Translations under genes and position numbers: made by a program | NCBI GenBank assembly: GCA_023091665.1 | Contig: JALJCQ010000003.1 | Span: forward strand, 62,001 to 126,000 | Reading direction: 5' to 3' | Length of the DNA: 64,000 nucleotides | Source: Pythium myriotylum | Lineage: Eukaryota > Oomycota > Peronosporomycetes > Pythiales > Pythiaceae | Notes under the pieces: generated by a model | Seen by the model: only the letters and a program-made list of their open reading frames with translations | Databases searched by the model: none | Told to the model about the DNA's origin: nothing | Shown: one piece after another, positions 1-64,000 of the stretch | How positions within the stretch are numbered: the stretch's first letter is position 1 | How the letters are laid out: the number at the start of each line of letters is the position of its first letter

Positions 1-193
1 TGGCTGCTTCGATTCGAAGCACTTTCCGTGGCTATCAAAGCCTTCGGTAACCCATGGACTGGAGCTGTACTCGGCATGGATTCCTGCAAACCCAGACGCT
101 CGTTTGACAACAGATTGTAGGTTCGGCTGGACTATCGCGGACGAATGATTCGTCTTCGACTAGAAGAGCCTTTCTGAGAAACTGGCTCATAAC
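1..193. repeat. Direct repeat, copy 1 (cut by window edge)
   Basis: This stretch recurs almost unchanged at 883-1076, 882 bp downstream. The only difference I see is one extra A in the second copy, after 'tttctgag'. It starts at the first base of the window, so its true left end is unknown. No intact ORF lies in it. It could be one unit of a tandem duplication or a terminal repeat of a decayed element. Confidence 0.85.
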
Positions 194-882
194 TACGTGG
201 TTGTCACCCATGTGATAGCCCAACCGTATGCTTCCATGTACTTGTTCAGCACCCATTGACGAGGTCAACTAACCGTAGCATAGTGGTCGTTCCAAGACCA
301 CCTACTTGGCCTTATTAATCCATAGGTGCAAGACTTGGGAATCAAACCTCTCGAGTCAGACACCACTCAGTGCATCAGGCATGCTGTTTATAAAGAACTC
401 GTGGTGAAGTATCGCCTGTCCCTCATTCACTGCAGCTTGCGAGGTGCCCCGTGCTCCTCGAAAACAGCCAGTGGATGGCATATCCCTCGTGCAGGACGTC
501 GACGAATCTGCGTTTGGTGGATGGGATCTCGCACTGTCAAGTGGCTCGAGCACCAACTGGCATAGTTTAATAGACGACTTCAAGTCCAGTCTTCTGCAGT
601 TCCCCATCAAGCACCATATGCACCGCATCTGGAGTTGAGGTACAGAGGGCGACATCCTTTAGGTGTCCGGTCATACGTGTTTGAACATCGCCTTTGTCTC
701 TGATCTTTCTAATCGTGAAGTAATAGTTGGGAAGCACGACGGCCAACACCTTGGTAATGAAAGGCGCGGAAGCACATGATTGTCACACATTATCGCTGCA
801 AATTATTGTGTGCCAGATACCACACTGCGACTAGGACTTGCTGGATGGACCCATGGATGGACTCGAGTTCAAGTTCCGTGCA
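194..882. other. Non-coding stretch between the direct repeats
   Basis: Only short ORFs under 100 codons in all frames, none with a recognisable domain. A plus-strand peptide near 326 (DLGIKPLESDTTQCI) faintly resembles a Copia reverse-transcriptase segment; the match is too weak to call. Probably relic repeat DNA. Confidence 0.4.
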
Positions 883-1076
883 TGGCTGCTTCGATTCGAA
901 GCACTTTCCGTGGCTATCAAAGCCTTCGGTAACCCATGGACTGGAGCTGTACTCGGCATGGATTCCTGCAAACCCAGACGCTCGTTTGACAACAGATTGT
1001 AGGTTCGGCTGGACTATCGCGGACGAATGATTCGTCTTCGACTAGAAGAGCCTTTCTGAGAAAACTGGCTCATAAC
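883..1076. repeat. Direct repeat, copy 2
   Basis: Second copy of the 1-193 repeat. Its last bases overlap the stop end of the neighbouring dehydrogenase gene (1070), so the homology breaks right at that gene's 3' end. A short open stretch that begins just upstream (about 835) and runs into the repeat reads LDGPMDGLEFKFRAWLLRF in the plus direction, loosely like the start of a Copia-type Gag, but it soon stops. Confidence 0.85.
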
Positions 1077-1960
1077 CGCGAAGAGAGGTTCTTCTCGTCA
1101 GATTCCAGTGCCACAACGTGAGCCCGCGTCTGCCGGAAGGTCTTCATCGAGTCGCCAGTGCCCATCGTCCTGTGAAGCCAGAGCACCAGGCTGTCTGGAA
1201 CCACAGCGGACAGGGCCTCCAGTACGTAAAGCGAGCGAGGCAGCAGCACCCGCCACTGATTCGTCCGCACGGCCGTGGTGACAGCCTCAGCCACTTCTTC
1301 CGGTGTGACCCAGTCCGTTCCCTTGGGCAGTGTCACCCCTTCGGTCATTCCAGTGTTGACAAACGATGGGCATACCAACGTGCAGTGGATGCCGTCCTTG
1401 CCCATAGCCTGCAGCTCTTGTCGGAGGCTCGTTAGTAGACCCACGGACGCGAACTTGGACGCTCCGTAGTCGACCATGCCTGCGCTGCCGAAGATGCCGG
1501 CGGCCGAGGCGATCGAGACGATGTTGCCCTTGTTCTTACGGATCATGTGAGGAAGGAAGGCCTTGATAGTCCAGAAGTGAGACGTCGCGTTCACGTCCAT
1601 TGTCTTCTGGATCGCAGCGTCGACGGTCTCCAGGATCGGGCGGCCCGCCAGGATCCCCGCGTTGTTGATCAGAATATCCACGCCTCCCAACTTGGCGTTG
1701 ATGTCCTCCGCGGTCTTGTACACGAGCTCGCGATCCGTGACGTCGACCTTGTAGAAATGCGCCTTGCGAGTGTTGGGCCCAAGTGCCTTGATCTCCTCGA
1801 GCACTTTGGCGCCGAGCTCTTCGTTGAGGTCCCAGATGACGACGTGGGCGCCGAGCTCGGCGAACTGGAGCGCAATGAGGCGTCCGATGCCCATGGCACC
1901 GCCGGTGATGAGCGCGACGTCGCCGTCGACGGACTTGAGGCTGCTGGAGAAGAACGGCAT
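1070..1960 (-). CDS. Short-chain dehydrogenase/reductase, paralogue 1
   Basis: Classical SDR oxidoreductase of 296 aa with a Rossmann fold; substrate unknown. Visible motifs are the cofactor loop TGGAMGIG (about 19-26), an acidic residue after strand 2 (IWDLN, Asp44) that favours NAD(H), NNAG (about 99-102) and the catalytic Ser152/Tyr165/Lys169 triad (SIAS...DYGASK). The overall pattern is closest to the SDR16C group (retinol dehydrogenase 10/17-beta-HSD 11-like), an inference from memory. The ORF stays open 36 codons upstream, but I start at MPFFSSSLKS because the three paralogues downstream start with the equivalent M-x-x-F segment. It lies apart from the others, on the opposite strand, and is the most diverged, with its own C-terminal tail after the conserved QTR. 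Confidence 0.9.
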   Translation of the reverse strand: MPFFSSSLKSVDGDVALITGGAMGIGRLIALQFAELGAHVVIWDLNEELGAKVLEEIKALGPNTRKAHFYKVDVTDRELVYKTAEDINAKLGGVDILINNAGILAGRPILETVDAAIQKTMDVNATSHFWTIKAFLPHMIRKNKGNIVSIASAAGIFGSAGMVDYGASKFASVGLLTSLRQELQAMGKDGIHCTLVCPSFVNTGMTEGVTLPKGTDWVTPEEVAEAVTTAVRTNQWRVLLPRSLYVLEALSAVVPDSLVLWLHRTMGTGDSMKTFRQTRAHVVALESDEKNLSSRL

Positions 1961-2438
1961 GGGCGTGCGACGCAGTGGGAGGCTAGGAGAGTGAGCGAGG
2001 CACGCACGAAGGCCGGGAATGGAGCGAGGAACCAGATTCGATCCCATGAAGAGCTCATGTTCTTCCAAAAGCAGGTGATCTCCAGAAGATATATAACATC
2101 TGATTTGAGCTCCGTCTCACCTCATTTTGGAACTTGACCCATCGTTAGGCTCTTCATTGGACACTCTCGACTAGAAACCACGACTCGCGGACGCCGAGGG
2201 TCTCGGGGCTCGTCTGCTTGTCTTCACGGCATCTCCAGTGTCGATGGCGTTGCCGATTAAGTCTCTAGACTTGTCAGGCGTGAGCACAGTCATGGGTTCC
2301 ACGGTGGAGAGACCCATGGCAGTTCATCCAAAGGTTTTTTTTTTCGTCGACATCTGAGATCCCAGCCAGAGTGACCCAGGACGATCGTTAGTCAAGCCAA
2401 AGAGGCCATCGTGCGTCGGAATGGAGCCACTATGCAAG
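1961..2438. other. Intergenic region
   Basis: Upstream region of the minus-strand dehydrogenase and downstream region of the WD-protein gene. An A/T-rich patch with a run of T lies at about 2335-2343. No gene or clear motif seen. Confidence 0.5.
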
Positions 2439-4934
2439 TCACCACGCAGCCGTGAGGATCTTGAGCAGCTCGTTCCTTCTCTTGTTGAGCTTCGCCATTT
2501 GTGCTACCGGGTCGCTGCTGAGATCTTCTTCGTAGGAGCGCTGGTACAGCGCGGCGAAGTTGGGTTTGTACGGCTGCGTTGCAGGCTCAAGTAGCGGTGG
2601 GAGGGGCTCTTGGTCCTGACGAAGATTCGCTTTCGATCCCCCGGGAGTCGATGTGAGCGAAACGCGGCTATCGCTGTGAGAGGAGAGACTTGATGAGCTC
2701 TTGGATCCAGCGAGTTGGTCATGTAAATTGAAAGGATGAGGGATTCGCGAGAGCCCAGCAGTTGCTAAGATAACAGACTCAAGTGTTCGCGTGGCCCCCA
2801 ACGACATCTTCAGTCCATTGAAGAACGGTCCGTTGGAAATGTCGACGCTGGAGAGGAAGACGCGCTTGGCGTTATCCACCGAGAAATCCAGTTGCTTCTC
2901 TTCCAAGACCTTGGTGAGAGAGCGGAACGCTGTCGTGAGCAGGTCTTTCCAGTTGAACACTACCGGCGATGGCGTGAGCACGACTAGATTGGCGATACTG
3001 GGAACACCGTGAGAGTGGATGGTTGATGCTTTGGGGACGCGGACGCTCACCATGGCTTCGCCGTTGCGGACATCATAGAGCATTGCGTAGCCGCTCGAAT
3101 ACTCAACGATCGCGACGGGGATGTCAAGCCAAGGCGTACGGGACGACAGTGAACAGAGACGAACTGGTTCCGCCTCCTGGGCTTCGATGCTGTTCGATGG
3201 CTGAGGTGGCGTGACTACACGAAGAACAGACGGCGCCGCACGGTTCGTAAGGTCGTAGAAGACTAGTCGCTGGGACGCGAGGAACAGCGCGACAACGAAT
3301 TGATTTCCGTACATGAGTGCTTTAGAGACGGATGAACCAACTAAGCGCGCTGGTGGCGATAGCATGGCGTGTGCTCGGTGCTCGATGAGATTCCAGACCA
3401 CGATTAGGCCGTCAGCGAGGCCAATCGTGATGAATTGGGACGACGAGTCGATTGACGAGGTGGTAATTGGGTGGAGATGCGGCCACGACACTGTTGGACT
3501 GCTGTCATTCTCAGAGGATATCGAGAATTTGTGGAGTGTTTTCCCAGCGACGATCCCCACAGCGTAGGGTGGTGAAACCGTGGCGTCGGTTGGAGGATTT
3601 GGCGTGTCGACCACTGGCGGCTGAAGGAAGTACAGAGCTGACGGAGTGGCATCGGTTGAGAGCTTGGTCACGAGAGATGGCGGCGTTTCGGTTGGGTCTT
3701 GGACTGGGGCATTCGGTAGCATGTACACACTAGTCTCGTTCTTGGAAGTAGAAACAGCGAGATGGGACAGATCAAGCGACAGCGCCAGTCCTGTTACAGT
3801 TTCGGAAGGTTCGGCAAACGCCAGCGAGGCTAACAAGCATGCCGAGCCAGATGTGGTAGCCAACAAAGTCTTGAACTCGTACACCAGTACATACTCGCGA
3901 ACAGAAGGCGAGGCGAGTGCCGTTGGCTCTGTCGTTGCAGCAGCCACCTGCTCTTGTATATGAAGACCAATCACAAATCGTGTCTCGTTGTCCGCTTCTC
4001 TGACACCATGGAGATCGCTGCTTCGGACAAGAACAAGCCCCTTCCCTTCCGCAATTGTTGGAGTTTCTACAGGAACTGAAGTCATCGTCATGTTGCGAGT
4101 TGTATCGACGATTTGGAGCACGAGTCCGGTCTGCTCACTTTCGAGCGACGAACGCCACACGAATACAGCGAAGGGCCATCGCCAGTGGGTCCTCATATCC
4201 ACGATCGAGCTAACTGAAAGTGATGGCGACGGGATCTCGTTAAACGTCTTGCAGCAGCGCTTCTTGGCGACCGCAAAGTCGTCCTGTAGTGCTGGATCCG
4301 CCCCGACGTCATCCTGAGGGTGTGAAAGCAGCACGCTTGAGCGAGCAGACCGCGCCGACAACGCCGCTGAGGTCTCGGCCTTGTACTTAGCGCTGCTCGT
4401 CCGAATCATATCCCACGCACCGTCGAGGATATCGCGCTCGAGCACTTTCATAATGCGTCGGTAGGGCTGCGGCAGGCGAGCGAAGGCGAGCTCCGGGTCC
4501 ACATGATCCACTGGACGACTGAGGTCGATCCACTGGAGGAACTTTAGCGCGTGGACGGCGCCGTTAGGCTGTTGGAACTGGTCAACCACAAGTTGGAAGG
4601 CCTTCTTAGTCAGCACAACATTGTTGAGCTCGAGCGTTTGCTGGAAGACGTCGGGCAGCAGCATCCCGCGACGAGCCTGGCTCACATCGCACAACACCGA
4701 CTGTAGCAAATGCCGTGAGTGTTTAGCCAACAGGGGGATGGTCAACGAAGGTGCACGGACCTTCCAGGACTGCTCCCAAGTGAATTGATCCTCAACGCAG
4801 ACACGACTGATGATCGAAAGGAGTGAGCAAACGCGAGATGCAGAACGAAGGAAGGCAGATCTGGCTCACCGGATCGTCTGGCGAATAGGCTCAAGCGACT
4901 CGAGCGATGCCTCGTTCTCCACATTCTTGTTCAT
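2439..4934 (-). CDS. WD-repeat protein, possibly WDR93/CFAP297-like
   Basis: Two-exon gene, 810 aa. Exon 1 is 4934-4870 (starts MNKNVENEASLESLEPIRQ); a 63-nt GT-AG intron (4869-4807) joins it in frame to exon 2 (4806-2439), whose first residues are VCVEDQFTWEQSWK. The long ORF alone begins at a TTG, so the upstream exon is needed. The N-terminal ~170 residues are helical and contain LPQPYRRIMKVL, which resembles the segment before the propeller in WDR93. The middle ~400 residues look like degenerate WD blades (for example GLADGLIVVWNL and YDVRNGEAMVSV). The C-terminal ~150 are Ser-rich and disordered, then helical. WDR93/CFAP297 is an axonemal central-apparatus protein, which would suit an organism with flagellate zoospores. 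The family assignment rests on pattern memory; the WD character is firmer. Confidence 0.6.
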
Positions 4935-5022
4935 TTTCGGTTGATGTCGAAGGATCCCAAGATGAACAGTCGCCAGGTTATCAGCGGCGAACCGACGCGA
5001 GGCGCTTTGTACACACTTGAGA
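4935..5022. promoter_or_regulatory. Very short bidirectional promoter region
   Basis: Only 88 bp separate the start codons of the divergent WD-protein gene (4934, minus) and the 5023 gene (plus), so the two must share or overlap promoter elements. No Inr match was found here. Confidence 0.4.
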
Positions 5023-5871
5023 ATGGAACGAGAGAACCAATTAGACGACGTCCAGACGGTCCGACTGCCGCTGCATCCTCGCAAGGCGCAAGAAATCTTC
5101 TACGTGAGTAGCATTTACAAGTCTCGGTGTGAATATTCACTCATCGTCACACCGAACAGGAACTACTTAAAGTCGATCCTTCGAATGGCGAAGCTGGCTC
5201 GATTGTACGAAGCTATTCAAACTGTTGGCTCGGCCGCGGAGACATTGACCTCCCTCCATTTACAGAACGCAGCTGTGGCCACCAATCGATCCTTTCAGCA
5301 GCGCGTCCAGAGCGTCCAGAAGGTCTTTGTGGGTGCGTTGAGGCAGCTCCAGCGAGGCCACTGGCTTCGAGATCTTTCCAAAGGGCGAGGGGATCCGCTG
5401 GTTCAACTGCGACTCTCAACGGACGGTACCAAACTCGAATTGCACAAAGTCATCGCCTCGGAAGCTGATGAGCGCGATGCGTTTCAACTCAATCTCGCTG
5501 AGCAAGTCGATGTACTGTCAGTCCGCTGTGTGGACATTTATCGAGACGCTTGCTTGTCCATCCACGCCGATGCCCCTCCAGAAGCCACTGCGTTCCCCTC
5601 GCTTTTCGAGGCCGAGTCAGAGCAGTGGCTCTTCACGATCGCTCTGGGTGTCGCCGCAACCAAGTCAGCAGTATGCAAAGGCGACAGTTCGTCCACGACC
5701 GACGCACTGCTTTGGCAGGCCATTCGCTTGCGCATCGTCGAGCTGAGTGCGTCCGTGGGGCTCCGCGAGGCCGTGGGAGCTCTTGAAGAGGCCTACGCGG
5801 CCGTCGTCGAGCGCGAGGTCGAGAGCCGACTGCCATCGCTAGCTTCTCTGTTCCTTCTCCGCACAGCATAG
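5023..5871 (+). CDS. Protein of unknown function
   Basis: Not recognised. About 280 aa, mostly helical (an early stretch LYEAIQTVGSAAETLTSLH and a long amphipathic C-terminal half), with no transmembrane segment or signal peptide. The ORF is open from a TTG at 5017; the first ATG is 5023 (MERENQLDDVQ), and another in-frame ATG at 5185 (MAKLARLYEA) would give 228 aa. A perfect-looking donor (TAC/GTGAGT at 5104) lies inside. An in-frame 69-nt intron 5104-5172 would be tolerated, while the better acceptor at 5159 would break the frame, so the 5' part of the model is uncertain. The 3' end overlaps the convergent coiled-coil gene by 79 bp. Confidence 0.55.
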   Translation: MERENQLDDVQTVRLPLHPRKAQEIFYVSSIYKSRCEYSLIVTPNRNYLKSILRMAKLARLYEAIQTVGSAAETLTSLHLQNAAVATNRSFQQRVQSVQKVFVGALRQLQRGHWLRDLSKGRGDPLVQLRLSTDGTKLELHKVIASEADERDAFQLNLAEQVDVLSVRCVDIYRDACLSIHADAPPEATAFPSLFEAESEQWLFTIALGVAATKSAVCKGDSSSTTDALLWQAIRLRIVELSASVGLREAVGALEEAYAAVVEREVESRLPSLASLFLLRTA

Positions 5872-6623
5872 CCCTCACCAGAGACAGAAGACGACGAAAG
5901 AGGCGCATTCCGCAGTCGCTCCAGACGCCCAAGCTGCCGCTTGCGCTCGCGTTGGTAGCGCATCCGCAGCGACGTGTGCCGCTGTATCGGCGAGCGTTCC
6001 CCTCTCCCATCCGGGACTCCGTCTTCTCGTTGCTCACTTCTCATTATCGTTCTCTCTGCCTCCCGAACACACGCGATCGCTTCTTCCTCTCGCTCCACCT
6101 CCTTGCGTCCAATCTCCTTCCCCTCTTCCCCTCCTCCTCCTCGCTCCTCCTTTTCCTTGCAGAGCACGAGCCGCCGCGGCCGCTGCAGCAGCGCGCGTCG
6201 CATGCGTCCGACTTGCTTCTCCACGCGCCGCACGCGCGGCACGAGCTCGGTCGCCGCCTTCTGCAGCGCGCGCAGCTGCCGCTGCTGCTTCTCGGCCGCG
6301 CGCACGACGACCTCGCTCCACTCGTGCTGCGCGTCGACGTGCGATCGCAGCTTGCGCAGCTGCCGCTTGCAGTCGCACTCGCACTCGCACTTGCGCGGCG
6401 CGTCCAGCGACGAGAGCCGTAGCTGCTCGCGCAGCACGCGTAGCTGCTCGTGCAGCACGCGTCGCTCCTCGCGGTGGCGCGCGTCCTGGCGCCGCAGCTC
6501 GCCGTGGAGCAGCAGCAGCGCCGAGCGCACGACGCCCGCGACGCCGCGCCACTCGCCGTGGCCGTCGACGAGCCGCCGCCCGAACGCCGCCGCCAGCACG
6601 CGCGTCTTGGTCTCGTCGTCCAT
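5793..6623 (-). CDS. Coiled-coil protein of unknown function
   Basis: 276 aa from ATG 6623 (MDDETKTRVLAAAFGRRL). It contains long Arg/Glu/Leu-rich coiled coils (about 45-80 and 95-150), a Cys cluster CECECDC at about 83-89, a Gly/Glu-rich acidic linker (about 155-175) and a basic Ser/Arg-rich tail. No enzyme motif is seen. The very Arg-rich composition comes with high GC. A possible donor (CTG/GTGAGG) near 5895 may mark a terminal intron, which would remove the 79-bp overlap with the convergent gene. Could be a centrosomal or cytoskeletal coiled-coil protein, but nothing in the sequence proves it. Confidence 0.5.
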   Translation of the reverse strand: MDDETKTRVLAAAFGRRLVDGHGEWRGVAGVVRSALLLLHGELRRQDARHREERRVLHEQLRVLREQLRLSSLDAPRKCECECDCKRQLRKLRSHVDAQHEWSEVVVRAAEKQQRQLRALQKAATELVPRVRRVEKQVGRMRRALLQRPRRLVLCKEKEERGGGGEEGKEIGRKEVEREEEAIACVREAERTIMRSEQREDGVPDGRGERSPIQRHTSLRMRYQRERKRQLGRLERLRNAPLSSSSVSGEGYAVRRRNREASDGSRLSTSRSTTAA

Positions 6624-7110
6624 CTTTCTGGAGAATGGAGAGGAGTATTACCGCGGTATTACAATCGACGTCATCCCTCCTATTCGATGTAGTTAGAGAG
6701 CCTTTCCGTGGGAACTAGAGAGGGGCGACGTCTGTAGCTTCGAGGACCAACATCGAGTCCGTCAGCGACCCTGGCATCTCCATGCGGTGGAGCCTCCTTC
6801 CATCGCGTGCGACACTGCAACAGACCCACGGCCGAGACGCTCCCATGCCAAATCTTGCGTCCGATGGCCCGTAAACACAGAGTCATCTCTCCCAAGACTC
6901 CATGAGCATACCACGTCGACTAACGCGAGGTGGGGCGACGACCGTCGGATGACGTGCCACTTCAACGTGGGCTCTCCGAGGCTCGTGGGGGCTTGGCCCA
7001 GCCATCACGGCCTCGCCTTCCATCCAACGCCCATTCCACAATCCACCTTCCTCACCAGAGTCCTCTCTTCCCTCTCAAGACCTCCCTCCTCCTCTTCCTC
7101 CACAACCACC
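6624..7110. other. Intergenic, upstream of dehydrogenase paralogue 2
   Basis: The last ~80 bp before the start codon are a C/T-rich tract (cctccctcctcctcttcc), a common oomycete 5'-leader composition; a similar tract precedes paralogue 3. Nothing else recognised. Confidence 0.4.
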
Positions 7111-7986
7111 ATGGGCATCTTCTCCAGCAGCCTCAAGTCCGTCGACGGCGACGTCGTGCTCATCACCGGCGGCGCCATGGGCATCGGACGCCTCATGGCG
7201 CTCAAGTTCGCCAAGCTCGGCGCCCACGTCGTCATCTGGGACCTCAACGAAGAGCTCGGCGCCAAAGTGCTCGAGGAGATCAGGGCGCTCGGACCCAACA
7301 CTCGCAAGGCGCATTTCTACAAGGTCGACGTCACGGATCGCGAGCTCGTGTACAAGACCGCGGAAGACGTCATCTCGAAGCTCGGAGGCGTGGACATCCT
7401 CGTCAACAACGCTGGTATCGTTGGTGGCAAGCCAATCCTCGAATGCGTGGATGCGGTCGTGCAGAAGACCATGGACGTGAATGCGACCTCGCACTTCTGG
7501 ACGTTGAAGGCGTTCCTGCCACACATGATCCGCAACAACAAGGGCAACGTCGTGTCGATCGCTTCGGCCGCCGGTATCTTCGGCAGTCCGTTCATGGTCG
7601 ACTACTGCGCTTCCAAGTTCGCGGCGGTTGGTGTGATGGTGAGTCTGCGTCAGGAGCTCATCGCCATGGGCAAGGATGGCGTGCATTGCACGCTTGTGTG
7701 TCCGTCGTTCATTAAGACCGGCATGTTCGAGGGTGTCCAGTCGCCGACGGACTGGCTCACCCCCGAGTACGTGGCCGAGAGCGTCGTCAAGGCTGTGCGT
7801 CGCAACGAGTGGCGCGTGCTGCTGCCTGGCTCACTCTGGATCGCCGAGCTGCTGGGTCTGCTGCTCCCTCAGTCGCTCGGTGACTGGCTCGACAAGCAGT
7901 CGGGCACGTACGACGCCATGCGAACGTTCAAGCAGACGCGTCCGCACGCCGCGATCGCCGAAGACAGCTCCAAGAAGACGGCCTAG
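7111..7986 (+). CDS. Short-chain dehydrogenase/reductase, paralogue 2
   Basis: 291-aa SDR with TGGAMGIG (19-26), Asp44, NNAG (99-102), Ser152, Tyr165 and Lys169 all intact, so probably active and NAD-linked; substrate unknown. The ORF is open upstream, but MGIFSSSLKS at 7111 matches the paralogue starts and follows the pyrimidine-rich leader. The first 473 nt are identical by eye to paralogue 3 (8829-9301); after offset 474 the two drift apart, mainly in the C-terminal helix region (LLGLLLPQSLG versus LIGNLLPLSVG), which usually shapes the substrate pocket. No signal peptide; a hydrophobic C-terminal helix may associate with membranes. Confidence 0.92.
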   Translation: MGIFSSSLKSVDGDVVLITGGAMGIGRLMALKFAKLGAHVVIWDLNEELGAKVLEEIRALGPNTRKAHFYKVDVTDRELVYKTAEDVISKLGGVDILVNNAGIVGGKPILECVDAVVQKTMDVNATSHFWTLKAFLPHMIRNNKGNVVSIASAAGIFGSPFMVDYCASKFAAVGVMVSLRQELIAMGKDGVHCTLVCPSFIKTGMFEGVQSPTDWLTPEYVAESVVKAVRRNEWRVLLPGSLWIAELLGLLLPQSLGDWLDKQSGTYDAMRTFKQTRPHAAIAEDSSKKTA

Positions 7987-8828
7987 AGCACCCTGCAACG
8001 CCGCGTCGTAGGAATTGCATTTGCTAGTGTACACCTCCCAATACCACCACCCCTCCTGCTTTCGCATTCCCACCGAGCGCACCCTCTCGACCTCCAACAA
8101 CGGCGGTATTACCTCACTGCCGCTAGTCGAGTGGCCCTGGACACACCCACGAACAGCTCGCACTACCAGCCCGACATCGCACCCTCTCGTTTGTCATTGC
8201 TGAGGATCCCACTGGAGAGCACAGTAACTCCCCCCGAGACCGAGGAGCTTCTAGACGACCACCACCAACAGCTCTCCCGTTTGCTGCTGTTGCATCCGTG
8301 CTGTCGGTAGACACACTGCCTGCCCTCCCAGGAAGCCTTCTTCGGACGTACAAGGTCGTCGTGGCATCCATCACCACCACTGCTACGTGGGACTCGTACT
8401 CATAGTTTCCCTCAGATTGCAACGTGCGACACCCGCGAGCTCCATGGCTCGACCTACTAATCCGCACTGTCAGCGTCGTCCGTCAGTCGAGACGACGAGG
8501 ACGACGACGATGCTGTCGCAAAGGGAGACTCATCGACCACGGCAACATGAGCTGCTCGATTGGTCCGTTTCCTCTCAAATCCGATCCCAGCTCCATCGGA
8601 TCTGAGCGAAAAGAGGCGCAAGCTTCAACTCGCGGGCCCGTAATCCCATCCAAGTCATCCCTCCTAACTGACGTAACCCTTATGTGGACAACCGGCGAGG
8701 CGACGTATGCGGAGCTCCTCGCACCGGCATGGATGGAGAAGTCGCCGCCAAGCCTCCGATCCCCCACTCTCGAATTCGCCAACGCGCCAACGGATCCTCC
8801 CTCCTCTTCCTCCACCACCACCACCACC
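7987..8828. other. Intergenic region between dehydrogenases 2 and 3
   Basis: 842 bp without a credible gene; the frames that stay open are low-complexity Arg/Ser readings. Ends in a cctcctcttcctccaccacc leader resembling that of paralogue 2, so the duplication or conversion unit includes the leader but not the rest of the upstream region. Confidence 0.45.
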
Positions 8829-9704
8829 ATGGGCATCTTCTCCAGCAGCCTCAAGTCCGTCGACGGCGACGTCGTGCTCATCACCGGCGGCGCCATGGGC
8901 ATCGGACGCCTCATGGCGCTCAAGTTCGCCAAGCTCGGCGCCCACGTCGTCATCTGGGACCTCAACGAAGAGCTCGGCGCCAAAGTGCTCGAGGAGATCA
9001 GGGCGCTCGGACCCAACACTCGCAAGGCGCATTTCTACAAGGTCGACGTCACGGATCGCGAGCTCGTGTACAAGACCGCGGAAGACGTCATCTCGAAGCT
9101 CGGAGGCGTGGACATCCTCGTCAACAACGCTGGTATCGTTGGTGGCAAGCCAATCCTCGAATGCGTGGATGCGGTCGTGCAGAAGACCATGGACGTGAAT
9201 GCGACCTCGCACTTCTGGACGTTGAAGGCGTTCCTGCCACACATGATCCGCAACAACAAGGGCAACGTCGTGTCGATCGCTTCGGCCGCCGGTATCTTCG
9301 GTAGTCCGTTCATGGTCGACTACTGCGCCAGTAAGTTTGCTGCTGTTGGTGTGATGGTGAGTCTGCGTCAGGAGCTCCAAGCTATGGGCAAGGACGGCGT
9401 CCACTGCACGGTCGTCTGTCCGTCGTACATCAAGACAGGCATGTTCGAGGGTGTCCAGTCGCCGACGGACTGGCTCACCCCCGAGTACGTGGCCGAGAGC
9501 GTCGTCACGGCCGTGCGTCGCGACCAGTGGCGCGTGCTGCTGCCTGGCTCCCTCTGGATCGCCGAGCTGATCGGGAACCTGCTTCCGCTCTCGGTCGGCG
9601 ACTGGCTTGACAAGCAGTCGGGCACGTACGACGCCATGCGAACGTTCAAGCAGACGCGCCCGCACGCCGCGATCGCCGAAGACAGCTCCAAGAAGACGGC
9701 GTAA
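8829..9704 (+). CDS. Short-chain dehydrogenase/reductase, paralogue 3
   Basis: 291-aa SDR, near twin of paralogue 2 with the same catalytic set (Ser152, Tyr165, Lys169). The longer in-frame ORF from 8424 is not used, because upstream of MGIFSSSLKS the reading is Arg-rich and has no counterpart in the paralogues. The 5' 473 nt are identical to paralogue 2 and the 3' half differs, which points to recent gene conversion or a partial duplication rather than equal age along the gene. Confidence 0.92.
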   Translation: MGIFSSSLKSVDGDVVLITGGAMGIGRLMALKFAKLGAHVVIWDLNEELGAKVLEEIRALGPNTRKAHFYKVDVTDRELVYKTAEDVISKLGGVDILVNNAGIVGGKPILECVDAVVQKTMDVNATSHFWTLKAFLPHMIRNNKGNVVSIASAAGIFGSPFMVDYCASKFAAVGVMVSLRQELQAMGKDGVHCTVVCPSYIKTGMFEGVQSPTDWLTPEYVAESVVTAVRRDQWRVLLPGSLWIAELIGNLLPLSVGDWLDKQSGTYDAMRTFKQTRPHAAIAEDSSKKTA

Positions 9705-10120
9705 AGAGTCGAGAGGCTTCGTGTTGCAAATCCAGTGTACTTATCTGCTCGTGTTACCTCTTGTGGGTTTGTGGTTTCTCGTGCAGGTCAAGGTTGCGAA
9801 TCGAAACCAGCGAGCGAACGGCCTGTTTGTTTGCAAGCTGGCGAGGAACTCCGATTTGGCTGTTGCAACAAGGCTGACGACGCCACGTTCGACTGGCAGG
9901 GTCCCAACTTCAACTTTGTCTGAGTAATCTTCATCTAGCTCATCCCTCCTAACCTATCCTCTATTGGTGTTGACTTAAGGCGGGGCGACACAGGCGGAGC
10001 TCTTCGCGTCAAATGGTGGGCGAGTAATCTGGAACCGGAAGCCCTTGGCGCCGCCCTCAGGGCTGTCTGCATCCATGTGCATCCTCGCTCGCATTCTCCA
10101 ATTCCCCTCGTGCCTCCATC
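9705..10120. other. Intergenic region
   Basis: 416 bp between dehydrogenases 3 and 4. No ORF with a recognisable product, no clear promoter motif. Confidence 0.4.
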
Positions 10121-11002
10121 ATGGTCTTCTTCTTCAACCGTCTCAAGTCTGTCCGGGGCGACGTCGCCGTCATCACTGGTGGTGCCATGGGCATCGGACG
10201 CCTCATGGCGCTCAAGTTCGCCAAGCTCGGCGCCCACGTCGTCATCTGGGACCTCAACGAGAAGCTCGGCGCGCAGGTAGTTGACGAGATCAAGGCACTC
10301 GGTCCCAACACGCCTACGGCCCATTTCTACAAGGTCGATGTCACCAACCGTGAGCTCGTGTACAAGACCGCGGAGGATATCAAGACGAAACTCGGTGGCG
10401 CCGATATCCTTGTCAACAACGCCGGCATCGTCGGGGGTAAGCCCATCCTTGAGTGCGTCGATGCGGTCGTCGAGAAGACCATGGATGTGAACGCGACTTC
10501 CCACATGTGGACGCTCAAGGCCTTCCTGCCTCATATGATCCGCAACAACAAGGGCAACGTCGTGTCGATCGCTTCGGCCGCCGGCATCTTCGGCTGCGCT
10601 GGTATGGTCGACTACTGCGCCTCGAAATACGCAGCCGTTGGGATTATGGTGAGTCTGCGCCAGGAGCTTCAAGCAATGGGCAAGGACGGCGTGCACTGTA
10701 CGCTCGTGTGTCCGTCGTTTATCAAGACAGGCATGTTCGAAGGCGTGACACCGCCCAAGGGCACCGACTGGTTGACCCCTGAGTACGTGGCCGAGAGCGT
10801 CGTCACGGCTGTGCGTCGAGACCAGTGGCGCGTGCTGCTGCCGGCATCGCTTTCCATCTCCGAGGCCATGATTGTGCTCATGCCTGACTGGTTCACGGTC
10901 TGGTTGGGCAAAATCATGCAGACGGGGGACTCGATGAAGACATTCAAGCAGACGCGTCCGCACGCGGCGATCGCCGAAGAGGGTAGCAAGAAGACTGAGT
11001 AG
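10121..11002 (+). CDS. Short-chain dehydrogenase/reductase, paralogue 4
   Basis: 293-aa SDR starting MVFFFNRLKSVRGDV, with TGGAMGIG, IWDLN, NNAG and the Ser...DYCASK catalytic site intact. It differs from paralogues 2 and 3 at most silent sites, except for sharp islands of identity, for example about 75 nt around the cofactor loop (GCCATGGGCATCGGACGCCT onward) and around RNNKGNVVSIASAAGIFG. It keeps the PPKG insertion also found in paralogue 1 (LPKG), so that is probably the ancestral state lost in 2 and 3. Confidence 0.92.
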   Translation: MVFFFNRLKSVRGDVAVITGGAMGIGRLMALKFAKLGAHVVIWDLNEKLGAQVVDEIKALGPNTPTAHFYKVDVTNRELVYKTAEDIKTKLGGADILVNNAGIVGGKPILECVDAVVEKTMDVNATSHMWTLKAFLPHMIRNNKGNVVSIASAAGIFGCAGMVDYCASKYAAVGIMVSLRQELQAMGKDGVHCTLVCPSFIKTGMFEGVTPPKGTDWLTPEYVAESVVTAVRRDQWRVLLPASLSISEAMIVLMPDWFTVWLGKIMQTGDSMKTFKQTRPHAAIAEEGSKKTE

Positions 11003-11308
11003 AGACACCTTGGAGCGGGTAGTCTAGCAAACACGTTGAGCTTTCTATCTGTACTCATACACGTCTCTACTTCACAAACACGTTCGTGACTTTATTTGTT
11101 GCCTTCGTCAGAGAGTAGAACGGTGATGTCCTCGGTCGGTGAAGCGAACGACTTTTGCGCAGCAGCATCAAGGTGAAAAAGCAAAGTTCTATGCTCTTGT
11201 TCGTGACGAACGTTGTTGCCGAGTGGAGCAATTCCACCGGGTTCTTCTCAGGGAATATTCACACCGTGACACGGATGGTCAAGATCCACGTTGTCGCGTG
11301 GCGATGTG
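11003..11308. other. Convergent intergenic region
   Basis: 306 bp between the 3' ends of dehydrogenase 4 (plus) and the receptor-like kinase (minus). No gene seen. Confidence 0.4.
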
Positions 11309-13783
11309 TCACTTCGCTCCGTCATCGCATTCCTCGGTGGCAAACTTGTTCAGACGCTCGAAGATCTCGTTAGTAGAAGGCCGCTTGGCAGGATCAAACG
11401 CCACACACTCGTCGACGAGCTGTCTTACGACAGCTGGGCAATCGGCCGAGGGTTCAGGACGCAGCCTCCCTGTACTCACAAGCATCGCAATCTGAGCCCC
11501 TCTCGCCAATATGCCTCGGTCACTTGTGTGGTCTGCAAACCCAACATACGGGTGAGTGCACTTGTCGAGCTCCACTAACAGCACACCAAACGAGTAAACG
11601 TCAGCTTCGACACCATATCGCTCGCCGCGCAGCACTTCCGGTGCGATCCATGCGGCTGTGCCCACTTCGCCTGTCATTGTTTGGCTCAACTCGATCTCGC
11701 GGCTGATTCCAAAGTCACTTAGCTTGGCGTTCCCTCTTCTGTCCAGTAGCACGTTCTTGGCCTTGAGATCGCGGTGAATGATTGGTGTTTCGAAGGCGTG
11801 CAGGTACGCTACGCCTTCAGCGATGTCACACGCCATCGCAAGTTTGGCCTTGAAGCCGGCCCAGCGAGCAAGCCAGTCGCTGCGGTGGTGCCGCAACGCT
11901 GCGTGGAGATCGCCGCCGGCCATGAACTCGATCACTGCTGCTACGTCCGCAAGACTCGTCCACGTGACGCCCAGGAACGACACGATGCGCGCGTGGTCGA
12001 GGCTCGCGGACAGGCGGATCTCCCCTAGAAACTGCGCGAGCACCTTGTCATCGCGCCACTTGCCTGGAAGCATCCGTTTGACCACGACGACCTGGCCGCG
12101 GTACTCGGCCTTGTAAATGACACCGAAGCCTCCACGCGCAATCACGCGGCCCAATCGAATCTCGCGCTCGTCCAGACGCTTGGCCTGCAACGCGCGGTCA
12201 TTGCGCACGTCATTGGTAAAGTACCCGAGCGTTGAAGATGCTTCACCTCCCGAGTTGGATTGGTCGGCCTGGGTAGTTTGCTTGTCCTCCTCCCCATCAC
12301 CTGCCCCACTGCGCGAGCGGGCGTAGAGACGAAACGCGAGCAGCAGCACAAGAACCGCCGCGATGCCTCCGCCGACCGCGATTGCAACCACTGGTGTCGA
12401 AGACGAAGACGCTTTTGTTGTTGATTTCGCCGGCGGCTGGATCGTTGAGGGCTCGCTTGAAGTCTTGGGTCTCCCTGTCGGCCTCGTGCTTAGGTCTTCC
12501 CCTGTCCCACTGTCGACGCTGTCGCTGCTGCTACGACCCGACTGCCCTGAGTTGACCAGAGGTATGCCTGAAGAATTGCTGGGTGAAGGAGCGTTAGAAC
12601 TCGGAGAGGGCGATCCTGACTGGGACCCCGGGGCAATTGTCGTGGTAGAAGGCGACTTAGTGGACGGTGAAGGCGCCGCGGTCGTGCCACCCCCGCTCCC
12701 CGAGGACCCTGAGTCTTTGGGGGGCGCAGAAGTTGTCGAGACGGGTGCAGCAGGCTGTGCATTGGCTCCTTGCCTGTATCGCTTGGTGAATTGTGCGTCT
12801 GGTCAAGAAAGAGTAAGCGGTGAATAAAAGGATCAGGTGTCGACAACCGCAATGAGTGTTTCCTCACCGCTAATGACGCACACGGCTTCCGAAGCAACCG
12901 AAATGCGGTTGACGATTTCAAGACGAGCCGTTCGGTCCGAACACGTCCCCGATCGGGCAGTTGTTGAGACTCTCATGAACGATTTAAGGCGTCCAAAGTC
13001 TGTTTCTTGCAACTCAATTTCGAGGGGATCTTGTGTCACTGAGAAGCTATTGCAGACAGATAACAACAACGCATTAGCAATAGAGCATTTGGGTGTTCAG
13101 GCCGACAGGGTCACTCACATAGTAAAAGCGTTAATGGATGCCGGGAATCGACAACCACGGATCGTGCGGAGATGGCAAGTTCCGCACTCCCTTTTACGAG
13201 AGAATCAAATCACAACGTAGCGTTAGCAAGTTGGTCCGTTGTTGAAAGTTAGCATGGACATACAGGGTCGTGAGCGAGCTGGGAAAGTCGAGGTTCTCCA
13301 TTGTCGTGAGCTGCTTGTTATCCCCTAGGGTGCTATACTATCTTTGAGACATTCGAACAATAAGAGAAGCGCCATCGATTCCACTTACAGCAACCGGAGT
13401 CCCTGTGGAACCATCGCCGGCTCAACCGCCGAGATTGCCGTGCCGGACAGCACCCTGAGAGTTGAATAAGTCTCCGTTAGTTACTGTCCGAAAAACGGAA
13501 AACGAAAGGCGTACAGCAAGGTCGTGTCGCTTGGCAGGCTTATCACACGGGCGACAGCAGGGTCGACAACGTCGAGCCGCGTGTAGCCTTCAGACTCTAC
13601 AAGCGCCAGCACTTGGACATCACACGAAGGCGAGACGATCCAGGCCTCACGAGCTGGTTTGGACTTGGAGGCCATGAGCGTGGGCACGCCGGGCGGCTCG
13701 CTCCCCGTGGAGGAGCATGGTGCTGCCTCCGCCACTCCCGCAACGATCAACAAGCTCCATGAAGCGAGAAACAGGCGGCGCAT
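11309..13783 (-). CDS. LRR receptor-like TKL protein kinase (active-looking)
   Basis: Single-pass receptor-like kinase, 714 aa in six exons: 13783-13515, 13454-13389, 13332-13264, 13190-13119, 13046-12868, 12798-11309. Exon 1 encodes a signal peptide (MRRLFLASWSLLIVAGVAEA) and an N-cap; exons 2-4 (66, 69, 72 nt) each encode one leucine-rich repeat; exon 5 is a Cys-containing cap. The last exon has a Ser/Thr/Pro-rich stalk, a membrane helix (about 355-375) and the kinase. Kinase features are a glycine loop (ARGGFG), Lys459 in VVVVK, HRDLKAKN (Asp562), DFG (Asp580) and APE, all intact and TKL-like. The first four introns are phase 2, the last phase 1. The start is the ATG at 13783, since the ORF upstream begins with TTG. 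It sits head to head with a pseudokinase paralogue. Ligand unknown. Confidence 0.82.
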
Positions 13784-14306
13784 CTGGGACAAACAGCTTC
13801 TGGTGCTGGTTGGATAGGAGAGGAACCTCGACTGAAGCTGGCACCCAAAACCCTGACCACTCTGGTCACAGTTGTTTCAGGTTTGAAATGCCACATCTGG
13901 GAGAAGCAGGCTGGCTCTAGGATGGCACAAGTGGAAAGCATTGGATAGCCAGCAAGTCTCGAGTCGCGTCGTGCAAGTACCGAATACTGTACTGTTCATG
14001 CGAACCTGGAGCGAGGATCTTGGGCCACGTGCACGAAACTAGGAGCTCACAAAGAGCTGGAATCACTTGAAAATCTCGAGTAAATCCAGCCCTTTGTGAG
14101 CTGCTAATCGCCTCGACGCAAATGTATCTTCCACGTCCAGCTGGATTCTGTGATATTTGGGCAAGTGTTTCCGCTCACAACCGAGCAACGAGATACAGCC
14201 TGTCTCTATCCCCGAGAACTGACCCCTAGCCTTCGACTGGATTCTCGCCCCACGCTGTTTTCGAGGCTCGTCCACCTTGTCATTTCCAAGGTCTCTAGTC
14301 GTCGCC
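13784..14306. promoter_or_regulatory. Shared upstream region of the divergent receptor-like pair
   Basis: About 520 bp between the two divergent paralogues. Too short for two independent promoters with upstream genes, so co-regulation is plausible. No named element recognised; a missing 5' exon of the plus-strand gene could also lie here. Confidence 0.4.
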
Positions 14307-17100
14307 ATGCACCAAGCTGAGAATGCTAGCGACTGCAGGTCGGCCGGGGTCGTACCACCAGTGGTACCGACGCTCATGGCCTCCAAAGACAAGCCTGCAA
14401 CCGAGGCCTGGATCGCGTTCCCCGACTGCCGACTCGTACGCGTGCCCACCCGCATTCACCGAGACATTGACGGTCCTGCGGTTAGTCTCCGCGCACTTGA
14501 AGATGACTTCGCCGGGTTCGAGCGCGTCGAGAGTGTGCCAAGTGACCTCGAGTACATGTGCGTGGCCCTAAGTTGTCTCTCTCGCAAGTCGACCTCTTTT
14601 TCACTGTTATTCTCTCCTGCAGGCGTATCCAATACGTTAATTTGACTGGTCCCGTCGACCTCACGAATGCCAAGCGGTTGCGAATAGTGTATGCAAACTC
14701 ACAGACCAGTCTTGCGAGCACAAGTTACACTGATTTTGATTGATCCGCAGCGAAATTTTCGACTCGATCACGACTAGCGAACTCAAGCTTAAGCTTCCGG
14801 ACAGCGTCAAGTACTTGTGAGTCGACGAGCTCGCTCTCCACAGAAGCAGGGGCTTATGAACATGTCTTCTCCCAGATTCCTGACTGACCCACGCTTGGCT
14901 TCAATTAAGAACATCGAACTTCCGCCGGGCCTCACGGAACTGTATGTGGCTGCGATCTTCTGGTTGTTAGTGTCGGTTGACTGACCTTTCGTTTTCCACC
15001 CAGCCACCTTCCCCGCTGCAATTTGCGCAGCGTCGACTTCGAGATTCCATCAAAGATTAAGCTGCTGTACGATTTCCACTTATCACGATCGCTCATTCTC
15101 GGATCCAACTAATCGCCACCACCACAGAAACTTGGGAGGAAATCCCCTCACGTCGCTCGAACGCATTAACTTCCCCGACTCTATCGATTACCTGTACGAG
15201 AATCACACCTGTTGTATTGTTGAGAAGATACTAACGTGTGCACATAGAATGCTATCGCAGACATTCGTGACCATCGTGCGAGGGTGCAAGTTCCCGTCGT
15301 CGCTGAAGACGTTGTATGTTCGAGTCATGCGGCTTCCTCACGGATTTTGCATTTTGGCTCATAACTCATAATGTAGGATTATGGAAGGGCCCAAAATCAC
15401 AACTTTTGAGATTCGCGAGTCAGACGTAAAGATCTTTTCCAGTCTAGAGGAGGCCTTCGCCGAAGTCAGTGTAACGAGCTGCTCCGACCCGACTGCCCGA
15501 CTGACGAAGATCGGAAAATGGTCAGCCTGTGTCATCAGTGGTGAGTCCCTTGCTGTTTGACGCCATCATACCAGTAAATAACTCTTTGCTCATTACTTCT
15601 GATGCAGATTCTCGCTTCGACGAGTTGTACAGTGGACCGGTTTCAGATTCAAGTGACAGTAGCGAAGCAGGGTCAATGCCTGACATCTCGACCTCAACTC
15701 CAGCACCTAGTTTCACCAATACCAAGACCCCTTCCACAACACCGACGGCACCACCTACACTTCCCTTGGTACCTCCAACTCCTCCAGCCTCTACCATCAC
15801 GCTGCCGCAGGTCAAAGTCACAACAGAGCCTACGAAGTCGCCAAACGTCTTATCTGAGCCCACCGTAAAGCCAGCGACAATTCGTCCAACCACAGCTCCA
15901 ATTCCAGCACCGAGATCAAACGGACGGGATCCAACGCTGCCATCGAGTGCTCCCAGCTCTCCATCCCCATCAAGTACCGACAGCTCCATAAGTTTGCAAT
16001 CTTCATCACTTACGCGCACGACTATGGTCGTTACTGCCAGCGTCTTCGCTGTACTCACACTTTTGTTCATTTTACTGCTTTGTCGCCGTCGTCGCCGGCG
16101 TATCGCATCCGCCAAGTCTTCCCACACGACGACCTCCGATTATACATCCCTCAACGACGAATCAGCCGATACGGCTATCGGTTTCCTGCCCAACGATGTG
16201 CGGGGTGACCCAATATTGATTGCGCTGCGGCTTACAAACGACGAAATCGTCCCCCAACGCACGCTTGCGACCGGCCCTTCAAGTGTCGTGACGCTCGCCT
16301 CGTACCGTGGTCGTGCAGTCGCTGTTAAGAAGCTGACTATTCAACACGACACAGAAACAGCACGATTCATGGCCGAGATTCGCATAGCTGCAAGCTTGGA
16401 CCACGATAAAATTGCGGCTTTTGTCGGCATTGCATGGTCCTCGGATACCGATCTTGCTTCCGTCGTTGCGTACATGCCTGGTGGGGACTTGGAGACTGCC
16501 ATTCGCAAACACAGCGTCGATTCATCGACTACGACTCACTGGTTGATGCGATGGGGACCTCCTCGCACTAGGTTCAAGAGCAAGCTTGCGATCGCATCCG
16601 ACGTAGCCGAAGCCCTCGTGTACTTACACTCGTTTCAGGCGCCGATTGTCCACGGCAGTCTTCGCGCGAAGGAAGTCTTGTTAGATGAGAGCGGAGGCGC
16701 GAAGCTCAGTACAACAGCAGTCTCCCGCGAGATGACACTGGACAGAGTCGTGGCAAGCGAGATCGGCGCTGTTGCTTGGCTAGCACCGGAGTTTCTACGC
16801 GGCGGCCCCATGACAGACAAAGGTGACGTTTATGCGTTCGGGGTGCTTCTCGTCGAGCTTGATCGTCACGAGCACCCCATAGCTGAGCATATTCGTGAAG
16901 GAGGTGAAAGCAAAACAAACACATCACTGGCCCTGGAGATCCAAGAGGGCTCACTGCGACCAACCGTTCGTCCAGACTGCCCGACCGATGTAGCGGAGCT
17001 AGCTAAGGAGTGTCTCGCAGAGGATCCAAACGACCGACCAACAGCAATGGAAGTGTCATACCGACTAAGAGTCGCGCGGAGACAGCTCGAGGGCCCCTAG
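14307..17100 (+). CDS. LRR receptor-like TKL pseudokinase
   Basis: Paralogue of the 11309-13783 kinase, about 766 aa in nine exons: 14307-14557, 14623-14688, 14751-14816, 14876-14941, 15004-15066, 15128-15193, 15248-15313, 15377-15540, 15608-17100. Exons 2-7 (five of 66 nt, one of 63) each encode one LRR ending in a P..x..L pattern such as LPDSVKYL or FPDSIDYL. Exon 8 matches the cap exon of the paralogue (SCSDPTARL). Then come a Pro/Thr/Ser stalk, a membrane helix (about 409-428) and a kinase fold. The ATP lysine is kept (VAVKK, Lys510), but HRD is HGS (618-620), the following Asn is Glu, DFG is TTA (638-640) and the glycine loop is lost, so catalysis is unlikely. APE is kept and the frame is intact, arguing for a selected signalling role. 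No signal peptide is visible at 14307, so a 5' exon may be missing. Confidence 0.78.
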
Positions 17101-17173
17101 ATCGTCGAAATCACCACGGCACAATGTCCTACGTAGAGCACAAATCCATACACCATGTTACAGAGTCGTTACC

Positions 17174-20100
17174 TTAAATCCTTGCTAGTTTCCAGGCTTT
17201 CAGCGCCTTCAGTGGACGCTTGGGTACCTTGCGATAGAACGCTGGCTGCGACGAGAGTGACGCCAGCAGTATGCTCGTAGATGAAGATCCGACTGGAGGC
17301 ATCCATCGTTCACTTGTGGTGCTGCCTCGGTCGACCTTCTCGATCTCGCCAGCCGACACAAGTTGTGCTATCGCTGTAGTGATTACGCTGAGCGACACGT
17401 CGCCGCTGGCCACCTCCGCGTCATTGACCACACCATCAACGATCTCTGTGATCGCAAACTCCCTCCGAAGGTCGATTCTGGATAAAATCGACTTCGCGAT
17501 TTGGTCGACCCGGGCCTGCGCCGACGGTGTCGCGAACTGGAGCACAGTGTCCTTGACCTTCGTGGCCTCAGACTGCGGTTCGATCTGCTCGCCTGTGATT
17601 TTGTTGGTTGTGAGTGGAGATACGTACATGCTGCTTCTCTTGTACTGATCGTCGCGGTAGTACATCACGCCTTCGTACTCAAACGAGAGCGTCGAAGAGT
17701 CTGACGTGTACGTCTTGCGTAGCTGACCCGTGCTGGCGTAGAGCAGTTCTGAATAGCTGAGCTTGCCTCGTTTGGATCGTACAGATGCGCCTCCAGTGGT
17801 GGACGAGCCTCCGACTTGCCCCGGCATCGGGTACCAATTTTGAGAGCTCGGCAGCGGCGAGGCATCCACAGGCTCTTGGTCTTCTTCCTGCGGCAGCGAG
17901 CAGCTCGCTCGTGAGGGGTCCCAGTGGTTCATCGAGCAGTACCACTTGTCTGGCAGTGTCGACGACTTAATGTGAGCGGGCAGCTTACGCCACTTAAGGC
18001 ACTTCTCGCATTGGGCCCACTCGAGCACCACACTCTTGACTCCCGTCAGTCCCACTTTGCTGCGGGCGTCATCTGTCACGCTTGTTTGAGACGATGAATT
18101 GGCAGCCGCGGCACTCGCGGCTGAGGCTGCTGCAACATGGGCAGTGGGAGTCGAGGTCTTCCCGCTCTTGCTCGGCTTCGAACTTGGTTGCTTGGTCGCG
18201 CTCTCCGGATTCTGGTTTGGTGGCAACGCTGACAGGTCCTGGGCCGAGTCAGAAGACTTAAGACGCTTCGCTGGGCGTGTGGAACTCGGTTTCTTTGACT
18301 GGCTCTTGGATAAGTACGCCTCCACCTCGGGCGGGTTCGGTGCTGAGCAGCTCGCAAGCTCGGGTGCCCATGTGTTGAGACTGCAGTACCACGCACTTGG
18401 CAACGTGTTGGCGCTCGAGGGCACCACACGCCATTTAGCACAATTTTTGTTGTCGCACTGCACCCAGTTGACCTCCCCGTATTTCTCCTTCAGCTTGAGC
18501 TTGAGCTTACGTTTCTTCGAGTCCTTGTCCGCCTTCTTCGCCTGCTTGCTTTTGTCTTTGTCACCCGTGCCAGCATCACTTGCGGGAGTGCTGGCGTCGA
18601 CAGTAAGAACGTCTGGTGCGCTAGAATGCTTGGTCAGTTTGGCTTTCTTTGGGGCAGGCGTAGACACTTCGCCACTCGCACTCGCCCGTTTTGATGGTCG
18701 AATCTTCTTGGTTTCGACGACCTCCTCGGGCACCTCGCACGACGCAAAGGCTTTGTTCCAAGAGTTCATCTTGCAGTACCACGTCTCAGGCATCGCATCC
18801 AGATCAATCTCCTTGGGCACGGTTCGCCACTTCTTGCATTCGTCGCACTGAACCCACTTCGCCTCGTCTTTCGGCTGCTGCCCTTCACCCTCCTCGTCAC
18901 CTCGTTCTGTTCTTTCGTCTCCTTTTCCCTTGCGTTTCTTCTTGCTCTTCTTCGATCGGCTTGAGCTACCAAGCTTTTCTTTCGCGATTTCGGCCGCGTT
19001 CCGCCCAGAGCTGCGAGCCTTTGCAGACTGAGAGCCACTGCCGCTGTCGTCACCTCCATCGTCGCCTTCGTCGCCATCACTTGCCGTACCTTTCCCCATG
19101 GACGCTGTTGGGGGAGGAATCTCAACGCGAAGTGGTTCCAGCTCATCCTCCACACGTGAGTCTACACGATCTCGAGTTTCCTCGGTGGCGGGGGAGGTGT
19201 TGCCTTCGTTATCTTCTTGGCGAGCAGCCGGCTCACTCAAGGTTTCTTCGTGTTTGACAGTAACTGAAATCACTTCTGGGGCCGTCTCCTGGCTTGGCTC
19301 TGAAATATTTTCAGTCTTGCTCTGGCCCGATTCGGCAGCAGGAGGCTGCGGCGGTGACGCAGGAGGCTTAAGTTCTTCAGTACTCTTCGTCTCCGGCTGC
19401 TCACCAAGCGACTTCGGCTCGTTATCTTCCTCATCACGCTTGCTAGGCCTTTCTTCGTCGGTGATCGTTGGTTTTGCATCACTTGTGGGCTTGGCTTGCT
19501 CGTCTTGATGTGGATCTTTCTTCACGATCACCGCCGCCTCCTTCTCCTCAAGCTCATCTTCCGAAGCCGTCGCCGCCGACCGATTGTCTGCATCCTCATC
19601 GTCCTCTCCCTTGCCGCTCTTTGAAGGTTTCTTGCTCTTCTTGTCTTCCTTGTCGTCCTCCTTGCTGCTGCGTTTCTTGTCTTTCTTGCGTTTCTTCTTT
19701 TTCTTCTTCTTGTCTTTCCTGTCCTTCTTGCTACTCGCGTGCTTCTTGCCGTCGCCGTCATCGTCGTCGTTCTCTTCTGTGCGCGGCGACGAGGCTGCGA
19801 CCGATAGCGCGTCCGCTGACGCCACGCGCTTTAGCGCTGGCAGAACCTTGGTCTCGCTGGGCTCTTTCTTGGTCTTGTCCTCGTCCACGGACTCGTCCTT
19901 CACAGCCGATGTCGACGGCGGAGGCGGTGCAGGCGCGTCGCCTTCGTGCTTGGGACAGATGATGCGCTTGCCGGGGAGCGGCGTGACGCCCGAGCGCGGG
20001 AGGCAGCTCGTGTGGTAGGCCACGGGGCAGCGCGTGCATCGCACGGGCTCTTTCTTGGCGCCGCCCGACTGCTCGCACGCCGCGCACGTGTGGAGCGGGC

Positions 20101-20626
20101 AGATGAACCGCGAGCCAGCAATGCGCGCGAGCGGCAGCGTGGCGATGCAGTCCTGGTGGTAGAACTTGCCGCACGAGAGCGCGCGGCACTTGACGACCTC
20201 GCGCAGCGGCTCGCCCGAGGGCGCCGGCGCCTCGGCCGCGTCGGCGGCCACGACGCCCTTCTGCTTGCAGTGGAAGCAGACGTGCGTGCCGGCGACGCAG
20301 CTCGGGCACTTCCACGCGTCGCGCGCCGCCGCCGCCGGCGCGAGCTGGAGACACGCGAGGTGGAACGCCGAGACGCACGAGCCCGTGCAGACCACGAGGT
20401 CGCCGCCCTCGCGCTCGCAGACGCCGCAGATGTGGTCGGGCTTGGTGGTGGTCGTGGCAATGGTGGTCGTCGTCGTGGTAACGGGCGCCGGCTCGGGCTT
20501 GGGCTTGCCGGCCTGCTTGAGCTGGAGCTTCTTGCGCACTTTCTTGGTGATGATGACGCCGTCGTCGGAGCTGGCGCTCGAGTCGCTCTCGTACGAGGCC
20601 GCGTCCGCGTCGCCACGCGTCGCCAT
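17174..20626 (-). CDS. PHD-finger protein with three CW zinc fingers
   Basis: Probable nuclear chromatin reader, 1150 aa. Residues ~63-230 hold a cluster of PHD-type Cys/His fingers (HICGVCEREGGDLVVC, then CFHCKQKG, CAACEQSGG) arranged like the tandem PHDs of NSD-type proteins. A long Lys/Glu/Ser-rich disordered region follows (KKKKKKRKKDKK at about 300). Three CW domains come next, each W-x-Q-C...KWR..P...WYC..N.W....ASC, at about 588-620, 717-760 and 865-905; CW domains bind methylated H3K4. The C-terminal ~250 residues are conserved-looking but unassigned. I start at the ATG at 20626 (MATRGDADAASYESDSS); the open frame upstream begins with GTG. No methyltransferase domain is present. It converges with the pseudokinase gene at a 73-bp spacer. 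Confidence 0.85.
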   Translation of the reverse strand: MATRGDADAASYESDSSASSDDGVIITKKVRKKLQLKQAGKPKPEPAPVTTTTTTIATTTTKPDHICGVCEREGGDLVVCTGSCVSAFHLACLQLAPAAAARDAWKCPSCVAGTHVCFHCKQKGVVAADAAEAPAPSGEPLREVVKCRALSCGKFYHQDCIATLPLARIAGSRFICPLHTCAACEQSGGAKKEPVRCTRCPVAYHTSCLPRSGVTPLPGKRIICPKHEGDAPAPPPPSTSAVKDESVDEDKTKKEPSETKVLPALKRVASADALSVAASSPRTEENDDDDGDGKKHASSKKDRKDKKKKKKKRKKDKKRSSKEDDKEDKKSKKPSKSGKGEDDEDADNRSAATASEDELEEKEAAVIVKKDPHQDEQAKPTSDAKPTITDEERPSKRDEEDNEPKSLGEQPETKSTEELKPPASPPQPPAAESGQSKTENISEPSQETAPEVISVTVKHEETLSEPAARQEDNEGNTSPATEETRDRVDSRVEDELEPLRVEIPPPTASMGKGTASDGDEGDDGGDDSGSGSQSAKARSSGRNAAEIAKEKLGSSSRSKKSKKKRKGKGDERTERGDEEGEGQQPKDEAKWVQCDECKKWRTVPKEIDLDAMPETWYCKMNSWNKAFASCEVPEEVVETKKIRPSKRASASGEVSTPAPKKAKLTKHSSAPDVLTVDASTPASDAGTGDKDKSKQAKKADKDSKKRKLKLKLKEKYGEVNWVQCDNKNCAKWRVVPSSANTLPSAWYCSLNTWAPELASCSAPNPPEVEAYLSKSQSKKPSSTRPAKRLKSSDSAQDLSALPPNQNPESATKQPSSKPSKSGKTSTPTAHVAAASAASAAAANSSSQTSVTDDARSKVGLTGVKSVVLEWAQCEKCLKWRKLPAHIKSSTLPDKWYCSMNHWDPSRASCSLPQEEDQEPVDASPLPSSQNWYPMPGQVGGSSTTGGASVRSKRGKLSYSELLYASTGQLRKTYTSDSSTLSFEYEGVMYYRDDQYKRSSMYVSPLTTNKITGEQIEPQSEATKVKDTVLQFATPSAQARVDQIAKSILSRIDLRREFAITEIVDGVVNDAEVASGDVSLSVITTAIAQLVSAGEIEKVDRGSTTSERWMPPVGSSSTSILLASLSSQPAFYRKVPKRPLKALKAWKLARI

Positions 20627-20895
20627 GGGAGAGAGAGAGAGAAGGGGCTCGGCTGAGACGGGGAGGGCGAGCGCGGAGCTGCTCAGGAGCGCAGGGGCTT
20701 CCACGCCGAGCCGAGTCGTCGCGGCGGGCGTCTCGGAGTATATCGGAGTATGGGGAGGCCCCTCTTTGAAAACAGCAATCCCCGGAAGAGTGGCATGGGT
20801 GTGGACCACACATGACTACCGGGTCGCCCATCGGAGAGCTCCGGCCTTCCAGAGTGGGTGGGCCACAAGAGAGTGATCAAGGGACGACAGGGATC
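20627..20895. promoter_or_regulatory. Bidirectional promoter region
   Basis: 269 bp between the divergent PHD/CW gene and the mitochondrial bS21 gene, with a short GA tract (gagagagagagaga at 20629-20642) just upstream of the PHD/CW start. Confidence 0.35.
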
Positions 20896-21261
20896 ATGCT
20901 CTCGACGTTTGTGTCGCGCGCCTCGACGCTGCGCTCGGCGGGCGCGCGCTCGATCTACGTGCGCGTGCGCGAGGGACAGGACGCCGAGCGCGTCGCGAGC
21001 CGCGTGCACGGCGTCATGAGCGAGGACGGCGTCTTCAAGAGCCTGCAGCTCAAGCGCTTCCACGAAAAGGGCACGACCAAGCGCAAGCGCAAGATCGAGG
21101 AGCAGACCATCCGCCACGCCAACCGACGGATCGGATCCATGATCGACTTCATCCTCAAGCGCAAGAAGTTGTACGTGGGTGCTGCCCAGGCGGCTGGTCG
21201 CTGGTGCTGTTGCCAAGGGGGCTGACGATGTGTGTGTTTGTGTATTGGCAGCGGTTTCTAA
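20896..21261 (+). CDS. Mitochondrial small-subunit ribosomal protein bS21m
   Basis: 94 aa in two exons: 20896-21170 and 21252-21261, with an 81-nt intron whose removal joins ...RKKF to GF-stop. Residues ~1-17 (MLSTFVSRASTLRSAGA) are Ser/Arg-rich without acids, a typical mitochondrial presequence. The body matches the S21 family: IYVRVREGQDAERV, then a basic helix ending FHEKGTTKRKRKIEE. bS21 binds near the 3' end of the small-subunit rRNA and helps initiation. The frame is open upstream from 20812, but the presequence marks the start at 20896. Confidence 0.85.
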
Positions 21262-21486
21262 AGCGAGGACTCGGAACGCCCGCCGTCGCTCGCGATCGTC
21301 AACCGAATGCAGTTAGAAAGAGGCAGGAACGTGGTCGAGATCGAGGCTCTGCAGCCCACATAACAGGAGAAAAAGTTGAAAGCGATCGTGTTTCATTAGA
21401 ATGCGGACATGAAAAAAAAGGAAAGAGCGGACTGTTGGGTGTGGTAGGTTCGTGTGTGAGGGAGGAAGAGATCAGAAGTCGTACGT
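21262..21486. other. Convergent spacer
   Basis: 225 bp between the 3' ends of the bS21m and argininosuccinate lyase genes; includes an A-rich tract near 21411-21424. No gene. Confidence 0.4.
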
Positions 21487-22504
21487 CTACGCGAGCCACT
21501 TCTTGATGTTGGTGATCTGCTCGAGCACGGCGCTCTTGCTCGTACCGCCCGTGACGTTCTTGCGTTCGACGCTGACGTCAAAGTCCCACACAGCCAGCAC
21601 GTCCTCGGTGAACTGCGGGTGCAGCGAGCTGAGCTCTTCGAAAGTCAGCTCGTTCAGCGCCTTGTGCTTGTCCTCCGCGAGCCGCACGGCCGCGCCGGCG
21701 ACGTGGTGGGTCTCTCGGAACGGCACGCCCTTGCGCACGAGGTACTCGGCCAGGTCGGTCGCAAGCATCTCAGTGACCAGGAACGACCGCATCTTGTCGC
21801 CATGCGGCGTCATGGTGGCGAGCACGCCCGTCGCGATCTGTACGCAGTCCATGATCGTATCGATGACGTAGAACAGCGCCTCCTTGTCCTCCTGGAGGTC
21901 CTTGTTGTAGGAACGCGGCAGCCCCTTGAGCGTCACGAGGAAACCGTTGAGTCGGCCGATGACTGCGCCCGACTTGCCACGCAGCAGTTCGAGCGCGTCT
22001 GGGTTCTTCTTCTGCGGCATGAGGCTGCTACCAGTGCTGTAGGCGTCCGCCATCGTCACAAACTTGAGCGTGTTATAGATGATGAGGTCCTCCGAGAGCT
22101 GCGAGAAGTGGACCATGAGCATCGACGCCCAGAACATGAACTCGGCGATAAAGTCGCGGTCGCACACAGCGTCGAGGCTGTTGGGCGTGACCTTGCTGAA
22201 GCCGAGCGCCTTGGCGAGCGTCTCGCGGTCGAGTCCGAACGAGTTGCCAGCGAGCGCGCCGCTGCCGAGCGGCAGCACGTCCACGCGCTTGGTGAGGTCC
22301 GTGAGCCGCTCGGCGTCGCGCAGCAGCGCCGTCACATGCGAGAGCACCCAGTGCGAGAACCGGATGGGCTGCGCCGGCTGTAGGTGCGTGAAGCCGGGCA
22401 TGAGCAGCTCGACGTGGCCCTCGGCGAGCTGCGTGGCCGCGCCGATGAGCTCCTTGAGCGCGTCCTCAATCGTCTTGATGGCCGACTTGAGGTAGATGCG
22501 CACG

Positions 22505-22536
<32 letters not shown>

Positions 22537-22869
22537 CGTGTGGAGCTTGCCGCCGACGGCGCCGATGAGCTCGGTGAGTCGGCGCTCGTTGGCCGTGTGG
22601 ATGTCCTCGTCGCCGTCCTTGACCACAAAGCTCTTGGCGGCCCACTCGCTCTTGATGGCCTCGAGCCCGTCGACGATCTGCTTGGCCTCGTCGGCCGAGA
22701 GCACGCCGCTGCGCTCGAGCGCCTGCGCGTAGGCCTGGCTGCCTTCGAGATCGGCCTGCCACATGCGCTGGTCCACCGAGAGCGACTCGTTGAACTTGTC
22801 CATGATCGGATCCACTTTGCCGCGGAAGCGGCCGCCCCAGAGCTTCTTCTCTTCCACGGGCGCGCTCAT
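21487..22869 (-). CDS. ARG4: Argininosuccinate lyase
   Basis: Cytosolic enzyme that splits argininosuccinate into arginine and fumarate, the last step of arginine synthesis. 460 aa, usual length, single exon from ATG 22869 (MSAPVEEKKLWGGRF). Landmarks are WGGRF (11-15), SRNDQ (114-118), THLQPAQP (161-168, with the catalytic His) and the fumarase/lyase signature GSSLMPQKKNP (280-290, with the catalytic Ser loop). All residues expected for activity are present. It is divergent from the RNA methyltransferase gene across 352 bp. Confidence 0.96.
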
Positions 22870-23221
22870 GGTCGGTTCGTGTGAGCGGATCGCGGAATGG
22901 AGCCCGCCACTTGAGAGAGCTAGCTCCTCAAGAGATCAGTCGCGCAATCACCATGAGCAGCTCCGGAAAGGTACTTAGATAGGGTGTGATCCACGCGATC
23001 CACAAAAGTCAGCGAACACGTCGATGCAACGTGCATGCGGGAAACCGTGGATTCTGACCTGGTACATACTTTTGAAGTACTGAGATAGCGAAACGACATA
23101 ACCAACTTTGAGGTGGCTGCAGATTCTTGTGGTGTGGGACTGAGTGCAGACAGGGGGTACTATTCCTACCGATCCAAATACCGGTTTCATCCGGTAAAGG
23201 GGTACAATTTCGCCTTCCTGT
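22870..23221. promoter_or_regulatory. Bidirectional promoter region
   Basis: 352 bp between divergent argininosuccinate lyase and RNA methyltransferase genes. No motif of the GCTCATT type found; nothing else recognised. Confidence 0.35.
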
Positions 23222-24672
23222 ATGACCCCGGCAATGACCCAGGCAATGGCCATGACCCACGAGGGCCTCCCGACGGCCGACGCCGTCGCCTGGCACGACG
23301 CGCGCGTGTGGCAGCGCGCCGGTTTCGCTGCGTTTCTGGACGCGCACGGCATCCAGCGATCGGATCTCGTCGCTCGCGGCGAAAACGGCGCCGAACTCGA
23401 GGAGCTACGCTTCTTCCGGTGAGCTGCTCAGGAGCTCCGCTCTTTGGGGGGCGGTCGTTTTCTCACGTGGTGTACACGCAGCGTCAAGCGACGAGACGCC
23501 GCGCTCACAGATGACCAAGTGATCGAGCGAGTCACGCAGTCGCTCGCGCCGCCAGAGACCAGCCAGCAGCTCTGCAAGCGCGTGGCCTGGGTGCCCGGCT
23601 TCTTCAGTCTGCCGGCGTCCACGCGGCTCGCGACGATCGGCTTGTACCAGCAGGGCGAGCTCTACGGCATCGACATCTCGTCCGGCTTCGCTGTCACGCT
23701 GCTCGACTTGCAGCCAGGTAAAGTCGCTGGCTTCTGTTTTGAGCAACCGTGGTGGACGATATTCCAATGTGTCAACTCCCAGGCGACCACGTGCTCGATC
23801 TCTGCTGCGCGCCCGGTGCAAAGCTCACGATGATCGCTGATCTACTTGGCCAACGTGGCAGTGTGACGGGCGTCGACTTTTCTCGGTCGCGCATCGGCGC
23901 GTGCAAGCAGCTCGTCCACAAATACAGACTCGTGCAGCCTCGCGACACCGCAACAGCGTGGCGCTGCCGGCTCTTCCACGCGGATGGCCGGACTTTCAAC
24001 GTCGGGCCGACGAGCGAGTGGGATGGCCAGCCCAGTGGCGCGTTTGAGGTCGTTCTGGATAGTGAAGAGGTCGCCAAGCGAGGCGCCAAGAGCCAGCAGC
24101 GCAAGCGCCTGAACAAGAGCGCGCGCGCTCGAGAGGCCAAGCGACTGAAAGGGCTCAGTACCAAGCGAGTTGATACGACAGGCGTCGAAGAAGCGGTCTT
24201 GTACGATAAGGTGCTGGTCGACGCCGAGTGCACGCACGACGGGTCGATCAAGCACTTGCAAAAGCTGCAGACAGAGGCGGCCTGGGCAGCGTACGTGGCC
24301 GACCACCTCAACGACGGCGAGATCCAGCGCATTCTCGAGCTCCAAGCAGCGTTAATTCGAAACGGCTTCGCGCTTCTGCGACCCGGCGGCACGATGATCT
24401 ACAGCACGTGCAGCCTCTCGGTGAAGCAAAACGAGGAGATCGTTCGAGGTTTCCTCGAGGCAACGCCAAGTGCGACGTTGCTGCCCATCGACATGACTGG
24501 GCTTCCTTGTGATGTGCGTGAGAAATGCAACCTGAGATTGAGGCTGGTGTGATTTCCTTGTACTAAGTTGGTCTGCGTGTAGCCCGGAGGACTCGCCGGC
24601 ACCGTCCGCTTCACACCAGCGCACCACACGAGCGGGCTCTTCATCGCCAAGATCCGCAAAGCCGACAAGTAA
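23222..24672 (+). CDS. RNA (cytosine-5) methyltransferase, NOP2/Sun family
   Basis: S-adenosylmethionine-dependent m5C methyltransferase, 417 aa in four exons: 23222-23418, 23482-23717, 23783-24513, 24583-24672 (introns 63, 65 and 69 nt). The SAM-binding motif is DLCCAPGAKL (150-159; most relatives have PGGKT). Motif IV, normally DAPCSGTG, is DAECTHDGS with Cys294 kept. Motif VI is STCSLS with the nucleophile Cys354. A Lys/Arg-rich insertion (about 245-275, RKRLNKSARAREAKRLKG) lies between motifs I and IV and could contact RNA. Both catalytic cysteines argue for activity. Which NSUN subfamily, and so which RNA (tRNA, rRNA, mRNA), cannot be told from motifs alone. It converges on the next gene with only 37 bp between stops. 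Confidence 0.85.
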
Positions 24673-24709
24673 TAGACGTACTGCCTGCATCGCAACGACG
24701 CCCCGTCTC

Positions 24710-26593
24710 CTAGTTTGCTGCACTTGAGGCGTACACCGCGCGACGAGACCGCATCCACCACCTTCGCATTGGTGTCGCAGCATTCGCCACGGGCTTGACT
24801 GTAGGTGCTGGACGCAACGGTGGGATCATCTCCATGGGTGTGTAGTAATCCAGGTTTCCTCGAATGAAGATGAGCTCGTCGTCCGGACACCCAGCAACCT
24901 CCCAGATCAGTCGAAAGCTCCACAGTAACACCGTGAACAAGCGATTCATGAGCAAACTCTTCGTGCGCATCGAGACGGTCTTGTTGTGGAAATGAAATTC
25001 CATGATCGTGCGCTCGCGGAAGAAATCGGCCACATCCGAGAAGAAAAATCCGTAGAGGATGAACATGATACCCGTGAGAGAAGCAAAAATGACAGGCAAC
25101 AAGAAGATCTTGCGGAAGCCCAGGTTCTTCTTCACCGGCGGTGTCAGCGCGTCTAGCGTCAGCACACTGTGAAACCACAACAGCCACGCAAGCGCGCCGA
25201 GCGTCCGAAAGTCCCACTGCACCATGTCACAAATGAGGAAGATTGCCATGGTGAACTGAACTGAGGAGAAGAGGAAGTCGAAGTTGTGTAGGAGAGACTT
25301 GATGAGTCCACGGTGGAAGCTGACGACACAAGTGATGAAGAAGACGAGGGTGGAGAGCAGCGAAATAAGTGCGAACGAGTACTCCAGCGCGGTCGGTGGA
25401 AACTCTGACCCGGCTGGCCGTCTGGTGATCGTGATCACAGTCGATATGAAACCTACGATAGCGTTGGCGTGGAAGAAGATCCATTTAATGGGTGACAGCG
25501 GTGCACGAAGAGGGCTGAGATGTGGGACAAGAGTTTGTCGGGCGTCAATCGCGCTGAGTTTCATTGACACGAGTGACACTTGCTGCTGCGTGTCGGATTG
25601 AATTCGTGGGGAGGTGTCTATTGAAGCGCTGCATGGCGTAATGTCGTTGGATTCCTTTGCAATGGACTCGGTCATCGCGATTGCGTTCTTCACTGTCGGC
25701 TGGCGTGTGGGTGAAAACGACGACAGAGTCTTGAGTACCCGTGGCGATTCGTTAAGCGATGCACGCCTCACCATGAAAGTCCTCGTCTCAGTCTGCAGTG
25801 AGCAGGCCCCTGCAGTCTCGGTTGACGGCTTTTTCAGTTGTAACTTTGATCGAAACACCACGCAGCGGATGGTCTGCAGCGAAGCTGAATGTGTGATCAG
25901 CACTTTGCTCTTTGCGTAGCCCTTTCGCGCGACAAAGATGGCAAGCGTGAGCGACGTATTGGCGAACACATCGACGAGCGAGATCGTGACCTTAGCCACT
26001 GGTATGACACGATAATTTCCATCATCTGTGTCGAGGACTCGGAAGAACGTGGCTACACCAAAAACCAGAAGAACCGGTGCCGCAACGCGCGTACTGCGGA
26101 TGCTACTGGTGACCGTGCGGAAGTTCGAGTCGATGAGAATAACGAGCTGCGTCCCGATGATGCCACCGTAGAGACTGAGGACGCGGATATCTGAGTAGAA
26201 GGACGCGAGACAGCACCAATTGATGGTGTTCATGACGGTGAAGAACCAGAACTCGTATTGTCGCGGGAGGATACGCAGCACGTCGCTGCTGTTCATCAGG
26301 ACTCCAAGGCAGGTGGACGGCATCGCGAGTAGCACAGTCGGAAACGTGAGCCAGAGCCCAACGCTTCGCGGCACCAACAGGATCACGATCATCAGCACGC
26401 CGGAGAAGCGATACATGGCGCCAAATCGTGCGTACATTCGCTTCATCAAGTCCATGAACTTGAGTTGGTATGGTTTCGACACTAATGCCGCGATTGGGGT
26501 CTTCTCCAAGTCGATGAGTGGCAGTGTGTGGGCGACTTCCATGCGGTAGATCCAATCAGCGGCTTTATCATCAGAGGAGTCTGTCGTTGCCAT
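24710..26593 (-). CDS. Multi-pass membrane protein with internal duplication (family member A)
   Basis: I do not recognise this family. 627 aa, about 10-12 hydrophobic helices, no signal peptide. It has two homologous halves. Half 1: ID-x3-T at 27-32, YEFWF at 113, D135-x-R137, D155, strand RCVVFRSKLQL ending at 253. Half 2: ID-x3-T at 349-354, FDFLF at 438, D461-x-R463, D481, strand LIFIRGNLDYY ending at 584. The Asp-to-Asp spacing is 20 in both. The halves are joined by a polar loop (about 255-340) rich in Ser/Thr. The start is ATG 26593 (MATTDSSDDKAADW), as the ORF upstream begins with TTG. It is the first of three tandem same-strand genes; 398 nt in half 2 are identical to member B. Transporter, channel or sensor are all possible; no motif decides. 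Confidence 0.85.
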   Translation of the reverse strand: MATTDSSDDKAADWIYRMEVAHTLPLIDLEKTPIAALVSKPYQLKFMDLMKRMYARFGAMYRFSGVLMIVILLVPRSVGLWLTFPTVLLAMPSTCLGVLMNSSDVLRILPRQYEFWFFTVMNTINWCCLASFYSDIRVLSLYGGIIGTQLVILIDSNFRTVTSSIRSTRVAAPVLLVFGVATFFRVLDTDDGNYRVIPVAKVTISLVDVFANTSLTLAIFVARKGYAKSKVLITHSASLQTIRCVVFRSKLQLKKPSTETAGACSLQTETRTFMVRRASLNESPRVLKTLSSFSPTRQPTVKNAIAMTESIAKESNDITPCSASIDTSPRIQSDTQQQVSLVSMKLSAIDARQTLVPHLSPLRAPLSPIKWIFFHANAIVGFISTVITITRRPAGSEFPPTALEYSFALISLLSTLVFFITCVVSFHRGLIKSLLHNFDFLFSSVQFTMAIFLICDMVQWDFRTLGALAWLLWFHSVLTLDALTPPVKKNLGFRKIFLLPVIFASLTGIMFILYGFFFSDVADFFRERTIMEFHFHNKTVSMRTKSLLMNRLFTVLLWSFRLIWEVAGCPDDELIFIRGNLDYYTPMEMIPPLRPAPTVKPVANAATPMRRWWMRSRRAVYASSAAN

Positions 26594-26829
26594 CGTCGTT
26601 GGCAAGGTCTTGGTGGTGTCAGCCTTGGTGGGGATTAGTGTAGACTCGTGCGCTCACTGAAGTTGCATCAGTTCAACTGATCGTACGACAAAAATAGCAC
26701 GAGCTTTTCGGGTGGGCTTGCGTGTACCACACGTATGGGGGAAAGTCAACCAGGACACACCAAACTTTCCGTGACGGTTTTGTCTTACTAGACTGTCTCC
26801 AGCTACAGGGCCACAGTAATTCAACAACC

Positions 26830-28812
26830 TCACTGCGCCTCGCCAGCAGTTGCATGTACTACGGCTGAGCGTGAGCATGGTCGCCTTGCCCACTTTTTGA
26901 TCGGCTTGCTACTTGGACCTCCATGGTTAGAAGCCACTGCAGACGAGTCCTTCAGTGGAGGGAACATTTCCATCGGAGTGTAATAATCCAAGTTCCCGCG
27001 GATAAAGATGAGCTCGTCATCTGGACAGCCCGCAACCTCCCAGATCAGTCGGAAGCTCCACAGCAACACCGTGAACAAGCGGTTCATGAGCAAGCTCTTG
27101 GTTCGTAAGCCGATCGATTTTCCTCTGAAGTGCATTTCCCATAACGTCCGCTCCACGAAAAAGTCCGCAACGTTGGAGAAGAAGAAACCATACAAGATGA
27201 AGATAATCCCCAGAAGTGTGGTGAAGATGACAGGCAACAAGAAGATCTTGCGGAAGCCCAGGTTCTTCTTCACCGGCGGTGTCAGCGCGTCTAGCGTCAG
27301 CACACTGTGAAACCACAACAGCCACGCAAGCGCGCCGAGCGTCCGAAAGTCCCACTGCACCATGTCACAAATGAGGAAGATTGCCATGGTGAACTGAACT
27401 GAGGAGAAGAGGAAGTCGAAGTTGTGTAGGAGAGACTTGATGAGTCCACGGTGGAAGCTGACGACACAAGTGATGAAGAAGACGAGGGTGGAGAGCAGCG
27501 AAATAAGTGCGAACGAGTACTCCAGCGCGGTCGGTGGAAACTCTGACCCGGCTGGCCGTCTGGTGATCGTGATCACAGTCGATATGAAACCTACGATAGC
27601 GTTGGCGTGGAAGAAGATCCATTTGAGACGAGATAACGGCATCTGAACTGACGAAACACGGGGAAGCACTGTTTTGCGCACATCGATAGCGCTTAGCTGC
27701 ATAGATACGAGTGTGACTTGCTGCTGGTTCTCCATTGAATGTGTTATTTCATCTCGGGGATTTGCGCACTGACCTCCTTCAGTTCTATCGTGAGCGTTTG
27801 GGCTGGTGCACAATCCATCGGCAGTATTGGCGTCAAAATTCTGTGATCTGACGCTCGGTCTCACGGATTGAGCTATCTCGAATGGAACGACATTGATCAG
27901 ACTTTCCATCCGATTTATTGATTGCGGCTCGAATGAGGAAATGGTCTGGACAACGCGGGGTGACTCGCCGTGCATTGATGGCTGCATCACGTATGTACGG
28001 GTCTCGGTGCTTTCATGATGGAGCTCAGGTGGTCCGCCTGTAGGCTTCTTCAGCTGGAGCTTTGATCGAAACACCACACAGCGAATCGTTTGCAGCTTTG
28101 CCGAGTGCGAGATCATGACCTTGCGTTTGGCGTAGCCTTTGCGTGCGATGAAGATGGAAAGCGTTATTGCTGTATTGACGAAGATATCGACCAGAAATAC
28201 CTTGACCTTCGCCACAGGAATGATACGATAGTTGCGATCATCAGTGTCGATGACACGGAAGAAGGTGGCCGTCCCTAGCACAAGTAATACCGGCGCGGCA
28301 ACACGTGTGCTCCGGATACCGGCGACGACAGTGCGGAAGTTCGAGTCGATGAGGATGACCATTTGGGTGCCAACGATACCACCGAAGAGACTGAGGACGC
28401 GAAAGTCCGAGTAAAAGGATGCGAGGCAGGTCCAGTTGATCGAGTTCATGATCGTGAAGAACCAAAACTCGTATTGGCGAGGGAGGATGCGCAGTACATC
28501 GCTACTGTTCATCACAACCGAGCAGACAAGCGCGGGCACTGCCAGCAAGAAAGATGGAACCGTCAACCAAAACCCAACTTCTCGGGGTACCATGAGGATC
28601 ACGAGCAGGAAGACACCAGACACACGGTACATGACGCTGAAGGAGTGGTACCAACGCCGCATCACGTTGAGAAACTCTATATGATGTGCGCGAGATAGTA
28701 GCGAGGCGATTGGGGTTTTGTCCAAATCGATCAGCGGTAGCCGATGGCCGACTTCCATGCGGTAGATCCACTCGGCCGCATCTTCGGTGGCTGCCGTAGC
28801 AGCCGTCTCCAT
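26830..28812 (-). CDS. Multi-pass membrane protein with internal duplication (family member B)
   Basis: 660 aa from ATG 28812 (METAATAATEDAAEWIYRMEV), closest paralogue of member A and colinear with it: LPLIDLDKT, YEFWFFTIMN, SDFRVLSLFGG, IDSNFR, then in half 2 LSAIDVRKT, FDFLF, WDFR, LDALTPP and DDELIFIRGNLDYYTP. The central polar loop is longer than in A (about 265-370) and dissimilar, with His/Asn/Ser-rich sequence, whereas the following transmembrane block is nucleotide-identical to A. Function unknown. The 236-bp spacer to A contains no gene. Confidence 0.85.
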   Translation of the reverse strand: METAATAATEDAAEWIYRMEVGHRLPLIDLDKTPIASLLSRAHHIEFLNVMRRWYHSFSVMYRVSGVFLLVILMVPREVGFWLTVPSFLLAVPALVCSVVMNSSDVLRILPRQYEFWFFTIMNSINWTCLASFYSDFRVLSLFGGIVGTQMVILIDSNFRTVVAGIRSTRVAAPVLLVLGTATFFRVIDTDDRNYRIIPVAKVKVFLVDIFVNTAITLSIFIARKGYAKRKVMISHSAKLQTIRCVVFRSKLQLKKPTGGPPELHHESTETRTYVMQPSMHGESPRVVQTISSFEPQSINRMESLINVVPFEIAQSVRPSVRSQNFDANTADGLCTSPNAHDRTEGGQCANPRDEITHSMENQQQVTLVSMQLSAIDVRKTVLPRVSSVQMPLSRLKWIFFHANAIVGFISTVITITRRPAGSEFPPTALEYSFALISLLSTLVFFITCVVSFHRGLIKSLLHNFDFLFSSVQFTMAIFLICDMVQWDFRTLGALAWLLWFHSVLTLDALTPPVKKNLGFRKIFLLPVIFTTLLGIIFILYGFFFSNVADFFVERTLWEMHFRGKSIGLRTKSLLMNRLFTVLLWSFRLIWEVAGCPDDELIFIRGNLDYYTPMEMFPPLKDSSAVASNHGGPSSKPIKKWARRPCSRSAVVHATAGEAQ

Positions 28813-28975
28813 GATATCTGCGCCTTTCCTGACACAAGTGTCCGACGACGCTTGTGTGCCGTGCAAGGGGGCTGATCGAACTTCGGTTCTGACCTTACCA
28901 ATTCCAAATTTGGACAGGACGTGTATTCCCTCATTTAAGGCTGCAAGTCAAAATTCCCCAAGCGTCAAGTCTTCG

Positions 28976-31231
28976 CTAAGGCTTAGGTATTGGTGAAGTC
29001 ACAGTCAAGCCATCCACTGACGCAGAGCCTGAGAGGCTTAATCGCGAGGTGGCGACTAAGGCGTTGAGTTCAGCTATCGAGGGCGACTTTCTAGCCACAG
29101 GAGTTCGATGGATTGGTGCGCACACGCTAGGCCGTGACGCCACCGAGATCGCGGTGATAGCCGACAAATCGGTCTCGAGCAGCGCAGCAGCAAGCGAGGA
29201 GCTTGGTGGTGGACTTATCAAGCACGAAATACTCGTCGGCGGCTGTGCCAGAGGTTCAAAGGTAATAGGAAGCTGTCGAAGAGTGGATGCACGATGGAAT
29301 GTGCGTGTCAAAGATGACCTCCTCCTCCCGGAGGAGATTTCTGTTGAAGCCAATAAAACTGCCGACCCGTCCGAGTCTCGTCGAGCTCCAGCTGGCAGCA
29401 CAGCTTTGATCGAACCGCCGCGGACGCTGCCTGTGAACGTGTCGAATGGGCAATAGTAATCTAAAGTCCCTCGAATCAGCACAAGTTCTGTGTCTCGCGC
29501 TCGGAGAATTTGCCACATCAAACGGAATGTCCACAAAAGAATCGTCAGGATGCGGTTGAGCAGAATTGTTTTCGTACCAGTCTTGATATCGTGCTTACCA
29601 AGCCGCCAGTGGACTAGTACGCGATTGCTGAGAGTTGGCGAGTCGATCATGATGGCGTAAAGTACCGATAACATTCCAATCCAGACAGCAATGACGACAG
29701 GGACGGCGAACTGCTTTCGGAATCGAAGCTGCTTTCGTGTCGGCGGTGTCAGCGTGTCAAGGAGCAGGATCCAGTGAAACCAGATGCAGTACGACCCAAT
29801 GGCCCAGCAGCGATTATCCCACTGCATGGTGTCCGCGAGGCAAATAGCCGCTAGTGAGAACTGGAGAGAAGGGAAGAGGAAGCTGAAGTTGCGCAGCATC
29901 GCCCGCGCAAAATCGCGTTGGTATGCGCATGCGAATGCCGAGCAGAAGATCGTAGTACAAGCAAAGCTGAGCATAGGGATGGCTATCTTCCACGTCTGTG
30001 GCAGACTGATCAACGCGGACGGGTCGGACTCCCCTGGCACTAGCATTGAACCGCCAGAGAGCAACAAGCCGAGTGCACCGATGCAGTAGAACATCGCGAC
30101 ATCGCACGTGCTGATGAGGTGCTGTATTTTCCACCAACTCTTGAACAGCGTCTTGCAAGCGTCGATAGTGCTAAGTCGGAGCGAAACGAGCGTGAGCTGC
30201 TGTCGCGAGTTGAGAACACGGCCGGCGCGCATTCCGGGAACGACTTTCTGGGCCGTGATGCCCAGTTTCTTGAGCACGACGCTCGTTCCGTATGCGCGTT
30301 TGAAAGGACGGATCCCGTGGTCGTCGACGATGTGGACGGCGTTGTGTGCTGTTAGAGGACTCACTTGAAGGACACACCGTAGGATCATGCAGCGGACGAC
30401 CCGCGACGACGCGTGGCGCCTGAAAAGCAGCTTGCGCTTGTTATAGACCTTGCGCACGAGAAAGAGCAGTAGCGTCAAAATTGCGTTGAGGAATATCTCG
30501 GTGAGGTCGACTTCGAGTTTCCCAATTCGCAGTGATGCGACCTGGTAACTCGGAAGGTCGAGCTGTCGCAGGAACACCAAGATCGCGAGGCTGAGGAGCA
30601 CCGGGATCGCGAATGCACAGGTCTTCACGGCTGGTACGAATGTGCGGAAGTTGGCGTCCATGAGAATCATCTGTTCCGTGTCAAGGCACGCAACGACAAG
30701 GAAGAGTACACGCATATCCTGGCACAAAGCCGCAAGCGCGGCCCACGTGCCAAGGTTGATCACCGTAAAGAACCAGAACTCATACTGCTTGAGCAATATC
30801 CACGTCAGATCGGCACTGAGCATTGCGTAGGAGCAACATGATGCTGGTAGCGAGAGCAAACATGCGGGTACGACAAGAAATGGTGCAACGGATCGCGGCG
30901 CAGCAACTGACGCCATCCCAAGCAGCAATCCAGTACGGTTCAGGAACGTAAGCAATCGAAAGTGCCGCTTGACCCACTTGAGGAACTCGAGGTTTTTGGC
31001 CGGATTGAGCAGCTTGTACGAAAGTGTGAGCCGGAGGTTAGTCACTGGCAGCCGCTGCGCTGCTTCGAGCCTGTAGATGTGGCTCTCAATTGGTTTTGCG
31101 AGCGCGAGTGGGTGCGGAGGTACCTCTTTGCTCACCGAGTCTGCCAAACGAGGCAACACGACGGCTGACAAGCGAGCAGCGGCCGTCTGGGCGCGCTTGA
31201 GGACCGGGGTGTGCTCGGCCGCTCGTCGCAT
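28976..31231 (-). CDS. Multi-pass membrane protein with internal duplication (family member C)
   Basis: 751 aa from ATG 31231, more diverged than A and B but with the same plan: IYRLEAAQRLPVTNL near the start, YEFWFFTVIN, QDMRVL, MDANFR, then LSTIDACKT, FSFLFPSLQF, WDNR, LDTLTPPTRKQL and LVLIRGTLDYYCPF. It has an extra N-terminal arm of about 55 residues and a long Ser/Arg-rich cytoplasmic-looking tail of about 140 residues after the last motif, with several potential phosphorylation stretches (RRRSSLTRTF). The upstream in-frame GTG at 31261 is ignored. Function unknown. Confidence 0.82.
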   Translation of the reverse strand: MRRAAEHTPVLKRAQTAAARLSAVVLPRLADSVSKEVPPHPLALAKPIESHIYRLEAAQRLPVTNLRLTLSYKLLNPAKNLEFLKWVKRHFRLLTFLNRTGLLLGMASVAAPRSVAPFLVVPACLLSLPASCCSYAMLSADLTWILLKQYEFWFFTVINLGTWAALAALCQDMRVLFLVVACLDTEQMILMDANFRTFVPAVKTCAFAIPVLLSLAILVFLRQLDLPSYQVASLRIGKLEVDLTEIFLNAILTLLLFLVRKVYNKRKLLFRRHASSRVVRCMILRCVLQVSPLTAHNAVHIVDDHGIRPFKRAYGTSVVLKKLGITAQKVVPGMRAGRVLNSRQQLTLVSLRLSTIDACKTLFKSWWKIQHLISTCDVAMFYCIGALGLLLSGGSMLVPGESDPSALISLPQTWKIAIPMLSFACTTIFCSAFACAYQRDFARAMLRNFSFLFPSLQFSLAAICLADTMQWDNRCWAIGSYCIWFHWILLLDTLTPPTRKQLRFRKQFAVPVVIAVWIGMLSVLYAIMIDSPTLSNRVLVHWRLGKHDIKTGTKTILLNRILTILLWTFRLMWQILRARDTELVLIRGTLDYYCPFDTFTGSVRGGSIKAVLPAGARRDSDGSAVLLASTEISSGRRRSSLTRTFHRASTLRQLPITFEPLAQPPTSISCLISPPPSSSLAAALLETDLSAITAISVASRPSVCAPIHRTPVARKSPSIAELNALVATSRLSLSGSASVDGLTVTSPIPKP

Positions 31232-31609
31232 TTTTTGGTTCGTGAGTCGAGTAACGAGCACACATCCACCGGGACAGCCGAGGGCCAGTGACTAAGGCTT
31301 CTGGCACACTTCGTGCAGCGGGTGACCAGAGACTCCATGGACGAAACGCCTTCCGATCGATCGGGCGGAGAAAACACCAAAATAACTCGATTGAGATCGC
31401 GCGGCCACCAGACCGGAGGACCTATTTCGGGGGCAACACCACTTCCCGTGAATCGAACACATGTAGATATAGTGAGGACTATGCAAGACCGTGCGGTGGC
31501 TCCTTCTCATCTTGTCGTCGGACTCGCTCCATGCGTGTGAATTCAAACACACTAAAGTTCGCAGAGATGCAAATCGGGTGAATTTTGAGGTCATTCCTTC
31601 TCTCGTTCT
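31232..31609. other. Intergenic region
   Basis: 378 bp upstream of membrane-protein gene C and downstream of the first RidA-like gene. Short overlapping ORFs only; nothing recognised. Confidence 0.4.
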
Positions 31610-32227
31610 CTACAAGGCGGACTTAGAGGGCGCGGCCGGGTCCACTTCCACGATTGCCTCGATTTCCACGGCCACATTCATGGGCAAAGCGTTTGTGCCG
31701 ATGGCCGAGCGAGCGTGGCGGCCCTTGTCGCCCAGCAGCTGCACGAGCAAGTCCGAGGCGCCGTTGATGACCGCCGGCTGGCCCGTGAAGCCGTCGACGC
31801 AGTTGACAAAGCCCGTGAGCTTGACGAAGCGCTTGATGTGGCTCAGGTCACCGCCCAGCTCGTCTACAGCGATAAAGTAATCAGTCGCTATTCCCAGAGG
31901 AACCTCTTGCGTGATTCTTACGTTTCAACGTGGCGAGGAGGTTGAGTACAATGCGCTGTGCAGCCTTGTAGCCTTCCTCGGGCGCAAGGTCCTGGCCTAC
32001 CTTGCCTGTGATGAGCTCACCATTGGCATCAAGACTGATTTGGCCGGCTAAGGAAAAACGAGCAGCATTGAAGCTGTCAGAACTCAGGGACTAGGACGCC
32101 TCCGAGCGTGCACGACACCTGTGAAGATGAGATTTCCTGTGCGAACGCATGTGAGGAAGTTGCCTTTCGGCGGCAACGCCGGCGGCAGTTCGAACCCCAA
32201 CTCCTTGATCTTGTCTTCGACACTCAT
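31610..32227 (-). CDS. RidA/YjgF-family protein, copy 1
   Basis: 162 aa in three exons: 32227-32119, 32047-31922, 31863-31610 (109, 126, 254 nt). It belongs to the YjgF/YER057c/UK114 superfamily of trimeric imine/enamine deaminase-like proteins; the canonical RidA hydrolyses reactive 2-aminoacrylate. Seen: GFELPPALPPKGNFL, FTAGQISLDANGELITGK, FVKLTGFVNC, then the conserved closing block HARSAIGTNALPMNVAVEIEAI, where Arg and the terminal Glu shape the active-site cleft in active RidA. It is longer than bacterial RidA (about 130 aa), fitting the RidA subfamily with this N-terminal extension. It carries a strong oomycete Inr/FPR just upstream. Two paralogues lie at 33141 and 55166. Confidence 0.88.
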
Positions 32228-32237
32228 TGTGATCTAG

Positions 32238-32255
32238 GGCAAATGAGAAATGAGC
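32238..32255 (-). promoter_or_regulatory. Oomycete Inr/FPR core promoter
   Basis: Read on the minus strand this is GCTCATTTCTCATTTGCC, matching the published oomycete core promoter GCTCATTYYNCAWTTTNYY at all fixed positions but one. It ends 11 nt before the start codon of RidA-like copy 1 (32227), a spacing usual for oomycete genes with short leaders. Confidence 0.75.
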
Positions 32256-33140
32256 TGTGGGTGCCTGTTTTGACGCTAGTAGCGACGCGGATTCCCCATT
32301 TTAGAGTCATGTAGGGTGGGATTTGAAAAGTGTACGATGTGACCAATCTTCGAAGGTTGTTTTGGGCTCTGATTGGTCAGTGCACCTGCCGCACATGAAG
32401 TCTGTAACAACGTGAAATGCTGGGATCTTGAGCGTAATCGTAATATCATTCTAACAGGCCTATGTTGACGTCCACCAACCACTTCGAAAACGTTCTTCAC
32501 AGCGAAGGCTCGGATAACTGCTGTCTTGTCATGTTCGAATGAGCCAGCCTACTTGGGTTTCTTCGATCGGATGGTCGATGGTATTTCCTACAGTCAACTC
32601 CGATTACCAGGACGTTAACTGTGACACTCAGGACGCGTCACCTGGAAGAATTGGATGGTTGTGGTGCTTTGTCGATACACACTGCGTGCGGATCCGATTT
32701 CGTTCGACCCAGCTGGAGCCATCCACTTTGCGAATGTTCAATGACATTCCTTGTCGGATAGCTGTCTCAACTTTGAAACGAAGCAATTGGCATCGTCGTC
32801 TAGCGAATGGAATCATCGATGCGTAGGAATATGTGTATTCTCGGTGTCAGCAGGCTTCGTGCAACAAACCACACGTCGCAGTGATACACCACAGCGAAAT
32901 GTGGACGATGTCACGACTGCAACAGCGTTTAAGTAGCTCTCTGAGCTCCACCAGAGACAGGGCGAATGATGCCCACGCTGCTGGCTGCCATGCAGTAAAC
33001 CTTCGCAGAACTACTTGCCGGGGAAGCAACAACAACAGCAGAACTGTACAATGAATCAAAGTGCTTGGCAGCAAAAGACTCCATCCATTGTTGGTTGCCA
33101 TATCCGAGAGACAGCTACGCGAGTGGCAGAAGCCACACTC
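32256..33140. other. Intergenic region between RidA-like copies 1 and 2
   Basis: 885 bp. Short ORFs exist on both strands (the longest about 95 codons at 32539 plus) but none shows a domain or paralogue in the window. Probably non-coding. Confidence 0.4.
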
Positions 33141-33768
33141 CTAAATGGCCGACTTGGAGGGCGCGGCCGGGTCCACTTCCACGATCGCCTCGATCTCCAC
33201 GGCCACGTTCACCGGCAGCGCGTTCGTGCCGACGGCCGAGCGAGCGTGGCGGCCCTTGTCGCCCAGCAGCTGCACGAGCAAGTCCGAGGCGCCGTTGATG
33301 ACCGCCGGCTGGCCCGTGAAGCCGTCGACGCAGTTGACAAAGCCCGTGAGCTTGACGAAGCGCTTGATGTGGCTCAGGTCGCCGCCCAACTCGTCTAACA
33401 TAGCACACCCAAGTAGGTCAGAATGGCGCTCCTCTTAAAACCGCTTCACATGCCCTCGCGTCGTACCCTTGAGCGTCGCGAGGATGCTGAGCACGATGCG
33501 CTGCGCAGCCTTGTAGCCTTCCTCGGGCGTGAGGTCCTGGCCCACTTTGCCCGTGATGAGCTCGCCGTTGGCGCTCTGGCTCACATGGCCCGCTGCAACA
33601 AGTGAGACCGTGAGAGCTCGTGAGCAGCTACGAGAGCCGGAGCGGACGCGAGTGCGTACCGGTGAAGATGTAGTTTCCCGTGCGCACGCAGTTGAGGTAG
33701 TTGCCCTTGGGCGGCGCCGCCGCCGGCAGCTCAAAGCCCAGCTCCGCGATCTTGGCTTCGAGGCTCAT
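33141..33768 (-). CDS. RidA/YjgF-family protein, copy 2
   Basis: 162 aa in three exons: 33768-33660, 33592-33467, 33394-33141, with exactly the same exon lengths as copy 1 (109, 126, 254). Product MSLEAKIAELGFELPAAA..., FTAGHVSQSANGELITGK, FVKLTGFVNC, HARSAVGTNALPVNVAVE. Exon 3 shares a 147-nt identical tract with copy 1 (33234-33380 versus 31703-31849), while exons 1 and 2 differ much more. Probably active as a RidA-like deaminase by residue conservation, but no substrate can be inferred. No Inr-type promoter seen here. Confidence 0.88.
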
Positions 33769-34134
33769 GGTGATCTTGCGAGGAATGCGCAGCCCACGCT
33801 TGTAATTCGCAGTAGCGTGGTGCACATCACCTAAACACCGAATGGTGTGGACCACACTACTTCATCTAACATGATTGATGGATTTACCGTAAAAAATATA
33901 ATGCAACCAAGGATGGTTCTCTACTGCAGGATGAGGGGAAACTGCAGTAGTGGGGTGTACGAATGTTGTAGATAAGAATGCAAGACGCACGCGAAGGGAG
34001 ATGGAATGCACATCGTTGGCTTAACGTGTTAGCCAAAGCACGATCTAATCTGACGGATGCCTGGTGCTTTTGACTCGGAGATTGTACTAGTGCAGATGTT
34101 TAGCACCCCGAAGACACCATGCACGAACTCCCGC
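33769..34134. other. Intergenic region
   Basis: 366 bp between RidA-like copy 2 (start) and the M1 aminopeptidase (stop). A/T-richer than its surroundings around 33890-33910. No gene. Confidence 0.4.
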
Positions 34135-36952
34135 TCACTCGCGTTGCGCCAACCATGAGCCCAACACATCGCGATCGCGAAGGAATTCTTTGCTACGAAG
34201 TCGTGAACGCTCGAGCGCACTTTCAAGTCGACGCTTGTAAGCTGATGTGTCTTTCACACTGAAAAACGCTTCGACCTCGTCGATTTTTGTGTTGTTTCGG
34301 AAACGACCGACGGTCATGCCGATGACGCCACCGAGACCCCTTGACGGCAAACGCTCGACGATTGAGTCATAGTTGCGACTAAAGAACTCCCAGCAGTGCT
34401 GCAAGTTCGCCTCACCCCTTATCGCACTCGAGTAGAACGAGAACAAGTCAGGCATCTTCAGATCCCCAGGACCAAACGCCCACTCAAGTTGCTCGCGCTT
34501 GACCTGAACGTCCGGAATCAGACCCAGTGCACTCAACACATCCATCTTCTCCTCCGCCGAGTCACTCGCATCGTACAACTGACGCAGCTGCTCGGCCACA
34601 ACGCGCGAGTCCTCAGTCTTGATGTTCTTGACGAAAATCGTCAACGCAACAAGACGGAGATCAGGGGATAGCGCCGACTTGTCGCCCGCAAGGAATCGAC
34701 TCGCGCGCTTGCGAGCTTCGTTGATAGTAGCCTCGTCTCCAGCGTCGCCAAGCAGAGCGATCACCGTTGCGCGGAATTCTCCCGTGTCGCTGTTCCGCTT
34801 GTCTTCGTCGGTCGGATCCCACGTGACACGCTCCATGATGGAGCCAAACAGATCACGCACAAACGCCTGGAGAAGTGGGAAGAACGGCTCGCCGTCGAAC
34901 AGTCCCAAGTACTTCTCGAGAGTGAACGATATCTCTTTCCAGCACTGGTACTCCGGCTCCTGGGCGTACGCCTGCGTGAAGTCGAATGCGTCGGCGATAG
35001 ACAGCTCGCCCGCTGTGACCAACAAGAACACGCTGTAAACCAAACTCACCCGGTCAATGACTCCGAGTTCGAGCGACTTGATAGGAGCCTGCAATTGCTT
35101 CCACATCTCCTTGGAGTAGTTGACGAGGTAGTAATTGGACTGGTTTGGGTTGAGCTTGACCCAAGAGGCTGTCGGCGGTACAGCTGCGTTCACGCGCTCG
35201 TTGATCTCTTCGCTAGCACGTGACGCTGGCTGGCTGGCTCCGGTTGCCGCGGTCTTGGCGTCCCAGATTCCGATGCGCGTTGGTGCCGTGGGGTTTGCAG
35301 ACGTGACCAACGTGATCGGCACATCCCAGAGCGATCCGTCGTCGCTCTTCAGGTCCGAGTCGCCGAAGAATCTCTCTTGCGTGAGTGAGAGCTGGCCGTC
35401 AGGAGTTCGCTGGACCACCACGACAGGATACCCGGTCTGCTTGGTCCACGTGTTTGCCATCTGCGTGATGTTGAGTCCGGAAGCTTGCTCAAGAGCGTCC
35501 CAGAGATCTTCCGTTTTGGTGTTTTGGTGACTGAACTTGACGAGGTAGTTGTGGACACCTTCGTAAAAGACATCGCGCCCGAGGAAGTCAGCAAGCATGC
35601 GCACAACGCACGCTCCTTTCTGATAGGAAATCATGTCAAAGATCTCATCGACCTCTTTCGGATGATGCACTTCGACCTCGATTGGGTGCGAACTGACCAT
35701 CGCGTCCCGCACAAGTACTGGGTTCATGGAGTCTTTGATAAACCGATCCCATATCTTCCACTCCGGGAAAAGTGCGTTGACTGCGTCGTACTGCATGTAG
35801 GTCGCGAAACCCTCGTTGAGCCAGAGCCCGGTCCACCAGTCCATGGTCACTAGGTTGCCAAACCACTGGTGAGCCAGCTCGTGAGCGACGATCAGAGCCA
35901 CCCAAAGTTTAGCCTCGTGAGTCGAGCTTCCATCGACGAGCAAGGAGGTCTCACCATACGTGACGAGCCCCCAATTCTCCATAGCCATATCCCAGTCGGG
36001 AACACAGACCATGTCAAGCTTCTTGAGCGGGTAGGGGATCTTAAAGTGCTCCGTGAAGAAAGCCAACGACTTCACGGCGACATCAAGCGCGAATCTGCCA
36101 TTTTCGGCCTTGCCCGGTTGAGCGTACACCGTGACGATCACACCGTCGTCCGTTGTCGCATTGATCGTATCGAACTCGCCCACTGCCATAGCCACGAGGT
36201 GCGTGGACATGAGCGGTGTCTCGGCAAATTTCCAGTACTTCTCGGTGGTCTCGTCATTGCGGCTGAGGTTCTTGAGGTGAGCATTCTTCTTCGGACGGGT
36301 CTCCGTCTCCACGACCTCCGTGTTGGACAATGCCGTCAGCTTTCGGTCCGTGACCATGGACACCTCGAAGCGAGCTTTGATCGCCGGTTCGTCCCAGCAC
36401 ACAAAAGCGCGTCGCGCGTCGCATGATTCAAACTGCGTCACAGCCACCACGTGTCTCTCGCCTCTAGACTGGTACTCGGCGCGAAAGAATCCGCGCTCCT
36501 TGTCGCCGATGAAGCCATGGAATCTCAACGACAGCGTCACAGTCGATCCTGCCACCAACGGCTCTGCGAAGCGAAGCGTGACGCTCTCGTCATCCGGCAT
36601 GAATTGGATCTGCACGGCAGGCAGTTTCTTCGCTGGCTCGTCCTCGACAGCTCTAGGAACTTCAATCGCGACGTCAAAGACGGAGAGCTCGACCGCGTGG
36701 CACGTGATCGCATCGGTCCCTTCGTGGACACGAAGCAAGACACGTTCCGAGACCTCAAAGCGGTAGTTCATGAGGTCGATGACATCGTAGTCGATCCAGT
36801 ACTGTTGGGAAGGACACGAAGAGATGGATATGGGCCCTCATTCGTGCACATGCTTCCGTTCCCGTACTCACCTTGAGTGGCTGGACACTGGTTGGGAGAC
36901 GAGCAAACGTGGGCTTGGGTGCCTCGTCTTGCTCGGACGAGTGGGTCGACAT
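34135..36952 (-). CDS. M1-family zinc aminopeptidase (puromycin-sensitive type)
   Basis: Removes N-terminal residues from peptides, probably in the cytosol since no signal peptide is present. 915 aa in two exons: 36952-36872 and 36801-34135, with a 70-nt phase-0 intron joining RLPTSVQPLK to YWIDYDVIDLM, the usual start of this family. The exopeptidase motif is MAMEN (299-303; GAMEN in most members, so the Gly is Met here). The zinc site is HELAH (334-338) plus Glu357 in LNEGFATY. The C-terminal half (about 540-900) is the helical ERAP1-like domain. A second copy runs off the window at 64000 and shares a 222-nt identical tract (34828-35049). Confidence 0.93.
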
Positions 36953-37902
36953 GGCTCTTGCTTGCAGATCCGCAAATGCCGCTTCTGCGGGATGGAGGTC
37001 AGCTAGTTACAGTACTCTTGATAGATGTTGTGAATAGAGGTTGCGACCACCCATTCCAGTGCGTCATGAGCTGAGCGCAGCCACTAATAACACACAAGAC
37101 GCGCCGTTTGCGGAGAACAGAAGCAATTGGTGCGCTCTGCAATGAGCCAGATGGTGTGAGTTGCTGTTGTTGGCGTCCGTTGTTTAGTACAACTCACTTC
37201 GGGTGATGACGGCCATGACCCAAAGTGAGGTAACTTATCCACCAGGTCTGGTGGATAAATAGGACTTGATCTCACGCCTCCTCAGATAATAAGGGCATCC
37301 GCGACGGTGCTTTCTATCTCTAATAGCTGAACCAGTGACAAGAGAGGAGAACCGGTTGAGAATCCTTCGCAACGCAACTCTCGACAGATCTGCGACGTGT
37401 GAGACTCTCCGATGAGAGAGTTTCTCATGTCACAGATGTACACGATTGACCGATGTTGTCATATTCGTCAGCCATTCGTTCTCATTCAGTAGGGCATCAC
37501 CCAAGAAGACACCTGGCGTGAGTGAAGTCACGATGAGGCTGCCCAACGGTGGATGAGGGCGCTCAGCCTGAATCGCAACGATACTCTCATTCAATTAGGC
37601 ATTTGCCATGTTTTTTTTGTCACTTGGCGAAAGCATTTTCATGTGTAGGAGGGAGCCGTGCCCTCCAACACCAGAGGAAAGGTTTAATTGGCGAACCCTG
37701 TTTCCGTTTATCACGTGGTTCAAAGCTTCTAGTTGAGCGTGCTGGGCTTGATGATGCCCACATCCCTGACGAGATTCCCTTACGGTACATGAAACAAACC
37801 AGACTTCTATAGGAAAGATGCCATGAGTTTTTTCTTCATTGTGCAGCTTCTCGTGTATCTATTGGTTGTGTTCATAAGCGAGAGAGAGAGGGGGCGACTA
37901 CG
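36953..37902. other. Intergenic region
   Basis: 950 bp upstream of the M1 aminopeptidase and downstream of the PDZ-DUSP gene. No credible gene. It holds a perfect short hairpin (37235-37258), a run of T (37611-37618) and a gagaaccggttgagaa motif (about 37347) that recalls the GAACCGTTCT repeats near 47.5-47.9 kb. Confidence 0.45.
37235..37258. repeat. Perfect 10-bp inverted repeat with 4-nt loop
   Basis: TTATCCACCA, then GGTC, then TGGTGGATAA. Perfect stems; the site lies in the middle of a gene-free stretch, over 280 bp from the aminopeptidase start. Could be a protein-binding site, an RNA hairpin or the footprint of an element. Confidence 0.7.
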
Positions 37903-39533
37903 CTAGTGGAAGGCGGATGGGTATTTGTCGCGGAGATCGTTGACGATCGAGGCGGCCTTGAGTCGCGGCTCCTGGAGAATCGAGTTGATGTCGTTCTCGG
38001 CCAGTGGCTCGGCGTAGGCGTCCAGTACGTATCTGCATCGCACCAGTGAGTTTTTAGGTACCTTTCACTACACGTAAGAGGGATTTGCACTCACCTGGCC
38101 TGCACAGGCACGTTGTTCGTGCCGTGGAACTCGGCAAAGAGCGCCCACACCATGGGCGTCACGCAGCGGTAGTCTTTCATGAGCTGCAGTCCCGCTCGAG
38201 GAGTGTCCGGGCGACCGGCCGCGAGGCCGCAGGCTCGAGCCTCCCAGTTGGCCTCGAGCAGCACGTGGTTGGTGATCGGGCCTGGGTTCACGCCACCCAT
38301 GGCCGTGAACTCGAGCCACTTCGCCATCCACTGCGCGTCGATAAGGAGCCAGCACTCGTTGCGCTTGATCTTAGTCTTGTCATTCTTGAGCACGAGCGCG
38401 AGCTCCATCTTCCGTCGCTTGTCCAGATCTCCGAGTCGGTTGAATGCAGCCTCACGGTCCTTGGCTGTGAGAGGACGGCCCTCTCCACCTAACGGTAACT
38501 CGAATACCAATTCACGCTCGAAGCCAGCTAGAGCTCCAAGGCGCGCACGGATCTCGTCCAGAGTCAAGTGAGTGACGCTCGAGCCATTGATCGCGACCAA
38601 GACCGATCCGGACGGGATGTCGCCTCGTCGCTCGAGCTCCCCAGTCGAGCCGTCGGGCAAAGGCAAGAATCCAAGCACGACCGCGCGATCTGCGATGGAG
38701 CCGTCGAGGTTGAGCCCGATCGGACCCGGAGGGATCTTCACAGCGAGTTTGTTGGAGAAGCCGACGCTCTTAGACGATCCTGTGTGCGTTGGCGTGCGCA
38801 CGCTCGTGCTAGTAGGAGACGGGGGAGGTGCCACGACTGGAGTTGGGGCAGAAGCTGGGGCAGAAGCCTGGGTTGATGAAGGGGATTGGGCTGTTGGCGT
38901 CGTTGATCGGAAACCTGACATTGCTGCCACGCTGCTTGCGATTTGAGACGGCGAAAGAAGCGACTTGATGTTCCACGAGCCCTTGCCTCCGTCCACTTCC
39001 GGTGTTGGTTTCTCCTTGTAAGAGCTCTTGTCCATTCCCTTGAGAAGCACACGCTGCTCGGCCTCTCCAGCAGCTGAACTCTTTGGCGATCCCATCGATG
39101 ACACCCCGCTTGCCTCCAATGCCTCCAGTGCTCGCGTTGGCGGCACGCGAAAGATTAGTGTCCGCATTACCTGGCTTGTTTCTCGAAGCACTTTGCCCAC
39201 CTCTTGCAGTGTGAGTCTGTGCTCGAGCAAGTCGTAGTCGTTCACCCCGATAAGCACACTGCCTACGACGACTCTCCCGTCCAGTTCCACAGTTCCCTTG
39301 GCGCCATCGCTCGAGATGGGAGCAAAGTCATCTAGCACCGCCGCCTCCGGGCAGTTGCCGTCCAGCAGAATACCAAGCGGTCCTGGCGGCACGCCGTCGA
39401 CCACGACGACGTCCCACTTCGAGATGTCCATCCCGGCCACAAGAGAAGAGACTGTGGGTTCTGCCGCCTTGGATCCCTTGGGACTAGAGAAGCTCATGAA
39501 CATGGAGCCGCTGGGCGTCATTGCCTTCATCAT
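37903..39533 (-). CDS. Two-PDZ plus DUSP-domain scaffold-like protein
   Basis: 522 aa in two exons: 39533-38095 and 38032-37903 (62-nt intron). PDZ-like 1 spans about 40-131, with carboxylate loop PPGPLGILL in place of GLGF; PDZ-like 2 spans about 261-348 (PPGPIGLNL). Between them lies a Ser/Pro/Thr-rich linker (150-260). The C-terminal third (about 390-480) resembles a DUSP domain of ubiquitin proteases (NECWLLIDAQWMAKW, NPGPITN, DYRCVTPMVWALF), followed by a short helix. No peptidase follows, so a binding role is inferred. I start at ATG 39533 (MMKAMTPSG); the ORF upstream begins with TTG. PDZ 1 is strikingly like the PDZ of the neighbouring kinase. Confidence 0.8.
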
Positions 39534-39802
39534 CTTCGTCTTCCTATTGGTGTGTAGTCGGACGCGAGACTCTTGCAATGAACCTAACTAAGCTGTGCAC
39601 ACCAGTCCTGTCAGCGATCTTGCTATTTCTGATGCGGATAGGATTCTCATAAGCGCGCGCGGCTCTCTATTTTGATAACAAAGTCACCCCCACGACAGGT
39701 GCAGCTATGCAGAACTTATATATCCGCGTATCCATTTCATCGCATCCATATCCACATGTACGTACGTACAAAATGCCTCGTCGCAGCATCGCAGTTGACT
39801 TC
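39534..39802. other. Intergenic region
   Basis: 269 bp between the stop of the tandem-kinase gene and the start of the PDZ-DUSP gene (same strand). Contains a tatatccgcgtatcc patch and (tacg)n-like acgtacgtacg near 39758. No gene. Confidence 0.35.
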
Positions 39803-42067
39803 TTACAACTGCGCACTCGACGGCGCCGGCGGTGGTGTCGCCAGATCTTTGTTGCTGTCGCTGCTGACGCTGCTGCTGAACCCACGAGCCAGCGAGATCG
39901 TCGCCTTGACGGTGTTGACGGCCGACTTGAAGCGACGGCGCGCGTTGAACTTGCGCAGCTCCTCAAGAGCCGTCGTGAGCGGCGCGTTGCTGACGTCGGT
40001 ACCGACGATCCACTTGTGCTGCAGCAGCTGGGTGGCCGTCCAACGCTTCGCAGGATCCACGATGAGCATGTTGGAGATCAAATCCTTGGCGTCATCCGAG
40101 ACGTTGTCCCAGTACGGCGAGTCGAACTGGAAGCGACCCGCCTTGATGATACGGAAGAGCATCGCCTGGCTGTCGTGGTGGAACGGTGGGTAGCCACAGA
40201 GCAGGATGTACGTAATGACACCAATGCTCCAAATGTCCACGGCCGTGTCGTACGGCGTCTGCGAGAGGATCTCCGGTGCCACGTAGCCCGGCGTGCCGCA
40301 CGTGGTGTTGAGACCGCTCTCGTCGACCTTCTTCGCGAAGCCGAAATCTGCCAATTTAATGTTGGCGTCATCCTCCTTCGAGGTGAGCAGCAGGTTCTCG
40401 GGCTTGAGATCGCGATGCACAACCTGGCGGTCGTGGCAGTACTGGATGGTCTCCAGCAGCACCTTGACGAGATCCCGCGCCTCTTTTTCGCTGTAAAAGT
40501 TCTTTTCCACAATGCGGTCGAAGAGCTCGCCGCCCGAGACGAGCTCGGTCACGAGGTAGTAGGTCGCTTCTTCAAGGTAGACGGCGTAGAGCCGCATAAT
40601 GTTGGGGTGCTGCATCTCCTTGAGGATCTCGACTTCCTGGTGGAAGGCCTCGATGTCTTCCTCGCCCAAGCCCTCGATTTTCATGGCCTTGACAGCAAAT
40701 TTTTGGTTGTTCTTCTTGTTGGTCGCCTCGTAGACCGTCGAGTACGCGCCGGAGCCGAGCTCCTTGCCGAACGTGTACTCGTCCTTGATGTGGCGGTCCG
40801 TGTAGATGACCGTGCCGCGCTTGCTGAGCTGCAGCGCCTTGGCCAGCGAGATGGTGGCCTTGACCGTGTTGACGGCCGACTTGAAGCGGCGGCGCGCGTT
40901 GAACTTGCGCAGCTCCTCGAGCGTGCCCTTGAGCGGCACATTCGCGACTTCTTCGCCCGTGATCCACTTGTGGTTGAGCAGCTGCTCGGCGGTCCAGCGG
41001 TCCTTGGGCTCGACCACGAGCATCTTGGAGATGAGGTCCTTGGCGTCGGCCGAGATCTCGTCCCACCAGGGCGAGTCAAAGACAAACGTGCCGGCCTTGA
41101 TCTTGCGGAAGAGCGCCGGCTGGCTTTCGTCGTGGAACGGCGGGTACCCGCAGAGCAAGATGTACGTGATGATGCCGATGCTCCAGATGTCCACGGCCTT
41201 GCCGTACGGCTTGGCCTTGAGGATCTCGGGCGCGACGTAGCCGGGCGTGCCGCACGCGGTCGCGAGTCCGTCGCCGTCGACTTTCTTCGCGAAGCCAAAG
41301 TCGGCCAGTTTGATGTTGGCGTCGTCGTTCTTGCTGGTCATGAGCAGGTTCTCGGGCTTGAGGTCGCGGTGGACGACGTTCTGGTCGTGGCAGTACTTGA
41401 TGGTCTCGAGCAGCACTTTGACGAGGTCGCGCGCCTCGCGCTCGCTGTAAAAGTTCTTCTCGACGATGCGGTCGAAGAGCTCGCCGCCGGAGACGAGTTC
41501 GGTCACGAGGTAAAAGTAGTTGGCCTCGGTGAAGACGTCGTAGAGCGCCATGATGTGCGGGTGCTTCATCTGCTGGAGGATCTCGACCTCGATCGCGAGC
41601 GCGTCGAGGTCTTCCTTGGTGAGCTGCGCGCGCTTGATGCACTTGACGGCGTAGTGCACGCCCGTCTGCTTGTGCGTGGCCTCGCGCACGACGCTGAACG
41701 AGCCCGAGCCGAGCTCCTTGCCGAGCGAGTACTCTTGCAGGAACGTGCGCGTCGGGTTGGTCTGGAGCTTGCTCACGGGCACGTGGAAGCGCACTTCGCG
41801 CTCGACCGTGTTGGTCTCGAGCAGCAGCGCGCGCACGCGAGCGAACGAGAGCTCGCCCTTGGAGAAGTCGTGGCCGTTGACGCCGAGCAGCACGCTGCCC
41901 GTGGCGATCTTGCCGCTCGCCTCGATGACGCCGCGCTGGCCGTTGGCGCCCGTGGGCGCGAAGCCGTCGACGACCACGCGGCGCTCGCGCTCCGTGATGA
42001 GAATGCCCAGCGGGCCCGGCGGCACGCGCAGCGAGACGGCCTCGAAGACCTCGGGACACGCCGCCAT
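39803..42067 (-). CDS. PDZ-like domain plus two tandem CaMK-type kinase domains
   Basis: 754 aa, single exon from ATG 42067. Residues 8-97 are a PDZ-like domain (PPGPLGILI). Kinase 1 (about 113-370): Lys142, HRDLKPEN (Asp235), DFG 256-258. Kinase 2 (about 430-685): Lys460, HRDLKPEN (Asp553), DFG 574-576. Both carry every catalytic residue and a CaMK-type lobe (WSIGIITYILLCGYPPFH). Each kinase is followed by the same basic helix LEELRKFNARRRFKSAVNTV, which looks like an autoinhibitory/calmodulin-binding segment, so the domain-plus-tail unit was duplicated as a whole. No membrane segment; presumably cytosolic Ser/Thr kinase. An Inr-type promoter lies 38 nt upstream. Confidence 0.92.
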   Translation of the reverse strand: MAACPEVFEAVSLRVPPGPLGILITERERRVVVDGFAPTGANGQRGVIEASGKIATGSVLLGVNGHDFSKGELSFARVRALLLETNTVEREVRFHVPVSKLQTNPTRTFLQEYSLGKELGSGSFSVVREATHKQTGVHYAVKCIKRAQLTKEDLDALAIEVEILQQMKHPHIMALYDVFTEANYFYLVTELVSGGELFDRIVEKNFYSEREARDLVKVLLETIKYCHDQNVVHRDLKPENLLMTSKNDDANIKLADFGFAKKVDGDGLATACGTPGYVAPEILKAKPYGKAVDIWSIGIITYILLCGYPPFHDESQPALFRKIKAGTFVFDSPWWDEISADAKDLISKMLVVEPKDRWTAEQLLNHKWITGEEVANVPLKGTLEELRKFNARRRFKSAVNTVKATISLAKALQLSKRGTVIYTDRHIKDEYTFGKELGSGAYSTVYEATNKKNNQKFAVKAMKIEGLGEEDIEAFHQEVEILKEMQHPNIMRLYAVYLEEATYYLVTELVSGGELFDRIVEKNFYSEKEARDLVKVLLETIQYCHDRQVVHRDLKPENLLLTSKEDDANIKLADFGFAKKVDESGLNTTCGTPGYVAPEILSQTPYDTAVDIWSIGVITYILLCGYPPFHHDSQAMLFRIIKAGRFQFDSPYWDNVSDDAKDLISNMLIVDPAKRWTATQLLQHKWIVGTDVSNAPLTTALEELRKFNARRRFKSAVNTVKATISLARGFSSSVSSDSNKDLATPPPAPSSAQL

Positions 42068-42104
42068 GCTCGAAGAGGAGGACGAAGGAAGGAAGGGAGG
42101 AAGG

Positions 42105-42114
42105 GGAAATGAGC
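42105..42114 (-). promoter_or_regulatory. Inr-type core promoter of the tandem kinase
   Basis: Minus-strand GCTCATTTCC, the Inr half of the oomycete core promoter, 38 nt before the kinase start codon. The FPR half is not clear. Confidence 0.6.
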
Positions 42115-42436
42115 GAGAAAGGAAGGATGGAGGAGGGGGGGGGGGGGGGAGGACGGATCACGCACCCACGGATAGCCAAATCAAGTGTGCACATGTCGCA
42201 AGGAGCTCCGACACTCTGTCAAATCAGTTTTAGAAACGATAGAAACGACCCTCTTCCCCAGAAACAAACTGCGACACTGTCGCGTAGAACAACCGCGTCC
42301 ACAGTACTACCATGTTTAGAAATCCGTCGGTATCTAACGTTTCCATATAGACCCCGCAAGACTGGCGGCCAAAAGGCCAAAGGCACACCCTTGAGCTCGT
42401 GAGGAGCTCCATCTCTCTCTCTCTCTCTCTCTCGCC
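42115..42436. other. Divergent intergenic region with G-run and TC repeat
   Basis: Between the kinase (minus) and MCTS1 (plus). It holds an unbroken run of 15 G (42135-42149) and a (TC)11 tract at 42412-42433 that ends 3 nt before the MCTS1 start codon. No gene. Confidence 0.6.
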
Positions 42437-43056
42437 ATGTTCAAGAAGTTCGACGTCGGCGAGCACGTGAGCCACCACAGCCAGGTCAAGTCCTCGCAGC
42501 AGCGCACGATCCGCGCCAAGATCCTGGAGCAGTACCCGGCCGTGGAGCCCTTTCTGGAGGAGCTGCTGCCCAAGAAGGCGCCGCTCGTGGTCGCCAAGTG
42601 GTGCGTCGGTCGACGAAACAGCCGCGCGCTCCAATGGGAATCGATCGACTAATCTATATGGACATGCGCAGCCACAACTACCTGCAGCTCGTGCTCCATG
42701 AGGGCGAGCCGCTCTTCTTCAACCACCGCGACGGCCCGTTCATGCCGACGCTGCGCGTGCTCCACAAGATCCCGCACATCATGAAGTGGGTGCGCGCCGA
42801 CAAGGGCGCCATCCCGTTCGTGCTCTCGGGCGCCAACATCATGTGTCCGGGGCTCACGTCCAAAGGCGGCGAGATCCCCGAAGAGCTGCCCGCGGGCACG
42901 CCCGTGGCCATCATGGCCGAGGGCAAGGAGCTCGCCATGGCAATAGGCGTACTCACCATGTCCACGCAGGAGATCAAGGCGCAGAACAAGGGCATCGGCA
43001 TCGAGCTCATGCACTACCTCGGCGACGACCTCTGGACGTGCCCCAAGATCGAGTAA
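42437..43056 (+). CDS. MCTS1: MCTS1/Tma20-like translation factor (PUA domain)
   Basis: 182 aa in two exons: 42437-42600 and 42672-43056 (71-nt intron, phase 2), the usual length of MCT-1. The N-terminal pre-PUA domain (MFKKFDVGEHV, LEQYPAVEPFLEELLPKK) is followed by GPFMPTLRVLHK, then the PUA core DKGAIPFVLSGANIMCPG (about 99-116), GTPVAIMAEGKELAMAIG and the close NKGIGIELMHYL. MCTS1 with DENR recycles 40S subunits and supports reinitiation. Very close to the animal sequence pattern, so the call is firm. Confidence 0.95.
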
Positions 43057-43159
43057 GACGGTTGGGAAAAAGCCTAAGTGTCGACAACAAGCTGTTGGGG
43101 CGGGGAAGGAGTATATTTTGAAAATGTCACTTGGGGGCCCTACGGCCGTCGCTATCGTA

Positions 43160-44464
43160 TCACGGCACAGTCGACTGCGTCTTACTGGCCGGGCTTTCGT
43201 CCGTGGTCACGCTGGGTATTGAGCCAGACCGCGACCGCAGCGGGTGGTCCTGCTGGTACCGATTCCAGTTGAAGTTGACTGTGTTGATCGTGGGGATCAC
43301 GGGCTGCGCCTCGATGCCGCCGCCCATGAGCGAGTGCTGCACGGCGAGTCCCGGTGGAGCACTCGGCGGAGGGCCCAGGTCGTTGTCGTCGGTCTCGGAG
43401 GTGTTCGAGAGCCAGCGACCGAGCGTGGGCTGAGCAGACGGGGGCGAGGTCGACGCGACCGCGATCTTGACGGCGTTTTGCAGCGCGCTCATGGCGTCGA
43501 AATGGTAGTCGGACGGCTCTTCTTCCTGTCCATGGCTCTCCTGTGTCTGCTGGTCTTCTAGCTGCTCGGTCGTCGATTGGTCTTGCGAGTCGTCGTCGTG
43601 GTACCCGTTGTGGTGGTCGTCCTGGTAGCCGTTCGGCGCGTCTTGGGAGCCTTCGGTCTGTAGATCTGGTAGTAAACTATGCAGCTGCATCGACGGCAGC
43701 AGCGTCGTCTCCCTCGGGCGCGACGAGAACGCGGCGGACGAAGACGCCAACTGGCGAAGCGCCGCCGCTGGATTCAGCAGACTCATCTGCGCCGTCGGCA
43801 GCGGCTCGGACGTCGTCGGGCTCGAGTAGTCGTTGTACGACGCGCTCTGCAGCGACGTATTGATCGAGGGCAGCACGGTCTTGAGCAGGTCCGTGAGCGA
43901 CCCGCTCGTCTCGCTCATGCCTCGCGTGAAGAGCGGGTTGCTCGGCGGCATGGGATCCGTGTAGCTCCCGGGCAGTCCCGGGGCGATATTGAGATGCGCA
44001 AACTGGCCGGTCGTCGACGACGTCGAGCCCGAGGACGCTTGAAACGCCGCGTCGTACTCGGACGTGACCGAGGCCGTCTGCGTCGCCGTGTCGTCCGTGG
44101 ACGTGGACGTCGAGGCCGAGAGATCGAAGGCGTTGGGGCGCTGGTAGAAGATGGGTACGTGCTTGCGGTTGGCGCGCGGCTTGGGCGGCGACGGCAGCGG
44201 CTGCGGCGGCGCGGCGGGCGGCGATCGCGGCGCGCCGGCCAGCGCGTAGTCGTCGAGCGGTCCGCCGAGCGCGGGCGCCGTCTCTCCCTTGCGCATGATC
44301 TTGATCTTGAGCGAGCCCGTCTCGGCCTTGGCCGTGAGCGGGTTCTCTTTGTACTTGCGCTTCCCGCCTGCTGTAGACATCGCCAGAAGGTGAGAGACCC
44401 CTCGTTCGATAGCGCGAGAGCAGCGCTAGCGGCGCGTACCGAGCGCGTCGGGGAAATCGTCCAT
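43160..44464 (-). CDS. Low-complexity protein of unknown function
   Basis: Not recognised. Preferred model has two exons, 44464-44440 and 44367-43160, giving MDDFPDALGGKRKYKENPLT and 410 aa; the 72-nt intron has a GTACGC donor and a cag acceptor. The alternative is the simple ORF from ATG 44380 (MSTAGGKRKYKENP, 406 aa), whose first four codons would then be intronic. The protein is Ser/Pro/Thr/Gln-rich and largely disordered, with a basic N-terminus (KRKYKENPLTAKAETGSLKI), a Pro-rich stretch about 45-75 and a His/Asp-rich acidic segment (YQDDHHNGYHDDDSQDQ). Composition suits a transcription-related or adaptor protein, but nothing is diagnostic. Confidence 0.6.
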
Positions 44465-44941
44465 CGTGGCCGTCGGCGGCGGCGTCGCGGAGGCGCCTGG
44501 AGGCGAGCGAGCGCGTCTTCGATTCCACCACGTCCGGAATGATGGTAAGAGTCAGCCACCCGCCTCGTGCTACCGCATACCGGGAAAGGATACAACTTTT
44601 CTACCGTCTTTTGGCAATTCGATTATCAATTCCTTCGTTACGTGATATGTATTCTCTAAGAGAGGGAATCGACACTCACGCCTCCCGAGTCGAATGAGAG
44701 GCTACGGAAGCGTCTCCCGTCTCATGAGAGCGTTTTCCGACGGTCCAAGAGCGAAAAAGGAGCCAAAAGCGTGTGGGGGAGCGAGGTCTCATTGCTGAGA
44801 CTGCACGTGGTATTTATGGGGGTGACTCAGGCTCAGCTGGTCTTCTTATAGAGGAGGTGAGGGCACATAGAGTTCGAGGGGTGTGAAAGGTAGGTTTCCA
44901 GTCCTTGGCCGTTCGAGAGGCGGGAGAATGAGCGAGACTGC
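44465..44941. other. Intergenic region
   Basis: 477 bp between the 43160-44464 gene and the aminolevulinate synthase stop. A GCTCATTCTCCC motif on the minus strand (about 44926-44937) resembles an Inr but lies just beyond the synthase stop codon, so its use is unclear. No gene. Confidence 0.4.
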
Positions 44942-46612
44942 TTAGGCGTACGCCTCAACAGCCGTGCTCTCCATGTCGAACTCGTCCTTGGGCAGCTCGG
45001 CGTTGAAGTAGTGGACCTTCGGGAGGTGCTCCACGTCCTTTACCGGCACGAAGCCGCGGATCTCCACCGGGCAGCCACGAGTGCGAGGCAGGCTGAGCGT
45101 GTTCCACACGTCGTCGAGAGCCTCGAGCAGGTGGTCCATCATCTCCGGGGTGTGCGAGGGCGACGGCGTGATACGGAGACGCTCCTCGCCCATCGGCACG
45201 GTCGGGAAGTTGATGGGCTGCATGTAGATGTTGTGCTTCTCCATAAGAAGACGCGAGGCCTCCTTGACCTTGACGGCATCACCGACCATGAGCGGCACAA
45301 TGTGGCTCACCGACGGAAGGAGCGGGAAGCCGGCCTCGACGAGACGGCGCTTGACCTCCTCCGAGTTGCTATGCATCGCGATACGTTCCTCCTGGCTGAC
45401 CTTGAGGTGCTCGATGGAAGCACGCGCACCGGCGGCGAGCACTGGCGGGATCGAGGTCGTGAAGATGAAGCCCGGAGCGGTCGAGCGCATGGCATCGACG
45501 AGAGCAGCCGAGCCAGCGACGTAGCCGCCCATGATACCGTAGCCCTTGGCGAGCGTACCGGTGACCATTGTGATGCGCTGGAGGCAGTGGTCGCGCTCGG
45601 CGACACCGGCACCGCGGTTGCCGTAGAGGCCGACGGCGTGGACCTCGTCGTTGAAGGTCATGGCACCGTACTTGTCAGCGAGGTCGCAGATCTCGTGGAG
45701 CGGCGCGATCGTGCCTTCCATCGAGTTGACCGACTCAAAGAGAATGAGCTTGGGCGCGTTCGGGTCGGCGGCCTTGAGCTTGGCCTCGAGGTCGGCCATG
45801 TCGTTGTGCTTGTAGATGTACTTCTTGGCGCCGCTGCGCTTGATGCCCTCGATCATCGAGGCGTGGTTGAGGCTGTCGGAGAACATGATGAGACCCGGGA
45901 AGATCTTGGTCATGGTGCTGATGACCGAGTCGTTGGCGACGTAGCACGATGTGAAGAGAAGAGCGGCCTCCTGCTGGTGGAGATCGGCGAGGTCGCGCTC
46001 GAGCAGCACGTGGTTGTGGTTGGTGCCCGAGATGTTGCGCGTGCCGCCCGAGCCGGCGCCGACCTTCATGAGGTAGTCCTGCATGGCGCCGATGACCTTG
46101 GGGTGCTGGCCCATGGAGAGGTAGTCGTTGCTGCACCAGGCGATCACTTCCTTGGTCTTGCCGTCGTCCTGGTGGTGGATCGTGCGCGGGAAGCGTCCGC
46201 GCTGTCGCTCGAGGTCGGCAAACTGTCGGTAGCGTCCTTCGCGCTTGATCTTGGCGATGATATCCGAGAAGCCCTTCTGGTAGTCGGCCGTGGACATGCC
46301 GCCGACGCGCTGCTGCGGGATGGCGTGCGTGCGGAAGCTGGCGACGCGCTGGCCCTTGGCGGCGTGCTGCTGCTTCTTGAGCTCGGCGATGCGCTTGAGC
46401 GTGGCGTCGGTCGCCGGCGTGGACACGTGCGCCTGCGAGTTGCCGCCGGCCGCGGCCACGCCCATGAGCGACGACATGTGCGGACAGAGCTTGGCGAGCT
46501 GCGAGATGTTGGGCAGGAGCGCGGCGCGCGCCGTGGGCAGCGCGTGCATGAACGGGCAGCGCGAGGCGGCCTGCATGCGGGCGGCGGCGACGGAGGCGCG
46601 GGTGAGAGCCAT
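44942..46612 (-). CDS. HEM1: 5-aminolevulinate synthase
   Basis: Mitochondrial PLP enzyme that condenses glycine and succinyl-CoA to 5-aminolevulinate, the first step of haem synthesis by the C4 route. 556 aa from ATG 46612 ([19 protein letters not shown]); the ORF upstream begins with GTG. The Arg/Ala-rich start is a mitochondrial presequence. Two Cys-Pro motifs, CPFMHALP (19-26) and CPHMSS (43-48), match haem regulatory motifs found at the N-termini of animal and fungal enzymes. Catalytic landmarks are [42 protein letters not shown] and the PLP lysine in [13 protein letters not shown]. Single exon. An Inr-type element lies 45 nt upstream. Confidence 0.96.
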
Positions 46613-46656
46613 CGTGGGGTGGGGTCCTTGGCGAGTGTGGCGGCGGACGGAGGTCT

Positions 46657-46666
46657 GGAAATGAGC
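46657..46666 (-). promoter_or_regulatory. Inr-type core promoter of aminolevulinate synthase
   Basis: Minus-strand GCTCATTTCC, identical to the element before the tandem kinase, 45 nt before the start codon at 46612. Confidence 0.6.
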
Positions 46667-48229
46667 GAGAGCCACATGACCCCCAACCGCCCAAACGCGA
46701 GGCGAGCGATCCGCCGGTGGCCGAGGAGGAGCAAGGCGTTCCGGAGGGCTAGGGCTCCGGACGCGACCGACTTTGCCTTACCAAGGACGGTTTTTCGTGT
46801 CGTTGCTGCCTGGGCCAAGAGGGCCAGCTGGTGGTGTGGGCGACCCACGTGGGTCCGTGTATACGAAAATCAAGTAAGAGACCGCCAAAACCGGGGAAAA
46901 CGGGCCGGGTTTTTCTTGTGGTGCGTGGTGGCTGGAGGCGGGAGACGGTGAGCCAGCTGGCCCGCGCGGATAGGACATCGTCCGGGGCCCGTGGATAAAA
47001 TCCACAAAGGCGCCCCCCATCCGGTCCTGTCCAGATGCGTCCACTCGCCCAGAGCCAGAGCTGGGCGGGGCCGTGACTGACCAGCCATGCGGTCCTCAGC
47101 ATCTCCGGAACCAACACGGGGGAACTGAAAGACCCGAAAGCCCCCGACGCGACGCGCGACCGCTGGGCCGGACGACCGAGCCGCAGAGCCAGATGGGTGC
47201 ATTCGTCAGAGCGCCATATTCACCAGAACCGCTCTTTGGCGATTTCCGTGGTTGATCCCACGCGGTCACGGGTGACCTGGATGATTCTCCACGCGGGTCC
47301 AAGGTCGTCCGAACGCGGGGCACCGGGTTGGCCGGAGGGCCTTTTTCGTGGCCCGAGTCTCCCATCAACTCGCGCGAGACGTAAGCGTCGGCAGTCGCGA
47401 AATCGCGTGACGGGAACGCCCCGTCGTCGTGGAACAATGATCTTTTGACAGAACCGCCGGGAAGCATAATGGGTTCTCGACGGAACGGTTCTCCCGACCC
47501 CCAGCAGCGGAACGCTCGTTTGACACCAATTATTGTATCTACCTACCTTGCACCTGGAAGCTGTTATTGCGACACATCAAGCGACACGGTGGTTTGACCT
47601 GCCCGATCGCGTGGACCAAACTTTCACAACCAAAAGACCGTTTAGGCAGCGGGAACAGGGCGCCTAAACGTTCCGTGGTCCACACCGAAGATTGATCTCG
47701 TTGACGCCGTGATGACGGGCGACGCTCTTCGTTTTGGGACACGTGCGTTCTGTACTCACTCAACAGCTCAGTACTAAACGTCAAGCAAAACTTCGAGAAC
47801 CGTTCTGCTCGGAACAGTTCTGCGGCCTGCTGGACGAGTCTCCATGGGGCGCGCGTGCCTACTCGCCAGATTGGTCCTCGGGAGCGTGTTCGGGTGAGAA
47901 CCGTTCTGCCCGGAGAACCGCTCTCCCCCACCCCCGGAACGCGGCGAGGAGAACAGTCTGCTCGACGTGACGATGGGAAGAGCCGTTTCTGAGTCTTGTT
48001 TCAAGGATGACGTCATGAGGTTGAAGATCCTCTCTTACTAAATTTCTGACTACATCACCCAACACAGGTACTCTACCACTCAATATCTAGGATCATAACC
48101 TCTACTAATCGATACTATCAACCAGAAAGGATCAAAACCCTTGATAACCTATAAGTATTGCCAAAATGAATTCGTATATCGACCTCCAGCATTAAATACG
48201 TAGCCCCCCCACCAAACACATCCGAGACC
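46667..48229. other. Long gene-poor spacer with GAACCGTTCT-type repeats
   Basis: About 1.56 kb between aminolevulinate synthase and YJU2, the longest gap in the window, with only short ORFs. From 47220 on a GAACCGTTCT-like motif recurs in both directions (about 47225, 47482, 47797, 47898, 47914). The block GAAC..(T/C)TCTCCC..ACCCCC..GGAACGC occurs near 47482 and again near 47914. Likely remains of a short repeat element. Confidence 0.55.
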
Positions 48230-49078
48230 ATGGGCGAGCGCAAGGTGCTGAACAAGTACTTCCCGCCGGACTTCGATCCGTCGCTCATCCCGCGGCGCAA
48301 GCGCCCGAAGAACCAGCAGATCCAGGTGCGCATGATGCTGCCGTTCTCGATCCAGTGCGCCACGTGCGGCGAGTACATGTACCGCGGCAAGAAGTTCAAC
48401 TCGAAGAAAGAAGAAGTCGAGAACGAAGACTACCACGGCATCCGCATCTTCCGGTTCTACATCAAGTGCGTCACGTGCTCGTCCGAGATCACGTTCAAGA
48501 CCGACCCGAAGAACGGCGACTACGTGACCGAGCACGGCTGCCAGCGCAACTTTGAGCCCTGGCGCGAGACCGCGGCCGAGGAGCAGGCCGCCGTCCAGGA
48601 ACGCGCCGAAGAAGAGAAAGGCGACGCCATGAAGGCGCTCGAGAACCGCACGCTCGACTCGAAGCGAGAGATGGACATTCTGGACGCGCTCGACGAGATC
48701 AAGGCCATCAACCAGCGCCACGCCAAAGTGGACACAGACGCCCTGCTGCACCAGCACGCGCAGCGATCGGCCGGAGAGAGCGAGGAGCAAATCGCCAAGG
48801 AACTCGAAGAGGATCGCGAGCTCGCGAGAAAAGTGTTTCAAGACAAGCAGAAGACGCTCAAGCGTCCGATCGAGACGGGCGAGCCGGCGAGCGAGACGAG
48901 CGAACCGCAGCCAAAGAAAGCTGCGACCGATCCCAAGGAACCCGAACCGCCCACGATGCCGACTATCGTCGTGAAAAAGAAGAGCGAGACGAACGGCAAG
49001 AAAGCCGTGAAGAAGAAAGACGCGCCCAAGAAGCCGGTGGTGACGAGTCTCGTTGCCGAGTACAGTGATAGTGAGTAG
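48230..49078 (+). CDS. YJU2: Pre-mRNA splicing factor YJU2 (CWC16 family)
   Basis: 282 aa, single exon. Joins the activated spliceosome and promotes first-step catalysis at the branch site. The N-terminus is the family hallmark (GERKVLNKYFPPDFDPSLIPRR), with a zinc site formed by Cys43, Cys46, Cys80 and Cys83 (CATC...CVTC) around YRGKKFNSKKE. A long charged helix follows (about 120-210) and then a Lys/Ser/Pro-rich disordered tail. The near-complete match to family length and order makes the call firm. It converges with GET3 across 72 bp. Confidence 0.95.
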   Translation: MGERKVLNKYFPPDFDPSLIPRRKRPKNQQIQVRMMLPFSIQCATCGEYMYRGKKFNSKKEEVENEDYHGIRIFRFYIKCVTCSSEITFKTDPKNGDYVTEHGCQRNFEPWRETAAEEQAAVQERAEEEKGDAMKALENRTLDSKREMDILDALDEIKAINQRHAKVDTDALLHQHAQRSAGESEEQIAKELEEDRELARKVFQDKQKTLKRPIETGEPASETSEPQPKKAATDPKEPEPPTMPTIVVKKKSETNGKKAVKKKDAPKKPVVTSLVAEYSDSE

Positions 49079-49150
49079 GAGACATGATCAGTGTATACCT
49101 TCCAAGACGTTGCTATTTTTTTTTGGTGAGATCCCAAGCTGCTTCTCTCT

Positions 49151-50384
49151 CTAGTTGGTCGGCTCGTAAGGCGTGAGCAAGTGCTCCGAGAAGGCCTTGA
49201 GCGCCGGCACGCCGCGCACTTCTTCGTTCAGCAGTGGCATCTCCACGACGTGGAAGTCCTCGTAGAGATCGTAGATCTGGTCAATGTACTTTTGCTGCAT
49301 CTTGGTGCGCGCAACGCAGTTCTTGCAGGCCGTGCCTTCCTCCGGATACAGCACCTGGTTCACGACGATGTTGTGCACATCAATATCGTACTTGGTGAGC
49401 TCCTACAAGGCATAAAGAAGAAGCATCAGCTGGCTGCCCGGCGTCGAAGCCACTCTCTCTTAATAGCCGAGGACGCACCTGCACGAGGCGCTCAGTCTCG
49501 TACAGCGAGAGGAACTCTGGGATGCACACGCAGACAAACGTCGTGCGCTCCGGGTCCTTGAACTGGTCGTTCACCTTCTGGATCACGTCGCGGGTCTGCT
49601 CGAGCTTGCCCAGGAGCATTTCCTGCGACGGGAGACCGCCGCCCATGAGCGCCGAGACCTGCGAGAACATGCCCGAGAACTGGTTCGAGAGCGAGAGAAT
49701 CTTCTCAAAGGCCTTGTCGAGCGCCGTCGGGAAGCTGAGCAATCGCAGCGTGTGGCCCGTCGGAGCCGTGTCGAAGACGATGACCGAGAAGTCCATGCTC
49801 TGGACCTGCTTCATGAGCTCCGCGAACGACATGGCCTCGTCGATGCCCGGGATCGAGTTCGAGAGGTCTTTCAGGAACGACGCCATGCCCGAGCTGTCGC
49901 GCACGCCGTCCGCGCCCATCTCTTCAATCTACCAAAGCACGCCCACCAAAACCACGTGAGCTCCCAACCAAGCGCCATTCAAGTAACGGAGACCGTGGGG
50001 CCAACAAAAACACCGACATCGACGTTCGGGTCGATCTCCATGACCGCGAGGTTCGTGAAGCCGTTCACGAGCGTCGGCTCGCGCGTAAACTTTTGCCCGA
50101 ACGCGTCACTGCAGAGCGAACCAACACACACACACGTGCACACGCGTCACGCCCGGCGCTCGCTCGAATCCATCGACTCGACCACAACGAACGAACCTGA
50201 GGTTGTGCGCCGGATCCGTCGAGACGATGAGCACTTTCTCGCGCTCGAGGGCGAGTCGGATGCCGAGGCAGCAGGACGTCGTGGTCTTGCCCACGCCGCC
50301 CTTGCCGCCCACGAAGATCCAGCGCAGCGTCTGCTGCGCCACGAGGTTGCGCAGACTCGCCTCGGGCACTTCTCCTTCCGCCAT
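49151..50384 (-). CDS. GET3: GET3/TRC40 ATPase (tail-anchored protein targeting)
   Basis: Cytosolic ATPase that carries tail-anchored membrane proteins to the ER receptor. 326 aa in four exons: 50384-50197, 50108-50018, 49928-49479, 49402-49151. Deviant P-loop GKGGVGKT (27-34), switch [20 protein letters not shown] and the zinc-binding CKNC (Cys269, Cys272) that holds the dimer. A hydrophobic Met-rich groove segment ([14 protein letters not shown]) is present. The donor after exon 2 must be GAT/GTCGGT to keep frame; the more usual-looking GTGTTT nearby would break it. Its 5' end is 292 bp from membrane-protein gene D. Confidence 0.93.
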
Positions 50385-50676
50385 CGTTGGGGGGTTGGAT
50401 GATCCGATCCGTTCACGTCAAGACGAGACTCGGAAATCTTTCCGATTCAGCCCGGTAATTTAACCGCTTGGGGCGGGGAAACGACACACACTCCTAAAGT
50501 TTCGACATCCAAACATGGAGAGAGGCACCAAAGGGAAATGGACGAGGCTTCGGACGCGCGTATAGCTGCGTGGAGGGGGAATTCGCGTTCGGCACTGCGC
50601 TCATCATGTTCTGCGTCACAAGCGCCGTCGAATGAGCTGTCGCACGCGCGTTTTGGGTGGGTGGAAGGCCACAAAG
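50385..50676. other. Intergenic region
   Basis: 292 bp upstream of GET3 and downstream of membrane-protein gene D. No gene or clear motif. Confidence 0.35.
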
Positions 50677-52572
50677 TCAGATGTCGTCGTCGTCGGCGCG
50701 CGCCGGTCGGTGGCGCGTGTGGTGCGCCGGGAAGAACCCATAGGGGCTCGCGTACTCGACGAGCCCGCGCACGAGGTGGAGCTCGTCGTCGCGGCGCGCG
50801 AAGAGCACGAAGACCTGGCGCGAGCTCCAGAGCGCGATCGTGGCCACGCGGCCGAGCATGACCGAGCGCGTGGAGAGCGCGAACGTGTGGTGCGAGATGG
50901 CCATGTCCACGATCGTGCGGTTGCGCAGCCCGTTCTCGTCCACGAAGAGCACGACGTAGACCAAGCCGAGCCCGATAAGCAGCGAGGCCGCGAGCACCGT
51001 CGCCGGCAGTGCGTGGGGCAGTCGTAGAGCGCGCTTGGCCAGCGGCGTGAGCGCGTCCATCGAGAGCGTCCAGACGACCCAGTTCATCCACGCAAGCACG
51101 ACGAGCACGTGGTCAGGTTGCCAGCAGAGCATGTCAAGCACGCTCACGTTGTACGCCGTGAACTGCGCGAGCGAGAACGCAAAGTCGAAGTTGCCGAGAA
51201 GCACGCGCAGTAAGTCGCGCTGGAAGAAAAGTGCGAAGACACCGTAGAAGGCGCACGAACAGACGTACGCGGCTATTGCGCGTATACGATCGCCGCGTGT
51301 GAGGGGCATCAGAGAGCAACCATCGAGTGTCGTAGTTGGACGCAGCGTTGTCTGGCTCCCGGCTACGAGCGAGTGAACGTTGTGGTAGGTTTGGACGGCA
51401 AGCAGGAAAAATCCGATTCCACCAAAAGTGTAGAGAGCCAAACGAAGAAGATTCTGGTGGCGCAAAATCCACTCGGGTGGTGCACGCCAGAGGTACGACG
51501 GAAGTATTGTCCGGTGCGCGTCAACGCGCGTGAGCGGTAGCGGAGACAGCCGCACGTGCTGCTGGCCGTTTGAGCGCGTGACGTACGGGTGGCCACGTTG
51601 TTTGCGGAGTCGTGGTGTAGCGCGAACATGAGCGTGGGTCGACCGGCGTATATCAGTCTGGAGTGGCACACGCGCCTCGGTTTGGACCGGCACGAGTCGA
51701 AGTGTTGCCTTCATGACAACACATTTGACGGTTAGGTACCCATTCCCCGTGTGGGAGTGTGCACGCCGATACTTGAGTACAATCATCTTTGCCAGAAGGA
51801 TAGCCAGTGTCGGACCCGTGAAGTTCATAATGTCAGCGGCGTCGTACACTCGATGACCAACGACTTTAATTACGAAGAAGTTGGCGTTCTCGATTGCACG
51901 CAGCGACACGCAAGCGCACATTAGCAGTGCGACCGGGATGCCCAGTTTCGCAGAGCGTACGATAGTCGACATCGTTCGGTAACTTGCATCCGATGATATT
52001 ACGATCTGGAAGGAGAATGATCCCATGAAAGACATCAGTGCGCGCGAGTCACCCAGCGCCAACGCGAATGCGGTCCAGTTGATCGTATTGATGATCGTCG
52101 TGAACCAGAACTCATAGCTGGTCGAAAGCAAGCGGAGCACATCGAGCGACATGAAGAGAACAGTCGCAAATAGGGACACTGTGGCCGGAACCAACACTGC
52201 GACAAGAAGACTACGGAATGGGCCTTGCTCAACGAAAAGAATTGCGCCAAAGCAGAGCACACCGATTCGAAATCCCCACGACAAATGATGGAAATGACGA
52301 CGTAGAAATACTACGACACGGCGGTGTGTTTGTGGTTTGAAGATTGTTCTTGCAAGCGTACATGAGAGATCGATGCGGGGAAGCTCACTTGCTGAACGTA
52401 CTATGTACGTGTGGGGGCTAATCGATGATGTCGAACCTGAGAACCGCAAGTCATTCGTGGTGGGTCCAGCAGTTATTGACGCAATAGGGGGTGGGGCCGG
52501 AAAAATTGCTGTCATTCCGTGCCCGTTGGGCATGCCCGTGAGTGCGAGCGGAACGTCTGTCATCGACAACAT
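50677..52572 (-). CDS. Multi-pass membrane protein with internal duplication (family member D)
   Basis: 631 aa from ATG 52572. Same family as the three genes at 24.7-31.2 kb, 19 kb away: ELPRIDLSCT, YEFWFTTIIN, GDSRALMSF, SSDASYRT in half 1; LTRVDAHRT, FDFAFSLAQF, MDALTPLAKR and DDELHLVRGLVEYASPYGFFP in half 2. In half 2 the D-x-R motif is degenerate (PDHVLV), although the Asp 20 residues later is kept. The tail is acidic (ADDDDI). About 10-12 membrane helices, no signal peptide. Closest to member E, with which it forms a tandem pair. Function unknown. Confidence 0.84.
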   Translation of the reverse strand: MLSMTDVPLALTGMPNGHGMTAIFPAPPPIASITAGPTTNDLRFSGSTSSISPHTYIVRSASELPRIDLSCTLARTIFKPQTHRRVVVFLRRHFHHLSWGFRIGVLCFGAILFVEQGPFRSLLVAVLVPATVSLFATVLFMSLDVLRLLSTSYEFWFTTIINTINWTAFALALGDSRALMSFMGSFSFQIVISSDASYRTMSTIVRSAKLGIPVALLMCACVSLRAIENANFFVIKVVGHRVYDAADIMNFTGPTLAILLAKMIVLKYRRAHSHTGNGYLTVKCVVMKATLRLVPVQTEARVPLQTDIRRSTHAHVRATPRLRKQRGHPYVTRSNGQQHVRLSPLPLTRVDAHRTILPSYLWRAPPEWILRHQNLLRLALYTFGGIGFFLLAVQTYHNVHSLVAGSQTTLRPTTTLDGCSLMPLTRGDRIRAIAAYVCSCAFYGVFALFFQRDLLRVLLGNFDFAFSLAQFTAYNVSVLDMLCWQPDHVLVVLAWMNWVVWTLSMDALTPLAKRALRLPHALPATVLAASLLIGLGLVYVVLFVDENGLRNRTIVDMAISHHTFALSTRSVMLGRVATIALWSSRQVFVLFARRDDELHLVRGLVEYASPYGFFPAHHTRHRPARADDDDI

Positions 52573-52772
52573 CGAGTGAGCCTAAGGAGCGGTCAACGCT
52601 ATTATTGTCCAGAGACAAATCCTCTTGTTTTGAGGTTTAAAATGATCAGCTGATACTGCAGCAGGGTGTTGATGCAAAAACGCTGCACCGATATTCCGTA
52701 CCTCCACAAAAAATTGACGCACTCCGTCGGAGGTGACAAAGCTGCAGTAACGTTCTTCTCTCTAGAAGCTGT
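52573..52772. other. Intergenic spacer between members D and E
   Basis: 200 bp, A/T-richer than the genes; no ORF. Must hold the promoter of D. Confidence 0.35.
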
Positions 52773-54542
52773 CTAATCCTCAATGTGCGGGATGTGTTTG
52801 TTATGTTGGCGAGGGAAGATACCATATGGACTCTGGTACTCGATGAGACCTCGAATGAATCGCAACTCGTCGTTCTCCCGCTTGCACAGGACATACACTT
52901 GTCGAGTACACCAAATCGAAACTGTCGCCACGCGGCCTACCATTATTGATCGTGTTGTGAGCACAATCGTCTGATTGTTTTTGATCGTGGCACTGAAAAT
53001 GAGGCGATCCTGTAGACCAGCATTCGTGCAGAAGAGAACCATGTACACGGTCCCGAGCCCAGAAACAAGAGCCCCCGCGAGTGCAAGTGGTGCAATCTGG
53101 CGAGGTAGCCTGAAGATGGCTTCTTTGGCTAATGGTGATAACGCATCAACACTCAATGCCCAGACACACCAAAGAGTCCACGTCCACACAATTGCGATGT
53201 GCTGAAGTTGCCAGTGGAGCATGTCGAGCACGCAGAGTGCATAGCTGATAACTTGCGCAAGCGAGAAAACGTAGTCGAAATTCGTCCAAAGCAGCCAGAG
53301 AAGGTCACGCTGGTAAAAGAGACCAAGGCATGTGCAGAATAATGTAGAACAGAGTGCACCTGCAACAGCTCGTCCTGCGTCACCCGCAGCTAGCATGTGC
53401 GCTTTCGACGCGTCAACTCCAGCTTGATCCGCAATAGTGTAAGCTCGGATTACGCGCACCGCCTCAACGGATGCCAATATGTAGCCTATGGCGCCAACAC
53501 TGTACAATACGAATCTGAGCTTGTATTGATTCCTCATGACCCATGGCGGTATCATGCCCCAGTGTCTATGAGGTAGCACTGTCCGGCAGATGTCGATGCG
53601 TTCAACAGGCGGTCTTGACAGCATGAAGCTTTGCTGGTATGGCGATGGTAGCTCGAATGAAGCACGTTTGCTTACAGTAACCTGCGAAGGCAAAGCTTGA
53701 GGTAAGTTCACGGCTGGGGTTAAACGAAGCGTGGATTTGACAGTCGCGCAGGGTACGCGATAGTGTCCGACCAAAGAGACTTCGCATCCGTCGGCTCCTC
53801 GTTTCTTAAGGAAGACCATTTTCGCGAGCAATATTGCAAGTGTGCTGGCAGTGAAGCCAATAATATCTGTAGCTTGAAGCAAACGCTGGCCTCGCACCTC
53901 TATAGAGAAGAAGTTGGCCTCGGGAACTGAGTGCAGCATGACAACTGCACAAATAGCGATGTTGATGGGAATCGCAAGAGCCATCGTGTTGGTAGCAGTC
54001 TGGAAGGTTCGAAAGCTGGCGTCGACCGTGATGACGATCTGGAAAGCAATCCATCCAACAAACGCAGCTACAGCGCGCGAGTCTCCTAAGAGAGCGGCAA
54101 AAGCAACCCAGTTCGTGACATTGATCATGGATGTGAACCAAAAGTCGTAACTCTTGACTAGATGCTTGAGCACATCGACTGACATGAAGAGGACAGTGAA
54201 CACAAGCGAAGAGCTCGCCGGAATAACAGTTACCAGGAGAAGTGTTCGTGTCACACCATGATCCAGAAAGAGCGACCCTGCAAGACCCACGATGCCGAGG
54301 CGAAAGCCTAGAACGAGGTAGTGGAAATACTGGAGCACAAACTTGACAAGAATACGGTCGTACTTCGCAGAAAAGAGCGTCGTCGAGATAGTGCGCGATA
54401 GATCCAGCTTCGGGAGTGGCTCGGACGGGCGAAGAACAAATTCAAGTTGTAAAGGTTGATCCTCAGCTTGTTTCTTGACGAGCCGCCTCTGCCCCTCTTG
54501 AGACAAGCCCTGCAGAGGGGAGACGCGACCATAGCTTTTCAT
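52773..54542 (-). CDS. Multi-pass membrane protein with internal duplication (family member E)
   Basis: 589 aa from ATG 54542, the shortest member. Half 1: PLPKLDLSRT, YDFWFTSMIN, GDSRAVAAF, VDASFRT. Half 2: VERIDICRT, FDYVFSLAQV, VDALSPLAKE, DELRFIRGLIEYQSPYGIFP. The second-half D-x-R is lost (LQHIAI), as in D. The central polar loop is short. D and E share the ending YGFFP/YGIFP followed by a His-rich tip, whereas A, B and C end in YYTP or YYCP, so two subgroups exist. Function unknown; no enzyme or ligand motif recognised. Confidence 0.84.
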   Translation of the reverse strand: MKSYGRVSPLQGLSQEGQRRLVKKQAEDQPLQLEFVLRPSEPLPKLDLSRTISTTLFSAKYDRILVKFVLQYFHYLVLGFRLGIVGLAGSLFLDHGVTRTLLLVTVIPASSSLVFTVLFMSVDVLKHLVKSYDFWFTSMINVTNWVAFAALLGDSRAVAAFVGWIAFQIVITVDASFRTFQTATNTMALAIPINIAICAVVMLHSVPEANFFSIEVRGQRLLQATDIIGFTASTLAILLAKMVFLKKRGADGCEVSLVGHYRVPCATVKSTLRLTPAVNLPQALPSQVTVSKRASFELPSPYQQSFMLSRPPVERIDICRTVLPHRHWGMIPPWVMRNQYKLRFVLYSVGAIGYILASVEAVRVIRAYTIADQAGVDASKAHMLAAGDAGRAVAGALCSTLFCTCLGLFYQRDLLWLLWTNFDYVFSLAQVISYALCVLDMLHWQLQHIAIVWTWTLWCVWALSVDALSPLAKEAIFRLPRQIAPLALAGALVSGLGTVYMVLFCTNAGLQDRLIFSATIKNNQTIVLTTRSIMVGRVATVSIWCTRQVYVLCKRENDELRFIRGLIEYQSPYGIFPRQHNKHIPHIED

Positions 54543-55165
54543 TTATGTCGGAGGAGTCACTGCCGAACTTGGCGAGGGGGATATGGCCACCCAGTTCAGT
54601 GCACCGAGTCAATGAAAGTCCAGCTTTGCAAAAGTCGACCCCATCTATTTATGAGCTGCTCACGTGGTGCGAGCAATTTCGTACCCATTGGGCAGCCAAA
54701 ACTAACGCTAGTTGAGCTTTCGCCAAGGTTCCTCAGAATAGGACTCTGGACGTGGACGGTACTCGGGTTGATCACAGAACGAGCGCAGTCGTTTTGCCAC
54801 CAACACCACAACGACACGTCAGAGTAAAGTGGCTTAGCAATGGGTAAACGCAGTCTCACTCTCGCTCTCTGCGTCGGAGGCCGTATCGCGCTTGGTAGCG
54901 CCCAGTTCCCACCCCCGAGGCTCCTTCAACAGATCGATGGCAGTTGGTGGATGTGCAAGTCGAATAAAACCCGGCTTTGAGAATTCCAATCTTGTCTGCA
55001 GCGTCGCTCTCTGAAATTTGCTCCAGACCGATCAAGCGCCACTACCATATCGAAGTTGCTGCCTAGATGTTGCGACACTCCCATAAAGCAAGAACTCACA
55101 CCAAACGGCGGCCAACAATTGCATTTGATACTGAGCGATCATTTTAGCCTTCATCGGCTGGCTTC
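54543..55165. other. Intergenic region
   Basis: 623 bp upstream of membrane-protein gene E and downstream of the third RidA-like gene. Short ORFs only; nothing recognised. Confidence 0.4.
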
Positions 55166-55790
55166 CTACAGCTTGGAGTTGGCACCGACAGCCGGATCGA
55201 CCTCCACGATGGCCTCGATCTCGACGGCCACGTTGAATGGCAGCGCGTTCATGCCGAGCGCCGAGCGCGCCGGGCGACCGCTGTCGCCAAAGACCTTGAC
55301 GAGCAGTTCCGTGGCGCCGTTCATTACGGCCGACTGCTGCGTGAAGTCGCCCGTGCAGTTGACAAAGCCCGTGAGCTTGACGAAGCGCTTGATGCGGTCC
55401 AGGTCGCCGATCTCGGCTACACCAAGGCCCACATTGTGAGTAAACCCCCATAACTACTATTTGATGCTATCCCTCATACCTTTGAGCGAGGCGAGCAGGC
55501 TCAGCGCAATGCACTGCGCGGCCTTGTATCCGTCCTCCACGCTCAGCTCTCGACCCAGCTTGCCCACGATCAAGTCGCCATTGTGCTGCTGGCTCACGTG
55601 GCCGGCTGCATGGTACCACCCACAAATCCATTCTCCATCAGAACTGGACTCTGACTATGAAAAAGACAACGCTCGCACCCGTGAAGACGTAGTTACCCAT
55701 GCGCGCACAGGCGCGGAAGTTGGCCGTGGGCGCCATCGGCGCCGGCAGCGCGTGCCCGAGCGCCGCGAGCCGAGTCTCCACCGAGCTCAT
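55166..55790 (-). CDS. RidA/YjgF-family protein, copy 3
   Basis: 162 aa in three exons: 55790-55679, 55605-55480, 55416-55166 (112, 126, 251 nt), the same architecture as copies 1 and 2 with a 3-nt shift between the outer exons. Product MSSVETRLAALGHALPAPMAPTA..., FTAGHVSQQHNGDLIVGK, FVKLTGFVNC, PARSALGMNALPFNVAVE. In the conserved GxHARSAVG block His is Pro (GRPARSALG), and the N-terminal PPKGN is APTAN, so its substrate range may differ. It is not part of the identity tract shared by copies 1 and 2. Confidence 0.86.
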
Positions 55791-56067
55791 CTCTGGATCG
55801 ATTCGGAGCTCTTGAGAAGATCCTGATGACGCATTTACGCTTGGGAGTCACAGTTTGTGACTCGCCAATTGTGACTCTCTCACAATGTGTTCAATTTGCG
55901 ACATGGCTACAGCCAATTCCAAAACACGGTCGATCTCTCAATTCCTCAAAATTCCAGAAAACAACTCTCGCGAGTACCTTAACCTATCTCAATACAGCAC
56001 CCCCCATATTTTCGGTCGCCAAACACTGGTCCAACACCAGACAGCCAAGAAGCTCGCGGAAGCCGAC
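55791..56067. promoter_or_regulatory. Bidirectional promoter region
   Basis: 277 bp between divergent RidA-like copy 3 and the ISCA2 gene. No GCTCATT match noticed. Confidence 0.3.
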
Positions 56068-56654
56068 ATGCGGCTGGCCTCGCTCGCGCGCTCGGCGCTG
56101 CGCCGCGCGCCTGCGCGCCCGCGCTTTCTCTCGCACACGGCGGCGGCGTTCGCGTCGCTCGGCGACAGCGGGCTGCCCGACATTGTCATCACGCCCGCGG
56201 CCGCCAAGGTCGGACCCCGTGAGGAGCTACGCGTGGTCTGGGACATGGAGAGCTGAGCTGTTCGGGGTGCTTTTGTAATAACAGAAGCTGCAAGAGGCGG
56301 CGGCCAAGCAGAACAAGCCCGAGCTCATGCTGCGCGTGGCCGTGGAAGGCGGCGGCTGCTCGGGCTTCCAGTACGTGTACGAGTTCGAGACCAACGGCGC
56401 CGACCCGGACGAGGACATGTACGCGTGGTTGAGCGCTTGAGTGGTCCAGGACTGACGCTGGAATCTTCGTCGTGTGCAGTGTGTTTGACCAGCACGGCGG
56501 CCGCGTGGTCGTGGACAAGGAGTCGCTCGAGTTCATCCGCGGCAGCACGGTCGACTACGAGCAGGAGCTCATCCGCAGCGCCTTCGCCGTGGTCAACAAC
56601 CCGAACGCCGTCTCGGGCTGCGGCTGCGGCTCGTCCTTTGACCTCAAGGAGTAG
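56068..56654 (+). CDS. ISCA2: Mitochondrial iron-sulfur assembly protein, ISCA2-like
   Basis: 149 aa in three exons: 56068-56208, 56285-56418, 56480-56654. An Arg/Ala-rich presequence ([20 protein letters not shown]) sends it to mitochondria. The A-type carrier domain keeps all three cysteines: [11 protein letters not shown] (Cys72) and GCGCGSSF (Cys139, Cys141). [20 protein letters not shown] and the NNP near the end fit ISCA2 better than ISCA1. ISCA proteins help make 4Fe-4S clusters. The first donor must be AAG/GTCGGA to keep the frame, unusual but like one in GET3; a GTGAGG a few bases on would shift the frame. Confidence 0.9.
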
Positions 56655-56724
56655 ACGTCTTATTTTACTTTTTCGGCTGCCTTCATCCTCTCTCTCTCTT
56701 TCTCTGTCGCCTGGTGGTGGCGCC

Positions 56725-58326
56725 TCACTCCCACAGCACGAGGCAGCCGTTCTTGTCACACGACGCGAGCGCCTGGCCGTCGGGTCGCCACACGCAGCTC
56801 GCGATCGCGCCCTGGTGGGCGATGCTCAGCTCCTTCTCCAGCTTGCCCGTCAGCGCGCTCCACAGAAACACCGATCCGGACGAGCTGCCACCGGCCGCGT
56901 ACGCGCCGTCCGGGCTCAACGAGGCCTTGCACCAGTCGAAGCCCACTTGGTATCCACTGTGCTGCAGCGTCAGCACGCTCTCGTACGTTCTCGTGTCCAC
57001 GACGCGCAGCGTGTTGTCGCGCGAGTTGGTCAGCAAGTAGTTGCCGTCGCGCGCAAAGCTCACGGACGTGACCTGGTCGTCGTGGAAGTCCTTGAGCTCC
57101 TCGGCCAAGTGCTTGGAGCGTGCGTCCCAGACGCGCACGACGCCGTCGTGGTGCGCGCTCGCAAACTGTCCGCCGATCGCCATCGCGAGGTCGTTGCAGC
57201 TCGAGCGGCAGTTGATCGACTGCACGCTGAGCCCGCGCGAGACGTCCCAGACGCGCAGCGATCGGTCCGAGGACCCGGTCACGACTTGGTTCTGCACGAG
57301 CGGCGAGAACTCGGCCGCGAGCACCTTGCCCTTGTGGCCCGTGAGCGTCTGGAAGACGCGGCCCGTGCCCACGCGCCAGACAAAGCACTTGCGGTCCGAG
57401 CCCGTGCCCAGCACCATCTCGCCGTCCTCGGACACGCGCACGCAGAGCAGCGGGTGGGCTGTGCCCACGCCGCGATACTCGCCCATGGCGCGACACGACG
57501 ACGCGTCCCACGCGCGCACCGTGCCGTCGCTCGAGCCACTGAAGAGCACTTTGCCCGACGCGTTGAAGCAGACCGAGTTGACTTCGGTCGCGTGTGCACG
57601 GATCGAGTGGGTCACCTGCGAGACGACGCGCGACGAGACCTTGACGGCCGAGTCGATGAAGAGCCTGCTCACGGACTCGGCCATCTCCTGCGAGGCCATG
57701 TTGCCCGACGAGCGTCGCAGCGCGCCCGAGCCGCCGACTTGGCCCGGCGGCTCGTGCTCGGCGAGCCACGCGGCCATCTCCATGGTCTTTGTCACGAGCT
57801 GTTCTTCGAGCTGGCGGATGCGCGTTTGCAGCGCCTCGTTGTCGGCCTCGGTCTTCTCGAGCAGCGCCTTGTGGCGCGCGAGCTCGTCGCGCACGAGCCG
57901 CAGCGCCTCGTTGAGCTCGGTCATCGCGCGGTCTTTCTCTTGGTTCAGCAGCATCTCTTCCTGGAGGCGCTTGGTGAAGAGATCGAGCTGCTGCTCCCAC
58001 TGCTGGCGCTCCTGGAGCAGCTCTTTGCTCTCGTTCACGAGCTGCAGCTGGCTGCCGGCGTACTTGGCGAGCTGCGCGTTCTTGTCGCTGAGCTCGCGCT
58101 CGAGCTGCTGGATCGTCGCGAGGTACTTGGCCGCGGCGCTGCTGTCGTGGTCGGGCGCCGGCGCGAACGCCGCGCTGGCCGAGAGGCTCGCGAGCGACTG
58201 GTGCATGGAATTGCCGCGGAAAAGCAGCTGCTGGTAGCTCTCGACGAGCTCCACGAAGCCGTCGGTCTCGCGGCGGTTGCGCGCGTCCAGGAGGCGCGGC
58301 GCGTCGCGCGCGAGCCACGACGCCAT
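56725..58326 (-). CDS. ATG16: Autophagy protein ATG16 (coiled coil plus WD40)
   Basis: 533 aa from ATG 58326 (MASWLARDAPRLLDARN). An N-terminal helix with the Trp/Arg pattern of the ATG5-binding segment is followed by a long coiled coil (about 65-180, with KNAQLAKYAGSQLQLVNESKEL) and a seven-bladed WD40 propeller (about 235-533; blades close with VRAWD, CFVWR, LRVWD, VRVWD, LRVVD, VFLWS, LVLWE). ATG16 with ATG12-ATG5 directs lipidation of ATG8. The ORF is open far upstream through a (TC)n repeat, but that part is low complexity and not counted. The domain order is that of the animal/plant ATG16L form; yeast Atg16 lacks the propeller. Confidence 0.92.
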   Translation of the reverse strand: MASWLARDAPRLLDARNRRETDGFVELVESYQQLLFRGNSMHQSLASLSASAAFAPAPDHDSSAAAKYLATIQQLERELSDKNAQLAKYAGSQLQLVNESKELLQERQQWEQQLDLFTKRLQEEMLLNQEKDRAMTELNEALRLVRDELARHKALLEKTEADNEALQTRIRQLEEQLVTKTMEMAAWLAEHEPPGQVGGSGALRRSSGNMASQEMAESVSRLFIDSAVKVSSRVVSQVTHSIRAHATEVNSVCFNASGKVLFSGSSDGTVRAWDASSCRAMGEYRGVGTAHPLLCVRVSEDGEMVLGTGSDRKCFVWRVGTGRVFQTLTGHKGKVLAAEFSPLVQNQVVTGSSDRSLRVWDVSRGLSVQSINCRSSCNDLAMAIGGQFASAHHDGVVRVWDARSKHLAEELKDFHDDQVTSVSFARDGNYLLTNSRDNTLRVVDTRTYESVLTLQHSGYQVGFDWCKASLSPDGAYAAGGSSSGSVFLWSALTGKLEKELSIAHQGAIASCVWRPDGQALASCDKNGCLVLWE

Positions 58327-58499
58327 GAGGAGCTCGATGGGTTCTCTTTTTGCTTTGATCAAAGGGAGGAAGAGGGAGGTTGCGCGAAGGTGGGAGGATG
58401 TTAAGTGCGAGGGAGTGGAGCAGTGCGAACCTAGGAAGAGCTGCGAGAAGAGATGGAAGATGGCTACATGGATCGAGAAGTGACGAGACACCAGGTTAT

Positions 58500-58502
<3 letters not shown>

Positions 58503-58568
<66 letters not shown>
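58503..58568. repeat. (GA)33 microsatellite
   Basis: Uninterrupted GA dinucleotides, about 177 bp upstream of the ATG16 start codon; reads (TC)n in the direction of ATG16. Confidence 0.95.
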
Positions 58569-58570
<2 letters not shown>

Positions 58571-58580
58571 CGGAAAACAT

Positions 58581-58599
58581 ACACACACACACACACACA
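58581..58599. repeat. (AC)9 microsatellite
   Basis: AC dinucleotides 12 bp beyond the GA tract, so the ATG16 upstream region holds a compound repeat. Confidence 0.9.
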
Positions 58600-58685
58600 A
58601 TCCGCAATGAACAAGCGAGTAGAAGAACGGGAGCCTGATAGGTCTTCAATCAGACGGCAGAAAGTTGTAATTGGTAGGACCGAGT

Positions 58686-60349
58686 TGGACCAAAGCGAGA
58701 CGAGAGGTGCAACGTCTTCGGGATGCGTCCCGCTCATTTGTGGTAGACAATACTGTACCTTGGCTTGATTTCGTAGTTCGTCGACTTTGTTTTACTACCG
58801 GTTTGGATCGATCTGGACCCGTCGCACGGTTCGTCTCTCTGGCAGATGGATGACGGATCTCGCAAGCGAGATGGAGAGTACTAATAAGGAGCTGCCGACA
58901 AGCTACGCCAGCTGGTCTCCCCGAACTGAAGACCAACACATTATCCATGATGATGGCCTTCTTACCTCGACTGGCGCAGACGAGATTAAGAGACCGTCAT
59001 CTCGGAAGTGAGAGCACAAGCACGACAACTAATCACTGTAGTATAGACGCCTTCAAGCTCTGAAGGCGTCTTCCACCTTTCGTTGTCATATTTGAGCTTT
59101 CCGTCTCTCCACCTGGCGACACTGCGTCCCTTCTTCGACCGCATGATTTCGACCTTAGGTGGATTAGTACGTCGATGGGCTGATCTCTCCATTTGGTCCA
59201 TTAGAAAGTGCCAACTGGAGCTTTCGAACTAACCGTATCAATCTTCTCGTCGTCTCCTCTATCCAAGTGGGGGGTCACGCTCGATCAGTTGAGAATTCAC
59301 CACCTCCCTCCCGCCCACGTACAATGAAGCTCTCCATCTCACTCACCACCGCTATGCTCGCTGCAGTGGCCAGCACCCCCGGCGTGCTCGGCCATGGCTA
59401 CCTCATGGAGCCTGCGGCCGTGTGGATGGCCGGCTACCCGCAGAACGGCTACAGCAGCGAGGTCGACTATGCGATCTGGGGCCCCATCGACGGCCAGAAG
59501 TACGGCTGGGGCCAGGAAGGATCGCTCAAGTACTTTGACGCCAACTTCCCAAAGTCCGAGTACAAGTCGCTCAAGGAGCTCATCCTGAAGCGCCAGAAAG
59601 TGCTCACAGCGTACAACGGCACGCCCGAGTGCGGCTACACGATCGAGGACGAGAGCAAGCGCGTCGAGGTGCCAACGTCTATCAAGTTCTCTGGTTTCAC
59701 GCACGCAGGCCCGTGTGAGGTCTGGTGTGACGACACCAAGCTCTTCTACGAGCTCGACTGCCAGAAGACGTACAAGGACAAGGACAGCGTCATCCCCATC
59801 GACGCTTCCAAGTGTGCGGGCGCGAACCGCCTGAGTCTCTACTGGATGGCTGTCCACTCGGACCCGTGGCAGATTTACCCCAACTGCCTCTGGCTCAAGG
59901 GCGGCAAGGGCGGCTCGTCCCCTGCTACGACGCCGTCGAGCTCTTCGCCTGCTCCAGCTCCGTCCTCCGCCGCTCCCGCCACGACGCCATCAGACTCTTC
60001 GCCTTCTCCAGCTCCGTCGTCTGCCTCGCCGACGCCCACGACCACGGCGCCTGTTGCTGCCGATGCCACTCCCAAGCCGTCGACGGCAAGTCCGGCTGCT
60101 GGCAAGAACTGCAAGCGAGTTCGCAAGTGATGCGTAAGCGGCGAAGCTAGTCGGAGGGCCTGCGATGCGTCCATTTACATGCGTAAGACTTCGTCCATGT
60201 AGCTAATTGTTGACCGCTAAAGAACTGCCTACATTGGGAGGCTCTGTGTAGAGACTGTCGGACCATTTTGCTGTTCCCACGTTTTCCCCTCCTACTGGTT
60301 ATCGTCGACGATGCATTGCCCCACGAGCACTCTCTATTGAATCCGTCCG
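58686..60349. repeat. Large inverted repeat, left arm
   Basis: 1,664 bp that reappear in reverse complement at 61102-62765 (position x pairs with 121451 minus x). The stretches I compared are identical, including the whole AA17 coding frame; mismatches show only near the outer end (for example 58695, and one near 58720). The arm includes the gene's upstream and downstream sequence. Confidence 0.9.
59324..60130 (+). CDS. Secreted AA17-type lytic polysaccharide monooxygenase, left copy
   Basis: Secreted copper enzyme, 268 aa. Signal peptide 1-23 (MKLSISLTTAMLAAVASTPG...) with cleavage just before His24, so the mature protein starts HGYLMEPAAVW, the free N-terminal His needed for the copper brace. 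The second ligand is probably His127 (GFTHAGPCEVW), with Tyr185 as an axial candidate. Several Cys pairs are present. The catalytic domain runs to about 191; then comes a Ser/Pro/Thr/Ala-rich tail (about 198-258) and a basic end. The pattern fits AA17, an oomycete family reported to cleave pectic homogalacturonan oxidatively during plant infection (established knowledge). An open frame extends upstream to 59267, but the signal peptide fixes the start. Identical to the right copy. Confidence 0.88.
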   Translation: MKLSISLTTAMLAAVASTPGVLGHGYLMEPAAVWMAGYPQNGYSSEVDYAIWGPIDGQKYGWGQEGSLKYFDANFPKSEYKSLKELILKRQKVLTAYNGTPECGYTIEDESKRVEVPTSIKFSGFTHAGPCEVWCDDTKLFYELDCQKTYKDKDSVIPIDASKCAGANRLSLYWMAVHSDPWQIYPNCLWLKGGKGGSSPATTPSSSSPAPAPSSAAPATTPSDSSPSPAPSSASPTPTTTAPVAADATPKPSTASPAAGKNCKRVRK

Positions 60350-61101
60350 TGGCATACGTATGGCCGAGACTCTACTGATGAAACCCGTGGAAGGTCTACC
60401 TCGCCAAGGTCCGCGCTAGCGGAGAGCTGCTAATATCTGTTGCATCCCTCCTACGTCCGCCCTAGGGCATCTTCGGTAGTGAGAATGAGAAGGAACACGC
60501 GAACCACCGAACCAGCGAACGAGCGAAGGGGATACTGCGCAGGTGGGCGCTTCTCCTAGGCGAAGGGTTCGATAATCAGTGATTATCGACCACCGCGTCC
60601 GTCGGTCGTGTGGCTGTGTCGAGCAATTCGCAAGAAGACGCAGAACGCGCGAGTGAGTCACGCGTTACGGGATGCTCTCGGTTCGACAGATGCCCCGTGA
60701 GAGATCGCAGCTGTCACGCGAATGTAGCCATGTGACGAGCACCAAGTTCAAGTTCAACATTCTCCCAGAATGTCAGTCGCTGCCAGGTGGCGTGCGACGA
60801 CGTGTTGGTCCAAACAAGCACATCATGTGGCATTTGTTCCCCTCGTCAGACTCGAAGCTGCGACGTTGCTCAAGCTCCCGAGGCTCGAAGTCGTTGGTGA
60901 CAGTCCGCATATCTGAACTCAATTGTCTTTATAATCGTCAGTTCCACAAGTGTCTCCTCTGCCCTCGTCGGCCGACATGGTACGTTCGGCAGCGCGAAAC
61001 CGATGCGGCTTTGCTGCTCGTTCATCTCAACAGCGATCACCAGCAGGAAGCGACCTAGCAACCACCTGCGCGCGGTCACCTGACCGCTCGTCAACAAGAC
61101 G
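60350..61101. other. Unique spacer inside the inverted repeat
   Basis: 752 bp between the arms, not repeated. A 128-codon plus-strand ORF (60672-61058) is open but has no recognisable domain, signal peptide or membrane segment; I do not call it a gene. Confidence 0.5.
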
Positions 61102-62765
61102 CGGACGGATTCAATAGAGAGTGCTCGTGGGGCAATGCATCGTCGACGATAACCAGTAGGAGGGGAAAACGTGGGAACAGCAAAATGGTCCGACAGTCTC
61201 TACACAGAGCCTCCCAATGTAGGCAGTTCTTTAGCGGTCAACAATTAGCTACATGGACGAAGTCTTACGCATGTAAATGGACGCATCGCAGGCCCTCCGA
61301 CTAGCTTCGCCGCTTACGCATCACTTGCGAACTCGCTTGCAGTTCTTGCCAGCAGCCGGACTTGCCGTCGACGGCTTGGGAGTGGCATCGGCAGCAACAG
61401 GCGCCGTGGTCGTGGGCGTCGGCGAGGCAGACGACGGAGCTGGAGAAGGCGAAGAGTCTGATGGCGTCGTGGCGGGAGCGGCGGAGGACGGAGCTGGAGC
61501 AGGCGAAGAGCTCGACGGCGTCGTAGCAGGGGACGAGCCGCCCTTGCCGCCCTTGAGCCAGAGGCAGTTGGGGTAAATCTGCCACGGGTCCGAGTGGACA
61601 GCCATCCAGTAGAGACTCAGGCGGTTCGCGCCCGCACACTTGGAAGCGTCGATGGGGATGACGCTGTCCTTGTCCTTGTACGTCTTCTGGCAGTCGAGCT
61701 CGTAGAAGAGCTTGGTGTCGTCACACCAGACCTCACACGGGCCTGCGTGCGTGAAACCAGAGAACTTGATAGACGTTGGCACCTCGACGCGCTTGCTCTC
61801 GTCCTCGATCGTGTAGCCGCACTCGGGCGTGCCGTTGTACGCTGTGAGCACTTTCTGGCGCTTCAGGATGAGCTCCTTGAGCGACTTGTACTCGGACTTT
61901 GGGAAGTTGGCGTCAAAGTACTTGAGCGATCCTTCCTGGCCCCAGCCGTACTTCTGGCCGTCGATGGGGCCCCAGATCGCATAGTCGACCTCGCTGCTGT
62001 AGCCGTTCTGCGGGTAGCCGGCCATCCACACGGCCGCAGGCTCCATGAGGTAGCCATGGCCGAGCACGCCGGGGGTGCTGGCCACTGCAGCGAGCATAGC
62101 GGTGGTGAGTGAGATGGAGAGCTTCATTGTACGTGGGCGGGAGGGAGGTGGTGAATTCTCAACTGATCGAGCGTGACCCCCCACTTGGATAGAGGAGACG
62201 ACGAGAAGATTGATACGGTTAGTTCGAAAGCTCCAGTTGGCACTTTCTAATGGACCAAATGGAGAGATCAGCCCATCGACGTACTAATCCACCTAAGGTC
62301 GAAATCATGCGGTCGAAGAAGGGACGCAGTGTCGCCAGGTGGAGAGACGGAAAGCTCAAATATGACAACGAAAGGTGGAAGACGCCTTCAGAGCTTGAAG
62401 GCGTCTATACTACAGTGATTAGTTGTCGTGCTTGTGCTCTCACTTCCGAGATGACGGTCTCTTAATCTCGTCTGCGCCAGTCGAGGTAAGAAGGCCATCA
62501 TCATGGATAATGTGTTGGTCTTCAGTTCGGGGAGACCAGCTGGCGTAGCTTGTCGGCAGCTCCTTATTAGTACTCTCCATCTCGCTTGCGAGATCCGTCA
62601 TCCATCTGCCAGAGAGACGAACCGTGCGACGGGTCCAGATCGATCCAAACCGGTAGTAAAACAAAGTCGACGAACTACGAAATCAAGCCAAGGTACAGTA
62701 TTGTCTACCACAAATGAGCGGGACGCATCTCGAAGACGTTGCACCTCTCGTCTCGGTTTGGTCCA
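61102..62765. repeat. Large inverted repeat, right arm
   Basis: Reverse complement of 58686-60349. Beyond 62765 the sequences diverge at once: the left flank leads to ATG16, the right flank to an M1 aminopeptidase, so the duplicated unit covers the AA17 gene with its flanks only. Confidence 0.9.
61321..62127 (-). CDS. Secreted AA17-type lytic polysaccharide monooxygenase, right copy
   Basis: Same 268-aa protein as the left copy, residue for residue, on the opposite strand, so the two genes converge tail to tail. His24 and His127 of the copper brace are intact, and so are the signal peptide and the Ser/Pro-rich tail. Promoter and terminator lie within the repeat arm, so both copies should be expressed alike unless the spacer or flanks matter. 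The absence of any coding difference means a very recent duplication, continuing conversion between the arms, or an assembly artefact. Confidence 0.86.
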   Translation of the reverse strand: MKLSISLTTAMLAAVASTPGVLGHGYLMEPAAVWMAGYPQNGYSSEVDYAIWGPIDGQKYGWGQEGSLKYFDANFPKSEYKSLKELILKRQKVLTAYNGTPECGYTIEDESKRVEVPTSIKFSGFTHAGPCEVWCDDTKLFYELDCQKTYKDKDSVIPIDASKCAGANRLSLYWMAVHSDPWQIYPNCLWLKGGKGGSSPATTPSSSSPAPAPSSAAPATTPSDSSPSPAPSSASPTPTTTAPVAADATPKPSTASPAAGKNCKRVRK

Positions 62766-62920
62766 GCGAGCTATTTGAGGCGGAGCAAAAGACCCATCCA
62801 ACCGAGAACTGACGACTTCATGGAGACAAACGAGCTTTTTGCCTTCTCACTTCTCCCATACTGGTTTTCGTACTCCACGCATTGCTTAGCGCCCCTACGT
62901 AAACGTGCTCCCACTCCCGC

Positions 62921-64000
62921 TCACTCGCGCTCCGCCAACCATGAGCCCAACACATCGCGATCGCGAAGGATTTCTTTGCTACGAAGTCGTGAACGCTCGA
63001 GCGCACTTTCAAGTCGGCGCTTGTACACTGATGTGTCTTTCACACTGAAAAACGCTTCGACCTCGTCGACTTTTGTTCTGTTTCGGAATCGACCGACGGT
63101 CAAGCTAATGACGCCACCGAGACCCCTCGGCGGCAAACGTTCGATGATTGAGTCGTAGTTGTGACTAAAGAACTCCCAGCAGTGCTGCAAGTTCGTCTCA
63201 CCTGTCGTCGCACTTGAGTAGAACGAGAATAGGTCAGGCATCTTAAGCTCCCCATCTCCAAACGCCCACTCAAGCTGCTCGCGCTTGACCTGAACGTCCG
63301 GAATAAGACCGAGCGCACTCAACAAATCCATCTTCTCCTCGGGCGAGTCACTCGCTTCGTACAACTGACGCAACTGCTCAGCCACAACGCGCGAGTCCTC
63401 GGTCTTACTATTCTTGGCATAGATTTGCAGGACAACACTGCGAAGATCTGGGGATAGCGCCGTCTTGTCGCCCGCAAGGAACCGACTCGCGCGCTTGCGA
63501 GCTTCGTTGATGGTCGCCTCGTCTCCAGCGTCGCTAAGCCGAGCGATCACCGTTGCGCGGAACTCTCCCGTGTTGCTCTTCTGCTTGTCTTCATCGGTCG
63601 GATCCCACGTGAGACGCTCCATGATGGAGCCAAACAGATCACGCACAAACGCCTGGAGAAGTGGGAAGAACGGCTCGCCGTCGAACAGTCCCAAGTACTT
63701 CTCGAGAGTGAACGATATCTCTTTCCAGCACTGGTACTCCGGCTCCTGGGCGTACGCCTGCGTGAAGTCGAATGCGTCGGCGATAGACAGCTCGCCCGCT
63801 GTGACCAACAAGAACACGCTGTAAACCAAACTCACTCGGTCGATGACTCCAAGTTCGAGCGACTTAATTGGGTCTTGGAGCTGCTTCCACATCTCCTTGG
63901 AGTAGTTGACGAGGTAGAAATTGGACTGATTCGGGTTGAGCTTGACCCAAGAGGCTGTCGGCGGTACAGCTGCGTTCACGCGCTCGTTGATCTCTTCGCT
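62921..64000 (-). CDS. M1-family aminopeptidase, second copy (partial, runs off window)
   Basis: The C-terminal 359 residues (ERAP1-like helical domain) of an M1 aminopeptidase; the zinc site lies beyond 64000. It aligns without gaps to the C-terminal part of the 34135-36952 enzyme and ends the same way (RDVLGSWLAERE versus LAQRE). A 222-nt tract (63614-63835) is identical to 34828-35049, while the rest differs at many silent and some coding sites. The frame is open to the window edge, so nothing suggests a pseudogene. Confidence 0.9.
   Translation of the reverse strand, partial: SEEINERVNAAVPPTASWVKLNPNQSNFYLVNYSKEMWKQLQDPIKSLELGVIDRVSLVYSVFLLVTAGELSIADAFDFTQAYAQEPEYQCWKEISFTLEKYLGLFDGEPFFPLLQAFVRDLFGSIMERLTWDPTDEDKQKSNTGEFRATVIARLSDAGDEATINEARKRASRFLAGDKTALSPDLRSVVLQIYAKNSKTEDSRVVAEQLRQLYEASDSPEEKMDLLSALGLIPDVQVKREQLEWAFGDGELKMPDLFSFYSSATTGETNLQHCWEFFSHNYDSIIERLPPRGLGGVISLTVGRFRNRTKVDEVEAFFSVKDTSVYKRRLESALERSRLRSKEILRDRDVLGSWLAERE

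Follow-up and report, generated by a model that had tools for sequence, protein, structure and literature searches.

A large family of predicted 12-helix membrane proteins in Pythium myriotylum, built from a duplicated six-helix unit and with a weak fold likeness to otopetrins

What are the products of five related genes that lie on one strand of a 64,000-nucleotide stretch of the Pythium myriotylum genome (hereafter, the window), and how did they come to consist of two similar halves? The initial annotation described them as a membrane protein family that could be assigned to no known family, with a motif series that occurs twice in one member.

Five homologous genes in the window

The window encodes five homologous ORF products of 589–761 aa, all on the minus strand (positions are those of the window):

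24710–26605, minus strand: member A, 631 aa from TTG, first ATG at 26593; modelled
26830–28866, minus strand: member B, 678 aa from TTG, first ATG at 28812
28976–31261, minus strand: member C, 761 aa from GTG, first ATG at 31231
50677–52572, minus strand: member D, 631 aa from ATG
52773–54542, minus strand: member E, 589 aa from ATG; modelled

B is 71% identical to A, C 32%, D 29% and E 24%. Open reading frames are present at all the positions reported for the five-member family; the number five holds for the window only, and the genome carries at least 44 loci. The neighbours are ordinary genes, namely those for a short-chain dehydrogenase, kinases, a CW/PHD-finger protein, an argininosuccinate-lyase-like protein, an RsmB-type methyltransferase, an M1 peptidase, an aminotransferase and a WD40 protein. 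Elsewhere in the window, a 754-aa ORF (39806–42067, minus strand) contains two protein kinase stretches in a single chain.

Members A and B share an identical tract of 398 bp:

25089–25486, minus strand: A copy, covering helices 7–10 and the start of helix 11
27227–27624, minus strand: B copy

The 60-column segments that flank the tract are 55% and 77% identical. Because the 398 identical bp lie inside much less similar genes, the tract is most simply read as a recent gene conversion.

The family across the genome

The source genome comprises 58.7 Mb in 55 contigs. Searches at E ≤ 1 with A (85 matches) and E (76 matches) as queries identified 44 loci, distributed over nine contigs (C3, 13; C4, 10; C13, 7; C7, C22, C17 and C1, 3 each; C9 and C24, 1 each). 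This number is a lower bound and does not include a weak C1 match with E 0.12. The 13 loci of C3 lie between 86713 and 582767, a region spanning roughly 0.5 Mb close to one end of the window's contig.

One usable open frame of at least 470 codons is found in 37 of the 44 loci, and the other 7 are split or fragments. The alignment used throughout has 45 rows, made up of the 37 ORFs and 8 proteins from elsewhere. It leaves out two short proteins (P0009 and P0011), a long one (P0010), one found later (P0012), and seven loci (L044, L048, the second gene of L049, the first of L052, the last of L057, L061 and L066); L048 and L057, with split frames above 470 aa, were excluded manually. Among the rows kept, at least two, L046 and L060, carry one domain end in a second frame, and the kept ORFs L051:2-2131 and L063:1-2127 reach the edge of the extracted stretch. 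Interruption by a change of frame or by one in-frame stop is seen in L044, L048, L049:4361-5992, L057:5778-7522, L061 and L066, and at the ends of L046 and L060; these members may represent pseudogenes, genes with an intron or assembly errors. The 254-codon fragment L052:349-1110 shares 371 identical bases with the full-length gene L051:2343-3989, a few kb away, of which it is apparently a recent partial copy.

A tree of the 45 rows has long end branches, with a median of 0.85 changes per column. Tandem neighbours cluster, and the Pythium oligandrum protein groups with A and B, with the Globisporangium proteins joining next.

Searches against known sequences and families

The protein searches scored about 8000 candidates that share most short exact words with the query, and yielded 12 proteins, 4 of them with an organism name. 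The proteins of P. oligandrum (P0001, Poli38472_010410), Globisporangium polare (P0004, Gpo141_00012564) and Globisporangium ultimum (P0006) match with E values of 1e-154 to 1e-178, and that of [Pythium] brassicae (P0010) with 5e-235; all four are named only as hypothetical or uncharacterised. The initial annotation proposed that hits limited to oomycetes or stramenopiles would support a new family, and all four organism-named relatives do belong to Pythium-type oomycetes; a search confined to sequences sharing short exact words does not establish such a restriction. P0010 is 1139 aa long, with the family in its first half and a PF04937 region behind it, a combination that may be an annotation fusion.

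When 43 members were scanned against Pfam at E ≤ 10, the matches were scattered and weak, none below 0.005 and none in more than two members, in keeping with the view that the proteins belong to no namable family. A match to a known transporter, channel or receptor family was looked for, and none was confident. In PDB profile searches, the only match of a 16-row alignment was organic solute transporter alpha at a non-significant E of 0.5, which disappeared with the 43-row alignment. A known sequence family was accordingly dismissed. Three loci elsewhere in the genome (L001-L003) have weak 7tm_1 matches under the curated cut-off. A viral structure library gave no match at E ≤ 0.001, and the 283 and 55 pattern-matching stretches in viral and prokaryote genome contigs, respectively, encoded no relative. 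No description of the family was found in the full text of open-access papers; a membrane proteome of Phytophthora parasitica zoospores sets its uncharacterised membrane proteins aside (PMC12223298).

Internal duplication of a six-helix unit

Half profiles were cut from the 45-row alignment at residues 18–262 and 338–598 of A:

25820–26554, minus strand: half 1 of A, residues 18–262, with helices 1–6, a hairpin (200–209) and a strand (245–258)
26129–26131, minus strand: D159 codon of A
24812–25594, minus strand: half 2 of A, residues 338–598, with helices 7–12, a hairpin (533–547) and a strand (577–588)
25151–25153, minus strand: D485 codon of A

HHalign aligns the two halves over 218 columns with a probability of 96.8%, an E value of 2.1e-10, a score of 72.4 and 14% identity. 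The score lies far above those of the controls, which reach 17.4 for the best of 100 column shuffles and 14.8 for the reversed profile; the longest ORFs of the three weak 7tm_1 loci score 10.6–14.1 against either half. The half-1 HMM detects the second halves of 33 of the 45 sequences at more than 8 bits in hmmsearch (top score 33.1), a level reached by none of the 900 shuffles and by one of the 45 reversed sequences (9.4 bits). In the opposite direction, the half-2 HMM detects 29 of 45 first halves, against 0/900 and 0/45. Chance motif spacing is ruled out by these controls.

The full unit is aligned, with the ID-x3-T motif at one end and the sixth helix at the other, in the register proposed in the initial annotation. 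Every motif listed there is present twice in A: its positions 27/349, 113/438, 135/461 and 155/481, counted from the first ATG, which is residue 5 in the numbering used here (from the TTG start), correspond to I31/I353, Y117/F442, D139/D465 and D159/D485, and its closing strands at 253/584 correspond to about 257/588, where the predicted strands end at 258 and 588. On sequence grounds, these comparisons show that the family arose by internal duplication of a unit. The ancient duplication of a unit of about 5–6 helices, as originally put forward, is further supported by the structure models, which place six helices in each half.

Structure models and topology

AlphaFold2 models were generated for A (mean pLDDT 76.1, pTM 0.74, with a pLDDT of at least 70 for 469 of 631 residues) and E (mean pLDDT 73.2, pTM 0.75, with 397 of 589 residues at that level). 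They do not constitute independent evidence, because the same 16 sequences were used for both. In each model one arrangement occurs twice: six long helices, the third preceded by a short one, with a beta hairpin in the loop that joins the fifth to the sixth and a strand following the latter. The 6-7 linker is long, variable, of low confidence and mostly disordered in both. The models support a predicted architecture of 12 transmembrane (TM) helices arranged as 2x6; a crude hydropathy count gave 6–16 segments per protein and is too noisy to define the helix number.

The loop charges favour an N-in orientation, with loops 2-3 and 11-12 and the region after helix 12 as exceptions. From these charges we infer that both termini are cytosolic. 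The 6-7 linker would therefore be cytosolic, and the hairpin loops 5-6 and 11-12 extracellular.

Conserved residues

Conservation is centred on ionisable and aromatic residues located in or beside the helices. D159, D485, F446 and Q450, the last on helix 9, are invariant in the 45 sequences, and position 118 is occupied by E or D in all of them. D139, R141 and W464 (44/45 each), D443 and R565 (42/45 each) and W562 (41/45) are nearly so; D465 (27/45), R467 (30/45) and R227 (33/45) are less strictly conserved than the matching positions of the other half. Like residues occupy equivalent positions of the two halves at 118/443, 139/465, 141/467, 159/485, 220/558 and 227/565.

This distribution bears on the proposal that the proteins are receptors or membrane scaffolds that transport nothing and signal by means of their cytosolic strands and long 6-7 linker. 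Such a role would suit the many loci, their wide divergence and several split copies, as well as a linker that is variable and poorly defined in both models. The concentration of conserved residues in or beside the helices, and the lack of any signalling domain in the Pfam scan of 43 members, argue against it, and we regard it as quite improbable.

Fold comparison

Otopetrins provide the longest PDB matches for both models, with middling Z and high rmsd values. The otopetrin rows of Foldseek are not significant for either model, and the TM-score by query length is 0.29 for model E. The predicted fold thus most resembles, if weakly, that of the otopetrin proton channels, and membership of the otopetrins is not claimed. 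The otopetrin profile PF03189 is missing from the Pfam matches of all 43 members at E ≤ 10; the HMMER filters remove most matches whose E exceeds about 0.1. When the genome was searched with PF03189 in six frames, no match appeared, a result that is uninformative because no control genome gave one either. Helix 12 carries the otopetrin FYR motif in 0 of 45 sequences, the conserved W562 and R565 being found there instead, and has no conserved histidine; helix 6 has no conserved acid apart from D212 (33/45) at its start.

One alternative is a secondary active transporter in which the two repeats enclose a single substrate path. It would use the alternating-access mechanism of the major facilitator superfamily (MFS), and the invariant aspartates D159 and D485 would have a coupling role. 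MFS proteins have two repeats and an even number of helices, as found here, and at least 44 loci would fit a set with different substrates. Foldseek aligns model E with the MFS-type proteins FLVCR1, NupG, PepT2 and OAT1, at E values of 0.43 or above and with TM-scores by query length of at most 0.17, compared with 0.29 for otopetrin. No transporter exceeds 240 aligned residues in the VIA lists, which cover Foldseek's best chains. The Pfam scan (43 members, E ≤ 10) gave no match to an MFS profile, and its sole transporter hit was a weak cobalt-transporter-like CbtB match at E 0.6. A transporter is, on this evidence, rather unlikely.

Alternatively, the proteins could form a channel or pore whose 2x6 plan is independent of the otopetrins, the likeness reflecting common helix packing. 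The lack of otopetrin sequence similarity, the middling Z and high rmsd, and the non-significant Foldseek rows are consistent with this. Against it, otopetrins are the longest matches of both modelled members, and they are represented by few PDB entries, whereas other 12-TM proteins have many. We consider this explanation improbable.

Proposed mechanism

The reading that we tentatively favour, at rather less than an even chance, is that of an otopetrin-like conducting 12-TM protein, encoded by an oomycete multigene family that descends from a duplicated six-helix unit. The two six-helix halves would lie side by side in one chain, as in otopetrins, an arrangement that the fold comparison weakly supports. 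Each half would be a potential conduction unit under its own ionisable cluster, formed by E/D118, D159 and R227 in half 1 and by D443, D485 and R565 in half 2, with acids and arginine presumably paired. Counted along the predicted topology, both clusters would face the cytosolic side, and a second acidic/basic pair (D139-x-R141 and D465-x-R467) would sit where helices 3/4 and 9/10 end on the outer side. Protonation of the acids may loosen their pairing with arginine and so let protons, or another small cation, pass. The diverged paralogues could then provide a repertoire of channels that respond to pH or to ions.

A bolder form of this proposal is possible, if doubtful: that Pythium-type oomycetes possess a large, diverged family (at least 44 loci) of otopetrin-fold proton channels, either as an ancient otopetrin branch or as an independent invention of a 2x6 double barrel, which would give them a pH- or ion-sensing repertoire.

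Irrespective of mechanism, a single oomycete genome holds at least 44 loci for 12-TM proteins, a large repertoire with no function in the libraries searched. The duplication is still visible at about 14% identity between halves, which makes the family a good case for the origin of two-fold pseudo-symmetric membrane proteins. If the otopetrin likeness is true, proton channels of otopetrin architecture, so far described for animals, would extend to stramenopiles.

Comparison with otopetrins and other two-repeat proteins

Membrane proteins with 12 TM helices in two repeats are already known; the present family and its signatures are absent from the libraries searched. The MFS shares the organization into two six-helix repeats, and differs from the present family in that the latter has no MFS match in Pfam and low TM-scores.

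Animals taste sour through otopetrin proton channels. Otopetrins (OTOP, PF03189) have been solved for CeOtop8, mOTOP2, zebrafish OTOP1 and XtOTOP3, and have been described from nematodes to humans (PMC12549899); a published BLAST search found none in fungi (PMC7910559). XtOTOP3 is a dimer of 12-TM subunits, each with two structurally homologous six-helix halves and cytosolic termini, and has Gln-Asp/Asn-Tyr constriction triads, the FYR motif in its C-half, and Glu321, Asp509 and His669 at the interface (PMC6483595). The linkers 5-6 and 11-12 of otopetrins are extracellular and bind zinc (PMC12549899), and take part in gating (PMC9348849).

Both groups have 12 helices in two homologous six-helix halves, with a cytosolic 6-7 linker if the N-in orientation deduced here applies, in which case loops 5-6 and 11-12 would likewise lie outside. 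Unlike otopetrins, the present family is predicted to have beta hairpins, as well as a strand following each of helices 6 and 12, and it has no sequence match to them. Its halves are still recognizable by sequence, whereas those of XtOTOP3 are described as having low sequence similarity (PMC6483595).
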